Part shown: positions 1-51,390 of the stretch, piece by piece
Layout of the letters: every line of letters starts with the position of its first letter
How positions within the stretch are numbered: the stretch's first letter is position 1
NCBI GenBank assembly: GCA_020726025.1
Contig: DYTH01000005.1
Span: 1 to 51,390 of the forward strand
Direction of reading: 5' to 3'
Source of the DNA: Syntrophus aciditrophicus
GTDB taxonomy: Bacteria > Desulfobacterota > Syntrophia > Syntrophales > UBA5619
DNA length: 51,390 nucleotides
The notes under the pieces: generated by a model
The model's input: only the letters and a program-made list of their open reading frames with translations
What the model was told of the DNA's origin: nothing
The model's database searches: none
Translations under genes and position numbers: made by a program

Positions 1-7
1 ACCCTGA

Positions 8-30
8 CCCTCCCCCGTGAAGGGGGAGGG
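8..30. repeat. Short perfect palindrome CCCTCCCCC-gtgaa-GGGGGAGGG
   Basis: 9-bp perfect stem with 5-nt loop read directly; REP-like. Confidence 0.7.
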
Positions 31-37
31 AATTTCA

Positions 38-73
38 GACTTTTGACGAGAGCATTAAGCTTAATGTTCATAA
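38..73. repeat. Solo end of the inner MITE-like repeat found at 11407-11442 (inverse orientation)
   Basis: GACTTTTGACGAGAGCATTAAGCTTAATGTTCATAA; its reverse complement matches 11407-11442 at 33 of 36 positions. Confidence 0.75.
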
Positions 74-145
74 ATTGTGCGGGTACGTTTATCTGCATAG
101 GGTCGTTCTGTTAAGGTAAAGAATTGGGGATGTCAAGGAAATATA

Positions 146-1717
146 ATGATTGTGATCACGGAAAGTCCTGATTCGCGGGCGATACTTCTGGTGCATCCCC
201 CCGCGGCTAAGGCGTGCGAACCTCCGGGAGGGCCGGCGCGACTTGCCTGCGCGCTTCGCCGGAACAAAATCCGATGCGCGGTATGGGATGCCAACGTGGA
301 AGGTCAGATGGCCCTGATGAAGGCGACCGCAGACACATTCGCCGCATCCGGGGAAAAAGGCGAAAGATGGCTCCGGCGCGCCTCGGTTCATGTATTTGAC
401 AATATCGAACTTCTGAAAAAAGCCGACGGCTATCTGAATAACGACCGCTACCGCCGGGCGGTTATCGATATCAACCATCTTCTCACGGCTGCCGGCAGGC
501 CCTTCGGGGTGCGGATGAGCCTTGCCGATTACCATGACGACAGGCTTTCGCCTCTTCGGAGCGCGGATCTTCTCCTTGCGGCGAAGGAGCCCGAAAGAAA
601 TCCGTTTTATGAATGGTTCAGCCGTCGCCTCCCGCTTCGCATGCAAGAGGATAGTTTCCAATGGGTCGGTTTTTCACTGAATTACCTGAGCCAGGCGCTG
701 AGCGCCTTTGCGATGATCGGTTTCTTGCGTCGCGAATACCCGCACGTTCGGATTGTCGTCGGCGGCGGGCTCGCGACATCCTGGATGCGCAGTTCCGGAT
801 GGAAAAATCATTTTGACGGCCTTATTGATGAATTTGTCGCCGGCCCGGGTGAGCTGCCGTTGCTGAAAATTCTCGGACGCAGGCCCGAAGGTCATTATTC
901 TTTGCCCGATTATGCCGGGTTTCCGATGAACGATTATCTGTCGCCGGGTTTTGTCCTCCCCTACAGCGCGTCCGGAGGCTGCTGGTGGAGGCGATGCACG
1001 TTCTGCCCCGAGGTTGCCGAAAAGAGTCCCTATTTGCCTGTTTCTCCGACCTTGGCGCTGGAAGATCTGCGTGCGCTTACCCTGCAGACGAATCCACGGC
1101 TGATTCACATGCTCGATAACGCATTGAGTCCGGCTCTCCTCGAGGCGTTTGCTGCAAATCCCCCCGGCGCCCCGTGGTATGGATTCGCCAGGGTTGACGC
1201 CCGCCTCGCCGATCCGGTTTTCTGCGGGAAATTGCGCGATTCCGGCTGCGTCATGCTGAAGCTGGGGATAGAGTCCGGCGACCAGCAGGTGCTCGATGCG
1301 CTTCAGAAGGGGATAACCCTGCCCGATGTATCCCGAACGCTGAAGAACCTCAAAAATGCAGGCATTGCCGCGTATGTCTATCTTCTCTTTGGAACGCCGG
1401 CAGAAAATGCCGATGCGGCGAAAAGGACGCTCTCTTTCGTTGAAGCGCACGCCGATGCGATAGATTTCTTGAATCTGGCGATCTTCAATCTGCCGGTTGA
1501 TTCGCCGGAAGCGAAAATGGTTGCATCGGGCGAGTTTTACGAAGGCGACCTTTCTCTCTACAGGCCGTTTGTTCATCCCCAGGGGTGGAGTCGTCGTGAG
1601 GTAAGGCGGTTTCTCGATGCCGAATTCAAGAGAAATCCGCTGATTGCCGGCATCGTCAGGCGCGACCCGCCGTTTTTTACCTCAAACCACGCCCCGTTTC
1701 TGATCAAAAAAAGCTGA
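146..1717 (+). CDS. B12-binding-domain-type radical SAM protein
   Basis: 523 aa; N-terminal cobalamin-binding-like region (AILLVHPP..., IVVGGG), cluster motif GGCWWRRCTFCPE, later LGIESGDQQVLDALQKG typical of B12-rSAM proteins. Confidence 0.85.
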   Translation: MIVITESPDSRAILLVHPPAAKACEPPGGPARLACALRRNKIRCAVWDANVEGQMALMKATADTFAASGEKGERWLRRASVHVFDNIELLKKADGYLNNDRYRRAVIDINHLLTAAGRPFGVRMSLADYHDDRLSPLRSADLLLAAKEPERNPFYEWFSRRLPLRMQEDSFQWVGFSLNYLSQALSAFAMIGFLRREYPHVRIVVGGGLATSWMRSSGWKNHFDGLIDEFVAGPGELPLLKILGRRPEGHYSLPDYAGFPMNDYLSPGFVLPYSASGGCWWRRCTFCPEVAEKSPYLPVSPTLALEDLRALTLQTNPRLIHMLDNALSPALLEAFAANPPGAPWYGFARVDARLADPVFCGKLRDSGCVMLKLGIESGDQQVLDALQKGITLPDVSRTLKNLKNAGIAAYVYLLFGTPAENADAAKRTLSFVEAHADAIDFLNLAIFNLPVDSPEAKMVASGEFYEGDLSLYRPFVHPQGWSRREVRRFLDAEFKRNPLIAGIVRRDPPFFTSNHAPFLIKKS

Positions 1718-1729
1718 TCAAGAATGTTT

Positions 1730-1861
1730 GTAACTATTCAGCACTTAAAAAAGATTGTCATCCCCGAATGCTTCTATCGGGGATATGGTTTTAAAACCGG
1801 CGCCATATTCCCGATTACAACCTCGGGAATGACAGATTTTATTATCATGCTGAATAGTTAC
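1730..1861. repeat. MITE-like element with 14-bp perfect terminal inverted repeats GTAACTATTCAGCA / TGCTGAATAGTTAC
   Basis: TIRs at 1730-1743 and 1848-1861; internal hairpin-forming segments; second copy at 11319-11622. Confidence 0.8.
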
Positions 1862-1984
1862 GAAGGTTTTTATCATAAAGACAATGTTCAAGATGGGTCT
1901 GCTCCCTTGAAACTATGGAAAAAATAACCGGGGAAATTGTCCAGTCCAGGGATTTCATTGTCTCGGGATTGACCAATTCCTGAA

Positions 1985-2758
1985 TCAGTGGAGTATCTGG
2001 CTTAAAAACAGTTTTGTCCGGTCGTGCTGGGGGTTGTCAAAAAACTGGTGCGGGGTGTTTTCCTCGACAATCTTCCCGTAATCGACAAAGAGAACACGGT
2101 GAGCGACGCTTTTTGCAAAGCCCATCTCATGGGAAACGACGAGCATCGTCATTCCGTCTTCGGCCAGATTGATCATGACGTCGAGGACTTCCTTGACCAT
2201 TTCCGGGTCGAGCGCGGAAGTTGGTTCGTCGAAGAGCATGATCTTCGGCTTCATGCAGAGGCTTCGGGCAATTGCCACCCGCTGCTGCTGGCCGCCGGAT
2301 AGCTGCCCAGGGTATTTGAGCGCCTGCTCGGCGATATGCACCTTTTCAAGATAGAACATGGCCGTTTCCTCGGCCTCTTTCTGCGGCGTCTTGCGGACCC
2401 AGATAGGTCCCAGCGTCAGATTTTCGAGAATCGACAGGTGGGGAAAGAGATTGAAATGCTGGAAGACCATGCCAACTTCAGCCCGTATCTTTTCTATATT
2501 CTTGATATTGTTCGATAGTTCCGTTCCGTCAACGATGATTCTACCCTTCTGATGTTCTTCAAGACGGTTGATGCAACGGATCAACGTCGATTTTCCCGAT
2601 CCGGACGGGCCGCAGATGACGATTCGTTCTCCCTTGTAAACGGTCAGGTTGATATCCTGCAGAACGTGCAGTTCCCCGAACCATTTGTGCAGTCCTGTGA
2701 TTTCGATGATCTTGTCCTGGCTGTCCCGATGGATATCAGTGGTTGTTTCGTTCGTCAT
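1985..2758 (-). CDS. aapP: Polar amino-acid ABC transporter ATP-binding protein (AapP/GlnQ-like)
   Basis: Walker [10 protein letters not shown], signature [15 protein letters not shown], Walker [14 protein letters not shown]; start taken at MTNETTTD inside the longer ORF 1985..2806. Confidence 0.9.
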
Positions 2759-2759
2759 T

Positions 2760-3821
2760 TCAGTGGAGTTCCTTTTCAAGTTTGCGGCTGTAGTTAGACA
2801 TGGCAAAGCACGAGATGAAGTAGATCGCCGCTACAAACAGGTACACCTCGGGACTGTATCCCATCCAGTCGGGGTTGGAAAGAGTCGATTTGCTTGTCTT
2901 CAGCAGGTCGTAGAGGGCGATGATAACGACCAGCGACGTATCCTTGAAGGCGGAGATGAGTATTCCCACGGAGGGGGGGATGACAATTTTGAGCGCCTGC
3001 GGGAGAATGATGAGACGCATCTTCTGCGGGAAACTCAGTCCCAGCGAGTCGGCCGCTTCGTACTGGCCTTTCGCGATTGCCTGAAGGCCGCCCCGGACAA
3101 CCTCCGCTATATAGGCGGCTGTGAAGAGGATGATTGCCATCTGGGCGCGGATGATCTTGTTTATCGTCAGCCCCTCCGGCAGAAACAGGGGAAACAGAAT
3201 GGAAGACATGAACAACAGGCTGATCAACGGGACCCCGCGGATCAGCTCGATATAGAGCACGCTGAAGGTCTTGATCGCGGGCATCTTCGATCTTCTCCCC
3301 AGCGCCAGAACTACGCCGAGTGGATAGGCGGCAATCATTCCGAAAAATGCCAGCATCATGGTTAGAGGCAACCCGCCCCATTTATCGCTTTCCACAGGGG
3401 CAAGTCCGAGAATCCCGCCTTTCATCAAAAGCCCCATGAAGAAGAGACCGGCAATCCAGCCATAGAAAAGAGTCTTGTTCCAGTGGTTTCTGTTTTTACT
3501 GTAAAGAAGAAGTCCGACCAGCAGGATCATCGCCAGCAATGGCCGCCATTGGAGATCGTAGGGATAGAAGCCGAAGATAATGAAACGCAGATTCGCGGTA
3601 ATGACCGACCAGCAGGCGCCGTTTCCCTCCCGGCAGGCAGCCGCGGTCGAGCGCCACAGACTGTCCACGAAGGCCCACTTGATGAAAGGGGGGATGATCT
3701 TGTAGAGGGCAAAAAGCAGGACGATGGTGATGATGGAGTTAAAAACCCCGTTGAAGAGGTTTTCTTTCAGCCATGGAAGGATGCGATTAAGAAATGATTT
3801 TTTTTGAAGTTCTCTGTTCAT
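2760..3821 (-). CDS. aapM: Amino-acid ABC transporter permease (AapM-like)
   Basis: Multi-TM protein with permease EAA-like segment [31 protein letters not shown]. Confidence 0.88.
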
Positions 3822-3827
3822 GACGGT

Positions 3828-5027
3828 TTATCTTTCCACAAAGGCCATTTTCCTGTTGTACCAGTTCATGAAGACCGATGTTGTCAGGCTGAAGAAAAGG
3901 TAAACAGCCATGATCAGTAAAATGCCTTCGATGGCCTGTCCGGTCTGATTGATCGTTGTGCTGGCAACCGATACGAAATCGGGAAACCCGATGGCGACTG
4001 CAAGAGAGCTGTTTTTCGTCAGATTGAGCATCTGGCTTGTCAAGGGAGGAATGATCACCCGAAGAGCCTGCGGCAAAATGACCAGCCGGAGAACCTGTCC
4101 CGGCTTCAGCCCCAGAGACATGGCCGCCTCTGTCTGACCGTGACTGATTGCCTGGATGCCGGCCCGGACGATTTCGGCGACAAAGGCTGCGGTGTAGAGC
4201 ACCAGACCAAGCAGAAGAGCTGAAAATTCGGGGCTGACGGCAAGCCCCCCCCTGAAATTGAACCCGCTGAGTTCCGGGGCGCTCATTTTCAATGGGGCGC
4301 CGACAAAAAGCCAGACAATGAGGGGAATGCCAACGATGATCACGGAGGAAACAGTGAAAGCGGGGAGAATCCGGCCCGTTTTTTTCTGGTAATTTTTTGC
4401 CATCCGCCGGAAAAACCAGGCGGCGGCCAGTCCGACAAGAAGAGCCATAAATACATACTGGTAAACGGGGTTCCATTCTGGTACGGCCATAACCAGGCCG
4501 CGGTTGCTGATAAAGACATCGGACCCTATCTCTATTGCATCCCTCGGCGATGGAAGAATTTCGCAAAACAGGCTGTACCAGAAAAACAACTGCAACAGGA
4601 TGGGGATGTCCTGAAAGATTTCGATGTAGGCGCCGGCAATTCTGGAAACGAGCCAGTTTTTGGAAATTCTCGCAATTCCGACAAAAGTTCCGAGAATCGT
4701 TGTCAGGACGATGCCGACGAAGGCGACCTTGACGGTATTCAAGGCGCCGACGAACAAAGCCTTGAAATAGGGATCCGCGGGCGAGTAAGGAATGACAGCC
4801 TCGCCGATCTCGAAAGACGCTTCTTTCTGAAGAAACCCGAAACCGGTGGCTATTGCCTGTCTCTTCAGATTGTCGGCAGTGTTGGAAACAAGAAAATATC
4901 CAAGGATTACAACCAGTGTCAAGGCAATAAACTGATAGGCGAGCGACCGGAACTTCGGATCGTTGAGCAGGCCGGACTTTCCTCCGGCCCCAATATGGAA
5001 ATTCGGTTCAATGTTTTTTTTCATCAA
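3828..5027 (-). CDS. aapQ: Amino-acid ABC transporter permease (AapQ-like)
   Basis: EAA-like segment QTEAAMSLGLKPGQVLRLVILPQALRVIIPPLTSQ; operon order. Confidence 0.88.
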   Translation of the reverse strand: MMKKNIEPNFHIGAGGKSGLLNDPKFRSLAYQFIALTLVVILGYFLVSNTADNLKRQAIATGFGFLQKEASFEIGEAVIPYSPADPYFKALFVGALNTVKVAFVGIVLTTILGTFVGIARISKNWLVSRIAGAYIEIFQDIPILLQLFFWYSLFCEILPSPRDAIEIGSDVFISNRGLVMAVPEWNPVYQYVFMALLVGLAAAWFFRRMAKNYQKKTGRILPAFTVSSVIIVGIPLIVWLFVGAPLKMSAPELSGFNFRGGLAVSPEFSALLLGLVLYTAAFVAEIVRAGIQAISHGQTEAAMSLGLKPGQVLRLVILPQALRVIIPPLTSQMLNLTKNSSLAVAIGFPDFVSVASTTINQTGQAIEGILLIMAVYLFFSLTTSVFMNWYNRKMAFVER

Positions 5028-5206
5028 CGCACTTTAACGCAAACCTTATGATGCCGCACAGCCATTACCGCCCGAGGCGGTCATGAATCCGTGCATGCAC
5101 AGGGAGTTCTATCCTGTCGGCAAGGAGAATCCCGGGAAGGGCATCATCTGCAGGGGCAACTCATGAATGGCCTCTGCATCGTTTTCATGCCCAATGTGTT
5201 GTTTTT

Positions 5207-5248
5207 CGGCATTCGGCAGAAAGGATTTTCCCTTTCTGCCGAATGCCG
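5207..5248. other. Perfect 18-bp stem / 6-nt loop hairpin between aapJ and aapQ
   Basis: CGGCATTCGGCAGAAAGG-ATTTTC-CCTTTCTGCCGAATGCCG. Confidence 0.85.
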
Positions 5249-5274
5249 TTTTGTGATGGCAATTCCGGCGGCGA

Positions 5275-6294
5275 TTATTTGAACGGAGGCGTGTACATGA
5301 TCCCGCCATTGTTCCAGAGGGCGTTCAGGCCGCGCTGGATTTTCAGCGGCGTGTTGGCGCCGACGTTCCGTTCGAAGACTTCGCCGTAGTTTCCTACCTG
5401 TTTGATGATGTTGTAGGCCCACTTTTCATCAAGACCGAGGGCCTTCCCGTTGCCCGGGGAGACTCCAAGAAATCGTTTTACGTTCGGGTTGGCGCTTTTG
5501 AGCATCTGGTCAACGTTTTTGGAGGTTATGTCGAGTTCTTCAGCCTCGATCATGGCCATAACCGCGTAATTAACGATGTCTCTCCATTTGTCATCCCCAT
5601 GGCGGACGGCCGGGGCAAGCGGTTCTTTTGAAATGATGTCGGGCAGGATGACATAATCGTCCGGCTTGGGGGCGACGGCCCGTGTCCCCGCCAGTTGCGA
5701 TGCATCCGAGGTGAGAACGTCGCATCTTCCGGAGAAGAAGGCCTTTGCAAGCTCTGCCGTGTTTTCAATAACGACGGGTTTCATTTTCATTTTGTTCGTT
5801 CTGAAGTAATCGGCAACATTCAGCTCGGTGGTGGTTCCGGGAAGGACGCAGACCGTTGCGCCGTCAAGCTCTCTGGCGGTTTTGACCTTCAGCTTTTTAG
5901 GCACCAGAAAACCCTGGCCGTCGTAGTAGTTGACATGAACGAAGTCAAGCCCGAGTTCCGTGTCCCGCCCGAGGGTCTGGGTGGCGTTGCGGCAAAGAAC
6001 GTCAATCTCGCCGGCCTGCAGCGCGGTAAAGCGCTGAACAGCGGTCAGAGGGATAAACTTGATCTTGTTTGCATCCCCAAACACCGCAACGGCGACGGCC
6101 CGCCCTGTATCGACGTCGAGACCCCGCCAGACCCCCTTCTCATCCGGCTTGCCGAAGCCGAAGAGTTCGCCGTTAACGCCTGCTGTTACATATCCCTTTG
6201 ACTTCACGGTGTCATACGTCTGGCCGGCAAAGGCCATTCCGCTTAACATGACAACAAGAGCTGCAACCACGAAATACAATCCTGCTTTCTTCAT
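5275..6294 (-). CDS. aapJ: General L-amino-acid ABC transporter periplasmic binding protein (AapJ-like)
   Basis: Signal peptide (MKKAGLYFVVAALVVMLSGMAFA) and SBP family 3 features: GVNGELFGFGKPDEKGVWRGLDVDTGRAVAVAVFGD. Confidence 0.9.
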   Translation of the reverse strand: MKKAGLYFVVAALVVMLSGMAFAGQTYDTVKSKGYVTAGVNGELFGFGKPDEKGVWRGLDVDTGRAVAVAVFGDANKIKFIPLTAVQRFTALQAGEIDVLCRNATQTLGRDTELGLDFVHVNYYDGQGFLVPKKLKVKTARELDGATVCVLPGTTTELNVADYFRTNKMKMKPVVIENTAELAKAFFSGRCDVLTSDASQLAGTRAVAPKPDDYVILPDIISKEPLAPAVRHGDDKWRDIVNYAVMAMIEAEELDITSKNVDQMLKSANPNVKRFLGVSPGNGKALGLDEKWAYNIIKQVGNYGEVFERNVGANTPLKIQRGLNALWNNGGIMYTPPFK

Positions 6295-7066
6295 ATTCCT
6301 CCTCCTTTATTCAGATAGTCATTAAGCCGGACTCTCCGGCCTTTAAAGCTTTTGGGGTATAGCCAAACCTCTCTTTTGCCTCTATATCTGCTTCATAGAT
6401 TCCTTGAGAGGTGTGTGAATCTGGATGCAACTGACGGATATTCGTTGCGTGGGACTCTTACCTCAATGCCTTCAGTATTGTCAATCCATTTGATAATCAG
6501 CACAGTATGTTTTCTGTTATCACCGGCCAGAAATTATGCCAAAATTACCGGATAAAAAAAGGCCATGCTGAAAAAGGGATAAGGATCGACGTCTGAGGCA
6601 TGAATAATGACAAGGCTCTCCATTGGTTTGGCAACTTTTTTGTCTATCATGCCAAACCTCAATATTAACGGTTAACTATTTATCAGCAGGGCTTGAGAGT
6701 ATCTTTCGATAAGACCCCTTCTCATAAGTGATGGCGGACAGTATGATAAAGTTTTTTGTTTGTCAATTAATAATTAGAACAACTAAATGGAAGAAAAACA
6801 ATGAAATGGACTGTATGTCCAAGGCTGGAATGAAATGCATGGACTCGTGAGATCGGTGGGAGAGGTGGAAATGGCACCCTTTTATTCCGGTGATTCTGGC
6901 TTGGAATCAAAGCGGTGATGACAGTTTTCGAAACTGAAGGAGAATTCTTGACACAATTTCCGCAAAAGTATATTTGTGACGGCACGTTTTGATTCATCCA
7001 TAGCGACATAAATAATGATGCATCATCACTCTTTTTTGCTACAGTGAAGGCAGAAAGGAGAAAGCC

Positions 7067-7243
7067 ATGCGTAAATTTGGGATTAAAGATGCGTCGATTG
7101 GGGGAATAGCCGTTCAACAGGAGATTCAACGAGCTGACGAATCGCGTCAGGATCATGGACTCCATGGTATTTTGATGATCGGTAAGCCATTCCGCAGGCG
7201 TAAGCCAGGGCCCAAATCTGATCCTGTGGCCAGGGCTGCATAG
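7067..7243 (+). CDS. Short ORF (58 aa), possibly a degraded IS630-type transposase N-terminal (HTH) remnant
   Basis: MRKFGIKDASIGGIAVQQEIQRADESRQDHGLHGILMIGKPFRRRKPGPKSDPVARAA; SD-like AGAAAGGAG 6 nt upstream; EIxRxxExRxDHxLHGxL pattern resembles transposase HTH proteins (from memory). Confidence 0.35.
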   Translation: MRKFGIKDASIGGIAVQQEIQRADESRQDHGLHGILMIGKPFRRRKPGPKSDPVARAA

Positions 7244-7284
7244 ACAAAACTCCAGGAATTGGCGATAGAGAAGAAAGAGATAAA

Positions 7285-8025
7285 ATGACGACAAAAGATA
7301 GAAATCATCGTGTAGCCGTTGTTACCGGGGGAAGCAGAGGAATTGGACGCGCCGTTGCCTTGGAGTTTGCCGCTCATGGCTATACGGTGGTAATAACGTA
7401 TCGAAACAATGATTCGGCGGCGGCAGAGACATTGCAGATGATTCACGATGCGGGAGGAATCGCCGAAGCGGTGAAATTTGACATCGGCCGGGCTGATGAG
7501 ACACAGAAGGCTGTAGAAGACATTTTCAACAGGCACAACCATGTGGACGCGCTGATTAATAACGCCGGCATCGCGGATGACGGGCTTTTTGTGACCATGC
7601 CCGAAACGGGCTGGCAGAGGGTTGTGAATACCAATCTGAACGGTTTTTACAATGTGACAAAACCGGCGCTGCGCGGGATGATCCGCCGGAAGAAGGGGGC
7701 GATCGTCTCACTGTCATCCGTGTCCGCGCTAACCGGGAACCGTGGACAGGCCAATTACGCGGCGGCCAAGGCCGGAATCATCGCCGCCAGCCGTTCCATC
7801 GCCGCCGAGTCGGCGAGGTTTGGCGTCAGGGTCAATGTGGTCGCGCCGGGGGCGATCGACACGGAGATGACCACAGGCCTGCCGCAGGGAAAAATCACCG
7901 AATTAATCCCCATGGGACGTCTTGGACGTCCCGACGAGGTGGCAAAGACAATCCGCTTTCTCTGCTCGGACGACGCCTCCTACATTACCGGCCAGGTTAT
8001 TTCGGTAAACGGCGGGATGTACTGA
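7285..8025 (+). CDS. fabG: 3-oxoacyl-ACP reductase (FabG-like SDR)
   Basis: TGGSRGIG, NNAG, YAAAK catalytic motif, C-terminal YITGQVISVNGGMY. Confidence 0.88.
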   Translation: MTTKDRNHRVAVVTGGSRGIGRAVALEFAAHGYTVVITYRNNDSAAAETLQMIHDAGGIAEAVKFDIGRADETQKAVEDIFNRHNHVDALINNAGIADDGLFVTMPETGWQRVVNTNLNGFYNVTKPALRGMIRRKKGAIVSLSSVSALTGNRGQANYAAAKAGIIAASRSIAAESARFGVRVNVVAPGAIDTEMTTGLPQGKITELIPMGRLGRPDEVAKTIRFLCSDDASYITGQVISVNGGMY

Positions 8026-8034
8026 ATAAGATTT

Positions 8035-9090
8035 CTACAGAGGCCCCTTTTTCCCCTGATGAATGATGCGCGCGTTTTCTATAAGGCTGCCGAGGATCAT
8101 GGACGGCAGCATGCCGCCGTGGGCGGCCTGTTCAAAAAAGAATGACGAGGGGGCCATCCCGGATGCGGAGTTGGGGTCGGTGATCAATATACGGCCATCC
8201 TTCAGATAAAACCCGTCGATGCGACCGTAGGAGCGAAATCCGAGTGCGCGAAAGGCGCCGATCGCCTCTGCCTTGATCTTCTTGACAACGTCGGTGGAGA
8301 TATTTTTCGGCGGCGTAAATTTTCGGCAGCGCCCGGGCATATACTTGTCGTCGTAGGTGAAATAGTCGCTCTGCGGTTCTATTTCGGTCACTTCAAGCGC
8401 CCGGCAGCCTCCGTCTTCTTCAACGATGATCGTTGAAAATTCAATCCCATCGAGGAATTCCTCCACCAGGACGGCCCTGTCCCATGTAAGGGCGGCCTCC
8501 ATCCCGGCGGAAAGCTCCGCTTCGTTTCGGACATGGGTGACGCCGATGCTTGATCCTTCCCGTGGCGGTTTAGTGAAACAGGGAAAACCGATGGTTTCCA
8601 ATATCTTACGGGTGATTGCTTCAGAATCTTCGCGCCATTCTTTTTCTTGTACGAGGACGCTTCCGGGCGTCTTGAGCCCCTCAGACTTAAGGATCATCTG
8701 CTGAATGTGCTTGTCCATTCCGAGAGCCGAGGCCAGAACCCCGGCGCCCGTATAGGGTATCCGGAGCAGTTCGAGAAGCCCCTGGACGCAGCCGTCCTCG
8801 CCGAATTTTCCGTGCAGCGAGATGAAGGCAAAGTCAATCTCGTCGCGCAGTCCCTCGTAGAAAACGCGGCGCGCTTCGCTTTCAAGCCTCTCGGTAATGT
8901 CTTTCGTCGTATTCTGCGATATGAGCTGCCACGGAAGCACCCAGAGCTGCCCCTTTGCATCCATGAAGACGGGGAAGGGCTCATACGCGTCTCTGTCCAG
9001 ATTGTCGTAAACATTCCTGCCACTGTTCAGGGAAACTTCCCGTTCCGACGACATCCCGCCCAATATGACTCCTACCCTTAATCTTTCCAC
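8035..9090 (-). CDS. ddl: D-alanine--D-alanine ligase
   Basis: VGVILGGMSSEREVSLNSG; LHGKFGEDGCVQGLLELLRIPYTGAGVLASALGMDK; ATP-grasp features. Confidence 0.92.
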   Translation of the reverse strand: MERLRVGVILGGMSSEREVSLNSGRNVYDNLDRDAYEPFPVFMDAKGQLWVLPWQLISQNTTKDITERLESEARRVFYEGLRDEIDFAFISLHGKFGEDGCVQGLLELLRIPYTGAGVLASALGMDKHIQQMILKSEGLKTPGSVLVQEKEWREDSEAITRKILETIGFPCFTKPPREGSSIGVTHVRNEAELSAGMEAALTWDRAVLVEEFLDGIEFSTIIVEEDGGCRALEVTEIEPQSDYFTYDDKYMPGRCRKFTPPKNISTDVVKKIKAEAIGAFRALGFRSYGRIDGFYLKDGRILITDPNSASGMAPSSFFFEQAAHGGMLPSMILGSLIENARIIHQGKKGPL

Positions 9091-9138
9091 AAAAAACTCC
9101 CCTGAATTGTTTAATCATCCATGTTTCGCTGTAAAGCG

Positions 9139-11097
9139 TTACAAATCCCAGAAAAAGGTCACGCCGCTTGTCGGAAAGATCCACGCATCGTCGGCGATAG
9201 TCAGACGCACGGATTCACCCGGAACACGTGTAGCCTCCGGTGTATGGTGTTTCCCGGAGAAGAAGCTGACGTCCCTGACGTTTTTGATATCCGTTTTCGC
9301 ATAGTTGAAAGAGATGCTCACCCCCCGTGTCGGATAAACGATGTAGGCGGAAAAAATCCGGGAATCCATCCGTTGCCTTGTTTCGGTCTCTATCTCGAAG
9401 CGGGCGATAGTGTTGATTTTTTCCTGCAGCTCTTCCAAGCCGTAAACAAGCTCCAGAGCGCCGCTTTTAGAGGATTTTTCGAGAAGAGGGAGGTTCTTTT
9501 CGTCAATGCTGATTTTCTTGACGACAAAATCCTCTTCGGGGTTGCCGTTTTGCTCTGTGTTCAAAAGCCATCGGTATTCGCAGAGGCTGTTTTCAAAAAG
9601 TTCGGCCAGGTGTTTCTCATCGAAGGCGCACCCGATCATCAGACGGGAGTCCCTCAATTCCTTGGAGTATTCGATATGCGTCGTCACCTTGAAGAAGTCC
9701 TTGCGTGCAGGCGCCGCTGCGATTTCGGAGGCGGTGAACGCGGAAAATGTGACTTCGTAACGAAAATCGCTTCGGAGATCAAGCCGTCGGTCGTTTTTAC
9801 CGAACAGTATTTCAAACATCTCGCTGTAAATGGCGTTCCCCAGCTCGTCATTTCTGGCCCGCGCCTGAAGGCAGCTCCGGATGATCCCGTCGATGCGGCT
9901 GATCGATCTCTCCTCTCCGGGGATGAAAATCCGGCGGAGGCGCGGTTCCACACGATCGGGCATTCCGTCGCGGCAGAAGACCCGCGGCGCCCTTTTGCCC
10001 AGAGCGCAAAGGATTTCGTAGCCAATCGAGTGCGACCGGACGGCTATTTGCTCAAGGGAAATGGTTTCTTCACCCTGACTTCCAAGAAGAACGACTTCAT
10101 CGCCGACATGGCAGCCATCCACTGCGCTTATGTTGAGCGTACACATGTCCATCGAGATTCTGCCGACGATGGGGGTCCTTTTCCCGCCGACCAGCGCCTC
10201 TCCCTGGTTGGATAGCAGCCAGCCCAGACCGTCTCCGTAGCCGACCGGGATCGTCGCGATCCGCGTGGGCCGCCGTGTAATGAAGGTGCGGCCGTATCCG
10301 ATTCCGTAACCTTCCGGAAAATCCTTGATCAGGGCGATCCGGGTCTTGAAACTCATAACGGGACGCAAATGAATCTTGTGCGTTGTTTCCGTTGAGGGGT
10401 GTATCCCGTAGGTGATAAGCCCCGGCCTGACCAGATCGAGATTACACTGGGGGTAGTTGATGATGGCGCCGCTGTTGGATATGTGGCGAATGGGAATATC
10501 GATGCCGAGGGAATCGATTTGACCGAGGAGTTTCTGGAATTCTTCCCACTGCAACTGGTTGTAGAAAGAAAGGATTTCGCTCTCGGAAAAGTGGCTGAAA
10601 AGACCTTCCAGCTTCAGATTCGGCATGACCGCTATTTCCCGGATTCCCTGAAGGGCCTCTTTCAGGAGGATGCCGCCCCGCCCCATGCCGGTGTCAATCT
10701 CGACGTGGACGGGCGTGATTACCCCGGCGCTGCATGACTTTTCCTGAAGTTCGCGTGCAAAATCAAGCGCCGAGATGGAGGGGATCAGGCTGTATTTGAT
10801 GATCTGTTCTATTTCCGGAATCGTGGCGGGGGAGAGGATGACGACCGGCGCCGTTATTCCGCTGACGCGAAGCTGAACACCCTCGTCGGCATTGGCGACG
10901 CCGAGGCAGGATGCGCCGTTCTTGAGGGCTGCGTTGGAAATCTCTATGGCGCCGTGCCCGTAGCCGTCCGCCTTGACGACCTGCATAATCTGGACACCGG
11001 GACCGACCTGTTTTTTGATTGCCTCCCAGTTGGCGGCAAAATGGCCGAGATCAACCTCTACCCAGCTTCTGTACTGTGTGGTTTCCTGAAAAGTCAT
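9139..11097 (-). CDS. alr: Alanine racemase with ~277-aa C-terminal extension
   Basis: PLP lysine motif VVKADGYGHGA, GYGRTF, PVGYGDGLGW, GRISMDM; canonical racemase ends near aa 375 (PRVFCRD), ORF continues uninterrupted to aa 652. Confidence 0.9.
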   Translation of the reverse strand: MTFQETTQYRSWVEVDLGHFAANWEAIKKQVGPGVQIMQVVKADGYGHGAIEISNAALKNGASCLGVANADEGVQLRVSGITAPVVILSPATIPEIEQIIKYSLIPSISALDFARELQEKSCSAGVITPVHVEIDTGMGRGGILLKEALQGIREIAVMPNLKLEGLFSHFSESEILSFYNQLQWEEFQKLLGQIDSLGIDIPIRHISNSGAIINYPQCNLDLVRPGLITYGIHPSTETTHKIHLRPVMSFKTRIALIKDFPEGYGIGYGRTFITRRPTRIATIPVGYGDGLGWLLSNQGEALVGGKRTPIVGRISMDMCTLNISAVDGCHVGDEVVLLGSQGEETISLEQIAVRSHSIGYEILCALGKRAPRVFCRDGMPDRVEPRLRRIFIPGEERSISRIDGIIRSCLQARARNDELGNAIYSEMFEILFGKNDRRLDLRSDFRYEVTFSAFTASEIAAAPARKDFFKVTTHIEYSKELRDSRLMIGCAFDEKHLAELFENSLCEYRWLLNTEQNGNPEEDFVVKKISIDEKNLPLLEKSSKSGALELVYGLEELQEKINTIARFEIETETRQRMDSRIFSAYIVYPTRGVSISFNYAKTDIKNVRDVSFFSGKHHTPEATRVPGESVRLTIADDAWIFPTSGVTFFWDL

Positions 11098-11318
11098 CGA
11101 TAGCCCTGTATCTGAAAGCGCAGCTTGATGTTCATAAAGCGAAGCTTAATACTCATAAAATGGAGGAAATTGCAAAACTCCCTGTTCTGTCATTCCCGCG
11201 AGGTTTCTGGCGGGAAAACGAAGTTTAATGTTCATAATCCACATTGTAACCATCTGAAATCATGGATGCCCGACAAAAGCATTCGGGCATGACAACACGT
11301 TTTGCAATTACCTCAATG

Positions 11319-11622
11319 GTAACTATTCAGCATAATCAACAGGACATTAAAAAAGCCTGTCATCCCCGAATGTTTCTATCGGGGATCCATAAAGTCAAAA
11401 TCTGGATTATGAACATTAAACTTGATGGTCTCGTCAAAAGTCGATTTTGCCCCTTTTTGTCATTCCGTGCTTGACACGGAATCCAGTGAATTTAGTCGCT
11501 TATGGATTCCGGCTTTCGCCGGAATGACGGTTTTTGGACTTTTGACGAGTTCATCAAACTTCGTTTTCCCGATTAAACCCTCGGGAATTACAATCATTCT
11601 GAAAAAGGTGCTGAATAGTTAC
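11319..11622. repeat. Second copy of the GTAACTATTCAGCA element, interrupted by a different palindromic element
   Basis: TIRs at 11319-11332 and 11609-11622; internal sequence TGTCATCCCCGAATGTTTCTATCGGGGAT ... TTCCCGATTAAACCCTCGGGAAT matches the 1730-1861 copy on both sides of the insertion. Confidence 0.8.
11407..11557. repeat. Inner MITE-like element with CTCGTCAAAAGTC / GACTTTTGACGAG inverted ends
   Basis: 13-bp perfect IR at 11430-11442 and 11537-11549, extending to ~25 bp with mismatches; two internal TCATTCCG.../...CGGAATGA hairpins; exact outer boundaries uncertain. Confidence 0.75.
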
Positions 11623-11661
11623 ATAAAATGCATGCAAATTTAACATAGTGAGATTCCGCCG

Positions 11662-13908
11662 TTATTTTTTCGTCATGGTGAAGACGCCGTCCCAGTCCTC
11701 TCCGGGAGAGTTTTCCTTGTAGTCCTCGCAGCGCTCGATATAGAGCCTGGATGGGTAATCGTCGGGCCGCAATTCCAGCGCCCTGGTGAAAGCCGTCGCC
11801 GCTTCATCCCACATACAGTTTCTGTATGCATTCAGACCGTCTTCAAAGAGCGCTGTAAAGGCCTGCCACTGAGGCTTGTTCTTCATTTCGCCCAGCAGTT
11901 CAAATATCCGGACCGGACGTTTTTTCCCTTTTACACGGACGGCATCCAGTTCCCGGCAGAAAAAGTCATCCTTGATCACATCGTGGGTGAATTCGCTGAT
12001 AATGATGTTTGTGCCGTACTCCTTGTTGGTTCCTTCCAGCCGCGAGGCGAGGTTCACGCTGTCTCCCATCACCGTGTAATCAAAACGCATTTCCGATCCC
12101 ATGTTTCCCACAACCATATCGCCCGTGTTGATGCCGATGCCGATGTTGATGGGCGGCCATCCCTCACTTTCCCATTTCACCTGCAGGCGCTTCAATTCAG
12201 ACATCATTTCTAACGCGGTGAGGCAGCATCGCCGGGCATGGTCGGGCTGGTCAAGCGGAGCACCGAAAACGGCCATGATCGCATCGCCGATGTACTTGTC
12301 CAGAAGGCCGTCGTATTTGAAGACGATATTGGTCATCGCGGTCAGGTATTCATTGAGAAGCTGCACCAGTTTTTCCGGGGAGAGTTTCTCCGAAATGCTC
12401 GTAAAGCCCCGTATATCGGAGAACATGACGGAGAGGTTCTTTTTGTCGCCACCCAGCTTGAGCTTGTCGGGATCTTTCAGAATCTCGTTGACAACGGAAG
12501 CTGTCAGGTAGTACTGGAATGCCCCTCTTATCTTTTTCTTTTCCCTCTCCTCGGTCACATAGCGGTAAACGGTTATCCCCAGATAGGCCGTAATAATGGT
12601 CAGCGCTGGATATACAACGTTCATCCAGATATTGAAGGCGACAAAAATATACCTGTTTATGATGATGAAAAGAGAAAGAAGCAGGAGGGTAAACACCACG
12701 CCCGCGACGGCTTTCATTCTGGGGAGTAAAATCCCCACCAGAAGGCCGGTAAAAATGATGACGCACAGATCGATAAACAATATCAATCCGGAATTAATCA
12801 GAAAATTTTGATGGAGAATGTTGTCGATTACGGTTGCATGGATCTCGACTCCGGGATAAACGGAGCTGAAGGGGGTGTTTCTCATATCGTAGATCCCGGT
12901 GGCCGTCGCTCCCACAAGGGCGATTTTCCCGCTGATTTTTTCAGAAGGGATCCGGTCTGCCAGGATATCGGAGGCGGAATAATGGGGAAATGTATTCGCG
13001 GGGCCGAGGTAATTGATGAGAAGCCTTCCATCTTCATCGGTCGGAACCTGAATTTTATCCAGGCTGATGTTTTCAACGCCAATACCGGATATGTTGAGGG
13101 TCAGCATCGGCCAATCCAGGTACTGGACAAGGAGCGAAAGGGCCAGGGATGTGTAGTAGTTTTCGCCAAACTTGATTGTCAAAGGAGCCCAGCGTATAAC
13201 GCCGTCAGTATCGGGGAAGGCATTAAAATATCCACTGTTTTCGGCAGCATCGGATATCTCCGGCAGGTTAGGCTGCACTGCGTAGGCCTTTATAATATAA
13301 GAATCATTCACTTCTTCTCTTTTTCGGACCATTGTGAAGCGGCTGTTGGCGATTTGTTCTTCCGAGGCTTGGATTTCCTCTGGCTTCAGATGGCCTACCT
13401 CCTTGGAACTGATATGAAAAAAGTAGCCGAGGGTTACATTTTGAGATTTCTTTATGGCGTCGGCAAGGGCGGCGTCGGTGTCCGCCTCTTGCTTTCTTTT
13501 TCCCAGAATGGCGGCAAAATCATTGTTCCCGCTGCCGGTTTTCCGCAAGTCTGTCATGAGTTTTTCGATTGTCTTCAGAGAGGAGTTTTCATCTGGTTCG
13601 GCAAAGACGATATCGAAGCCGACGACCTTTGCTCCGAGTTCCTTGAGCTTTTCTGTCAGCGCGGCAATCGTTGTCCTTGGCCAGGGCCATCGCCCCAGCT
13701 CGCTCAAGCTTTTTTCATCGATAGTCACGATGAAAGTCTCGCCGCCCGAGGGCATTGCCCCTCGTGATACGGTGCGCAGGTCGAGTGCCTTCAGCTCCAT
13801 GAAACGCAGAAATCTGGGATCCAGAAAGAATAGAACGATCGCCAGAAAAATAACCAGCAAGGCTATTTTCAGGGGCGAAGGGGATAAAAAATTCTTCAGG
13901 GCTTTCAT
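11662..13908 (-). CDS. CHASE2 sensor domain / class III adenylate (guanylate) cyclase
   Basis: N-terminal CHASE2-like extracytoplasmic region, TM segments, cyclase core VMFSDIRGFTSISEKLSPEKLVQLLNEYL...AVFGAP...IGINTGDMVVGNMGSEMRFDYTVMGDSVNLASRLE. Confidence 0.9.
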   Translation of the reverse strand: MKALKNFLSPSPLKIALLVIFLAIVLFFLDPRFLRFMELKALDLRTVSRGAMPSGGETFIVTIDEKSLSELGRWPWPRTTIAALTEKLKELGAKVVGFDIVFAEPDENSSLKTIEKLMTDLRKTGSGNNDFAAILGKRKQEADTDAALADAIKKSQNVTLGYFFHISSKEVGHLKPEEIQASEEQIANSRFTMVRKREEVNDSYIIKAYAVQPNLPEISDAAENSGYFNAFPDTDGVIRWAPLTIKFGENYYTSLALSLLVQYLDWPMLTLNISGIGVENISLDKIQVPTDEDGRLLINYLGPANTFPHYSASDILADRIPSEKISGKIALVGATATGIYDMRNTPFSSVYPGVEIHATVIDNILHQNFLINSGLILFIDLCVIIFTGLLVGILLPRMKAVAGVVFTLLLLSLFIIINRYIFVAFNIWMNVVYPALTIITAYLGITVYRYVTEEREKKKIRGAFQYYLTASVVNEILKDPDKLKLGGDKKNLSVMFSDIRGFTSISEKLSPEKLVQLLNEYLTAMTNIVFKYDGLLDKYIGDAIMAVFGAPLDQPDHARRCCLTALEMMSELKRLQVKWESEGWPPINIGIGINTGDMVVGNMGSEMRFDYTVMGDSVNLASRLEGTNKEYGTNIIISEFTHDVIKDDFFCRELDAVRVKGKKRPVRIFELLGEMKNKPQWQAFTALFEDGLNAYRNCMWDEAATAFTRALELRPDDYPSRLYIERCEDYKENSPGEDWDGVFTMTKK

Positions 13909-13952
13909 CGCTCATATCCAGGGTAATGAAAAATCGACGGGTACGTTCACTT

Positions 13953-14000
13953 CGTAACCGACCGTAAACGATCACAGCGGGCCGTAAACGATCACAGCGG
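13953..14000. repeat. 20-bp direct tandem repeat plus partial third unit (CGTAAMCGA x3)
   Basis: ACCGTAAACGATCACAGCGG (13961-13980) and GCCGTAAACGATCACAGCGG (13981-14000); CGTAACCGA at 13953. Confidence 0.85.
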
Positions 14001-14085
14001 GGTTGTATGCAAAGTCAAACAAAGCGCGCTGATGTATAAATTATTTGCTGACAAAAATCCAGCCCAATTACACGCGAACAAAGCC

Positions 14086-14112
14086 TTGACAATCACCAGC
14101 TCTTCATATACT
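14086..14112 (+). promoter_or_regulatory. Putative sigma70 promoter of tRNA-Thr
   Basis: TTGACA at 14086 and TATACT at 14107 (15-bp spacer, short) upstream of the tRNA. Confidence 0.35.
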
Positions 14113-14152
14113 AAATCCGCCGTCGCAGGGAATCGTATTCTCTGAAAAAAAG

Positions 14153-14228
14153 GCCGATGTAGCTCAGACGGTAGAGCAGCTGATTCGTAATCAGCAGGTC
14201 AGCAGTTCGATCCTGCTCATCGGCTCCA
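14153..14228 (+). tRNA. tRNA-Thr, anticodon CGT
   Basis: Cloverleaf read by eye: acceptor GCCGATG/CATCGGC, anticodon arm GCTGA-TTCGTAA-TCAGC, T-arm AGCAG-TTCGATC-CTGCT, encoded CCA. Confidence 0.95.
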
Positions 14229-14237
14229 GAAAATCAA

Positions 14238-14270
14238 GGGGTTAACCAGATTTCGGTTAGCCCCTTTTTT
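14238..14270 (+). terminator. Rho-independent terminator after tRNA-Thr
   Basis: GGGGTTAACC...GGTTAGCCCC (10 bp, one G-T pair) followed by TTTTTT. Confidence 0.85.
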
Positions 14271-14366
14271 CTTCCGGCATCCGGGCATTTAACACAGGTT
14301 GAAAAGTCAGCGGATTTGAGTTACAAGGCATCCCGTAATCCATATCCTGTCAGGGAGGCTCAAAAG

Positions 14367-15071
14367 ATGGCTGGCGTCATTCGTTTTCTTGGTCACTCGT
14401 TTGTAGAATTTACCACATCGGACGATAAAGTAATTCTTTTTGACCCCTGGACGAAGGATGACGGCAACCCCGTCTGCCCTGTCGAAACCGGGGAAATAGA
14501 GCGGGCCGACCTGGTGCTTGTCAGCCATGACCATTTCGACCACACGGGCTCTGCCGTCTCAATCTGCAAAAAAACGGGAGCCCTGCTCGGTGGAGCTGTC
14601 CAGACTGTGGGACGTATGATAAAGGAAGGTTTCAGCGGCAATCAGGTTGTGAATACCGGCGCTGGCTACATGGTGGGGGGAGGGGTGGAGCTGGGCTGGG
14701 TCAGGGTTGTTGCAACACCCGCTTTTCATTCCTCCGACACCGCCTGCCCGCTGGGGGCCATCGTCATTGCCGCGGACGGAACAACAGTCTATCACGCCGG
14801 AGACACGGGTCTATTCGGAGATATGGCGCTTTACGGACGTCTCTATCCGCTGGATGCGGCCATTGTCCCCATCGGCGGGGTCTTTACGATGGACGCGTAT
14901 CAGGCAAGCGAGGCGGTGATGATGCTCAATCCGAAAATCGCCATCCCGATGCACTATGCCTCATTTCCGGTTGTGGCCCCGACAGCGGACAGCTTTGTCG
15001 CACTGTGCGCCGAAAAGGCGCCCCAGGTCAGGGTGGTCCCACTTGCGGCCGGCGAGAAATTCAGCCTTTAA
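14367..15071 (+). CDS. Metal-dependent hydrolase, UPF0173 / metallo-beta-lactamase fold
   Basis: SHDHFDHTG metal motif, VYHAGDTGLF, AIPMHYASFPV; ATG at 14367 with SD GGGAGG. Confidence 0.85.
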   Translation: MAGVIRFLGHSFVEFTTSDDKVILFDPWTKDDGNPVCPVETGEIERADLVLVSHDHFDHTGSAVSICKKTGALLGGAVQTVGRMIKEGFSGNQVVNTGAGYMVGGGVELGWVRVVATPAFHSSDTACPLGAIVIAADGTTVYHAGDTGLFGDMALYGRLYPLDAAIVPIGGVFTMDAYQASEAVMMLNPKIAIPMHYASFPVVAPTADSFVALCAEKAPQVRVVPLAAGEKFSL

Positions 15072-15128
15072 AGCTGTGCCTGATAACCTGCCTTTGCAAT
15101 CACGTTTTCACATGCACGCCTAAAAAGC

Positions 15129-15156
15129 TTGACACCCCGTCATTTGTGCGTATATC
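15129..15156 (+). promoter_or_regulatory. Putative sigma70 promoter upstream of dprA
   Basis: TTGACA - 16 bp - TATATC. Confidence 0.35.
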
Positions 15157-15195
15157 GTCCCGAAAAATTTTTTGCTATCGGAACGTTAATTATCC

Positions 15196-16398
15196 ATGGA
15201 CAGGGAAGTACTTAAATACTGGCTCGCGTTGAGAGCTGTCAATGAAGTCGGCTGTGTCGGATTTCGTACGCTGCTTAAGGCCTTTGGAACTCCGCGGGAG
15301 GTCTTTGCAGCCTCCATGCAGATGCTGAAGGTTGTACCCGAAATTGGCCCCCGGATCGCCGACAATATCCGTTCCTTTTCGTCGTGGCGGAACATTGAAG
15401 AAGAACTCGATCGTGCCGACAGCATGGGCGTGGAGATTGTGGCCTGCATCGATAGTCGTTACCCGCGCAATCTTTTGAACATATACGATTATCCCCCTTT
15501 TATCTATGTTGCAGGGACGCTTGTCCCGGACGAACTGTGCGTTGCGGTGGTGGGGTCCCGTCTTGCCTCCGTTTATGGTCGTTTTACGACGGAAAAATTG
15601 AGCCGTGAACTGGCCCTGAAGGGGGTCACGGTTGTAAGCGGTCTTGCCCGCGGCATTGATGCCGCCGCGCACAGGGGGGCGCTGGCCGGAAGGGGGCGAA
15701 CCATCGCCGTTCTCGGGACCGGGATCGATACGATATACCCTCCGGAAAATAAAAAGCTGGCCGAAATGATCGTGGAAAATGGGGCTCTTGTTTCCGAGTT
15801 TTCGATGGGCACGCCCCCCAACGCCTCGAATTTTCCTGCCCGAAACAGGATTATCAGCGGCATTTCCATGGGCGTGGTTGTCGTGGAGGCTGGTGAGAAA
15901 AGCGGCTCGCTGATTACGGCAAGGATCGCCGCCGAACAGGGACGCTCCGTTTTTGCCGTGCCCGGGGAGATGGGGGCGGCCGGGTCGCGGGGCACCAATC
16001 ATCTGATCAAGCAGGGGGCAACGCTGCTTGAAGATATTGACGACATTTTTGAAGAGATTATTCCCCAGGCGGGTTTGGCGATGGGTGCAGTCCTTCCCGA
16101 AGCAGAGGAAGCGCCCCTGCCGCTCTTGAATCAGACGGTTTCTCCCGCATCAGACAAAAGAGCAGCGCCGCCGGAGCGGGAGGTTCCGTCCGCGCCAGAC
16201 AGGCAGAAGTCCATGGCGGACGGTGAACGGGAGCTTTTTGCCCTCCTTTCCGCCCGGCCTGTCGGCATTGAAACACTGATTGAACAATCCGGACAGCCTG
16301 CCCGGGTAATTCAGAATAACCTGTTGACACTCGAACTGGCCGGGTTGGTCGTACAGCTTCCCGGCAAGAACTTCATACGCAAGGAGCAGACAAGTTGA
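15196..16398 (+). CDS. dprA: DNA processing protein DprA
   Basis: Rossmann VVGSRLASVYGR...VSGLARGIDAAAHRGAL...TIAVLGTGIDTIYPPEN...RNRIISGIS. Confidence 0.92.
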   Translation: MDREVLKYWLALRAVNEVGCVGFRTLLKAFGTPREVFAASMQMLKVVPEIGPRIADNIRSFSSWRNIEEELDRADSMGVEIVACIDSRYPRNLLNIYDYPPFIYVAGTLVPDELCVAVVGSRLASVYGRFTTEKLSRELALKGVTVVSGLARGIDAAAHRGALAGRGRTIAVLGTGIDTIYPPENKKLAEMIVENGALVSEFSMGTPPNASNFPARNRIISGISMGVVVVEAGEKSGSLITARIAAEQGRSVFAVPGEMGAAGSRGTNHLIKQGATLLEDIDDIFEEIIPQAGLAMGAVLPEAEEAPLPLLNQTVSPASDKRAAPPEREVPSAPDRQKSMADGERELFALLSARPVGIETLIEQSGQPARVIQNNLLTLELAGLVVQLPGKNFIRKEQTS

Positions 16399-18887
16399 AC
16401 GAAAAACAAGCGGTTCATTCATTAATCATTGTGGAATCACCAGCCAAGATCAAAACCATCGGCAAATATCTCGGCCGGGGATTTGAAATAAAGGCCTCCG
16501 TAGGGCATATCAAGGACCTTCCCAAAAACAGGATCGGGATCGACACAGAAAACGGATTCGAGCCGGTCTATACGGTGATGGAGTCCAAGAAAAAGGTGGT
16601 GGCCGACCTGAAAAAGGCGGCTGCCCATGCCGACCGGATCCTTCTTGCCCCCGACCCCGACCGGGAAGGAGAGGCAATTGCCTGGCATGTCGCCGATGAG
16701 ATCGGCAAAAAAAAGATTGTTCAGAGGGTTCTTTTCAACGATCTGACAAAAGAGACCATTCTCAAGGCGCTGGAGCATCCCCGCGAACTCGATTTTGATC
16801 TGTACGAGGCGCAGCAGACAAGGCGCATTCTCGACAGGCTGGTCGGCTACCAGATCAGTCCGATTCTGTGGGAAAAGGTGAAGCGGGGCTTAAGCGCCGG
16901 CCGGGTGCAGTCCGTCGCCGTCAGGATCATCTGCGACAGGGAGGCGGAAATCGGGAAATTTGTCCCGGAGGAGTTCTGGAATCTCACCGCGCTTCTGAAA
17001 GGGAAAAACCCTCCTCCATTCGAAGCGAAGCTCTTAAAAGTAGATGGAAAAAAGGCAAAGGTGACGGACGGGGAAACGTCGGCCAAAATCGCTTCTTCGT
17101 TAAAAGATGCCCCTTTTGTTGTCTCGGCCGTTGAAAAAAAAGAGGTCAAACGTCAGTCGCCGGCCCCCTTCATTACCAGCAAGCTTCAGCAGGAGGCATC
17201 CCGCTGGTTCAGGTTTTCAGCCAAAAAGACCATGGCGACCGCTCAAAAACTCTACGAGGGCATCGAGACAGGCAAGGATGGCCAGGTAGGTCTTATCACG
17301 TACATGAGGACGGATTCCGTCCGTGTTGCCGCCGAGGCTCAGGAGGAGGCGAGGGACTACATAAAAACCGTTTACGGAAACTCCTGGCTTCCGCCGAAAC
17401 CCAAGGCATTCAAGACCAAAGAATCCGCCCAGGATGCCCATGAGGCCATCCGCCCGACCTCTGTTTCCCGTTCTCCGAAGGAGATGAAGGCATTTCTCAG
17501 CCCCGATCAGTTCAAACTCTACCAGCTCATCTGGAACAGGTTTGTCGCCTCCCAGATGAACCCCGCCCTTCTGGATCAGACAACGGTGGATATTACCGCC
17601 GCCAACTGCCTTTTCCGCGCGCAGGGGGCGATTATGAAATTCCCCGGTTTTACCGTGCTTTACACGGAAGGCAGGGACAACAACGGCACGGAAGAGAAGG
17701 AGATGGAAAAATTACTTCCCGAGGTCACAAGCGGGGACCTTCTTACATTGCTTGATCTGAAGCAGGAGCAGAAATTTACCCAGCCGCCTCCCCGTTTTTC
17801 CGAGGCGACCCTTGTCCGTGAGCTTGAAGAAAAGGGGATTGGACGTCCCAGCACCTACGCGACCATCATCAGCACCATCCAGGATCGTGAATACGTCAAG
17901 CTCGATAAGGGAAAGTTTTTTCCAACCGATCTGGGGATGGTGGTGACGGATCTGCTCGTGAAAAACTTTCCCCGCATTCTCGACGTCGCCTTCACCGCTT
18001 CGCTCGAGACGCAGCTCGACCGGATTGCCGAGGGGCATGCCAAAAGAGTGGAGACGCTGAACGATTTTTATCAGCCTTTCCTTGAGGAACTCAGACAGGC
18101 AGGCTCGGGGATGCACGACGTCAAGAAGGGGATAAAGACCGACGTAGTCTGCGAGAAATGCGGGAGTCCGATGGTGATCAAGATCGGGAAAAACGGGCGT
18201 TTTCTCGCCTGTTCCAATTATCCCGCATGTAAAAATACTACGGATTTCACGGAAGATCCGTCGGGGCGGATTATCCCCGGAAAGGCCGAAGGCAAGGATG
18301 TTTCGACCGGCATTGTCTGCGAGAAATGCGGAAGCCCGATGGTGATCAAGATAGGCCGAAACGGGCGTTTTCTTGCCTGCTCCAATTATCCGGCCTGTAA
18401 AAATACCGCCAATTTTACCGAGGATGCCGATGGAAACATCGTCGTGGAAAAAATCCCCACAACGGACGCGACCTGCCCGTTATGCGGGCGGCCGCTTGTG
18501 GCAAGAAAGGGGCGCTACGGGATGTTTTTCGGCTGTTCGGGGTATCCCGAGTGTAAATATATCCAGAAATCCCGTCCGTCAGAGGAGACCGGGCAGACGG
18601 GGGAAACCGACCAGATCTGCGAGAAATGCGGCAGGCCGATGGTGGAGAAGAGGGGGAGATTCGGGACTTTTCTTGCCTGTTCCGGCTACCCGGAGTGCAA
18701 AAATATCGTTCGCACGCCCCGTGGAGCGCCGAAAGAAAAGACTCCGCCCGAGATTACCGATATTCTGTGCGAAAAGTGCGGAAAACCGATGGCCGTGAAA
18801 AAAGGGCGTTACGGCAAGTTTCTCGCCTGCACCGGCTATCCGGAGTGCAAAAACATCCAGAAATACAGGGAGCCCGAAGTAAAATGA
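16395..18887 (+). CDS. topA: DNA topoisomerase I with five C-terminal zinc-ribbon fingers
   Basis: VESPAKIKTIGKYL, PDREGEAIAWH, active-site segment LITYMRTDSVRV; five CxxC...C...C fingers. Confidence 0.95.
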   Translation: MNEKQAVHSLIIVESPAKIKTIGKYLGRGFEIKASVGHIKDLPKNRIGIDTENGFEPVYTVMESKKKVVADLKKAAAHADRILLAPDPDREGEAIAWHVADEIGKKKIVQRVLFNDLTKETILKALEHPRELDFDLYEAQQTRRILDRLVGYQISPILWEKVKRGLSAGRVQSVAVRIICDREAEIGKFVPEEFWNLTALLKGKNPPPFEAKLLKVDGKKAKVTDGETSAKIASSLKDAPFVVSAVEKKEVKRQSPAPFITSKLQQEASRWFRFSAKKTMATAQKLYEGIETGKDGQVGLITYMRTDSVRVAAEAQEEARDYIKTVYGNSWLPPKPKAFKTKESAQDAHEAIRPTSVSRSPKEMKAFLSPDQFKLYQLIWNRFVASQMNPALLDQTTVDITAANCLFRAQGAIMKFPGFTVLYTEGRDNNGTEEKEMEKLLPEVTSGDLLTLLDLKQEQKFTQPPPRFSEATLVRELEEKGIGRPSTYATIISTIQDREYVKLDKGKFFPTDLGMVVTDLLVKNFPRILDVAFTASLETQLDRIAEGHAKRVETLNDFYQPFLEELRQAGSGMHDVKKGIKTDVVCEKCGSPMVIKIGKNGRFLACSNYPACKNTTDFTEDPSGRIIPGKAEGKDVSTGIVCEKCGSPMVIKIGRNGRFLACSNYPACKNTANFTEDADGNIVVEKIPTTDATCPLCGRPLVARKGRYGMFFGCSGYPECKYIQKSRPSEETGQTGETDQICEKCGRPMVEKRGRFGTFLACSGYPECKNIVRTPRGAPKEKTPPEITDILCEKCGKPMAVKKGRYGKFLACTGYPECKNIQKYREPEVK

Positions 18888-19023
18888 CGCCCTATAAAAC
18901 ACCTGCCGTTCTGCTTTTGAGCCGTGCATGCGCCAGTAAGTTTTCCCTTCCGGCGCCGACGGTGGATTCATGGAAAAATGAACGATGTTTCCAAGGATCA
19001 CTCCTTGACGCCATGCCATCACG

Positions 19024-20370
19024 ATGAATGCAGCGCCGCCAGATAATTTCGGAAAGGATCGCTTTGTTTCACACGTTACGGTCATCGGCGGGGGACTGGC
19101 CGGGTGCGAGGCGGCGTGGCAGCTCCTGCGACGCGGCTGCCGTGTGCGCCTCCGCGAGATGAAGCCGGAGCGCTATTCACCGGCGCACAAGTCTCCTCAT
19201 TTGGCCGAACTCGTCTGCAGCAATTCTCTGCGTTCCGACGGGCTGGACAACGCCGTAGGCCTTCTGAAGGAAGAGATGCGCCGGATGGATTCACTGATCA
19301 TGGCCGCCGCCGACGCGACAGCAGTGCCGGCTGGCAAGGCGCTGGCCGTCGATCGAAACGCCTTTTCCCTCTTCATTGAAGAGAAACTGCGCGCCGAGGC
19401 AAACCTTGAAATAATTCACGGGGAAGTAACCCGAATACCCGAAGACGGGATCGTCATCCTCGCCTCCGGCCCGCTGACATCGGACTCGCTCGCCGATGCC
19501 ATTGCCGCACTGACGGAATCCGGCAGTCTCTATTTTTATGACGCCATTTCACCGATTGTGGAAGCGGAATCCATTGACCAGAATAAGGTGTTTGCCGCCT
19601 CCCGCTACGGCCGCGGCACGGCTGATTACCTGAACTGTCCGTTTTCACGCGATGAATACGAGGCCCTTTGGAGGGCCCTGGTGGATGCGGAACAGACACC
19701 CCTGCGTGCGTTCGAGGAGAAGAAATTCTTTGAAGGCTGCCTGCCGATCGAGGTGATTGCCGGACGGGGAATGGAAACGCTGAGCCATGGGCCGATGAAA
19801 CCGGTCGGACTGATTGATCCGCGCACCGGCCTTCAGCCCCATGCGGTAGTTCAGCTTCGCCGCGAGGACAGAGAGGGAATTCTCTACAATATCGTGGGAT
19901 TTCAGACAAAGATGACCTGGACGGAGCAGAGGCGCGTGCTGCGGATGATCCCCGGCCTGGAAAACGCAGAGTTTGCCCGTTACGGGAGCATTCACCGCAA
20001 CACCTTTATCGACTCGCCCCGTCTGCTTATGCCCTCTCTTCAACTGCGTTTACATCCCCGCATTCTGCTCGCCGGCCAGATATCGGGCGTTGAGGGGTAT
20101 GTCGAATCATCCGCCATGGGTCTTGTCGCAGGCATGAATGCCTCACGCATTCTTGCGGGACAGACGCCTCTTTTGCCGCCGCCGGAAACGGCTTTGGGGG
20201 CCTTGATCGGTCATCTGACCAACCGCGAGGCAAAAAATTTTCAGCCGATGAATGTCGCCTTTGGCCTTTTCCCACCCCTCAATCTCCGCATTCCCAAAAG
20301 GGAAAGGGGGCTGCGTTATTCCCAGCGCGCCCTTGCCGCCCTTGCATCATTCACCGCCCAGCAGGCATGA
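19024..20370 (+). CDS. trmFO: Methylenetetrahydrofolate-tRNA-(uracil-5-)-methyltransferase TrmFO
   Basis: [31 protein letters not shown]. Confidence 0.93.
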
Positions 20371-20436
20371 AAAAAACTGCGTTATTGACTTATCCGGCGC
20401 TTTCGGGTAGTTCTGTGCGCGAACACTGTCATTCTC

Positions 20437-21201
20437 ATGGGATTCGGGTATTTTAACAGGGACAGCCTGCCTATGTTTCGTTCCGCGCTTCTTGTCTTTT
20501 TTTCGGTGATTGTGACGGCTTTTATGGCTACATTTGCCGCCCTTCTGCCGTTTGTTTCACCCGGGGAAGAAAAGGTGCATCTGATTGCCCGTATCTGGGC
20601 AAGGATGCTTCTGTGGATCACCGGCGTCAAGGTCGAGATCGAGGGGATCGAGAACGTGTCGTCCGACAAACCGCAGATATTCATGGCCAACCATCAAAGC
20701 GATTATGACATCCTGATCGTACTGGCCCATATTCCCGGTCAGTTCCGCTGGATAGCCAAGAAGGAGCTCTTCAAGATTCCCATCTTCGGCAAGGCGATGC
20801 GAAACGCCGGCTATATCGAAATTGACCGTCAACACCATGAAAACGCGATGAAAAGCCTCGAAGAAGCGGCTCAAAAGATACGGGAGGGGAAATCTGTCGT
20901 CACCTTTCCGGAGGGTACAAGAAGCAAAGACGGAAAGATCAAGCAGTTCAAGCAGGGGATGTTTTACCTGGCGATCCAGTCGGGAGTGCCCATTGTCCCG
21001 ATTTCAATCATCGGCGCCAGCGAAATTATGCCGAAGCGGACCTTGATGATCAAGCCGGGAAGGATTAAAATGGTTATCGACAAGCCCGTGGATGTGTCAC
21101 CCTATACCATGGAAACCAGAGCGGAACTGATTCAGCTTATTCATGGCGTCATCGTAACAAATTTTGAAAAAGGCGCCACCCTGGGGAAAAAAGATGCCTG
21201 A
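20437..21201 (+). CDS. plsC: 1-acyl-sn-glycerol-3-phosphate acyltransferase
   Basis: HX4D motif NHQSDYD, FPEGTRSKDGK. Confidence 0.9.
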   Translation: MGFGYFNRDSLPMFRSALLVFFSVIVTAFMATFAALLPFVSPGEEKVHLIARIWARMLLWITGVKVEIEGIENVSSDKPQIFMANHQSDYDILIVLAHIPGQFRWIAKKELFKIPIFGKAMRNAGYIEIDRQHHENAMKSLEEAAQKIREGKSVVTFPEGTRSKDGKIKQFKQGMFYLAIQSGVPIVPISIIGASEIMPKRTLMIKPGRIKMVIDKPVDVSPYTMETRAELIQLIHGVIVTNFEKGATLGKKDA

Positions 21202-23371
21202 AGATTCATTTTCAAAAAGACGGGCGGAAATTGCAGGGCTGATCTGTATCGCCTGTGCCCTTTTTCTTTTTAGCACCCTCTTTTCCTACAATCCGATCGA
21301 TCCGTCATTCCGCCATTATTACGGACCTGAAAAGATAGATGTTCACAACTGGACAGGGACAATCGGGGCCTATACGGCGGATATCCTCTTTGGGCTGCTC
21401 GGGCTCGGAATCATCTGGCTGCCCGTTGCCGTTATGCTTTTTGCCGTCCGTTTCTTTGAGAATCCGCAGTTCAAAATAGGGATCGACGCCTCTGTCGCTA
21501 CGGCCAGTCTCATATTTTCGACGTCCGGAATCCTTTCCATGGCCGTGGGAAAGTTTCCTCTCTATGGACACTCCATGGATTCAGGCGGATTGCTGGGGTC
21601 AAAAACAGTCCAGATTCTTCAGCCCTCCCTGCATCAGGCCGGTTCTGCCATTCTTTTTGCCCTTCTTTTTCTGCTCGGGCTCGTTGTGCTGTTCGATTTT
21701 TCCGTCGTCGCTTTTGTAAAAAGATTCCTTGCATCTCTTTTTAATCTGAAAAAAGTGGGCGTCTTTTTATCATCGATACGAAAAAAGTTTCATAAAGACG
21801 AACAGGATAACACGGAACTCGTTGAGGAAAAGCAGCAGGATCCCCGGATTGAAGAGATAAAAATTGAAAAGATCAAAGAAAAGCTTGCCAGGGCCGAACA
21901 GCCCAGGCTTGATTTCGCCACTCCCGCTAAGGCCGGTGGAAAGTACAAACTGCCGCCGCTTAGCCTTCTGGAACAGGTGCCGAAAAAAGAGACCCGCGTA
22001 AAGAAAGAAACCCTGATTGAGAATTCCCGGTTACTTGAAAAGAAGCTTGGCGATTTTGGCGTCGAGGGTCGGGTGACGGAGGTCAAGCCGGGGCCGGTCG
22101 TGACCATGTACGAACTCGAACCGGCGCCGGGTGTCAAGATAAACAAGATAACCAATCTTGCCGATGATCTGGCGCTGGCGCTGCGCGCCCAGAGCATTCG
22201 CATTATCGCGCCAATTCCAGGCAAGGGCGCAATCGGCGTGGAAATCCCCAACCAGGAGCGCAACCCGGTCAGTCTCAGGGACGTTCTCGATCACCCGACC
22301 TTTCAGGGATCAACGCTTAAGCTTCCCGTTGCCCTGGGCGAGGATACCCTCGGCGTGCCGATCATTGCCGATCTTCTCAAAATGCCCCATCTGATGATTG
22401 CGGGCACCACCGGATCCGGAAAGAGCGTCTCACTGAACGCGATGATCTGCAGCATCCTCTTCAAGGCGGCGCCGGACGAGGTGAAGTTCATCATGATTGA
22501 CCCCAAGCGTCTGGAGATGTCCGGCTACGAGGGGATACCCCACCTGCTCCACCCGGTTGTCGTCGATCCGAAAAAGGCGTCGCTGGTCCTGCGCTGGGCG
22601 GTTGAGGAGATGGAGCGCCGTTACGAGGCAATCAGCGAGGTGGGGGCAAAGGGAATCGATACCTACAATGTGATCATGGCGGCGAAAAAGGCGGCGCCGT
22701 CGCCGGAGGCAGAGAACCTCTTCCCGGAGCGTCTTCCGTATATAGTTATAATCATTGATGAACTCGCCGACCTGATGATGGTTGCCCAGAGAAACGTGGA
22801 GGAGTCTCTGGCCCGTCTTGCCCAGATGGCCAGGGCCGCGGGGATTCACATTATTCTGGCGACACAGAGGCCTTCGGTCGATGTCATTACCGGCGTAATC
22901 AAGGCAAATTTCCCCACGCGCATCTCCTTCAAGGTTTCTTCCAAGGTCGATTCACGGACGATTCTCGACCAGCTTGGCGCCGAAAAACTCCTCGGTGCAG
23001 GCGATATGCTTTACATCCCCCCCGGCAGTTCGTCGCCGATGAGAATTCACGGCGCCTATGTGTCCGATCAGGAAATAGAGCGGATTGTTGAATTCGTCAA
23101 ACAGCAGGGGAAACCCTCGTATGACGAGTCTCTTGTCGAACTCAAGACGGCGGAGGCGGAGGAAAAATCGGAAGGCGAATACGACGAAAAATACGATGAG
23201 GCGGTCGCGCTCGTGACAAACCTCGGCCAGGCTTCGATTTCCCTGGTACAGCGTTATCTGAAAATAGGCTACAACCGTGCCGCAACCATTATTGAAAAGA
23301 TGGAAGCAGAAGGGGTGGTCGGCCCCGCCGATGGCGCCAAACCGAGGAAGGTTCTCGTCAAGAAGCTTTAA
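21194..23371 (+). CDS. ftsK: DNA translocase FtsK
   Basis: N-terminal TM region, GTTGSGKSVSLNAMI Walker A, IDELADLMM, C-terminal gamma domain; start MPEDSF at 21194. Confidence 0.93.
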   Translation: MPEDSFSKRRAEIAGLICIACALFLFSTLFSYNPIDPSFRHYYGPEKIDVHNWTGTIGAYTADILFGLLGLGIIWLPVAVMLFAVRFFENPQFKIGIDASVATASLIFSTSGILSMAVGKFPLYGHSMDSGGLLGSKTVQILQPSLHQAGSAILFALLFLLGLVVLFDFSVVAFVKRFLASLFNLKKVGVFLSSIRKKFHKDEQDNTELVEEKQQDPRIEEIKIEKIKEKLARAEQPRLDFATPAKAGGKYKLPPLSLLEQVPKKETRVKKETLIENSRLLEKKLGDFGVEGRVTEVKPGPVVTMYELEPAPGVKINKITNLADDLALALRAQSIRIIAPIPGKGAIGVEIPNQERNPVSLRDVLDHPTFQGSTLKLPVALGEDTLGVPIIADLLKMPHLMIAGTTGSGKSVSLNAMICSILFKAAPDEVKFIMIDPKRLEMSGYEGIPHLLHPVVVDPKKASLVLRWAVEEMERRYEAISEVGAKGIDTYNVIMAAKKAAPSPEAENLFPERLPYIVIIIDELADLMMVAQRNVEESLARLAQMARAAGIHIILATQRPSVDVITGVIKANFPTRISFKVSSKVDSRTILDQLGAEKLLGAGDMLYIPPGSSSPMRIHGAYVSDQEIERIVEFVKQQGKPSYDESLVELKTAEAEEKSEGEYDEKYDEAVALVTNLGQASISLVQRYLKIGYNRAATIIEKMEAEGVVGPADGAKPRKVLVKKL

Positions 23372-23382
23372 AGGGGGACATT

Positions 23383-24738
23383 TTGCAGGCGCGCAGCGGA
23401 AAAAAGGTCCATATTGTAAGCCTCGGCTGTCCCAAGAACCAGGTCGATTCCGAGGTGATGGCGGCCGTGCTGGAAAAGTCCGGCTGTCGGCTTACCGACA
23501 GCCGTGATGAGGCCTCCATTGTTCTGATCAACACCTGTGCTTTCATCCTTCCGGCAAAGGAAGAGGCGATCGAAGAGATTCTCGATGCGGCCGAATGGAA
23601 AAAAGGGGACGCGGGACGACGGCTTGTCGTAACCGGCTGTCTCCCGCAGCGTTACGGCAGAGAGCTTCAGAAGGAGCTTCCCGAGGTGGATCTGTTTTGC
23701 GGCATATCAGAGGCGCCGCAAATCGGCAGGCTTTTGATGACGCTTTTTCACGGGGGGAAAAAAGCAGCGGAGCGGGCCGTCATCGGCAAGCCGACATTTC
23801 TGATGAACGCCTCCCATAAACGGATTATCTCCACACCGGCGGGAAGCGCCTACCTTAAAATCGCCGAGGGATGCTCAAATAATTGTTCTTTCTGCGTCAT
23901 TCCGTCAATTCGCGGGAAGGCGCGCAGCCGCCCGATGGATGATATATGCCGGGAAGCGGAGGATCTCGCCTCGCGCGGAGTGAAGGAACTGATCCTGATC
24001 GCGCAGGATACAACCGCCTACGGGGCGGACCGCAGGGATAAATCTTCCTTAAGTCGCCTCATTCCCGAACTCGCCAAAATTGACGGCATTTCCTGGATAC
24101 GGCTTCTCTACCTTTACCCGACGCGGCTGACGGAGGAGCTTCTTGTTGCCATCGCCCGGGAGGAAAAAGTCTGCAAATATCTTGATATGCCAGTGCAGCA
24201 CAGCGATGATGCCGTCCTTTCCGCAATGCTGCGCGGTGGAAACTCCTTTCGTCTGCGTCAGGCAATTTCGCGTGTCCGGGAGATCCTGCCCGATGCGGCG
24301 CTGCGCACCTCGCTGATCGTCGGTTTTCCGGGGGAGACCCCCCGGCGTTTTGAAAATCTCCTCGCGTTTGTCCGGGAAATCCGTTTTGATCACCTGGGTG
24401 TATTCCCCTATTACAGAGAGGAGGGGAGCGCCGCAGCGTCCTTCCCCTCCCGGATTTCCGAACGGGAAAAACAGCGCAGACGGGAAATGATCATGGAAGA
24501 ACAGGCGAATATTTCCCAGGAGATTAACAGCCGTCTGGTCGGATCCGTTCAGGAAGTGCTCGTCGAGGGGAAAGGAGACATCGATGGTTATCCGCTCATC
24601 GGCAGGTGTCGGCGCCAGGCGCCCGAGATCGACGGAGTCACCTGTCTGAAGGACGGCAGCCGCAAAGCGGGGGAAATCGTCTCCTGCCGGATAACGGCCG
24701 CCGACGCATACGATCTTTACGCCGAGGTTATCGCATGA
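23383..24738 (+). CDS. rimO: Ribosomal protein S12 methylthiotransferase RimO
   Basis: VSLGCPKNQVDSEVM, CSNNCSFCVIPSIRGKARSRP, C-terminal TRAM-like region. Confidence 0.93.
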   Translation: MQARSGKKVHIVSLGCPKNQVDSEVMAAVLEKSGCRLTDSRDEASIVLINTCAFILPAKEEAIEEILDAAEWKKGDAGRRLVVTGCLPQRYGRELQKELPEVDLFCGISEAPQIGRLLMTLFHGGKKAAERAVIGKPTFLMNASHKRIISTPAGSAYLKIAEGCSNNCSFCVIPSIRGKARSRPMDDICREAEDLASRGVKELILIAQDTTAYGADRRDKSSLSRLIPELAKIDGISWIRLLYLYPTRLTEELLVAIAREEKVCKYLDMPVQHSDDAVLSAMLRGGNSFRLRQAISRVREILPDAALRTSLIVGFPGETPRRFENLLAFVREIRFDHLGVFPYYREEGSAAASFPSRISEREKQRRREMIMEEQANISQEINSRLVGSVQEVLVEGKGDIDGYPLIGRCRRQAPEIDGVTCLKDGSRKAGEIVSCRITAADAYDLYAEVIA

Positions 24739-24743
24739 TCCTG

Positions 24744-24783
24744 CAAAAAAAGGCGCGCGATTGATCCGTCGCACGCCTTTTTT
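24744..24783. terminator. Bidirectional stem-loop terminator between convergent rimO and the biotinyl protein
   Basis: AAAAAAGGCGCGCGA...TCGCACGCCTTTTTT. Confidence 0.75.
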
Positions 24784-24810
24784 CACGTCGTAGATTTTTA
24801 AAACGGCAGC

Positions 24811-25026
24811 CTACTCAATAACCATCATGAGCTGGTCGGTATCCACCGAGTCATTGGCCTTTACCTTGATTTCCTTAACAGTTCCTCCGGCCGGGGCATA
24901 AATGGGATTTTCCATTTTCATCGCCTCAAGGATCAAAAGCTCGTCGTCTTCATTGACCTGGTCCCCTGCATTGACCAGCACCTCAAGGATTTTTCCCGGC
25001 ATCGGGGCCTTAACTTCCACACTCAT
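24811..25026 (-). CDS. Stand-alone biotinyl/lipoyl carrier protein
   Basis: 71 aa with biotinylation motif EAMKMEN. Confidence 0.9.
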   Translation of the reverse strand: MSVEVKAPMPGKILEVLVNAGDQVNEDDELLILEAMKMENPIYAPAGGTVKEIKVKANDSVDTDQLMMVIE

Positions 25027-25269
25027 TTTCTTACCTCCATTTCAACGTTATTTTTTCGAATTGTCACGGCATTTTTCCGGAACATCCCGGTCCGGAAACG
25101 ATTTTCCGCGCTGCGTGAAGCTTGACCGGGATATGCACTGCGCCTTACTTATACACACTTTTTACTCAAGTCAAGGTAAAAAAGAACGGATCGGGGCGCT
25201 TCCTTTTAAGCGGGTTGTTGTTGCGAGTTTCTCTTGAGAAAAGCTGAATAGTCTGTTAGGTTCCGCGCC

Positions 25270-27189
25270 ATGAAACACATTGTCATGGGAACAGCCGGCC
25301 ATGTCGATCATGGCAAGACGGCGCTGATCAAGAGGCTTACAGGCATAGACACCGACCGTCTCAAAGAGGAGAAGGAACGGGGGATTACCATTGAACTCGG
25401 TTTTGCCTCGCTTCACCTTCCCGGGGGGACGACGGTGGGAATCGTCGATGTTCCCGGCCATGAAAGGTTCGTCAAAAACATGGTTGCGGGCGCCGCAGGC
25501 ATTGATCTGGTGGCCATGGTCATCGCCGCCGACGAAGGCGTCATGCCGCAGACCCGCGAGCACCTCCAGATATGCACCCTTCTGGGCATCCGCCGGGGCG
25601 TCGTCGTGGTAACCAAAACAGACATGGTTGATCCAGACTGGCTGGAAATGGTGCAGGATGATATTCGCACCTTTCTGCAAGGGACGTTTCTCGAGGGCGC
25701 TCCCGTTGTTCCCGTTTCCTCTTCTACCGGTGAAGGGATCGCCGGGTTGCTGTCGGCAATCGAAAAGAGTGTCGAGGAGATCAAGGAGACACAGGATATT
25801 GGAATTTTGCGTATCCCTGTCGATCGGGTTTTTACGATGAAAGGATTCGGCACCGTCATAACCGGGACGCTCATTTCCGGAAGCGTGACACTCGGCGACG
25901 ACGTGGAATTTTTTCCGGTGAAGTACCGGGCAAAGGTGCGCGGCATCCAGGTGCACAACGAGGCGGTCAAAACGGCCGAGGCGGGGCAGCGCACGGCGGT
26001 CAACCTCCAGGGGACGGATCGGGAGGAGATCGAGAGGGGAACTATTCTCGCCACGCCGGGGGCGCTCAAGCCTTCTTTGCGACTCGATTGCGTGTACAGC
26101 TATTTGAAAAGCGCCGGCAGAAAACTCATGAACCGGACGGTTATCCGTCTCCATGCGGGGACAAGCGAGGTCATGGCGCGCCTCGTTCTCCACGGTCGGG
26201 ATTTTCTGGAGCCGGGTGATGATGGCTTTGTTCAGTTTGTACTGGAAAAGCCGGTTGCGGTTGTGGCCGGGGACAGGTTTGTCGTGCGCAGTTATTCGCC
26301 GGTTACGACCATCGGCGGAGGGGTGATTGTTGATCCACTGCCGGCCAAGCATAAAAAATCTGAAACGGAAACAATCGGTGATTTCGAAATACTCGCCGAT
26401 GAAGACCCGCTCCGGAAGATCGAGGTTATCGCAAGAAGGGCCGGGATCGAGGGGATTACCGCAGGCATGCTGGCCGTGCGTACCGGCATTTCAGCCAAAA
26501 GACTCTCGAAGCTTCTTGAAGGCATGTTTTCGGAACGACGCCTCGTACTGATCGATCGCGACGAGCAGCGGGTTCTGTCGGGCATTGTTTACGAAAATTT
26601 TAAAGAGTGGATTATCGGAAAAATATCAGACTACCATCGGGAGTATCCCCTGCGCGAGGCGATTGCCCGCGAAGAACTCCGCTCGACGCCGGGAATCGGC
26701 AGCGCCGCCGGACCGAAGATTTTTCTGATTGCCCTCAATGATCTTGAGAAAAAAGGGAAGATTGTTGTCGAAAGGGAGATGCTCAGGCTTGCAGATCACG
26801 CAGTCACGCTCGATGTGGATATGGGTTCGCTTCGGGAGGCGCTTTCCCGGATTTACAGGGACGGAGGACTGGCCCCGCCCACGGCCCGCGAGATAGCCGC
26901 GATGTTTCCCGACCAGAAAAAAGAAGTGGCAAGCCTTGAGCAGTTGATGCTCAGGGAAGGGGAGATTGTCCGAATCAGTGAAGACCTCAATTTCCATCGC
27001 GAGGTGCTGGCAAAGCTCCGCGAGGATTATAAAAAGATGCTCATCAGGGATGGGGAAGCTACGCCGGCCACTGTCCGGGAACTGACCGGGCTTTCACGCA
27101 AGTTCATCATTCCGCTGATGGAATATTTCGATTCAACCAGGCTTACCATGCGCGCCGGGGACAAACGGATTCTCCGGGAACGAACGTAA
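25270..27189 (+). CDS. selB: Selenocysteine-specific translation elongation factor SelB
   Basis: [53 protein letters not shown]-terminal winged-helix region. Confidence 0.93.
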
Positions 27190-27226
27190 ACAGGACTGTT
27201 ATTTCAAGGAAAGGCAGGGTGTCATT

Positions 27227-28222
27227 TTGTCAGGAAAGAACGTGTATGCCAGGGAAGTACATTCCGGAGACCGGATTGACGATCTCTTTATCGCGGCCGA
27301 AAAAACGCTGGCCTATTCCCAGAAGGGGGCTGCCTATCTGAATGTCCGTCTTCAGGACCGCACCGGGGATGTTGATGGAAAAATCTGGGAAAACGCCCTT
27401 GCCTGGGATAAGATATTCAAAAAGGGCGACGTGATCCGCATTCAGGGCAGAGCGCTCAGTTACAAGGATACCGTTCAGGTTTCCATATCGGGTTTGCAGA
27501 AAATTGACGATGATGAAGTGGATATCGCCCTTTTTCTTCCCTCCGCCAAACGGGATCGTGACGAAATGTTCGCGGAGCTTATGGGATACTGCGATGCGGT
27601 GAGGACGCCCTGCCTGAAGGCCCTGCTCGGCTCGTTTTTTCACGACGAAAAGACGGCCGCGCTCTTTAAGAAAGCCCCGGCGGCCAAGGGTTTTCACCAC
27701 ACCTATATCGGCGGCCTTCTCGAACACACGCTGTCGGTGGTCGGTCTGCTGAAAATGGCGGCTGACCATTACAAAGGGATTGACGAGGATATGCTGATTA
27801 CCGGAGGAATACTCCATGATATTGGGAAGATCTATGAGTTTTCTTACGATCGGGTCGTGGAGTACAGCGATCCCGGCCGTCTGATTGGCCATATCGTCAT
27901 GGGCGTCGAGATGATCGATCAGCGGATCGCGGCCATTCCCGACTTTCCCCCGCAGAAGGCGATGGAGCTTCGCCATCTGATCCTCAGCCATCACGGTTCC
28001 CTGGAATTCGGCTCCCCCAAACGGCCAAAGACGCTCGAGGCCCTCATCGTCCATCACATGGACGACATGGATGCAAAAATGAATGCATTTCAGGAGTTCA
28101 TGCGTCAGTCCACCGATGAAGAGTCAAACTGGACACCCTACCACCGCCTGCTGGGACAGTACATCTTCAAGGGGGTCAAAACCTCTGACGATCATGAGAA
28201 GACGCAGCCCGATCTGCTCTGA
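27227..28222 (+). CDS. OB-fold/HD-domain 3'-5' exoribonuclease, YhaM-like
   Basis: N-terminal OB-type region, HTYIGGLLEHTLSVV, GGILHDIGKIYEFSY, LILSHHGSLEFGSPKRPKTLEALIVHHMDDMDAK. Confidence 0.85.
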   Translation: MSGKNVYAREVHSGDRIDDLFIAAEKTLAYSQKGAAYLNVRLQDRTGDVDGKIWENALAWDKIFKKGDVIRIQGRALSYKDTVQVSISGLQKIDDDEVDIALFLPSAKRDRDEMFAELMGYCDAVRTPCLKALLGSFFHDEKTAALFKKAPAAKGFHHTYIGGLLEHTLSVVGLLKMAADHYKGIDEDMLITGGILHDIGKIYEFSYDRVVEYSDPGRLIGHIVMGVEMIDQRIAAIPDFPPQKAMELRHLILSHHGSLEFGSPKRPKTLEALIVHHMDDMDAKMNAFQEFMRQSTDEESNWTPYHRLLGQYIFKGVKTSDDHEKTQPDLL

Positions 28223-28300
28223 TTTACAGGAATGATTTTGTCTTTTCAGCCAGGGCGTTAAGCGCTGGTCAACACGTCATTTCAAGGGAAAGGTTTTTTT

Positions 28301-29362
28301 GTGGCTGACAGGGTTGTGACGGCCGGGGGGATCGATAAAGCATCCGTGTCGTTTGAGGAATGGAATGACTGGCGATGGCAGTTTCGCAACCGGGTACGCT
28401 CGCTGGACGTGCTTGCGCGGCTCTCGAATCCGCCTTCGGAGACGCTTGCCGACTGGCAGGAAGTTCTTCGCCATTATCCTGTTGCAATAACACCGTATTA
28501 TCTGTCGCTGTTTAACCCGGATGACGGGGATGACCCTCTCCGGATGCAGTGTTTCCCCGATTCCCGGGAAATTCACTTTTCGCTGGGGGGTGTGGATGAC
28601 CCGCTGTGCGAGGAGAGGGACATGCCCGTGCCGGGGCTGATCCACCGCTATCCCGACCGGTGTCTGGCGATTGTCACCAATACGTGCGCCGTTTACTGCC
28701 GTCACTGCAATCGCAAGCGTCTCTGGGACAAGGAAAAATCCGCAACGCGTCAGAGGCTGCAGGCGATGATCGACTATGTCGGCCGCACCCCGAATCTGCG
28801 CGAGGTGATCGTCTCCGGCGGCGATCCGCTGATGATGCCCGAGGCGACGCTCGACTGGTTTCTTGGTTCACTGAAAGCCATTCCCCATCTGGAGGTGCTG
28901 CGCATCGGCAGCCGTGTTCCGGCAACACTGCCGATGCGCATAACGAAAGGGCTCTGTGCGATGCTGCGGAAGCGCCGCCCCCTCTGGCTCAATACGCAGT
29001 TCAACCACAGCCGCGAGGTAACGCCGGAGTCCGCGAAGGCGTGCGAGATGCTCCTCGAAGCGGGTATCCCCGTCAGCAATCAGTCCGTACTCCTCAAAGG
29101 GGTCAACGACGATTACGCGTCGATGAGGGAACTCCTCTACGCGCTAGAACGCATCTCGGTTCGTCCCTATTACCTTTTTCAGTGCGACCCGGTGCGCGGA
29201 ACCGACCATTTCCGGACAGACGTCTGGCGGGGAATGGAGATGATGGAAAAGCTCTGGCGCAACGTATCGGGGCTCTGCCTCCCGCGTTACGTCATCGATT
29301 CCCCCGGCGGCCGCGGAAAAATACCGCTCCAGCCTTTTTCGTTTCTCCCGGAGAAGGGATGA
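28301..29362 (+). CDS. KamA-family lysine 2,3-aminomutase (EpmB-like)
   Basis: Radical SAM CAVYCRHCNRKR, VIVSGGDPLMM, RIGSRVPATLPMRI; next to efp and epmA. Confidence 0.9.
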   Translation: MADRVVTAGGIDKASVSFEEWNDWRWQFRNRVRSLDVLARLSNPPSETLADWQEVLRHYPVAITPYYLSLFNPDDGDDPLRMQCFPDSREIHFSLGGVDDPLCEERDMPVPGLIHRYPDRCLAIVTNTCAVYCRHCNRKRLWDKEKSATRQRLQAMIDYVGRTPNLREVIVSGGDPLMMPEATLDWFLGSLKAIPHLEVLRIGSRVPATLPMRITKGLCAMLRKRRPLWLNTQFNHSREVTPESAKACEMLLEAGIPVSNQSVLLKGVNDDYASMRELLYALERISVRPYYLFQCDPVRGTDHFRTDVWRGMEMMEKLWRNVSGLCLPRYVIDSPGGRGKIPLQPFSFLPEKG

Positions 29363-29391
29363 TGGATTTCCGCGTTTTTTAAAACATTATT

Positions 29392-29420
29392 TTGACAAGG
29401 CTTATAAAATATACTATGAA
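29392..29420 (+). promoter_or_regulatory. Putative sigma70 promoter of efp
   Basis: TTGACA - 17 bp - TATGAA. Confidence 0.5.
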
Positions 29421-29515
29421 AACACAGATTATCGGCGGCTTTCGTCTGAATCAAAGGCGGTTGAACGAAAGAGATACCAAGCCGTATTCATCATTTTAAA
29501 GGAGATTGAAAATTC

Positions 29516-30079
29516 ATGTACGAAGCAAGCGACCTGAAAAAAGGATTGAGAATCAAAATAGAAAACGATCCGTACATCGTGACGGAATTCAACTTTGTGA
29601 AACCGGGAAAGGGGCAGGCCCTTTACCGCTGCAAATTGAAAAACATGATCAGCGGCAACCAGTTTGAGCGCACCTTCCGGTCCGTGGATATGTTCGAGTC
29701 TGCCGATCTGCAGGAAAAAAAGATGCAGTATCTCTACCATGAGGACGGCAAGTACTGCTTCATGGACAACGAAAGCTACGAGCAGGTTTTCCTTACCGAA
29801 GATCAGGTGGGCGATGCCGTGAACTTTCTCCTTGACAACATTGAGGTGGAGGTTCTGCTTTTTGAAAACAAACCCCTGGGAATCACCGTTCCCAATTTCA
29901 TCGATGTTGTCGTTACCGAGGCCGAGCCCTGGGCGAGGGGCGATTCCGTCTCCGGCAACACCAAGCCGGTTACCGTCCAGACCGGATATCAGCTTCAGGT
30001 ACCCCCGTTCATCGAAGAAGGCGAGAAGATACGCATTGACACCCGCACCGGCGAGTACCTCACCCGGGTCAAGGGATGA
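29516..30079 (+). CDS. efp: Translation elongation factor P
   Basis: 187 aa; KPGKGQALYRCKLKNMISG tip loop, LTRVKG C-terminus. Confidence 0.95.
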   Translation: MYEASDLKKGLRIKIENDPYIVTEFNFVKPGKGQALYRCKLKNMISGNQFERTFRSVDMFESADLQEKKMQYLYHEDGKYCFMDNESYEQVFLTEDQVGDAVNFLLDNIEVEVLLFENKPLGITVPNFIDVVVTEAEPWARGDSVSGNTKPVTVQTGYQLQVPPFIEEGEKIRIDTRTGEYLTRVKG

Positions 30080-31005
30080 CGGTCGATTATTCGTGGAAAC
30101 TGGCCGCCAGGCTTGATTCATTGCGGATACGTTCCGAAATGCTCTACTCTGTCCGCCGGTTTTTCCATGAAAATGACTTCCTCGAGGTTGAAACGCCGCT
30201 CTTGATTCCCGCGCCTGCGCCTGAGGAGCATATAGAGGCCGTCCAGGCAGAAAACTGGTTTTTGCAGACATCCCCCGAGCTGTGCATGAAGAGGCTTCTT
30301 GCTGCGGGGTATCAGAAGATTTACCAGTTATGCAAATGTTTTCGTAAAGGAGAAAGAGGGGGGCGTCACCTTCCTGAATTCACCATCCTGGAGTGGTACC
30401 GCGCTGAAGCGGATTATCAGGATCTTATGGGCGACTGTGAGGATATTGTCTCGAGAATTTCGTCAGATTTGGGCGTGGCGGGAATTTTTTCCAGTCAAGG
30501 GGGAAAAATCAGTCTGCAAAAGCCCTGGGGGCGCATCACGGTTGAGGATGCGTTTATCCGCTATGCCGGCATCAAAGCTGCCGAGGCCCTGGAGAGAGGG
30601 TCATTCGAAGAGATTCTGACTTCTGAAATCGAGCCCCGTCTGGGATTGGATATGCCTGTTTTTCTTTGTGATTACCCGAAAGAGATGGCGGCCTTGGCGC
30701 GTCTCAAGGAAGAAACGCCGGAGGTTGCCGAACGCTTTGAACTCTATATTGACGGCATGGAAATCGCCAATGCCTTTTCGGAGCTTACGGACCCCGTCGA
30801 ACAGAAGCGGCGTTTTGTTGAGGCTTCCAGGAAACGCGAACAGGAAGGCTATGCCATCTACCCGGAACCTGAGCCTTTTCTGCAGGCGCTTTCCCGGATG
30901 CCTCCCTCCGCGGGCATTGCTCTCGGGGTGGATCGGCTTGCCATGCTTTTCGCCGGCAGACTGAAGATCGACGATGTGGTTGCCTTTACACCGGAAATGC
31001 TGTAA
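30076..31005 (+). CDS. epmA: EF-P--(R)-beta-lysine ligase (EpmA/PoxA/GenX)
   Basis: Truncated class II LysRS-like: FLEVETPLLIPAPAPEEHIEAV, ELCMKRLLAAGYQKIYQLCKCFRKGERG, GIALGVDRLAMLFAG; ATGA overlap with efp. Confidence 0.92.
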   Translation: MTVDYSWKLAARLDSLRIRSEMLYSVRRFFHENDFLEVETPLLIPAPAPEEHIEAVQAENWFLQTSPELCMKRLLAAGYQKIYQLCKCFRKGERGGRHLPEFTILEWYRAEADYQDLMGDCEDIVSRISSDLGVAGIFSSQGGKISLQKPWGRITVEDAFIRYAGIKAAEALERGSFEEILTSEIEPRLGLDMPVFLCDYPKEMAALARLKEETPEVAERFELYIDGMEIANAFSELTDPVEQKRRFVEASRKREQEGYAIYPEPEPFLQALSRMPPSAGIALGVDRLAMLFAGRLKIDDVVAFTPEML

Positions 31006-31059
31006 TTTTTACTGACCGCAAGCCGGAAGGGAACATAGTTCAGTTAAAGGAGAATTTGA

Positions 31060-31809
31060 GTGAAAGAGACTTCGATTGCCACGATGAATCTCGGTGGAAA
31101 TTTCCACGGCAGTCTGTTCGACATGGTTTTAAATGCCGGCATAATCGTGCAACTGGTATTGCTTCTTCTTTTTATTTTTTCGGTTGTCTCCTGGGCAATT
31201 ATTTTGATGAAGTACGTCGCACTCAGGAAAATCAACAAAGAAAATGACCGGTTCCTCGATGTGTACATGAAGGGCGCCAAGCTGTCGGAAATCTATCCCG
31301 AATCGAAAAAGATGAAACATTCGACGCTGGCAGGGGTTTTCAACAGCGGTTACAAAGAGCTTGTCAAGATTGCCCGCAGCGTCCAGGAAACGTCCACGGG
31401 AAAAGCGACCGCCGATGCACCCCTGGCGAACCTGGAAATCGGCGCCATCGATAATGTCGAGAGGTCTTTAAACAGAGCCTGCACACTGGAGGCGGCCAAA
31501 CTCGAAACGGCGCTCGGTTTTCTGGCAACCACCGGAAGCGCCAGCCCTTTTGTGGGACTGTTCGGTACGGTCTGGGGAATCATGGATACGTTCAAGAGCA
31601 TCGGCGCCAGGGGTTCGGCCACTCTTGCGGTTGTAGCGCCGGGGATATCCGAGGCTCTTGTAGCAACGGCAGCCGGTCTTGCAGCGGCCATTCCCGCGGT
31701 GATTTTTTACAACTTTTATCTCAACAAGGTAAAGGGCATGACTGCGGAGATGGAAGGTTTTTCTTCAGAACTAATCAATATCATAGAAAGATTTTACGTC
31801 AGGAAGTGA
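31060..31809 (+). CDS. tolQ: TolQ (MotA/TolQ/ExbB family)
   Basis: [17 protein letters not shown], position in tol cluster; GTG start with SD AAAGGAG. Confidence 0.92.
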
Positions 31810-31815
31810 GCGATC

Positions 31816-32241
31816 ATGCGATACGCGAGACACCGCAATAACGGCTGCGACCGACCGATGGCCGATATCAATGTAACCCCCCTTGTTGATGTGATGCTGG
31901 TGCTGCTGGTCATCTTCATGGTCACCGCGCCGATGCTGCAGACCGGAATCGACGTCAATCTGCCCAGGGTACAGGCGAAGTCAGTCGATGTTGCCGAAGA
32001 AAAGATTGTCTTGACGATAAACGGCGCCAGAGAAATATTCATCAATCGAAGCCCCTTGAATCATTCTGACCTTGGAGTCAAACTGCAAAGCATTTTTGCC
32101 CGAAGGTTAGACCGTGAGATTTACCTCAGGGCCGATCGCAATGTCCCTTACGGTTTTGTGGTTGAGGTCATGGCGGAGGTCAGGAAAGCCGGGGTTGAAA
32201 AACTGGGCATGATAACCGAGCCGATAGACGGGAAGCGCTGA
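31816..32241 (+). CDS. tolR: TolR (ExbD/TolR family)
   Basis: [26 protein letters not shown]. Confidence 0.93.
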
Positions 32242-33095
32242 TGTACGGGTATTTTTCCATAAGCCATGAAAATGGCTCCTTGATGGGAACCGTTGTTTTG
32301 TCCCTCCTTCTCCACGTCGCGCTTCTGGCGCTGTTTTTTTTATCACCGTCCTTTCCTTCGCACAGGGTTTTGATCGGGCCGATTTATGATGTGGCGCTCG
32401 TGAATTTTCCCGGCGGCGCGTCGTCGATGGGCTATTCAGGAGCTGCGGCAGGTGGACCAACCGCCGTTGTGGGGGCGCCGAAGACCACGAAACGAGTGGA
32501 AACGACGGCTAAAAGATCATTGCCGACATTGCCGGAGGTTCCTGTAGCCAAAATTGAAAGGCGCACCGGGGACAGCCGTTCGCTGGAAAAGGCGATAAAT
32601 GCCATCAAAAGAAAGGCCGCAGCCGAGGGGAATGCCCCTGAAGGGACTGCCGCTGCCCATTCGCCCGCTACGTCCACATTCGGCGCATCCGGACAGACCA
32701 GCGCCGTCGGGACGACCGAAAAAATGAAGACGGCAGCCCCGGCAGGAAGCGGCGCCGCGGGTGGTGTTTCGGGAGGCGAGGGCGAAGGCGGGGGCGATGC
32801 GCAGGTGAACGTTTACTACCGGGCGATATGGCTCAGAATCAGGGCACAATGGGCGCTTCCCGGGGGAATGCTCCCAAAAGAGCAGTTGGAGGCGGTAATC
32901 TCACTCGTTATCCTCCGAACCGGCGCAGTAACGGAGGCAAGATTTGAAAAGTCATCAGGAAATCGCTATTTTGATGAATCGGCCATGCGGGCCATTCAGA
33001 AGGCTGGCCCGCTTCCCCCCCTGCCGGCGTGGATCAACGGCAGCAGTCTGAATGTCGGCATCCGCTTCCATTCTTCCGAATTTAGCAAACAATGA
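32241..33095 (+). CDS. tolA: TolA/TonB C-terminal-domain protein
   Basis: One N-terminal TM, Ala/Gly/Thr-rich linker, C-terminal TonB-like fold (YFDESAMRAIQKAGPLPPLP). Confidence 0.85.
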   Translation: MYGYFSISHENGSLMGTVVLSLLLHVALLALFFLSPSFPSHRVLIGPIYDVALVNFPGGASSMGYSGAAAGGPTAVVGAPKTTKRVETTAKRSLPTLPEVPVAKIERRTGDSRSLEKAINAIKRKAAAEGNAPEGTAAAHSPATSTFGASGQTSAVGTTEKMKTAAPAGSGAAGGVSGGEGEGGGDAQVNVYYRAIWLRIRAQWALPGGMLPKEQLEAVISLVILRTGAVTEARFEKSSGNRYFDESAMRAIQKAGPLPPLPAWINGSSLNVGIRFHSSEFSKQ

Positions 33096-33117
33096 TTCTG
33101 ATTAAGGTAGAATTGAA

Positions 33118-34431
33118 ATGCGTGTAAAATTTAATGTGGTTCTGATTTTTACGGTACTGTCATTGTTCGTATCCGCGACGGGATGGGGGAAAGTGTACCT
33201 CGATATTGATTCCCCCTCGTTCCACAAATTTTCGATTGCCGTGCCCGCGTTTAAAGATCTCCGGCCTCTGGCTCAAACAGACAATCTCACAATCTGGTTT
33301 GCCGATGAGCTTTCACGATGTCTCGATATTACCGGTTATTTTCAGATACTGGACAAAAAATCATTCCTGGAAGATCCATCACAGGCAGGGATAACGGCGG
33401 AAGGGATCAAATTTGACGACTGGACAACCATTGGCGCCGAATACCTCCTCAAGGGAGGATTTCAGGTCAATGGGCGTGAGATGACAACGGAGTTTCGCCT
33501 CTTTGATGCGCTCAAGGGCGAACTGCTTGTGGGAAAACGCTATGTTGGCAAACCGGAAGATAAAAAAACGATGGTGACCCGTTTCGCCAATGAGGTTCTC
33601 TTTGTGCTGACGGGAGAGGCCGGTAATTTCGACACGCACATCGCCTTTATCAAACACACCGGCAAGGCGAAAGAGATATACACAATCGCCTTTGACGGTT
33701 CATCCCTTTTTCGGGTTACCAGTTTCAATTCCCTGACGCTTTCGCCCCGCTGGTCGGCGGATGGACGTTTTCTGGCCTTTACCTCCTACAAAGACGGCAA
33801 CCCCGATCTTTATGTAAGGGATATGAAAACGGGAAGCACGAAGAAGCTGGTTTCCTCCACAGGGGTCAATATTCCCGGTTCGTGGTCGAAAAACGGTGAC
33901 CGTCTTCTTGCCACACTGACCCGCGGAGGCAATCCCGACATATACGACATCACGGTGGAAAACTCCGTGATGCAGCGTCTGACGCGCGATTATTCCATCG
34001 ATGTATCACCGGTGCGATCTCCCGACGAAAAAAATATTGCGTTTGTTTCAAACCGCAACGGCTCCCCGCAGATCTACATTATGGATGCCGACGGCGGCAA
34101 CGTGAGACTGCTGACCCATCAGGGCAATTACAATACATCTCCGGCCTGGTCGCCCAAAGAAGGAAAGATCGCCTACGAGGGTTCCGTAAACGGCCGTTTT
34201 CAGATATTCACGATGGACAGCGCCGGAGGTGAACCCCGGCAACTCACCTTTGATGCGATGGATCATGAAAGTCCCGCCTGGTCCCCGGACGGACGATATC
34301 TGGCGTACAGCGTCAGCGGTTACGGACGCAGCCGGATAGAGATCATGAACGCGGATGGCAAGAATATCAGGGTGCTGTACGAAGACAAGGAGGGTTGCCA
34401 GGGCGCTAGCTGGTCGCCGCATAAAAAATAA
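33118..34431 (+). CDS. tolB: Tol-Pal system beta-propeller protein TolB
   Basis: WD40-like repeats (LSPRWSADGRFLAFTSYKDGNPDLYVRD, SPAWSPDGRYLAYSVSG). Confidence 0.95.
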   Translation: MRVKFNVVLIFTVLSLFVSATGWGKVYLDIDSPSFHKFSIAVPAFKDLRPLAQTDNLTIWFADELSRCLDITGYFQILDKKSFLEDPSQAGITAEGIKFDDWTTIGAEYLLKGGFQVNGREMTTEFRLFDALKGELLVGKRYVGKPEDKKTMVTRFANEVLFVLTGEAGNFDTHIAFIKHTGKAKEIYTIAFDGSSLFRVTSFNSLTLSPRWSADGRFLAFTSYKDGNPDLYVRDMKTGSTKKLVSSTGVNIPGSWSKNGDRLLATLTRGGNPDIYDITVENSVMQRLTRDYSIDVSPVRSPDEKNIAFVSNRNGSPQIYIMDADGGNVRLLTHQGNYNTSPAWSPKEGKIAYEGSVNGRFQIFTMDSAGGEPRQLTFDAMDHESPAWSPDGRYLAYSVSGYGRSRIEIMNADGKNIRVLYEDKEGCQGASWSPHKK

Positions 34432-34542
34432 ATGTATTTTCGTCTTGCATTTTAGGCTCCTTCTGACTATAACCCCCGCAAGGCATTCAAAAATGAAAAA
34501 AACAGAATTTTTTAAACTCTTAAGCAAGAAAGGAGATCACTA

Positions 34543-35196
34543 ATGAAAAAAGGTATGTTTACGTTCGGATTGGCACTGCTTGCCCTTGTTTTTGCTGTTT
34601 CTTTTACGACCGGATGCGCCAAGAGGGCAACAATGAAAGAGGGGACCTCTGTTTCTTCTCAAGAACAGAGGATTGCCCCCCAGACTTCAGTCGTTCCGGC
34701 GCAAGCGGGGACCCCCACCGACGATACGGCGGCAAGGGAGCGTGCCCTGCGTGAGCAGGCTTTGAGGGAAGCGGCGGAAAAAGCGGCAAGAGAAGCCGCG
34801 GAGAAGGCCAAGCGTGAGGCCGAGGAGAAGGCCAAGGCCAAGGCTGCCGCGATTATGAAAGAACTCCAGATATGCGATGTCCATTTCGATTTCGACAAGT
34901 ACAACCTGAAGCCGGAAGCCATGGAAGTTCTTAAAAAAGCAGCGCCCGCGTATCTCAAATACACCGATTACAAACTGGTTGTCGAAGGTCACTGCGACGA
35001 ACGCGGCACCGTCGAGTACAACCTCGCACTGGGTGAGAAGCGCGCCAACGAAGTAGCCAAATTTCTTAACGATCTGGGAATTACCAAAGACAGGATCAAG
35101 ACGATCAGCTACGGCAAGGAGATGCCTCTGGACAAGAACCATAATGAAGAGGCGTGGGCCAAAAACAGAAGGGCTCATTTTCTCCTGAACCGTTAA
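34543..35196 (+). CDS. pal: Peptidoglycan-associated lipoprotein Pal
   Basis: Lipobox TTGC, A/E/K-rich spacer, OmpA domain VHFDFDKYNL...GHCDERGTVEYNLALGEKRA. Confidence 0.94.
   Translation: MKKGMFTFGLALLALVFAVSFTTGCAKRATMKEGTSVSSQEQRIAPQTSVVPAQAGTPTDDTAARERALREQALREAAEKAAREAAEKAKREAEEKAKAKAAAIMKELQICDVHFDFDKYNLKPEAMEVLKKAAPAYLKYTDYKLVVEGHCDERGTVEYNLALGEKRANEVAKFLNDLGITKDRIKTISYGKEMPLDKNHNEEAWAKNRRAHFLLNR
34690..34715. repeat. REP-like fragment inside the pal coding sequence
   Basis: GTCGTTCCGGCGCAAGCGGGGACCCC matches the repeat core GTCATTCCGGCGAAAGCCGGAATCCA (reverse complement of the hairpin within 11407-11557) at 20 of 26 positions; translated as VVPAQAGTP. Confidence 0.6.
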
Positions 35197-35267
35197 CAAA
35201 ACATTTTCGGGCCGTTCTGTTTTTTTTGTATGGTCAACAAGGCTTTATGAATTTTTCAGCAAACAAT

Positions 35268-35299
35268 CCTGTAATTCATGTTTGATCATGGATTACAGG
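35268..35299. other. Inverted repeat in the pal-cpoB intergenic region
   Basis: CCTGTAATTCATG-TTTGAT-CATGGATTACAGG (13 bp with one G-T position). Confidence 0.75.
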
Positions 35300-35337
35300 A
35301 TTTGATATTTCCGAAACATTTATCCGGGTAAGGGGGC

Positions 35338-36258
35338 TTGAGTCCTTTGAAAAGAGATGCATTCATTTTTTGTTCCGTATTCATCCTGTTGATGACCGGA
35401 TGCGCCACCACCGACGACGTCAGGGGGATTCGCGGCGAAGTGAATTACCAGATACAGTCCGTCAATGAAAAAGTGGCGGCTCTTGAGAGCCAGTATCCCC
35501 TGCTTAATGAGGAAACCAGAAAAATCAGGGATTATCTTGCAAAGACAAACGGGGAGTTTACACCCATACGGTCTGCGCTGGCTGAAATTCGTGCGGAAAT
35601 AACGGACGTAAAATCAAAGCTGCAGCAGTTGAGAGGGCAAATTGACAGCGTAAAGGAAGAGATACGCAAGGAAACCACTTCCTTTGCGGCAAAAACGGTA
35701 AAACGCGAAGAAGCGGAAAAGTCTCTCCGGGAGAAGATTGACGCATTGTCGTTTAAAATGAATTTTCTCGAGAACTTTCTGGAAATCACCAAGAAGAATG
35801 AGCAGACTCAAGCCCCGGTGGATGCCGGGAAGTCGGCCCTGCCGCCCGCTCAATCCTCCCAACCCGCTGATGATTCCGGGAGGATGGACAAGAGCGCCCT
35901 TTATTCAGTTGCTTTTAACCTGTTCAAGGAAGGAAAGTACGAAAAGGCGCGCGAGGCCTTTGGAAACCTGCTCAAACAGTACCCGTCCTCCGAGTTTTCC
36001 GATAATGCCGTCTTCTGGTCGGGGGAGTGCTATTATTTTGAGAAGAAATATGAAAAGGCGATCGTTGAATATGACAAGGTTATCAAAGGTTACCCCGGAA
36101 GCAACAAGATATCCTACGCATTACTAAAGCAGGGGCTTTCCTTTCTGAAGCTGGGGGACAAAGAAAGCGCGCGCCTTCTCCTGCAGCAGGTGACAAAGGA
36201 TTATCCAAACACCAGCCAGGCGAGAATAGCCAGGGCAAAAATTCTTGAAATAAAGTAG
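35338..36258 (+). CDS. cpoB: Tol-Pal system coordinator CpoB/YbgF
   Basis: Lipobox MTGCATT, coiled-coil, C-terminal TPRs YSVAFNLFKEGKYEKAREAFGNLLKQYPSSEFSDNAVFWSGECYY. Confidence 0.9.
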   Translation: MSPLKRDAFIFCSVFILLMTGCATTDDVRGIRGEVNYQIQSVNEKVAALESQYPLLNEETRKIRDYLAKTNGEFTPIRSALAEIRAEITDVKSKLQQLRGQIDSVKEEIRKETTSFAAKTVKREEAEKSLREKIDALSFKMNFLENFLEITKKNEQTQAPVDAGKSALPPAQSSQPADDSGRMDKSALYSVAFNLFKEGKYEKAREAFGNLLKQYPSSEFSDNAVFWSGECYYFEKKYEKAIVEYDKVIKGYPGSNKISYALLKQGLSFLKLGDKESARLLLQQVTKDYPNTSQARIARAKILEIK

Positions 36259-36266
36259 CAAAGAAG

Positions 36267-37061
36267 TTAATTCAGTATGGAAGGGGTTATTCCCTCGGGG
36301 CAGGGAAGGGTAAAGGATTCCCTGGAGTCGGAATCTATCCGCGCATTCAGATACGTGATTTTCACTTTTTTTGCATGCCGGGCATTGATGGTCATTTGTT
36401 GCGGAAGGTGATAGCCATCAACAACGAGGTCGTTTTCAAAGAGCGCTTCGTAAATATCCTCGCCGTTCCGGCGGAAGACCGTCCTGACGATTTTATCAGC
36501 CAACGGATTGATCCAGATCGAAAAAATGCCATCATTTTTTAACTGGTCAATCCTGTACAAACTTCCCTCCATTTTCCCTGATGCAGTAAATCCTTTCCCG
36601 GTGATTTTCGGGGAACGTCCCAGCAAAAGAGGGACAAGTTCTTCGGCTTCAATGTCGATATGAAGAAATTCTGCTATGTTGCGGGACGTGGCAGGACCGG
36701 TGCAAAAACACTTTCTGGATGGCATGAATATTCTCATTTCGTCGGCATTGAGCGTAACGAACAGATCAGGAAGACCGATCACGGGTATCGATTCCAGCCG
36801 AAGAAAGGAGGGCGCCTTTATCAGCAGGGCGGCTTTCATCGGATACCGTGTCCCCTCGTCGATTATTTCTATTTTTGCGGTTACGGTCAATACCCCGTTT
36901 ACGGGCAGTGTGTCAGATGCCCTTAAAGCCGCCTCGGGAGAGTCGTATCCCTGCGGGGTGGTGGCAATCATCTGCCTTCCCGCACAGCCAAAGAGGATTG
37001 CCGCGATGAAGGCAAACAATAAAAAAGATGCTCCGGTTCTGTTATGTTTGGGAATGTCCAT
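36267..37061 (-). CDS. DUF4292-like outer-membrane lipoprotein
   Basis: Lipobox ILFGCAG; LolA/LolB-like arrangement (LRLESIPVIGLPDLFVTLNADEMRIFMPSRKCFCTGPAT). Confidence 0.6.
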   Translation of the reverse strand: MDIPKHNRTGASFLLFAFIAAILFGCAGRQMIATTPQGYDSPEAALRASDTLPVNGVLTVTAKIEIIDEGTRYPMKAALLIKAPSFLRLESIPVIGLPDLFVTLNADEMRIFMPSRKCFCTGPATSRNIAEFLHIDIEAEELVPLLLGRSPKITGKGFTASGKMEGSLYRIDQLKNDGIFSIWINPLADKIVRTVFRRNGEDIYEALFENDLVVDGYHLPQQMTINARHAKKVKITYLNARIDSDSRESFTLPCPEGITPSILN

Positions 37062-37073
37062 CCGAAAGATGCC

Positions 37074-38741
37074 CTATCTTCCCTTTAACTGCTGGACTTT
37101 TTCTTTGAGTTTTTCGTTTTCGGGGTTCACATGCAGGGCTTTATTGAATATTTCCAATGCCTTTTGAGCTGAACCCCTCTTCAGATACGCCTCGCCCAGA
37201 TGTTCCATAATTGTGGGGTCTTCGGGGAGGAGTTCGGAAGCTTTTGCAAGATGGGGAATCGCTTCTTCAAGCCGGTTCTTTTTAAACAGAACCCAGCCAA
37301 GGGAATCGATCATGTAAGCGTTTCCCGGTTTAATCTGGAGGGCTTTACGGATCAGTTCTTCCGCTTCGTCCAGGTTTATTCCCCGGTCCGCGTACATATA
37401 GCCAATGAAATTCATCGCCTCGGCGTGGTCTTTGTCCAGTTGAAGCGCTTTTCTCATCGCCGAAACGCTTTCGTCGAAGCGTTTTGTTTTTTCATAAAAA
37501 ACTCCGAGGCCGAAGTGAAGATCGACACTGTCAGGCATCGCCCTCAGGCCCTCCTTGAGAGTCTCCTCGGAAGAAGAATAATCTTTTTCGCCTTCGTAAA
37601 GCGAGGCAAGAAAGGCGTACAAGCCGGGGCTTTCTTTTTTGCTGTTGATTGCCGTGCGCAAGGAAGCAATGGCCTGTTTTGTTTTTCCCTGTTTTTTCAG
37701 AATTCCGGCAATTCGAACCTGCATTTCTTCGTACTGGTCAAAATCAGGAGGAATGTTTTTCATGGTTTCGATCGCCTTTTCGAAATTACCTTCTTCTTCG
37801 TAGGCAGAGCTGATCAGCAGGGCCAGTCTGAAGTCGTTCGGCGATTTCTGGTACAGCGGCAACAAGGTATCGAGCGTTTTTCGATGGTTCCCCTGTTCGA
37901 GGTCGATGAGACCTGTCGCGATAAGCGCTTCTCTGTTTTGGGGGTCCAACTTCAAAACCTTCTGAAAAGTTTCGCGGGCGTTATTGTAACTCTGGCGTTG
38001 CATGAAAATATGCCCCAGCTTTACGAGAGCGCGGGCATTGTGAGGTGAAACCTCGGTGATCTTCTGGTAAATCTCGATTGCAAGCGGCATCTTGCCCTGT
38101 GCCTCATAGAGAAGCGCCAAATCAATGAGGACCATTTCCGAATCAGGACGGCTGGAAAGAATGCGTTTGAATTCTGCTTCCGCCTGATCAAACTGCTTCA
38201 GTTCCACCATAATTCTGGCAAGATAAAAGCTGGACATGAAGTTTTCCGGTTCCAGCTTCAGCAGTTTTCGGAAAGACTCTTTCGCTTTGTCAAAGTGTTT
38301 CATTTCGGCCTGGCTTGTCCCCAGGTAGAAAAGCGCCCGGGTGTTATCGGGGTCGTATTGAAGCGCTTTTTGGTACTCGTCCGCGGCCGCTGCGTAATTT
38401 TTTTTGTTCATATGGAAGCCGGCCAGCATCATCCGTATTTCGGTGTCCTCTGGATGGTCCCGAAGAACGTCCCGGCAAAGCGCCATCGCCGTATCCTGAT
38501 TTCCCTTCTGGATATGGAGGAGGGCGAGTTCTTTGACGAGCCAGTAGGCGGAAGAATCAAGCCGAAGCGTTTCTTCCATTTCTTTTATCGCCTCATCGGT
38601 GTTGTCGTTTAATGCCTGCAGCACGCCGAGGCTGTAGTGAAAACCGGCATTCCCGGCCGATGCTGTTAAAGGGAGCGCCGTGGCCACAGAAGAAGCCAGC
38701 AGGAAAAATAGCAGAACAGTTGCAGTAAGAAAATTAATCAT
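37074..38741 (-). CDS. TPR repeat protein
   Basis: 555 aa, signal peptide, many TPR units. Confidence 0.92.
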   Translation of the reverse strand: MINFLTATVLLFFLLASSVATALPLTASAGNAGFHYSLGVLQALNDNTDEAIKEMEETLRLDSSAYWLVKELALLHIQKGNQDTAMALCRDVLRDHPEDTEIRMMLAGFHMNKKNYAAAADEYQKALQYDPDNTRALFYLGTSQAEMKHFDKAKESFRKLLKLEPENFMSSFYLARIMVELKQFDQAEAEFKRILSSRPDSEMVLIDLALLYEAQGKMPLAIEIYQKITEVSPHNARALVKLGHIFMQRQSYNNARETFQKVLKLDPQNREALIATGLIDLEQGNHRKTLDTLLPLYQKSPNDFRLALLISSAYEEEGNFEKAIETMKNIPPDFDQYEEMQVRIAGILKKQGKTKQAIASLRTAINSKKESPGLYAFLASLYEGEKDYSSSEETLKEGLRAMPDSVDLHFGLGVFYEKTKRFDESVSAMRKALQLDKDHAEAMNFIGYMYADRGINLDEAEELIRKALQIKPGNAYMIDSLGWVLFKKNRLEEAIPHLAKASELLPEDPTIMEHLGEAYLKRGSAQKALEIFNKALHVNPENEKLKEKVQQLKGR

Positions 38742-38756
38742 GATGTGAATACCTTT

Positions 38757-39644
38757 TTATTTCGAATTGGTGAGACATTTTTTTACGGAGACAACGTGAA
38801 TCCCCTCTTTATGCCATTCGGGCAGAATATCCTTGATTGCCCGGATCGTGTCTTTGTAGGGGTGGCCAATCAAAAGCAATGGTTTATTATCCCCGTTTGC
38901 CTGATGTCTGGAAACATTGCGAAGGGCTTTTTTTGCCGCCGGGTAACCTTTTTCATGGTCGATGAAAATATCCCTTTCCGCAAAAGGGATGCCAATGTGA
39001 GAGGCGGCTGCCCTTCCTGTCGTGCCGGGAGACGTCCTGCTGTCGATAAAAAACAGGCCCTGCTTTTTGAGCTCCACCATGACCTGTTGCAGCCGTTTTG
39101 CATCCTCCATAAAAAGTGAGCCCATGTGGTTGTTGACCCCGGATGCATAAGGAACGGCGGCCAGATTTTCTTTCAGTTGGCGGACGATCTGCTCTTCATC
39201 CATGCCCGCCATCAGGGCGCCCTTGCCAGGCGACTGTTCGGGATATCCATGGGGTTCCATGGGCTGGTGGAGGAGGATATCCCTGTTTCTTGCATGGAGA
39301 AATGCAATAGCATCGGCGCGATGTGGCGAGAAGGGTAAAACAGAGAAGGCGATCGGGGCCGGAATATCGGCCAAATCGCGCAGCGCCATCATATCAAAGC
39401 CGATATCATCGATGATTACCGCAACCATCCGGAAATGCTTGTTTACATCCTGTACTGAAGGAGCCGGTTTTGCTGCTCTCCGGGTTTTTTCATCTCTGGC
39501 CGGTTTTGCCTGCTGCTGCGTTTCGTGGATTGCTTTATCTCTGGCTTCCTTCTGCTCCGGTGAAGGAAGCCTTTCGAGAAAAAGAAAAACCGCGGCAATG
39601 ATCCCCGCAAGGAGAATAACTTTTAAATAGGGAAAACTCTTCAC
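38757..39644 (-). CDS. Divergent polysaccharide deacetylase family protein
   Basis: MVAVIIDDIGFDMMALRDLADIPAPIAFSVLPFSPH, LLHQPMEPHGYPEQSPGKGALM, GVNNHMGSLF. Confidence 0.88.
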   Translation of the reverse strand: MKSFPYLKVILLAGIIAAVFLFLERLPSPEQKEARDKAIHETQQQAKPARDEKTRRAAKPAPSVQDVNKHFRMVAVIIDDIGFDMMALRDLADIPAPIAFSVLPFSPHRADAIAFLHARNRDILLHQPMEPHGYPEQSPGKGALMAGMDEEQIVRQLKENLAAVPYASGVNNHMGSLFMEDAKRLQQVMVELKKQGLFFIDSRTSPGTTGRAAASHIGIPFAERDIFIDHEKGYPAAKKALRNVSRHQANGDNKPLLLIGHPYKDTIRAIKDILPEWHKEGIHVVSVKKCLTNSK

Positions 39645-39645
39645 G

Positions 39646-40950
39646 TTATTTTTTTTCAGTCAGAATGATCAGCCCTTTCATCAAATCGATTGCACTTTTC
39701 AATTGATTGTCTTTTTCGAGGGTATCTTCTGCCTTCATCTTTTCCTCTTTGCCGTTTTTTTCGGTCGTTGATTTTATGTGCCCTTTCAGGTCTTTTTCCC
39801 TCATGATGTGATTTTTATCGGCGTCTTTTTCCCCGTTTGCTTCCTCGACTCTGGGAGCCTGCTTCACGATGATGTCGGGGGTGATCCCCTCCGCCTGGAT
39901 GGAACGGCCATTGGGCGTGTAGTATTTTGCAGTGGTCAATTTAAGGGCGGAGCCGTCTTCAAGGGGGATGACGGTCTGAACGGATCCTTTCCCGAAGGTC
40001 TGTGTTCCCATGATGACCGCCCGTTTGTTGTCCTGAAGGGCGCCGGAGACGATCTCCGAGGCGCTTGCCGTTCCCTCGTTCACCAGGATGATGATCGGGC
40101 AGAGGGGCTCGTTGCCGTCGTCCCTGGCCACGGACTTGCTCTCCATATTTTTGGAACGTCCCCGCGTTGAAACGATAGCGCCTTTTTTCAAAAAGAGATC
40201 CGAAACCTCAATGGACTGGTTGAGCAAACCACCGGGATTATTGCGCATATCTATGATGATGCCCGCCAGGGGTTTGTCTTTCGGGTTTATTTCCTTAAGG
40301 GCCTTTTCCAGGTCGTCGCCGGTGTGTTCCTGAAAAGAGGCGATTCGCAAATAGCCGATATTTCCATTGTAAATCTTTGATTTTACGCTTTTTACAACGA
40401 TAATGTCTCTGGTGATCTCGATATCGATCGGTTTGGAGAGCCCCTCGCGCACAATGGTTATTGTAACCCTGGTTCCCTTCGCACCGCGGAGTTTCTTGAC
40501 TGCCTCCATGATCGTGATGTCTTTTGTCGAATTGCCGTCGATCTTGATGATCTGATCCGCCGCCTTGACGCCTGCCTTGCAGGCGGGTGTATCCTCAATG
40601 GGAGAGACGACCGTAAGGACGTCCTTAACAAGCGTTATTTCAATTCCCACCCCTCCGAAACTGCCGCGTGTTTCAACCTCGAGTTCCTTGTACATCTCCT
40701 GCGTCATGTAGGCGCTGTGCGGGTCAAGGGATTTTATCATCCCGTTGATGGCCCCTTCGATGAGCTTGTCGGAGGAAACGGGCTCGACGTAGTTCTTTCC
40801 CACCATGTCAAGGATTTCGTTAAATGTTCTTAGACTCTTGTAGGTCCCGCGGTCAATGGCTGAAACCTGGCGGTCGCCGTAGGGACCGATCAGCATCATA
40901 AGCAGAAGTATCGTAAAAAAAGAGGTCCGTTTGCTGAATATGTTTTTCAT
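39646..40950 (-). CDS. ctpA: C-terminal processing peptidase, S41 family
   Basis: PDZ domain, DMRNNPGGLLNQSIEVSDLFL, NEGTASASEIVSGALQDNKRAVIMGTQTFGKGSVQT. Confidence 0.93.
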   Translation of the reverse strand: MKNIFSKRTSFFTILLLMMLIGPYGDRQVSAIDRGTYKSLRTFNEILDMVGKNYVEPVSSDKLIEGAINGMIKSLDPHSAYMTQEMYKELEVETRGSFGGVGIEITLVKDVLTVVSPIEDTPACKAGVKAADQIIKIDGNSTKDITIMEAVKKLRGAKGTRVTITIVREGLSKPIDIEITRDIIVVKSVKSKIYNGNIGYLRIASFQEHTGDDLEKALKEINPKDKPLAGIIIDMRNNPGGLLNQSIEVSDLFLKKGAIVSTRGRSKNMESKSVARDDGNEPLCPIIILVNEGTASASEIVSGALQDNKRAVIMGTQTFGKGSVQTVIPLEDGSALKLTTAKYYTPNGRSIQAEGITPDIIVKQAPRVEEANGEKDADKNHIMREKDLKGHIKSTTEKNGKEEKMKAEDTLEKDNQLKSAIDLMKGLIILTEKK

Positions 40951-41070
40951 CCATCATCCTCCGTCTGGAATTGTTCTCAAATAAAGCTTGGAAACGATAC
41001 CATCATTCATGGAAATATTACTACAGTTTTTTTCCCGAGGGCGCGTATCGACCCCAACATTTCCGATTTT

Positions 41071-42432
41071 CTAATCCTCAATGCCTTTTCGCAGGTTGTG
41101 CTTGATCATTTTCAGTTGGAGACCCTTGCGGCTGAGACCGAGTTTTTGCGCTGTTTTTGTCACGTTGCCGTCACACTCTTCAAGGCAGCGGGTAACAATC
41201 TGTTTTTCCATTTCCTCCATATGCGTTTTCAATACATCCTGAAGCGGCTCCATCTCATGGGAACTACCCGATATTTCCGGAGGTATCAAATCGGAGGTGA
41301 TGACCGGACCATCCGCCAGAAGCGCCACCCTTTCCATCAGGTGTTCCAGCTCACGTATATTCCCCGGCCAACTGTAAGCCATCAGAAAATCGCGGACATC
41401 GGGCGCCAGTCCGAGGTGGTTCTTGCCGAGTTTACTGCTTGATTTATCGAGGAAATAGTCGGCCAGAAGAAGGATATCATCTTCCCTTTCCCGCAGAGGC
41501 GGCAGGTGTATCGGAAAGACGTTCAGACGGTAGAACAGATCTTCACGGAATCGTCCCTCCCGTATCTCATCGGGAAGGTTTTTATTTGTGGCCGTTATCA
41601 GACGGACATCAACGGATATCGTCTTCAGGCCGCCGACCCGCTCGAAGCTCTGATCCTGTATAGCCTGAAGAAGCTTCGCCTGGACTTCCCTGGGTATTTC
41701 ACCAACCTCGTCGAGAAAGAGGGTCCCCTTGTGAGCCAGCTCAAATCTGCCCGGTTTGGTGTTCAGGGCGCCGGTGAACGCCCCCTTTTCGTAACCGAAA
41801 AACTCGCTTTCCACCAGATTCTGCGCGATGGCGGCGCAGTTGATTTTTATGAACGACTGTTTGCTGCGGCTGCTTCCGGCATGCAGGGCCCGGGCGATAA
41901 GTTCCTTGCCGGTTCCTGTTTCGCCTGTTATCAATACAGCGGTATCCGTCGGCGACACTTTCTGCACGATTTTGAGGATTTCAAAGATGCGGCTGCTGTT
42001 GCCTATAATGGGATGCTGTTCTTTTTCTCCCTTGGGGACGGGGGGGATGTTGTTTTCGAGGCGCCGTGCCTTGAGGGCCTTTGCAATGATTGTTTTTAGT
42101 TCATCCTGTTCAAAAGGCTTGGTAATGTAGTCAAATGCGCCGTTTTTCAGGGCATCGACGGCGCTGGAAACGGTGCCATAGGCGGTCAGGATAATAACCG
42201 GAATGGAGCTGTCGTATTCGATGATCTTCTGTAGAAGCCCCATCCCGTCAAGCCCGGGCATTTTCAGGTCTGTGGCGACAACAGAAATTAGGATTTTCTT
42301 TATGATTTCGAATGCTTCGACACCGTTTGCCGCGGTCATGACTTCATGACCCTCTTTTTTGAGCATGGCCGCGAGGACAAGCCGCATATTCAGTTCGTCG
42401 TCAACGACGAGAATTTTTTCCTTTTCAATCAC
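41071..42432 (-). CDS. Sigma54-dependent NtrC-family response regulator
   Basis: Receiver domain (VVDDELNMR...DLKMPG...TAYG...KPF), AAA+ with GETGTGKELIARALH and YEKGAFTGAL, C-terminal Fis-type HTH. Confidence 0.95.
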   Translation of the reverse strand: MIEKEKILVVDDELNMRLVLAAMLKKEGHEVMTAANGVEAFEIIKKILISVVATDLKMPGLDGMGLLQKIIEYDSSIPVIILTAYGTVSSAVDALKNGAFDYITKPFEQDELKTIIAKALKARRLENNIPPVPKGEKEQHPIIGNSSRIFEILKIVQKVSPTDTAVLITGETGTGKELIARALHAGSSRSKQSFIKINCAAIAQNLVESEFFGYEKGAFTGALNTKPGRFELAHKGTLFLDEVGEIPREVQAKLLQAIQDQSFERVGGLKTISVDVRLITATNKNLPDEIREGRFREDLFYRLNVFPIHLPPLREREDDILLLADYFLDKSSSKLGKNHLGLAPDVRDFLMAYSWPGNIRELEHLMERVALLADGPVITSDLIPPEISGSSHEMEPLQDVLKTHMEEMEKQIVTRCLEECDGNVTKTAQKLGLSRKGLQLKMIKHNLRKGIED

Positions 42433-42514
42433 GGACTGTCTGTTTCCCCCTTAAGGATAATGAATGCAAGTGGTTTACTGCCGGGCGTTTTATTTTGGAT
42501 CATGGAGAAAATCC

Positions 42515-44008
42515 TCAGTGGGAGGTTTCCAGGCGAATGTAGAAGATTGTTCCCTTACCCGGTATGGATTTGACCCGTATTTTTCCGCCATGGTTCGTAA
42601 TGATGCGTCTGCATATGGCCAGCCCCAGCCCTGTACCCCTTTCCCGGGTGGTGAAAAAAGGGGTGAATATCTGCTTGATAACATCCCTTGGGATTCCCCG
42701 GCCGGTGTCTCGAATCGAAATACCTGCCGCATCGCCGGATCCACCTGTAATACTGGTCGTTCTTACCGTCAGAGTTCCCCCCTCCGGCATCGCTTCGATC
42801 GCGTTGAGCGCTATGTTCATGATAACGCGGTGAATCTGCTCCTGATCCATGGGCACCAGCGGCAGATGGGGGTGAAGCTCCATCTGTATATGGATGTGCG
42901 GTCCTATTTTGCTGGCTTCGAGAAGGGCGATCGTCTTTTCGATCACACTGTTGATGGAGGCGGGCCGCAAATCCATCTGATAGGGGCGGGCGTAGTCAAG
43001 AAACTGTGAAACGACCCGGTTGAGACGGTTGGCTTCTTCGGTTATGACTTCAAGAAGCCTGCGCTGCTCTTCCTGCTCAATTTCGGTGAGGAGGTACTGA
43101 GCTGCTCCTTTAATCGAACCAAGAGGATTGCGGATTTCATGGGCCAGCACCGGGGCCATCTGTTCGAGTAGAATGGCTTTCTCTCTTTCCAGTTTTTCGT
43201 CGAGATCGAATGGAGAGGTGAAGACATCCTTGATATCGGGATAAAAACTCTTCAGCAGCCTTTTGAGAATTACCTGGAATGGGCCAATTGCGATAATGAT
43301 GAGAAAGGAGACCATGAATACCAGGGTAAAGGAGAGTTCTGGCCCCTTTCCGAAAAAACCGGTGACGAGGTAGAAAAAAAGTGTTGTGAACATGGCGACA
43401 ATCAAAATGACCAGGGCGCGGGTCATGAAATCCTGAAGTTCAGTAAGATGGGAGTGGGTAATCATGATGAGAATAAAGTAAAGCATGGCGGATACGACGA
43501 TGCTGAACAGAGGAGGAATGCTCGAAGAGGCAATGGCGGCAGTGCCGGCAATGATGAGATAAAAAAGGCGTTTTTTCTCATTTCCGGATGTGTTGCTTCG
43601 TAAACGGAATATCAGGGAAAAATAGCAGGCAAGTAAAACGATGTCGGCATAAATGTATGCGAATCGCGTTGTGTTTTCCCACTGGAGCGCCGGGGTGAAG
43701 AGGATAAGGGCGAACAGAACGCTCAAAAGAGCCGTTGAGCGGATATCCCTTTTCTTCAGCAGAGACTGCCCCTTGCAGAAATCACGGCTGAAGCTTATCG
43801 CCAAAGGCGGAATGGCCAGCAATCCCGTCAGCTCAAGAAAGAGGGGAATGCGAGAGTCAAGAAGGGTTGCGGTAAAAACGCCGCCTTCATGAAACGCAAT
43901 GGACAGACAAAGCGCGGCAAAGGATATATGGAGCGGCTCTCTTTTTTTCCCAATTACCAGAGTGGCGGAGACGGTGATTGAAACCGCCATCAGCATGAAT
44001 ACTTCCAT
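42515..44008 (-). CDS. Membrane histidine kinase (NtrB-like), partner of the NtrC-type regulator
   Basis: Multi-TM N-terminus, H-box LAHEIRNPLGSIKGAAQYL, N/G boxes DTGRGIPRDV, TTRERGTGLGLAICRRI. Confidence 0.93.
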   Translation of the reverse strand: MEVFMLMAVSITVSATLVIGKKREPLHISFAALCLSIAFHEGGVFTATLLDSRIPLFLELTGLLAIPPLAISFSRDFCKGQSLLKKRDIRSTALLSVLFALILFTPALQWENTTRFAYIYADIVLLACYFSLIFRLRSNTSGNEKKRLFYLIIAGTAAIASSSIPPLFSIVVSAMLYFILIMITHSHLTELQDFMTRALVILIVAMFTTLFFYLVTGFFGKGPELSFTLVFMVSFLIIIAIGPFQVILKRLLKSFYPDIKDVFTSPFDLDEKLEREKAILLEQMAPVLAHEIRNPLGSIKGAAQYLLTEIEQEEQRRLLEVITEEANRLNRVVSQFLDYARPYQMDLRPASINSVIEKTIALLEASKIGPHIHIQMELHPHLPLVPMDQEQIHRVIMNIALNAIEAMPEGGTLTVRTTSITGGSGDAAGISIRDTGRGIPRDVIKQIFTPFFTTRERGTGLGLAICRRIITNHGGKIRVKSIPGKGTIFYIRLETSH

Positions 44009-44100
44009 AGCGAATCATTCCCTTAATTTTGAAAGAGCATACCTTAATCCGGGAGGTATCGTCAAGGCATCCGGTTTGTTTGATTGCGGGATTGAAAGCG

Positions 44101-44138
44101 TCCTTCCCGGTGTGTAGTAAACTTCGCACCGGGAAGGA
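44101..44138. promoter_or_regulatory. Candidate upstream activator site: perfect 12-bp inverted repeat with 14-nt spacer
   Basis: TCCTTCCCGGTG-N14-CACCGGGAAGGA between the divergent kinase and FAS operon. Confidence 0.55.
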
Positions 44139-44310
44139 TTCTACGCAGGGAAATAGACATTTGATGTTTGCAGCAATCAGGCGGTTTATCGATGGAAACG
44201 AAATCTCAATGCCTTGTGTATTGTCATACGCATGGAAATGATGAGGTTTCTTTCTAATTTTCCGGGGGAGATAAAAAAAGCCGGGCAGCGGTTTATATCA
44301 GTTTATGTTT

Positions 44311-44326
44311 TGGCATGCATGATGCT
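44311..44326 (+). promoter_or_regulatory. Candidate sigma54 (-24/-12) promoter of the FAS-like operon
   Basis: TGGCATGcatgATGCT versus consensus TGGCACG-N4-TTGCW; GG and GC elements correctly spaced. Confidence 0.65.
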
Positions 44327-44405
44327 TATAATGCGGCGCAGTTAGCCCTGTAGAACGCACAGGTCAGGCGACTGCATAAAATTAAATACGAAAAAAGGGG
44401 TTCTC

Positions 44406-45605
44406 ATGGATTTCAATCTTAATGATGAAGAGAAGCAGTATCTTGACACGGTGCGCAGGTTTGTCGCACGGGAAATCACCCCGCATGTGCTCAATCTTGA
44501 TAAGGGGCATGTCTTTCCCTTTGAAATTATCCGCAAGGCGTGGGAACTCGGCGTCATGAACCTTTCGGTTCCGGAGAATGTCAAGGGGTATCGCATTGAT
44601 GCGATATCTTCCGCGCTGATCATCCGGGAGCTTTCCTACGGAGACAGCGGGATCGCGACCTCTTCCATGTGCAACGATCTGGCCAATATCGTGGTTGCCA
44701 TGCACGGCAGCGACGAGCAGCAGAAGCGATTTCTTAATCCCTTTGTTAATCAGGCGCTTCTGGCCTCTTTCTGTCTGACGGAGCCGAATGCCGGCTCCGA
44801 CAATGCAAGCATGACCACACTCATGCGCAAGGGCAACGACGGCAAGTATGTCCTGAACGGCGCAAAATGTTTCATCACCAACGCCTCCTACGCCTCCCAG
44901 TTTACCGTTTTTTGCAAGGTCGGAAAGCCGACCTCGCCATTTATGGCCTGCGTGATCATCCCCTCACTGGCGCTGGAGCCGGAAACCGCCGAGCTTGATC
45001 CCCATTCCGCCCGCGAGATTCCGCTTCCGGAAGGGGGGAGGATCATTACCGGAAAGCCCGAGGACAAGCTGGGGCAGCGCCTCTCGAACACGGCGACGGT
45101 CACCTTTGAAGACGTGCCCGTGGATGATTCCCAGATTATCGGCGACAGACGTCTCGGCTTCCAGTACATAACCGATGTTCTGGATTATGCCCGCCCGATG
45201 GTGGCTGCAATCGGGGTTGGCCTGGCGCGTCGCGCCCTGGACGTCACCCTTGCCTACACACGAGAGCGCCGCCAGTTCGGCGAGCGCATCTGCGACATGC
45301 CTGTAGCCCGCGAGACGCTGGTTGCCATGTGGAAAAAGGTCGAGCTTGCGGATATGGCGCTGATGAAGGCCGCCTTCATGATCGAAGATGGTTCTCCCGA
45401 ACAGGGCATGTACGCGTCGCTCGCGAAGAACCTGGCTGCCGAGGCCGCCATATTCTGCGCCACGGAGGGGCTTCATCTCCACGGCGGCTACGGCTTCATG
45501 GCGGAGTACGAGATATCCAAGCTGCTGCGCGACGCCCAGATCATCGACATTTACGAGGGCACCCGCGAGGTTCAGAATATGATCATCGGCAGGGAGCTGA
45601 TCTGA
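44406..45605 (+). CDS. Acyl-CoA dehydrogenase family protein
   Basis: ACAD motifs LTEPNAGSD, ARRALDVTLAYTRERRQFG, LHGGYGFMAEYEISKLLRDAQIIDIYEGTREVQNMIIGREL; catalytic-type Glu in YEGT present. Confidence 0.92.
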   Translation: MDFNLNDEEKQYLDTVRRFVAREITPHVLNLDKGHVFPFEIIRKAWELGVMNLSVPENVKGYRIDAISSALIIRELSYGDSGIATSSMCNDLANIVVAMHGSDEQQKRFLNPFVNQALLASFCLTEPNAGSDNASMTTLMRKGNDGKYVLNGAKCFITNASYASQFTVFCKVGKPTSPFMACVIIPSLALEPETAELDPHSAREIPLPEGGRIITGKPEDKLGQRLSNTATVTFEDVPVDDSQIIGDRRLGFQYITDVLDYARPMVAAIGVGLARRALDVTLAYTRERRQFGERICDMPVARETLVAMWKKVELADMALMKAAFMIEDGSPEQGMYASLAKNLAAEAAIFCATEGLHLHGGYGFMAEYEISKLLRDAQIIDIYEGTREVQNMIIGRELI

Positions 45606-46588
45606 TGCTCTATCTCCACGGCATCGGCCACTTTCATCCGGAAAATGTGATGAACAACCGGTTTTTTGAAGACCTGGACATCGGAACGGATGAAGAGTGG
45701 ATACTCGAAAGAGTGGGCATCAGGGAAAGACGGACGGTGATGTCTCTTGATTACATCGTTCAGACAAAGAACCGCGATCCCCGGGGGGCGAACGAGGCGA
45801 GCATTTATACCAACGCTCAAACGGGATGCTATGCCGCGAAAATGGCAATGGAACGAGCAGACGTTACGCCGAAGGACATCGGCCTGGTAATCTCCGGCTG
45901 CTGCGCCCCGTCTTTTTCGACGCCGGCCGACGCGGCTGTCATCGCTGCCGAACTTGGGATCGACGCCCCCTGTTTTGATTTGAACTCGGCCTGCACGACC
46001 TTCGGCATGCACGTCGATTTTGTGAGCCGGATGGCGCCGGAAAGAATGCCGCGGTTCATTCTCATCGTACAGCCGGAGAACATTACCCGGGCGATGGATT
46101 TCAGCGACCGTTCCAACTGTGTTCTTTTCGGCGACGGGACGACGGCGGCGGTTCTTTCGGCAACCGTTCCATCGCGATACGCCTTTACCATGGCGCATTC
46201 CTCGACAAAAACAGTCGCGTGGGACAAGGTGATGATTATCAATGGTCACTTTCGTCAGGATGGTCATGCCGTTCAGGGATTTGCGATCCGCAGCATGACC
46301 GATGCAGTCAGAAAGTTCCAGAAGCTTCCGGATCTGACGGAAAACAGAAGGTTTCTTTTTGTAGGCCATCAGGCGAATCTGCTGGCTCTGCGCACCGTCT
46401 GCGAACGCGCGGAAATACCGGATGATCATCACTGGTACAATGTGGATTCACTGGGAAACACCGGCTGTGCCGGCGCACCGGGCGTGCTGAGCGCCCACTG
46501 GGATGACTTCAGAAGCGGCGACCGTGTGGCAATCTGTCTTGTCGGTGCGGGCCTTACCACCGTGCAGCTTCTTCTCGAAGTTCAGTAA
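45605..46588 (+). CDS. 3-oxoacyl-ACP synthase III (KAS III)-like
   Basis: Cys NSACTTFG, His GHQANLLAL, Asn NTGCAGAP; TGATG overlap with the upstream gene. Confidence 0.9.
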   Translation: MLYLHGIGHFHPENVMNNRFFEDLDIGTDEEWILERVGIRERRTVMSLDYIVQTKNRDPRGANEASIYTNAQTGCYAAKMAMERADVTPKDIGLVISGCCAPSFSTPADAAVIAAELGIDAPCFDLNSACTTFGMHVDFVSRMAPERMPRFILIVQPENITRAMDFSDRSNCVLFGDGTTAAVLSATVPSRYAFTMAHSSTKTVAWDKVMIINGHFRQDGHAVQGFAIRSMTDAVRKFQKLPDLTENRRFLFVGHQANLLALRTVCERAEIPDDHHWYNVDSLGNTGCAGAPGVLSAHWDDFRSGDRVAICLVGAGLTTVQLLLEVQ

Positions 46589-46621
46589 GGGCGCGCTTTT
46601 TTATAGAAGGAAGAAAAATAA

Positions 46622-47212
46622 ATGACATACGAAGAATTTCAGAAGGCCGCGCGTTTCAATCAGGAAGAGATCATTGCCTTCGCCTACGGGAAGCTCGTTG
46701 ATGATCCCCCGGAATCATTTCTGGCGCGTCTTCCGGCGCCGCCCTTTCTGATGCTCGACAGAATTCTCGAGATCACCGCAAGCGGCGCCAGGGGAATGAT
46801 CATCGCCGAGCAGGATATCAGACTTGATGCGTGGTATTTCCAGTGCCACATGCCGGGTGACCCGGTTCAGCCGGGCTGTCTCGGTGTCGATGCAATCTGG
46901 CAGCTTTTGGGATTTTACTGCGTCTGGCGCGGGGCGCTGGGTTCCGGTCGGGCGCTCGGCTGCGGCGAGGTTGCATTCAGCGGACAGATCAGGCCCTACA
47001 ACCGGACCGTTCGGTACGAAGTTGACGTGAGGCGCCTGACGCACCTGAAAGACTCCGGTTCGACGATTGCCATCGGCGAGGGGAGGATACGCGTTGACGG
47101 GGAGGAGATTGCCGAGGTGCACGGGGCGCGTTCCGGCGTATTCAGGAACATAGCCTATCAGGACTACCCGCGCCGGTCGGCCCATTCGGTCGGCGGAAAG
47201 ATGGAACAATAA
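46622..47212 (+). CDS. FabA-like beta-hydroxyacyl-ACP dehydratase
   Basis: FLMLDRILEI, WYFQCHMPGDPVQPGCLGVDAIWQLLGFY, RALGCGEVAFSGQI. Confidence 0.9.
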   Translation: MTYEEFQKAARFNQEEIIAFAYGKLVDDPPESFLARLPAPPFLMLDRILEITASGARGMIIAEQDIRLDAWYFQCHMPGDPVQPGCLGVDAIWQLLGFYCVWRGALGSGRALGCGEVAFSGQIRPYNRTVRYEVDVRRLTHLKDSGSTIAIGEGRIRVDGEEIAEVHGARSGVFRNIAYQDYPRRSAHSVGGKMEQ

Positions 47213-47224
47213 CAGGGGAAAAAA

Positions 47225-47956
47225 ATGACAGATGAAAAGAAGGTGGCGATTATAACGGGAGGGGCGACCGGAATCGGCGCGGCCTGCGTGCGCGAACTTT
47301 CCTCGAAGGGATTTCGCGTGGGGATATGCTACCGCTCCAGCGCGGAGCATGCGCAGGATCTTCTGGCGGCGATTGAAGACGGGTTTCTGCTTCAGGTCGA
47401 TCTGGCGGATGTCGCTCAGATTGACGGGATGATGGATAAGCTCAAGGACGAAACCTCACGGGTTGATGTTCTTGTGAATAATGCCGGGGTATCGATAGAC
47501 ATTGACATGCTCAGGATGAAAATCGAGCAGTTTGACGCCCAGCGCGATGTCGCCCGTGGCGCGTGGTACCTGACGAAGAAGATTCTGCGCCAGTACATGC
47601 TGCGGGCCAACAGTGGACGGATTATCAATATTTCCAGCGTAGTAGGTCATACGGGCAACGCCGGTCAGATTCCCTACACGATGGAGAAGGCAGCCCTTGA
47701 CGCGATGACGAAGTCCCTGTGCCGTGAGCTGAAGGGGCGCGAAATTCTGGTCAATTCGGTTGCCCCGGGCTTTATTGAAACAGACATGACGACCCGTCTC
47801 CCCGAGGAAATCCGGGAGGGAATCATGGCACAGATCCCCCTCGGTCGGATGGGACGTCCGGAAGAGGTGGCGCAGGTCGTCGCTTTTCTCGCTGATTCAG
47901 CGTCGTACATCACCGGCACGGTTGTCCATGTGAACGGGGGGATGTATGGAGGCTGA
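47225..47956 (+). CDS. 3-oxoacyl-ACP reductase (FabG-like SDR)
   Basis: TGGATGIG, NNAGVS, YTMEK, YITGTVVHVNGGMYGG. Confidence 0.9.
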   Translation: MTDEKKVAIITGGATGIGAACVRELSSKGFRVGICYRSSAEHAQDLLAAIEDGFLLQVDLADVAQIDGMMDKLKDETSRVDVLVNNAGVSIDIDMLRMKIEQFDAQRDVARGAWYLTKKILRQYMLRANSGRIINISSVVGHTGNAGQIPYTMEKAALDAMTKSLCRELKGREILVNSVAPGFIETDMTTRLPEEIREGIMAQIPLGRMGRPEEVAQVVAFLADSASYITGTVVHVNGGMYGG

Positions 47957-48428
47957 TTCTGCCCTGCGAAATCGTATTCTGGAGATGGTCCCCCAGCAGG
48001 CGCCTTTTCGGTTTATCTCGGAGATACGGGAACTCGACGAGACGCATATCGTCGGGATCCACCGCTTCCGCGACGATGAATATTTCTATGAGGGCCATTT
48101 CCCCGGATTTCCGGTAACGCCCGGGGTTATCCTGATAGAAACGATGGCCCAGACGGGTGTGGTTGCCTTCGGCATTTACCTGCAGATGCTGCAGAAAAAG
48201 GACGACAAGCCGCTGGAAGACCTGGTTGCGCTCTTTACGTTTGCAGATGCGGTGGAATTCAACGATATCGTGCATCCCGGCGAAGAGGTGATCGTGCATG
48301 CAAAAAAGGCATACTTTCGAGGAAATCAGTTGAAGGCCGAGTGCGCCATGACGCGACCGGATGGTTCGGCTGTCTGCTTTGGTTTTCTCACCGGCCGGGC
48401 GGTGCCCCGTGAAAAGGTGAAATCTTAA
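47946..48428 (+). CDS. FabZ-like hotdog dehydratase
   Basis: PFRFISEI, YEGHFPGFPVTPGVILIETMAQTGVVAF; overlaps the upstream gene by 11 nt. Confidence 0.88.
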   Translation: MEADSALRNRILEMVPQQAPFRFISEIRELDETHIVGIHRFRDDEYFYEGHFPGFPVTPGVILIETMAQTGVVAFGIYLQMLQKKDDKPLEDLVALFTFADAVEFNDIVHPGEEVIVHAKKAYFRGNQLKAECAMTRPDGSAVCFGFLTGRAVPREKVKS

Positions 48429-48451
48429 AAAAGTTTTCTGGAGAATATTTG

Positions 48452-49732
48452 ATGAAAAAGAGGGTTGTAATAACGGGAATGGGCGTGGTGGCGCCGAATG
48501 GATACGGCCTTGAGGCGTATGGCGCCGCCCTGAAGGCAGGGCGCTCCGGCATCCGTTTTGTTCCCCGCATGGAAGAGTTGAAATTTGGCTGTCAGGTCGG
48601 TGGAACAGCCCCGGAGGGGTTTGACCTGGTCAAGGAAAAATATTTCGACAGCGAGGAGATTCAGTCGGTTAACGACAACATCAGTTTTGCCTCGGTAGCC
48701 GCCGTTGATGCCTGGCAAGACGCGGGTTTTACCGTCCCCGAAGCGGGTGACGACCGGGTGGACTGGGATGCAGGCGTGATCGCAGGTTCGGGAATTGGGG
48801 GAATGGATACCATTGCCGAGACGCTCGTTCCTCTTGTCAACGACGGCAAGTGCCGGCGGATGGGAAGCCGGGTGGTCGAGCAGGTGATGAACAGCGCCAC
48901 CAGCGCACGCATTGCCGGTCTTCTCGCCCTCGGCAATCAGGTGACCTCCAACTCATCGGCGTGCAGCACCGGCAACGAGGCCATTTTCGAGGGAATGACC
49001 AGAATCAGAAACGGCCTCGCGACGCGGATGCTGGCTGGCGGTTCGGAAGGGGCTTCCCCCTATATCTGGGCAGGCTTCGATGCGATGAAGGTGATCTGCC
49101 GGAAGTTTAACGACAGACCACAGGAGGCCTCCCGGCCGATGAGCGCGTCAGCCGCCGGTTTCGTCCCGGGTGCGGGAGGGGCCTTTCTTCTGCTGGAAGA
49201 ACTGGAAACGGCGCTTGCGCGAGGCGCGCGCATTTACGCTGAAGTGCTGGGCGGCATGGTGAACTGCGGTGGGCACAGGACGGGCGGCACGATGACTGCG
49301 CCGAACCCGACCGGGGTTGTTCGCTGTATCCGCGGGGCGATTGCCGACGCCGGGATCACAGCCGACCAGATCGATTTGATTAACGGCCATTTGACGGCGA
49401 CCTCCGCCGATCCGGGAGAGGTCAAAAACTGGTCGGTGGCTCTGGGGCTTTCCCCTGACCATTTCCCAATGATCAACTCGACCAAGTCGATGATCGGCCA
49501 CTGTCTCGGGGCGACAGGGGCCATCGAGTGCGTAGGGGTTGTCCTGCAGTTGCAGGGCGGTTTCATCCACCCCTCCATCAACTGCGGGGATGTCCATCCC
49601 GATATCGCCCTGTGGGAAAAGAGCATCCCCCATACGGCGGTTCATGCGCCGGACATGAAGATCGTTATCAAGGCCGGATTCGGGTTCGGCGACGTGAACA
49701 GTTGTCTGGTATTTAAAAAGTGGGAACGGTAA
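48452..49732 (+). CDS. 3-oxoacyl-ACP synthase II (FabF)-like
   Basis: NSSACSTGNEAI (Cys), NGHLTATSADPGEVKNW (His), STKSMIGHCLGATGAIE (Lys/His). Confidence 0.92.
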   Translation: MKKRVVITGMGVVAPNGYGLEAYGAALKAGRSGIRFVPRMEELKFGCQVGGTAPEGFDLVKEKYFDSEEIQSVNDNISFASVAAVDAWQDAGFTVPEAGDDRVDWDAGVIAGSGIGGMDTIAETLVPLVNDGKCRRMGSRVVEQVMNSATSARIAGLLALGNQVTSNSSACSTGNEAIFEGMTRIRNGLATRMLAGGSEGASPYIWAGFDAMKVICRKFNDRPQEASRPMSASAAGFVPGAGGAFLLLEELETALARGARIYAEVLGGMVNCGGHRTGGTMTAPNPTGVVRCIRGAIADAGITADQIDLINGHLTATSADPGEVKNWSVALGLSPDHFPMINSTKSMIGHCLGATGAIECVGVVLQLQGGFIHPSINCGDVHPDIALWEKSIPHTAVHAPDMKIVIKAGFGFGDVNSCLVFKKWER

Positions 49733-49792
49733 TAATGTAAACATTTTATCAACGTATCAATTTAAACCAATGATCTGAAGGAGGAGTAAAAA

Positions 49793-50041
49793 ATGGAAAA
49801 GCCAGAAATTACACAGAAGGTTATCGACATCCTGAGAGGTTATGTGAAGGATCAGTCTCTTTTGGAAAAGGCGACGCCGGAAACCCATATCATCAAGGAT
49901 CTGAAGGTCAATTCGGCGCGGCTTGTCGATATCATCATCAAATGCGAAGATGTTTTCGGTACGACGATCGAGGATGACGATGCCGACAGAATTACAACGA
50001 TCGGCGACGCCGTTGAACTGATTTATCAGAAGGCAGCATAA
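49793..50041 (+). CDS. Acyl carrier protein with NSA rather than DSL at the 4'-phosphopantetheine site
   Basis: 82 aa, HIIKDLKVNSARLVDIIIKCEDVFGTTIEDDDADRITTIGDAVELI; SD AAGGAGGAG. Confidence 0.88.
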   Translation: MEKPEITQKVIDILRGYVKDQSLLEKATPETHIIKDLKVNSARLVDIIIKCEDVFGTTIEDDDADRITTIGDAVELIYQKAA

Positions 50042-50050
50042 CGCAAGACC

Positions 50051-50797
50051 ATGATATCGCATAAGGATCTCCGCACCCTGTCCCTCCAGCAGTTTCTGGG
50101 GACAATAGCTTCCGTCGTGACTGCCCCGCTCTGTTTTATCTTCGTAAAACTGCGTGGATACAGCATTCGCGATTTGAAGAAGCTTCGCGAAGACGTCAAA
50201 AAACTGAGCCGCGAGTACACGGGACCATGGCTTATCTGCCCGAATCACCTGACGATGATCGATTCGCTGGTGATAACCTATGGGCTTATGTCGCTTTCCG
50301 ACCACATTCTCCATTTCCGGCATGTTCCCTGGAACATGCCGGAAAGGAAGAATTTTCACAAAAACATCTTTCTCGTGATTTTGTGCTATCTCTTGAAATG
50401 CATCCCGGTCGATCGCGGCGGCAGCCGGGAAAAGGTTCAGCAACTGCTCGATAAATGCATGCAGGTGCTTGATTGGAAGCAGCGTCTGGTGATTTTCCCG
50501 GAGGGGACAAGATCCCGAAACGGACGGGTTGACCGCGAGAATTTCTCCTACGGGGTCGGCAGACTCGTCGATGAGCGAAAGGACGTGCGGGTGATGGTCG
50601 TTTATCTGCGGGGCGACGGGCAGGAAACCTGGGGATCGATACCCAGGTTTCGCGAGACCTTCACGATGACTGTGGAGGCCTTCACTCCAAAGCGCAGGGA
50701 AGGTGGAGGCCTTCGCGTGCAGCGCGATTATGCACGGGAGATTGTCGAGCGGCTGGCCATGATGGAGGAGAGGTATTTTGCCTCCCGTGGGAAATGA
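50051..50797 (+). CDS. 1-acylglycerol-3-phosphate acyltransferase-like
   Basis: HX4D motif NHLTMID, FPEGTRSRNGR. Confidence 0.88.
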   Translation: MISHKDLRTLSLQQFLGTIASVVTAPLCFIFVKLRGYSIRDLKKLREDVKKLSREYTGPWLICPNHLTMIDSLVITYGLMSLSDHILHFRHVPWNMPERKNFHKNIFLVILCYLLKCIPVDRGGSREKVQQLLDKCMQVLDWKQRLVIFPEGTRSRNGRVDRENFSYGVGRLVDERKDVRVMVVYLRGDGQETWGSIPRFRETFTMTVEAFTPKRREGGGLRVQRDYAREIVERLAMMEERYFASRGK

Positions 50798-51390
50798 TGT
50801 CGTTGACTTAAGCGACCCGGAAAATGTCGGCAAAAGCCATGACCGGCGTTTCTGCCGACGGGTTTTCAATGATGACGAACTGGCGCTGATAGCAGCTTCG
50901 TTGCAGCCGGACACGATGCTCTGGGCAATCTGGGCTGCAAAAGAGGCGGCCTACAAGGCGGTCAGCCGGATCGACGCCTCTGTCTGCTCGATACCGAAAA
51001 AATTTCCTGTAGTCCTTGAAACATCATCCTCCTCAATGGATAATGTCTCCATGAAGGGGATTGCGGTCTCGCCGCTGGGCAATGTGTTTGTCCGGATTTC
51101 CGCCGAAAACGGGATGCTCCATGCCGTTGCTGCTGAAACGACGGAAACGTTAGCGAGAGTCATTGCCTGGGTGAAAATTGTTCCTGCGTGCGGTGCTGAA
51201 CCCTCCGAATTTGCGAGAAAAATCCTGAGGGAAGAAATCGCCCGCCGCCTTGCCTGCCCCTTTGACGATCTGGCAGTTCTTAAGGAAAACGAACGTCCAT
51301 GGGCCCCTTACATTGTTTGCCGAGACGTCAGACTGCCCGTCCAGATCAGCCTGAGTCACGACGGTCGGTTTGCCGCTGTTGCCTTTGATC
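50778..51390 (+). CDS. 4'-phosphopantetheinyl transferase superfamily protein (truncated by window end)
   Basis: Translated by hand from TTG 50778 (alternative GTG 50787): PPVGNDVVDLSDPENVGKS...WAAKEAAYKAVSRI...QISLSHDGRFAAVAFD; absent from the supplied ORF track. Confidence 0.85.
   Translation, partial: MPPVGNDVVDLSDPENVGKSHDRRFCRRVFNDDELALIAASLQPDTMLWAIWAAKEAAYKAVSRIDASVCSIPKKFPVVLETSSSSMDNVSMKGIAVSPLGNVFVRISAENGMLHAVAAETTETLARVIAWVKIVPACGAEPSEFARKILREEIARRLACPFDDLAVLKENERPWAPYIVCRDVRLPVQISLSHDGRFAAVAFD

Follow-up and report, generated by a model that had tools for sequence, protein, structure and literature searches.

Alanine racemase (Alr), a classic antibiotic target, is to our knowledge normally a stand-alone enzyme of two domains that has no dedicated regulatory domain. 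An Alr-type catalytic domain is joined to another module in MurF-Alr (PRK11930) and in VanT, where the extra part is an N-terminal ligase and an N-terminal membrane domain, respectively. Such a combination is also encoded in the window, by which we mean the whole stretch of 51,390 nucleotides analysed here, one contig of a draft genome in 149 contigs. The alr gene of the window (9139-11097, minus strand) begins with ATG and runs through 652 codons in a single frame, with no internal stops, to a stop codon at 9139-9141; a complete racemase part (aa 1-374) is followed by an extension of 277 aa (aa 376-652, 9142-9972). The parts of the gene and its neighbours are as follows:

11662-13908, minus strand: gene for a CHASE2-class III nucleotide cyclase, upstream of alr (PF05226, PF00211)
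9976-11097, minus strand: racemase part of alr, aa 1-374 (PF01168/PF00842, TIGR00492)
9793-9972, minus strand: linker and two-helix segment of the extension, about aa 376-435, with helices predicted at aa 397-413 and 417-432 (conservation; AlphaFold2, placed with low confidence)
9499-9792, minus strand: first predicted beta-rich unit, about aa 436-533, with CEYRW at aa 506-510 (AlphaFold2, pLDDT mostly 85-97)
9142-9498, minus strand: second predicted beta-rich unit, about aa 534-652, with YPTRG at aa 588-592 and W-x-FP-x-SGV-x-F-x-W at aa 639-650 (AlphaFold2, pLDDT mostly 75-95)
8035-9090, minus strand: ddl, D-Ala-D-Ala ligase of 351 aa, GTG start, 48 bp downstream of alr (PF07478/PF01820)

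Judged by its sequence, the catalytic part is an ordinary biosynthetic Alr (TIGR00492; PF01168 and PF00842), sharing the two-domain fold and all catalytic residues within aa 1-374. The Pfam domains of the racemase stop at aa 373 (PF01168 at aa 15-234, PF00842 at aa 247-373), and TIGR00492 scores 339.9 bits over aa 11-374, exceeding its curated cut-off of 168 across the whole catalytic fold. K42, R140, R224, Y268, M316 and D317 are all present and invariant in 35 of 35 homologues from the order; from what is known of Alr, we take K42 to be the PLP lysine, with the catalytic tyrosine and the substrate/PLP arginines presumably among Y268, R140 and R224. The ORF and both sets of family models thus bear out the initial annotation, which had described a canonical racemase that ends near aa 375 and is followed in frame by about 277 aa; its placement of alr directly upstream of ddl likewise holds, the downstream gene being confirmed as ddl by Pfam.

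The extension had been called unassignable, and searches of aa 376-652 against Pfam, NCBIfam, PHROGs, PADLOC and PDB sequences indeed gave no convincing match. The initial annotation had allowed for a well-described accessory domain of Alr, and the family and PDB searches returned none. Matches to PHROG, PADLOC and Pfam entries at E-values of 0.005-0.2 occurred in one or two members only, formed no consistent family and were taken as noise. In addition, a search of titles and abstracts in the non-subscription literature found no published description of such an Alr extension nor of Syntrophales and alanine racemase together. On sequence grounds, the extension is a domain absent from the libraries searched, attached to a catalytic part that is already known.

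Modelled on its own with AlphaFold2 (23 sequences; mean pLDDT 78.9, pTM 0.75), the extension is predicted to adopt a two-unit beta fold, in which two low-confidence helices (pLDDT 35-50) precede two beta-rich units mostly at 75-97. The full-length model (pTM 0.48) reproduces the beta units and is poor for the racemase C-domain, owing to the shallow, order-only alignment, and for the helices; with pLDDT below 50 at aa 339-435, it is too poor there to show reliably where the extension sits against the racemase. The structural comparison that the initial annotation had suggested yielded weak neighbours. Foldseek against the PDB placed M1 aminopeptidases, an OST subunit and pentameric channel ectodomains at E-values of about 1e-4, all with TM-scores to the query of at most 0.38 and identities of 5-12%. 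What the predicted fold has in common with the M1 aminopeptidase N-terminal beta domain, the yeast/human OST subunit and the channel ectodomain is a multi-stranded beta architecture, the matched parts being those we presume from known architectures, such as the N-terminal part of the aminopeptidases. The extension shares no motif with these neighbours, and its best TM-score to the M1 aminopeptidase N-terminal fold, 0.38, lies below the value of more than 0.5 required for assignment. The modelled likeness is therefore one of architecture and not of membership, and we regard these proteins as analogous only.

Conservation within the fusion is highest in the linker and helical segment, whose mean pairwise identity is 0.76 over aa 376-436, compared with 0.685 in the racemase and 0.545 and 0.599 in the two beta units. 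Residues invariant in 35 sequences cluster in CEYRW, YPTRG and W-x-FP-x-SGV-x-F-x-W. They include C490, C506, E507, Y508, R509 and W510 of the first beta unit as well as the YP and RG of YPTRG, where T590 is kept in at least 90%. C409 is invariant in the same 35 sequences, as are C490 and C506; the most divergent copy (G040/L067) has Ser in place of C409 and keeps the other two cysteines. No His or Asp is invariant among the conserved extension residues of the 35 sequences. An origin of the two beta units by internal duplication was rejected, as their profiles show no similarity to each other.

Across the whole order, a profile of the extension (A1, built from 23 sequences) detected it as an in-frame continuation of the racemase in 139 of 155 genomes, among them 90 of the 92 of high quality, and in all 53 genera; with the extension alone as query, 37 of 41 relatives gave a match, comprising 26/26 high-quality genomes and 24/24 genera, and full-length matches showed 42-67% identity. 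The order carrying the fusion is probably Syntrophales. Fusion frames are nearly always about 650-780 aa long, the exceptions being genes cut by a contig end or a frameshift. Order genomes with no match or a partial one, searched with PF00842, either had no alr in the assembly or had an alr that ends at the contig end (for example L066, L068, L070-L072 and L074), and none held an extension-free alr. Two frames that look shorter (G430/L050 and G462/L073) break inside the racemase and not at the junction, as expected of single-genome frameshifts. Among relatives, PF00842 found one alr in 56 of 61 genomes, two in none, and alr in 41 of 41 high-quality genomes; with at most one match per genome, the extended enzyme is the only Alr-family member present. 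Neither the order nor the phylum searches found a free-standing or paralogous copy of the extension. An error of sequencing or assembly that joined alr to an unrelated frame, which the initial annotation had considered, can be dismissed for practical purposes, since the same in-frame fusion recurs across 53 genera and other genera and families keep the frame at 49-67% identity over the whole extension.

The survey of taxa proposed at the outset thus shows an order-wide fusion that went undetected outside the order among the genomes searched. The sensitive search covered the phylum of the window: none of about 380 genomes outside the order carried the extension, and in a sample of 395 genomes of the phylum matches at E-values of 0.001 or less came only from members of the order. 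A lenient search (E up to 5, 247 genomes) added matches at E-values of 0.003-0.7, short weak pieces, some with stops, which were taken as chance. Outside the order, at 29 checked loci whose alr has no extension, just 1-15 residues follow the racemase fold, and most PF00842 matches there fall within frames about 366-500 aa long, besides one of 866 aa (G141) and a few shorter ones that are probably cut. Searches of viral contigs and of phage and plasmid records yielded no relatives of the extension. A wider scan of 84,980 species with peptide patterns, a low-sensitivity method that reaches close relatives only, returned one locus, on a contig labelled Syntrophus aciditrophicus, a species assigned to Syntrophales by NCBI.

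The ancestor of the order gained the extension in a single event, and no loss has been seen since. In an IQ-TREE phylogeny of 59 Alr sequences, built from the racemase part only, the 30 extended sequences form one side of a branch with support of 100/100, which is present in 100% of 200 bootstrap trees, and this separation implies one gain without loss. The extension is under purifying selection of the same strength as the racemase: between closely related pairs its dN/dS, calculated from the separate dN and dS values, is about 0.05-0.16, similar to that of the racemase, with one example pair (0.022/0.353 versus 0.020/0.326) having the extension as low as the enzyme. In addition, the distances of the two parts correlate with r = 0.86.

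That the extension arose once with no loss seen, is always fused to the sole Alr and is under strong selection implies a function tied to the racemase; since it has neither an invariant His or Asp nor a match to any enzyme family, a non-catalytic module is favoured. Most of the proteins that the model resembles structurally are beta modules with a binding or structural role. Our preferred reading, to which we give slightly better than even chances, is that of an accessory, non-catalytic domain through which the only Alr of the order is regulated, docked or localised; we infer its non-catalytic nature, its regulating or docking role and its binding of something. The conserved helical segment might join or pack on the racemase, while the tandem beta-rich units would offer a ligand or partner a conserved face that is aromatic and charged (CEYRW, YPTRG, W-FP-SGV-F-W), and this contact could tune or place the production of D-Ala for peptidoglycan. 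A more specific and more doubtful proposal, which we nevertheless take seriously, is a new domain family confined to this one order, which would be the sensor of a signal from the cell wall or from metabolism and exert allosteric control over alanine racemase. If true, control of D-Ala supply would be built into the enzyme itself, and in a single bacterial order.

The initial annotation had proposed a regulatory or partner-binding domain in D-Ala-D-Ala supply. That the extension serves D-Ala supply is plausible, given that it sits on the sole alr of each genome under strong purifying selection; the specific link to Ddl is weaker, because the extension is equally well kept in ten loci where no orthologous ddl comes after alr (L017, L018, L019, L026, L033, L034, L037, L039, L040 and L060). 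These loci also tell against a docking domain that would hold D-Ala-D-Ala ligase beside the racemase and channel D-Ala to it, which we consider unlikely even though an orthologous ddl directly follows alr in 36 of the 46 order loci with enough flank, mostly within 100 bp and across most families. Outside the order, alr and ddl are adjacent without the extension in L077 and L085. The upstream neighbour invites a similar argument, namely that the extension senses a nucleotide made by the CHASE2 cyclase, whose gene lies directly upstream of alr in 28 of the 46 loci. This is very improbable, as the other 18 loci keep the extension without the cyclase, a cyclase-alr pair outside the order (L090, where we read mlaE-like and ABC-ATPase-like frames after alr from their translations) has no extension, and no family that binds cNMPs was matched. 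These order loci lacking one or the other gene, together with the extension-free pairs outside the order, show that neither ddl nor the cyclase is strictly tied to the extension.

Explanations that look to the protein itself fare no better than that of a Ddl dock. A pure module of oligomerisation or stability, providing dimer-dimer or intrachain contacts with no regulatory input, would fit the helical segment being the most conserved part and its helices being unsettled in isolation, as expected if they need the racemase or another subunit; yet both beta units carry invariant polar and aromatic clusters beyond what a plain stabiliser would need, and we hold this reading to be about as improbable as docking of Ddl. 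Still less credible is a second enzyme, that is, an extension with its own activity in a bifunctional fusion like MurF-Alr of other bacteria. Single-copy fusion to an essential gene and the invariant residues, including C490 and C506 with their retention in the most divergent copy, speak for it, but the extension lacks a match to a catalytic family and an invariant His or Asp, and its predicted all-beta units look like non-catalytic modules.

Some further features of the neighbourhood were seen. Downstream of alr in several members of the order (L005, L007, L009, L010, L016, L029, L035, L059 and L062), the first ddl is followed in tandem by another ddl-like gene, whose product shares about 44-70% identity with the Ddl of the window over the part seen. 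At the locus end of L018 (f14), near an alr without orthologous ddl, lies a distant Ddl homologue with 31% identity to that of the window, perhaps a replacement. The spacer between cyclase and alr (11101-11660) is about 560 bp long in the window, where L003 and other relatives have some tens of bp, and holds one copy in the window of a palindromic GTCATTCCGGCGAAAGCCGGAATCCA element together with related-looking fragments.

An uncatalogued domain thus sits on the single-copy Alr in every genus of the order, under selection as strong as that on the enzyme. It represents a lineage marker for the order and a new family for domain databases, and with this fusion one can ask in a concrete instance whether regulation or scaffolding of D-Ala supply takes place at the level of proteins.

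Among solved structures, the nearest Alr chain (4y2w) covers aa 13-379 of the query, and none of the 49 matched Alr-family chains passes residue 382, whereas the Alr of the window has 277 aa more at its C-terminus. Assignment to the described fusions was rejected on score: the MurF-Alr model PRK11930 reaches 306.5 bits against a cut-off of 804, over the racemase part only, and the VanT serine/alanine racemase models reach 313.7 against 460 (vanT-G) and 196.4 against 900 (vanT-CELN). In addition, the racemase begins at aa 11, which leaves no room for the membrane domain of VanT. In MurF-Alr and VanT the extra part precedes the catalytic domain, whereas in the Alr of the window it follows it and is, as predicted, beta-rich, matching neither.
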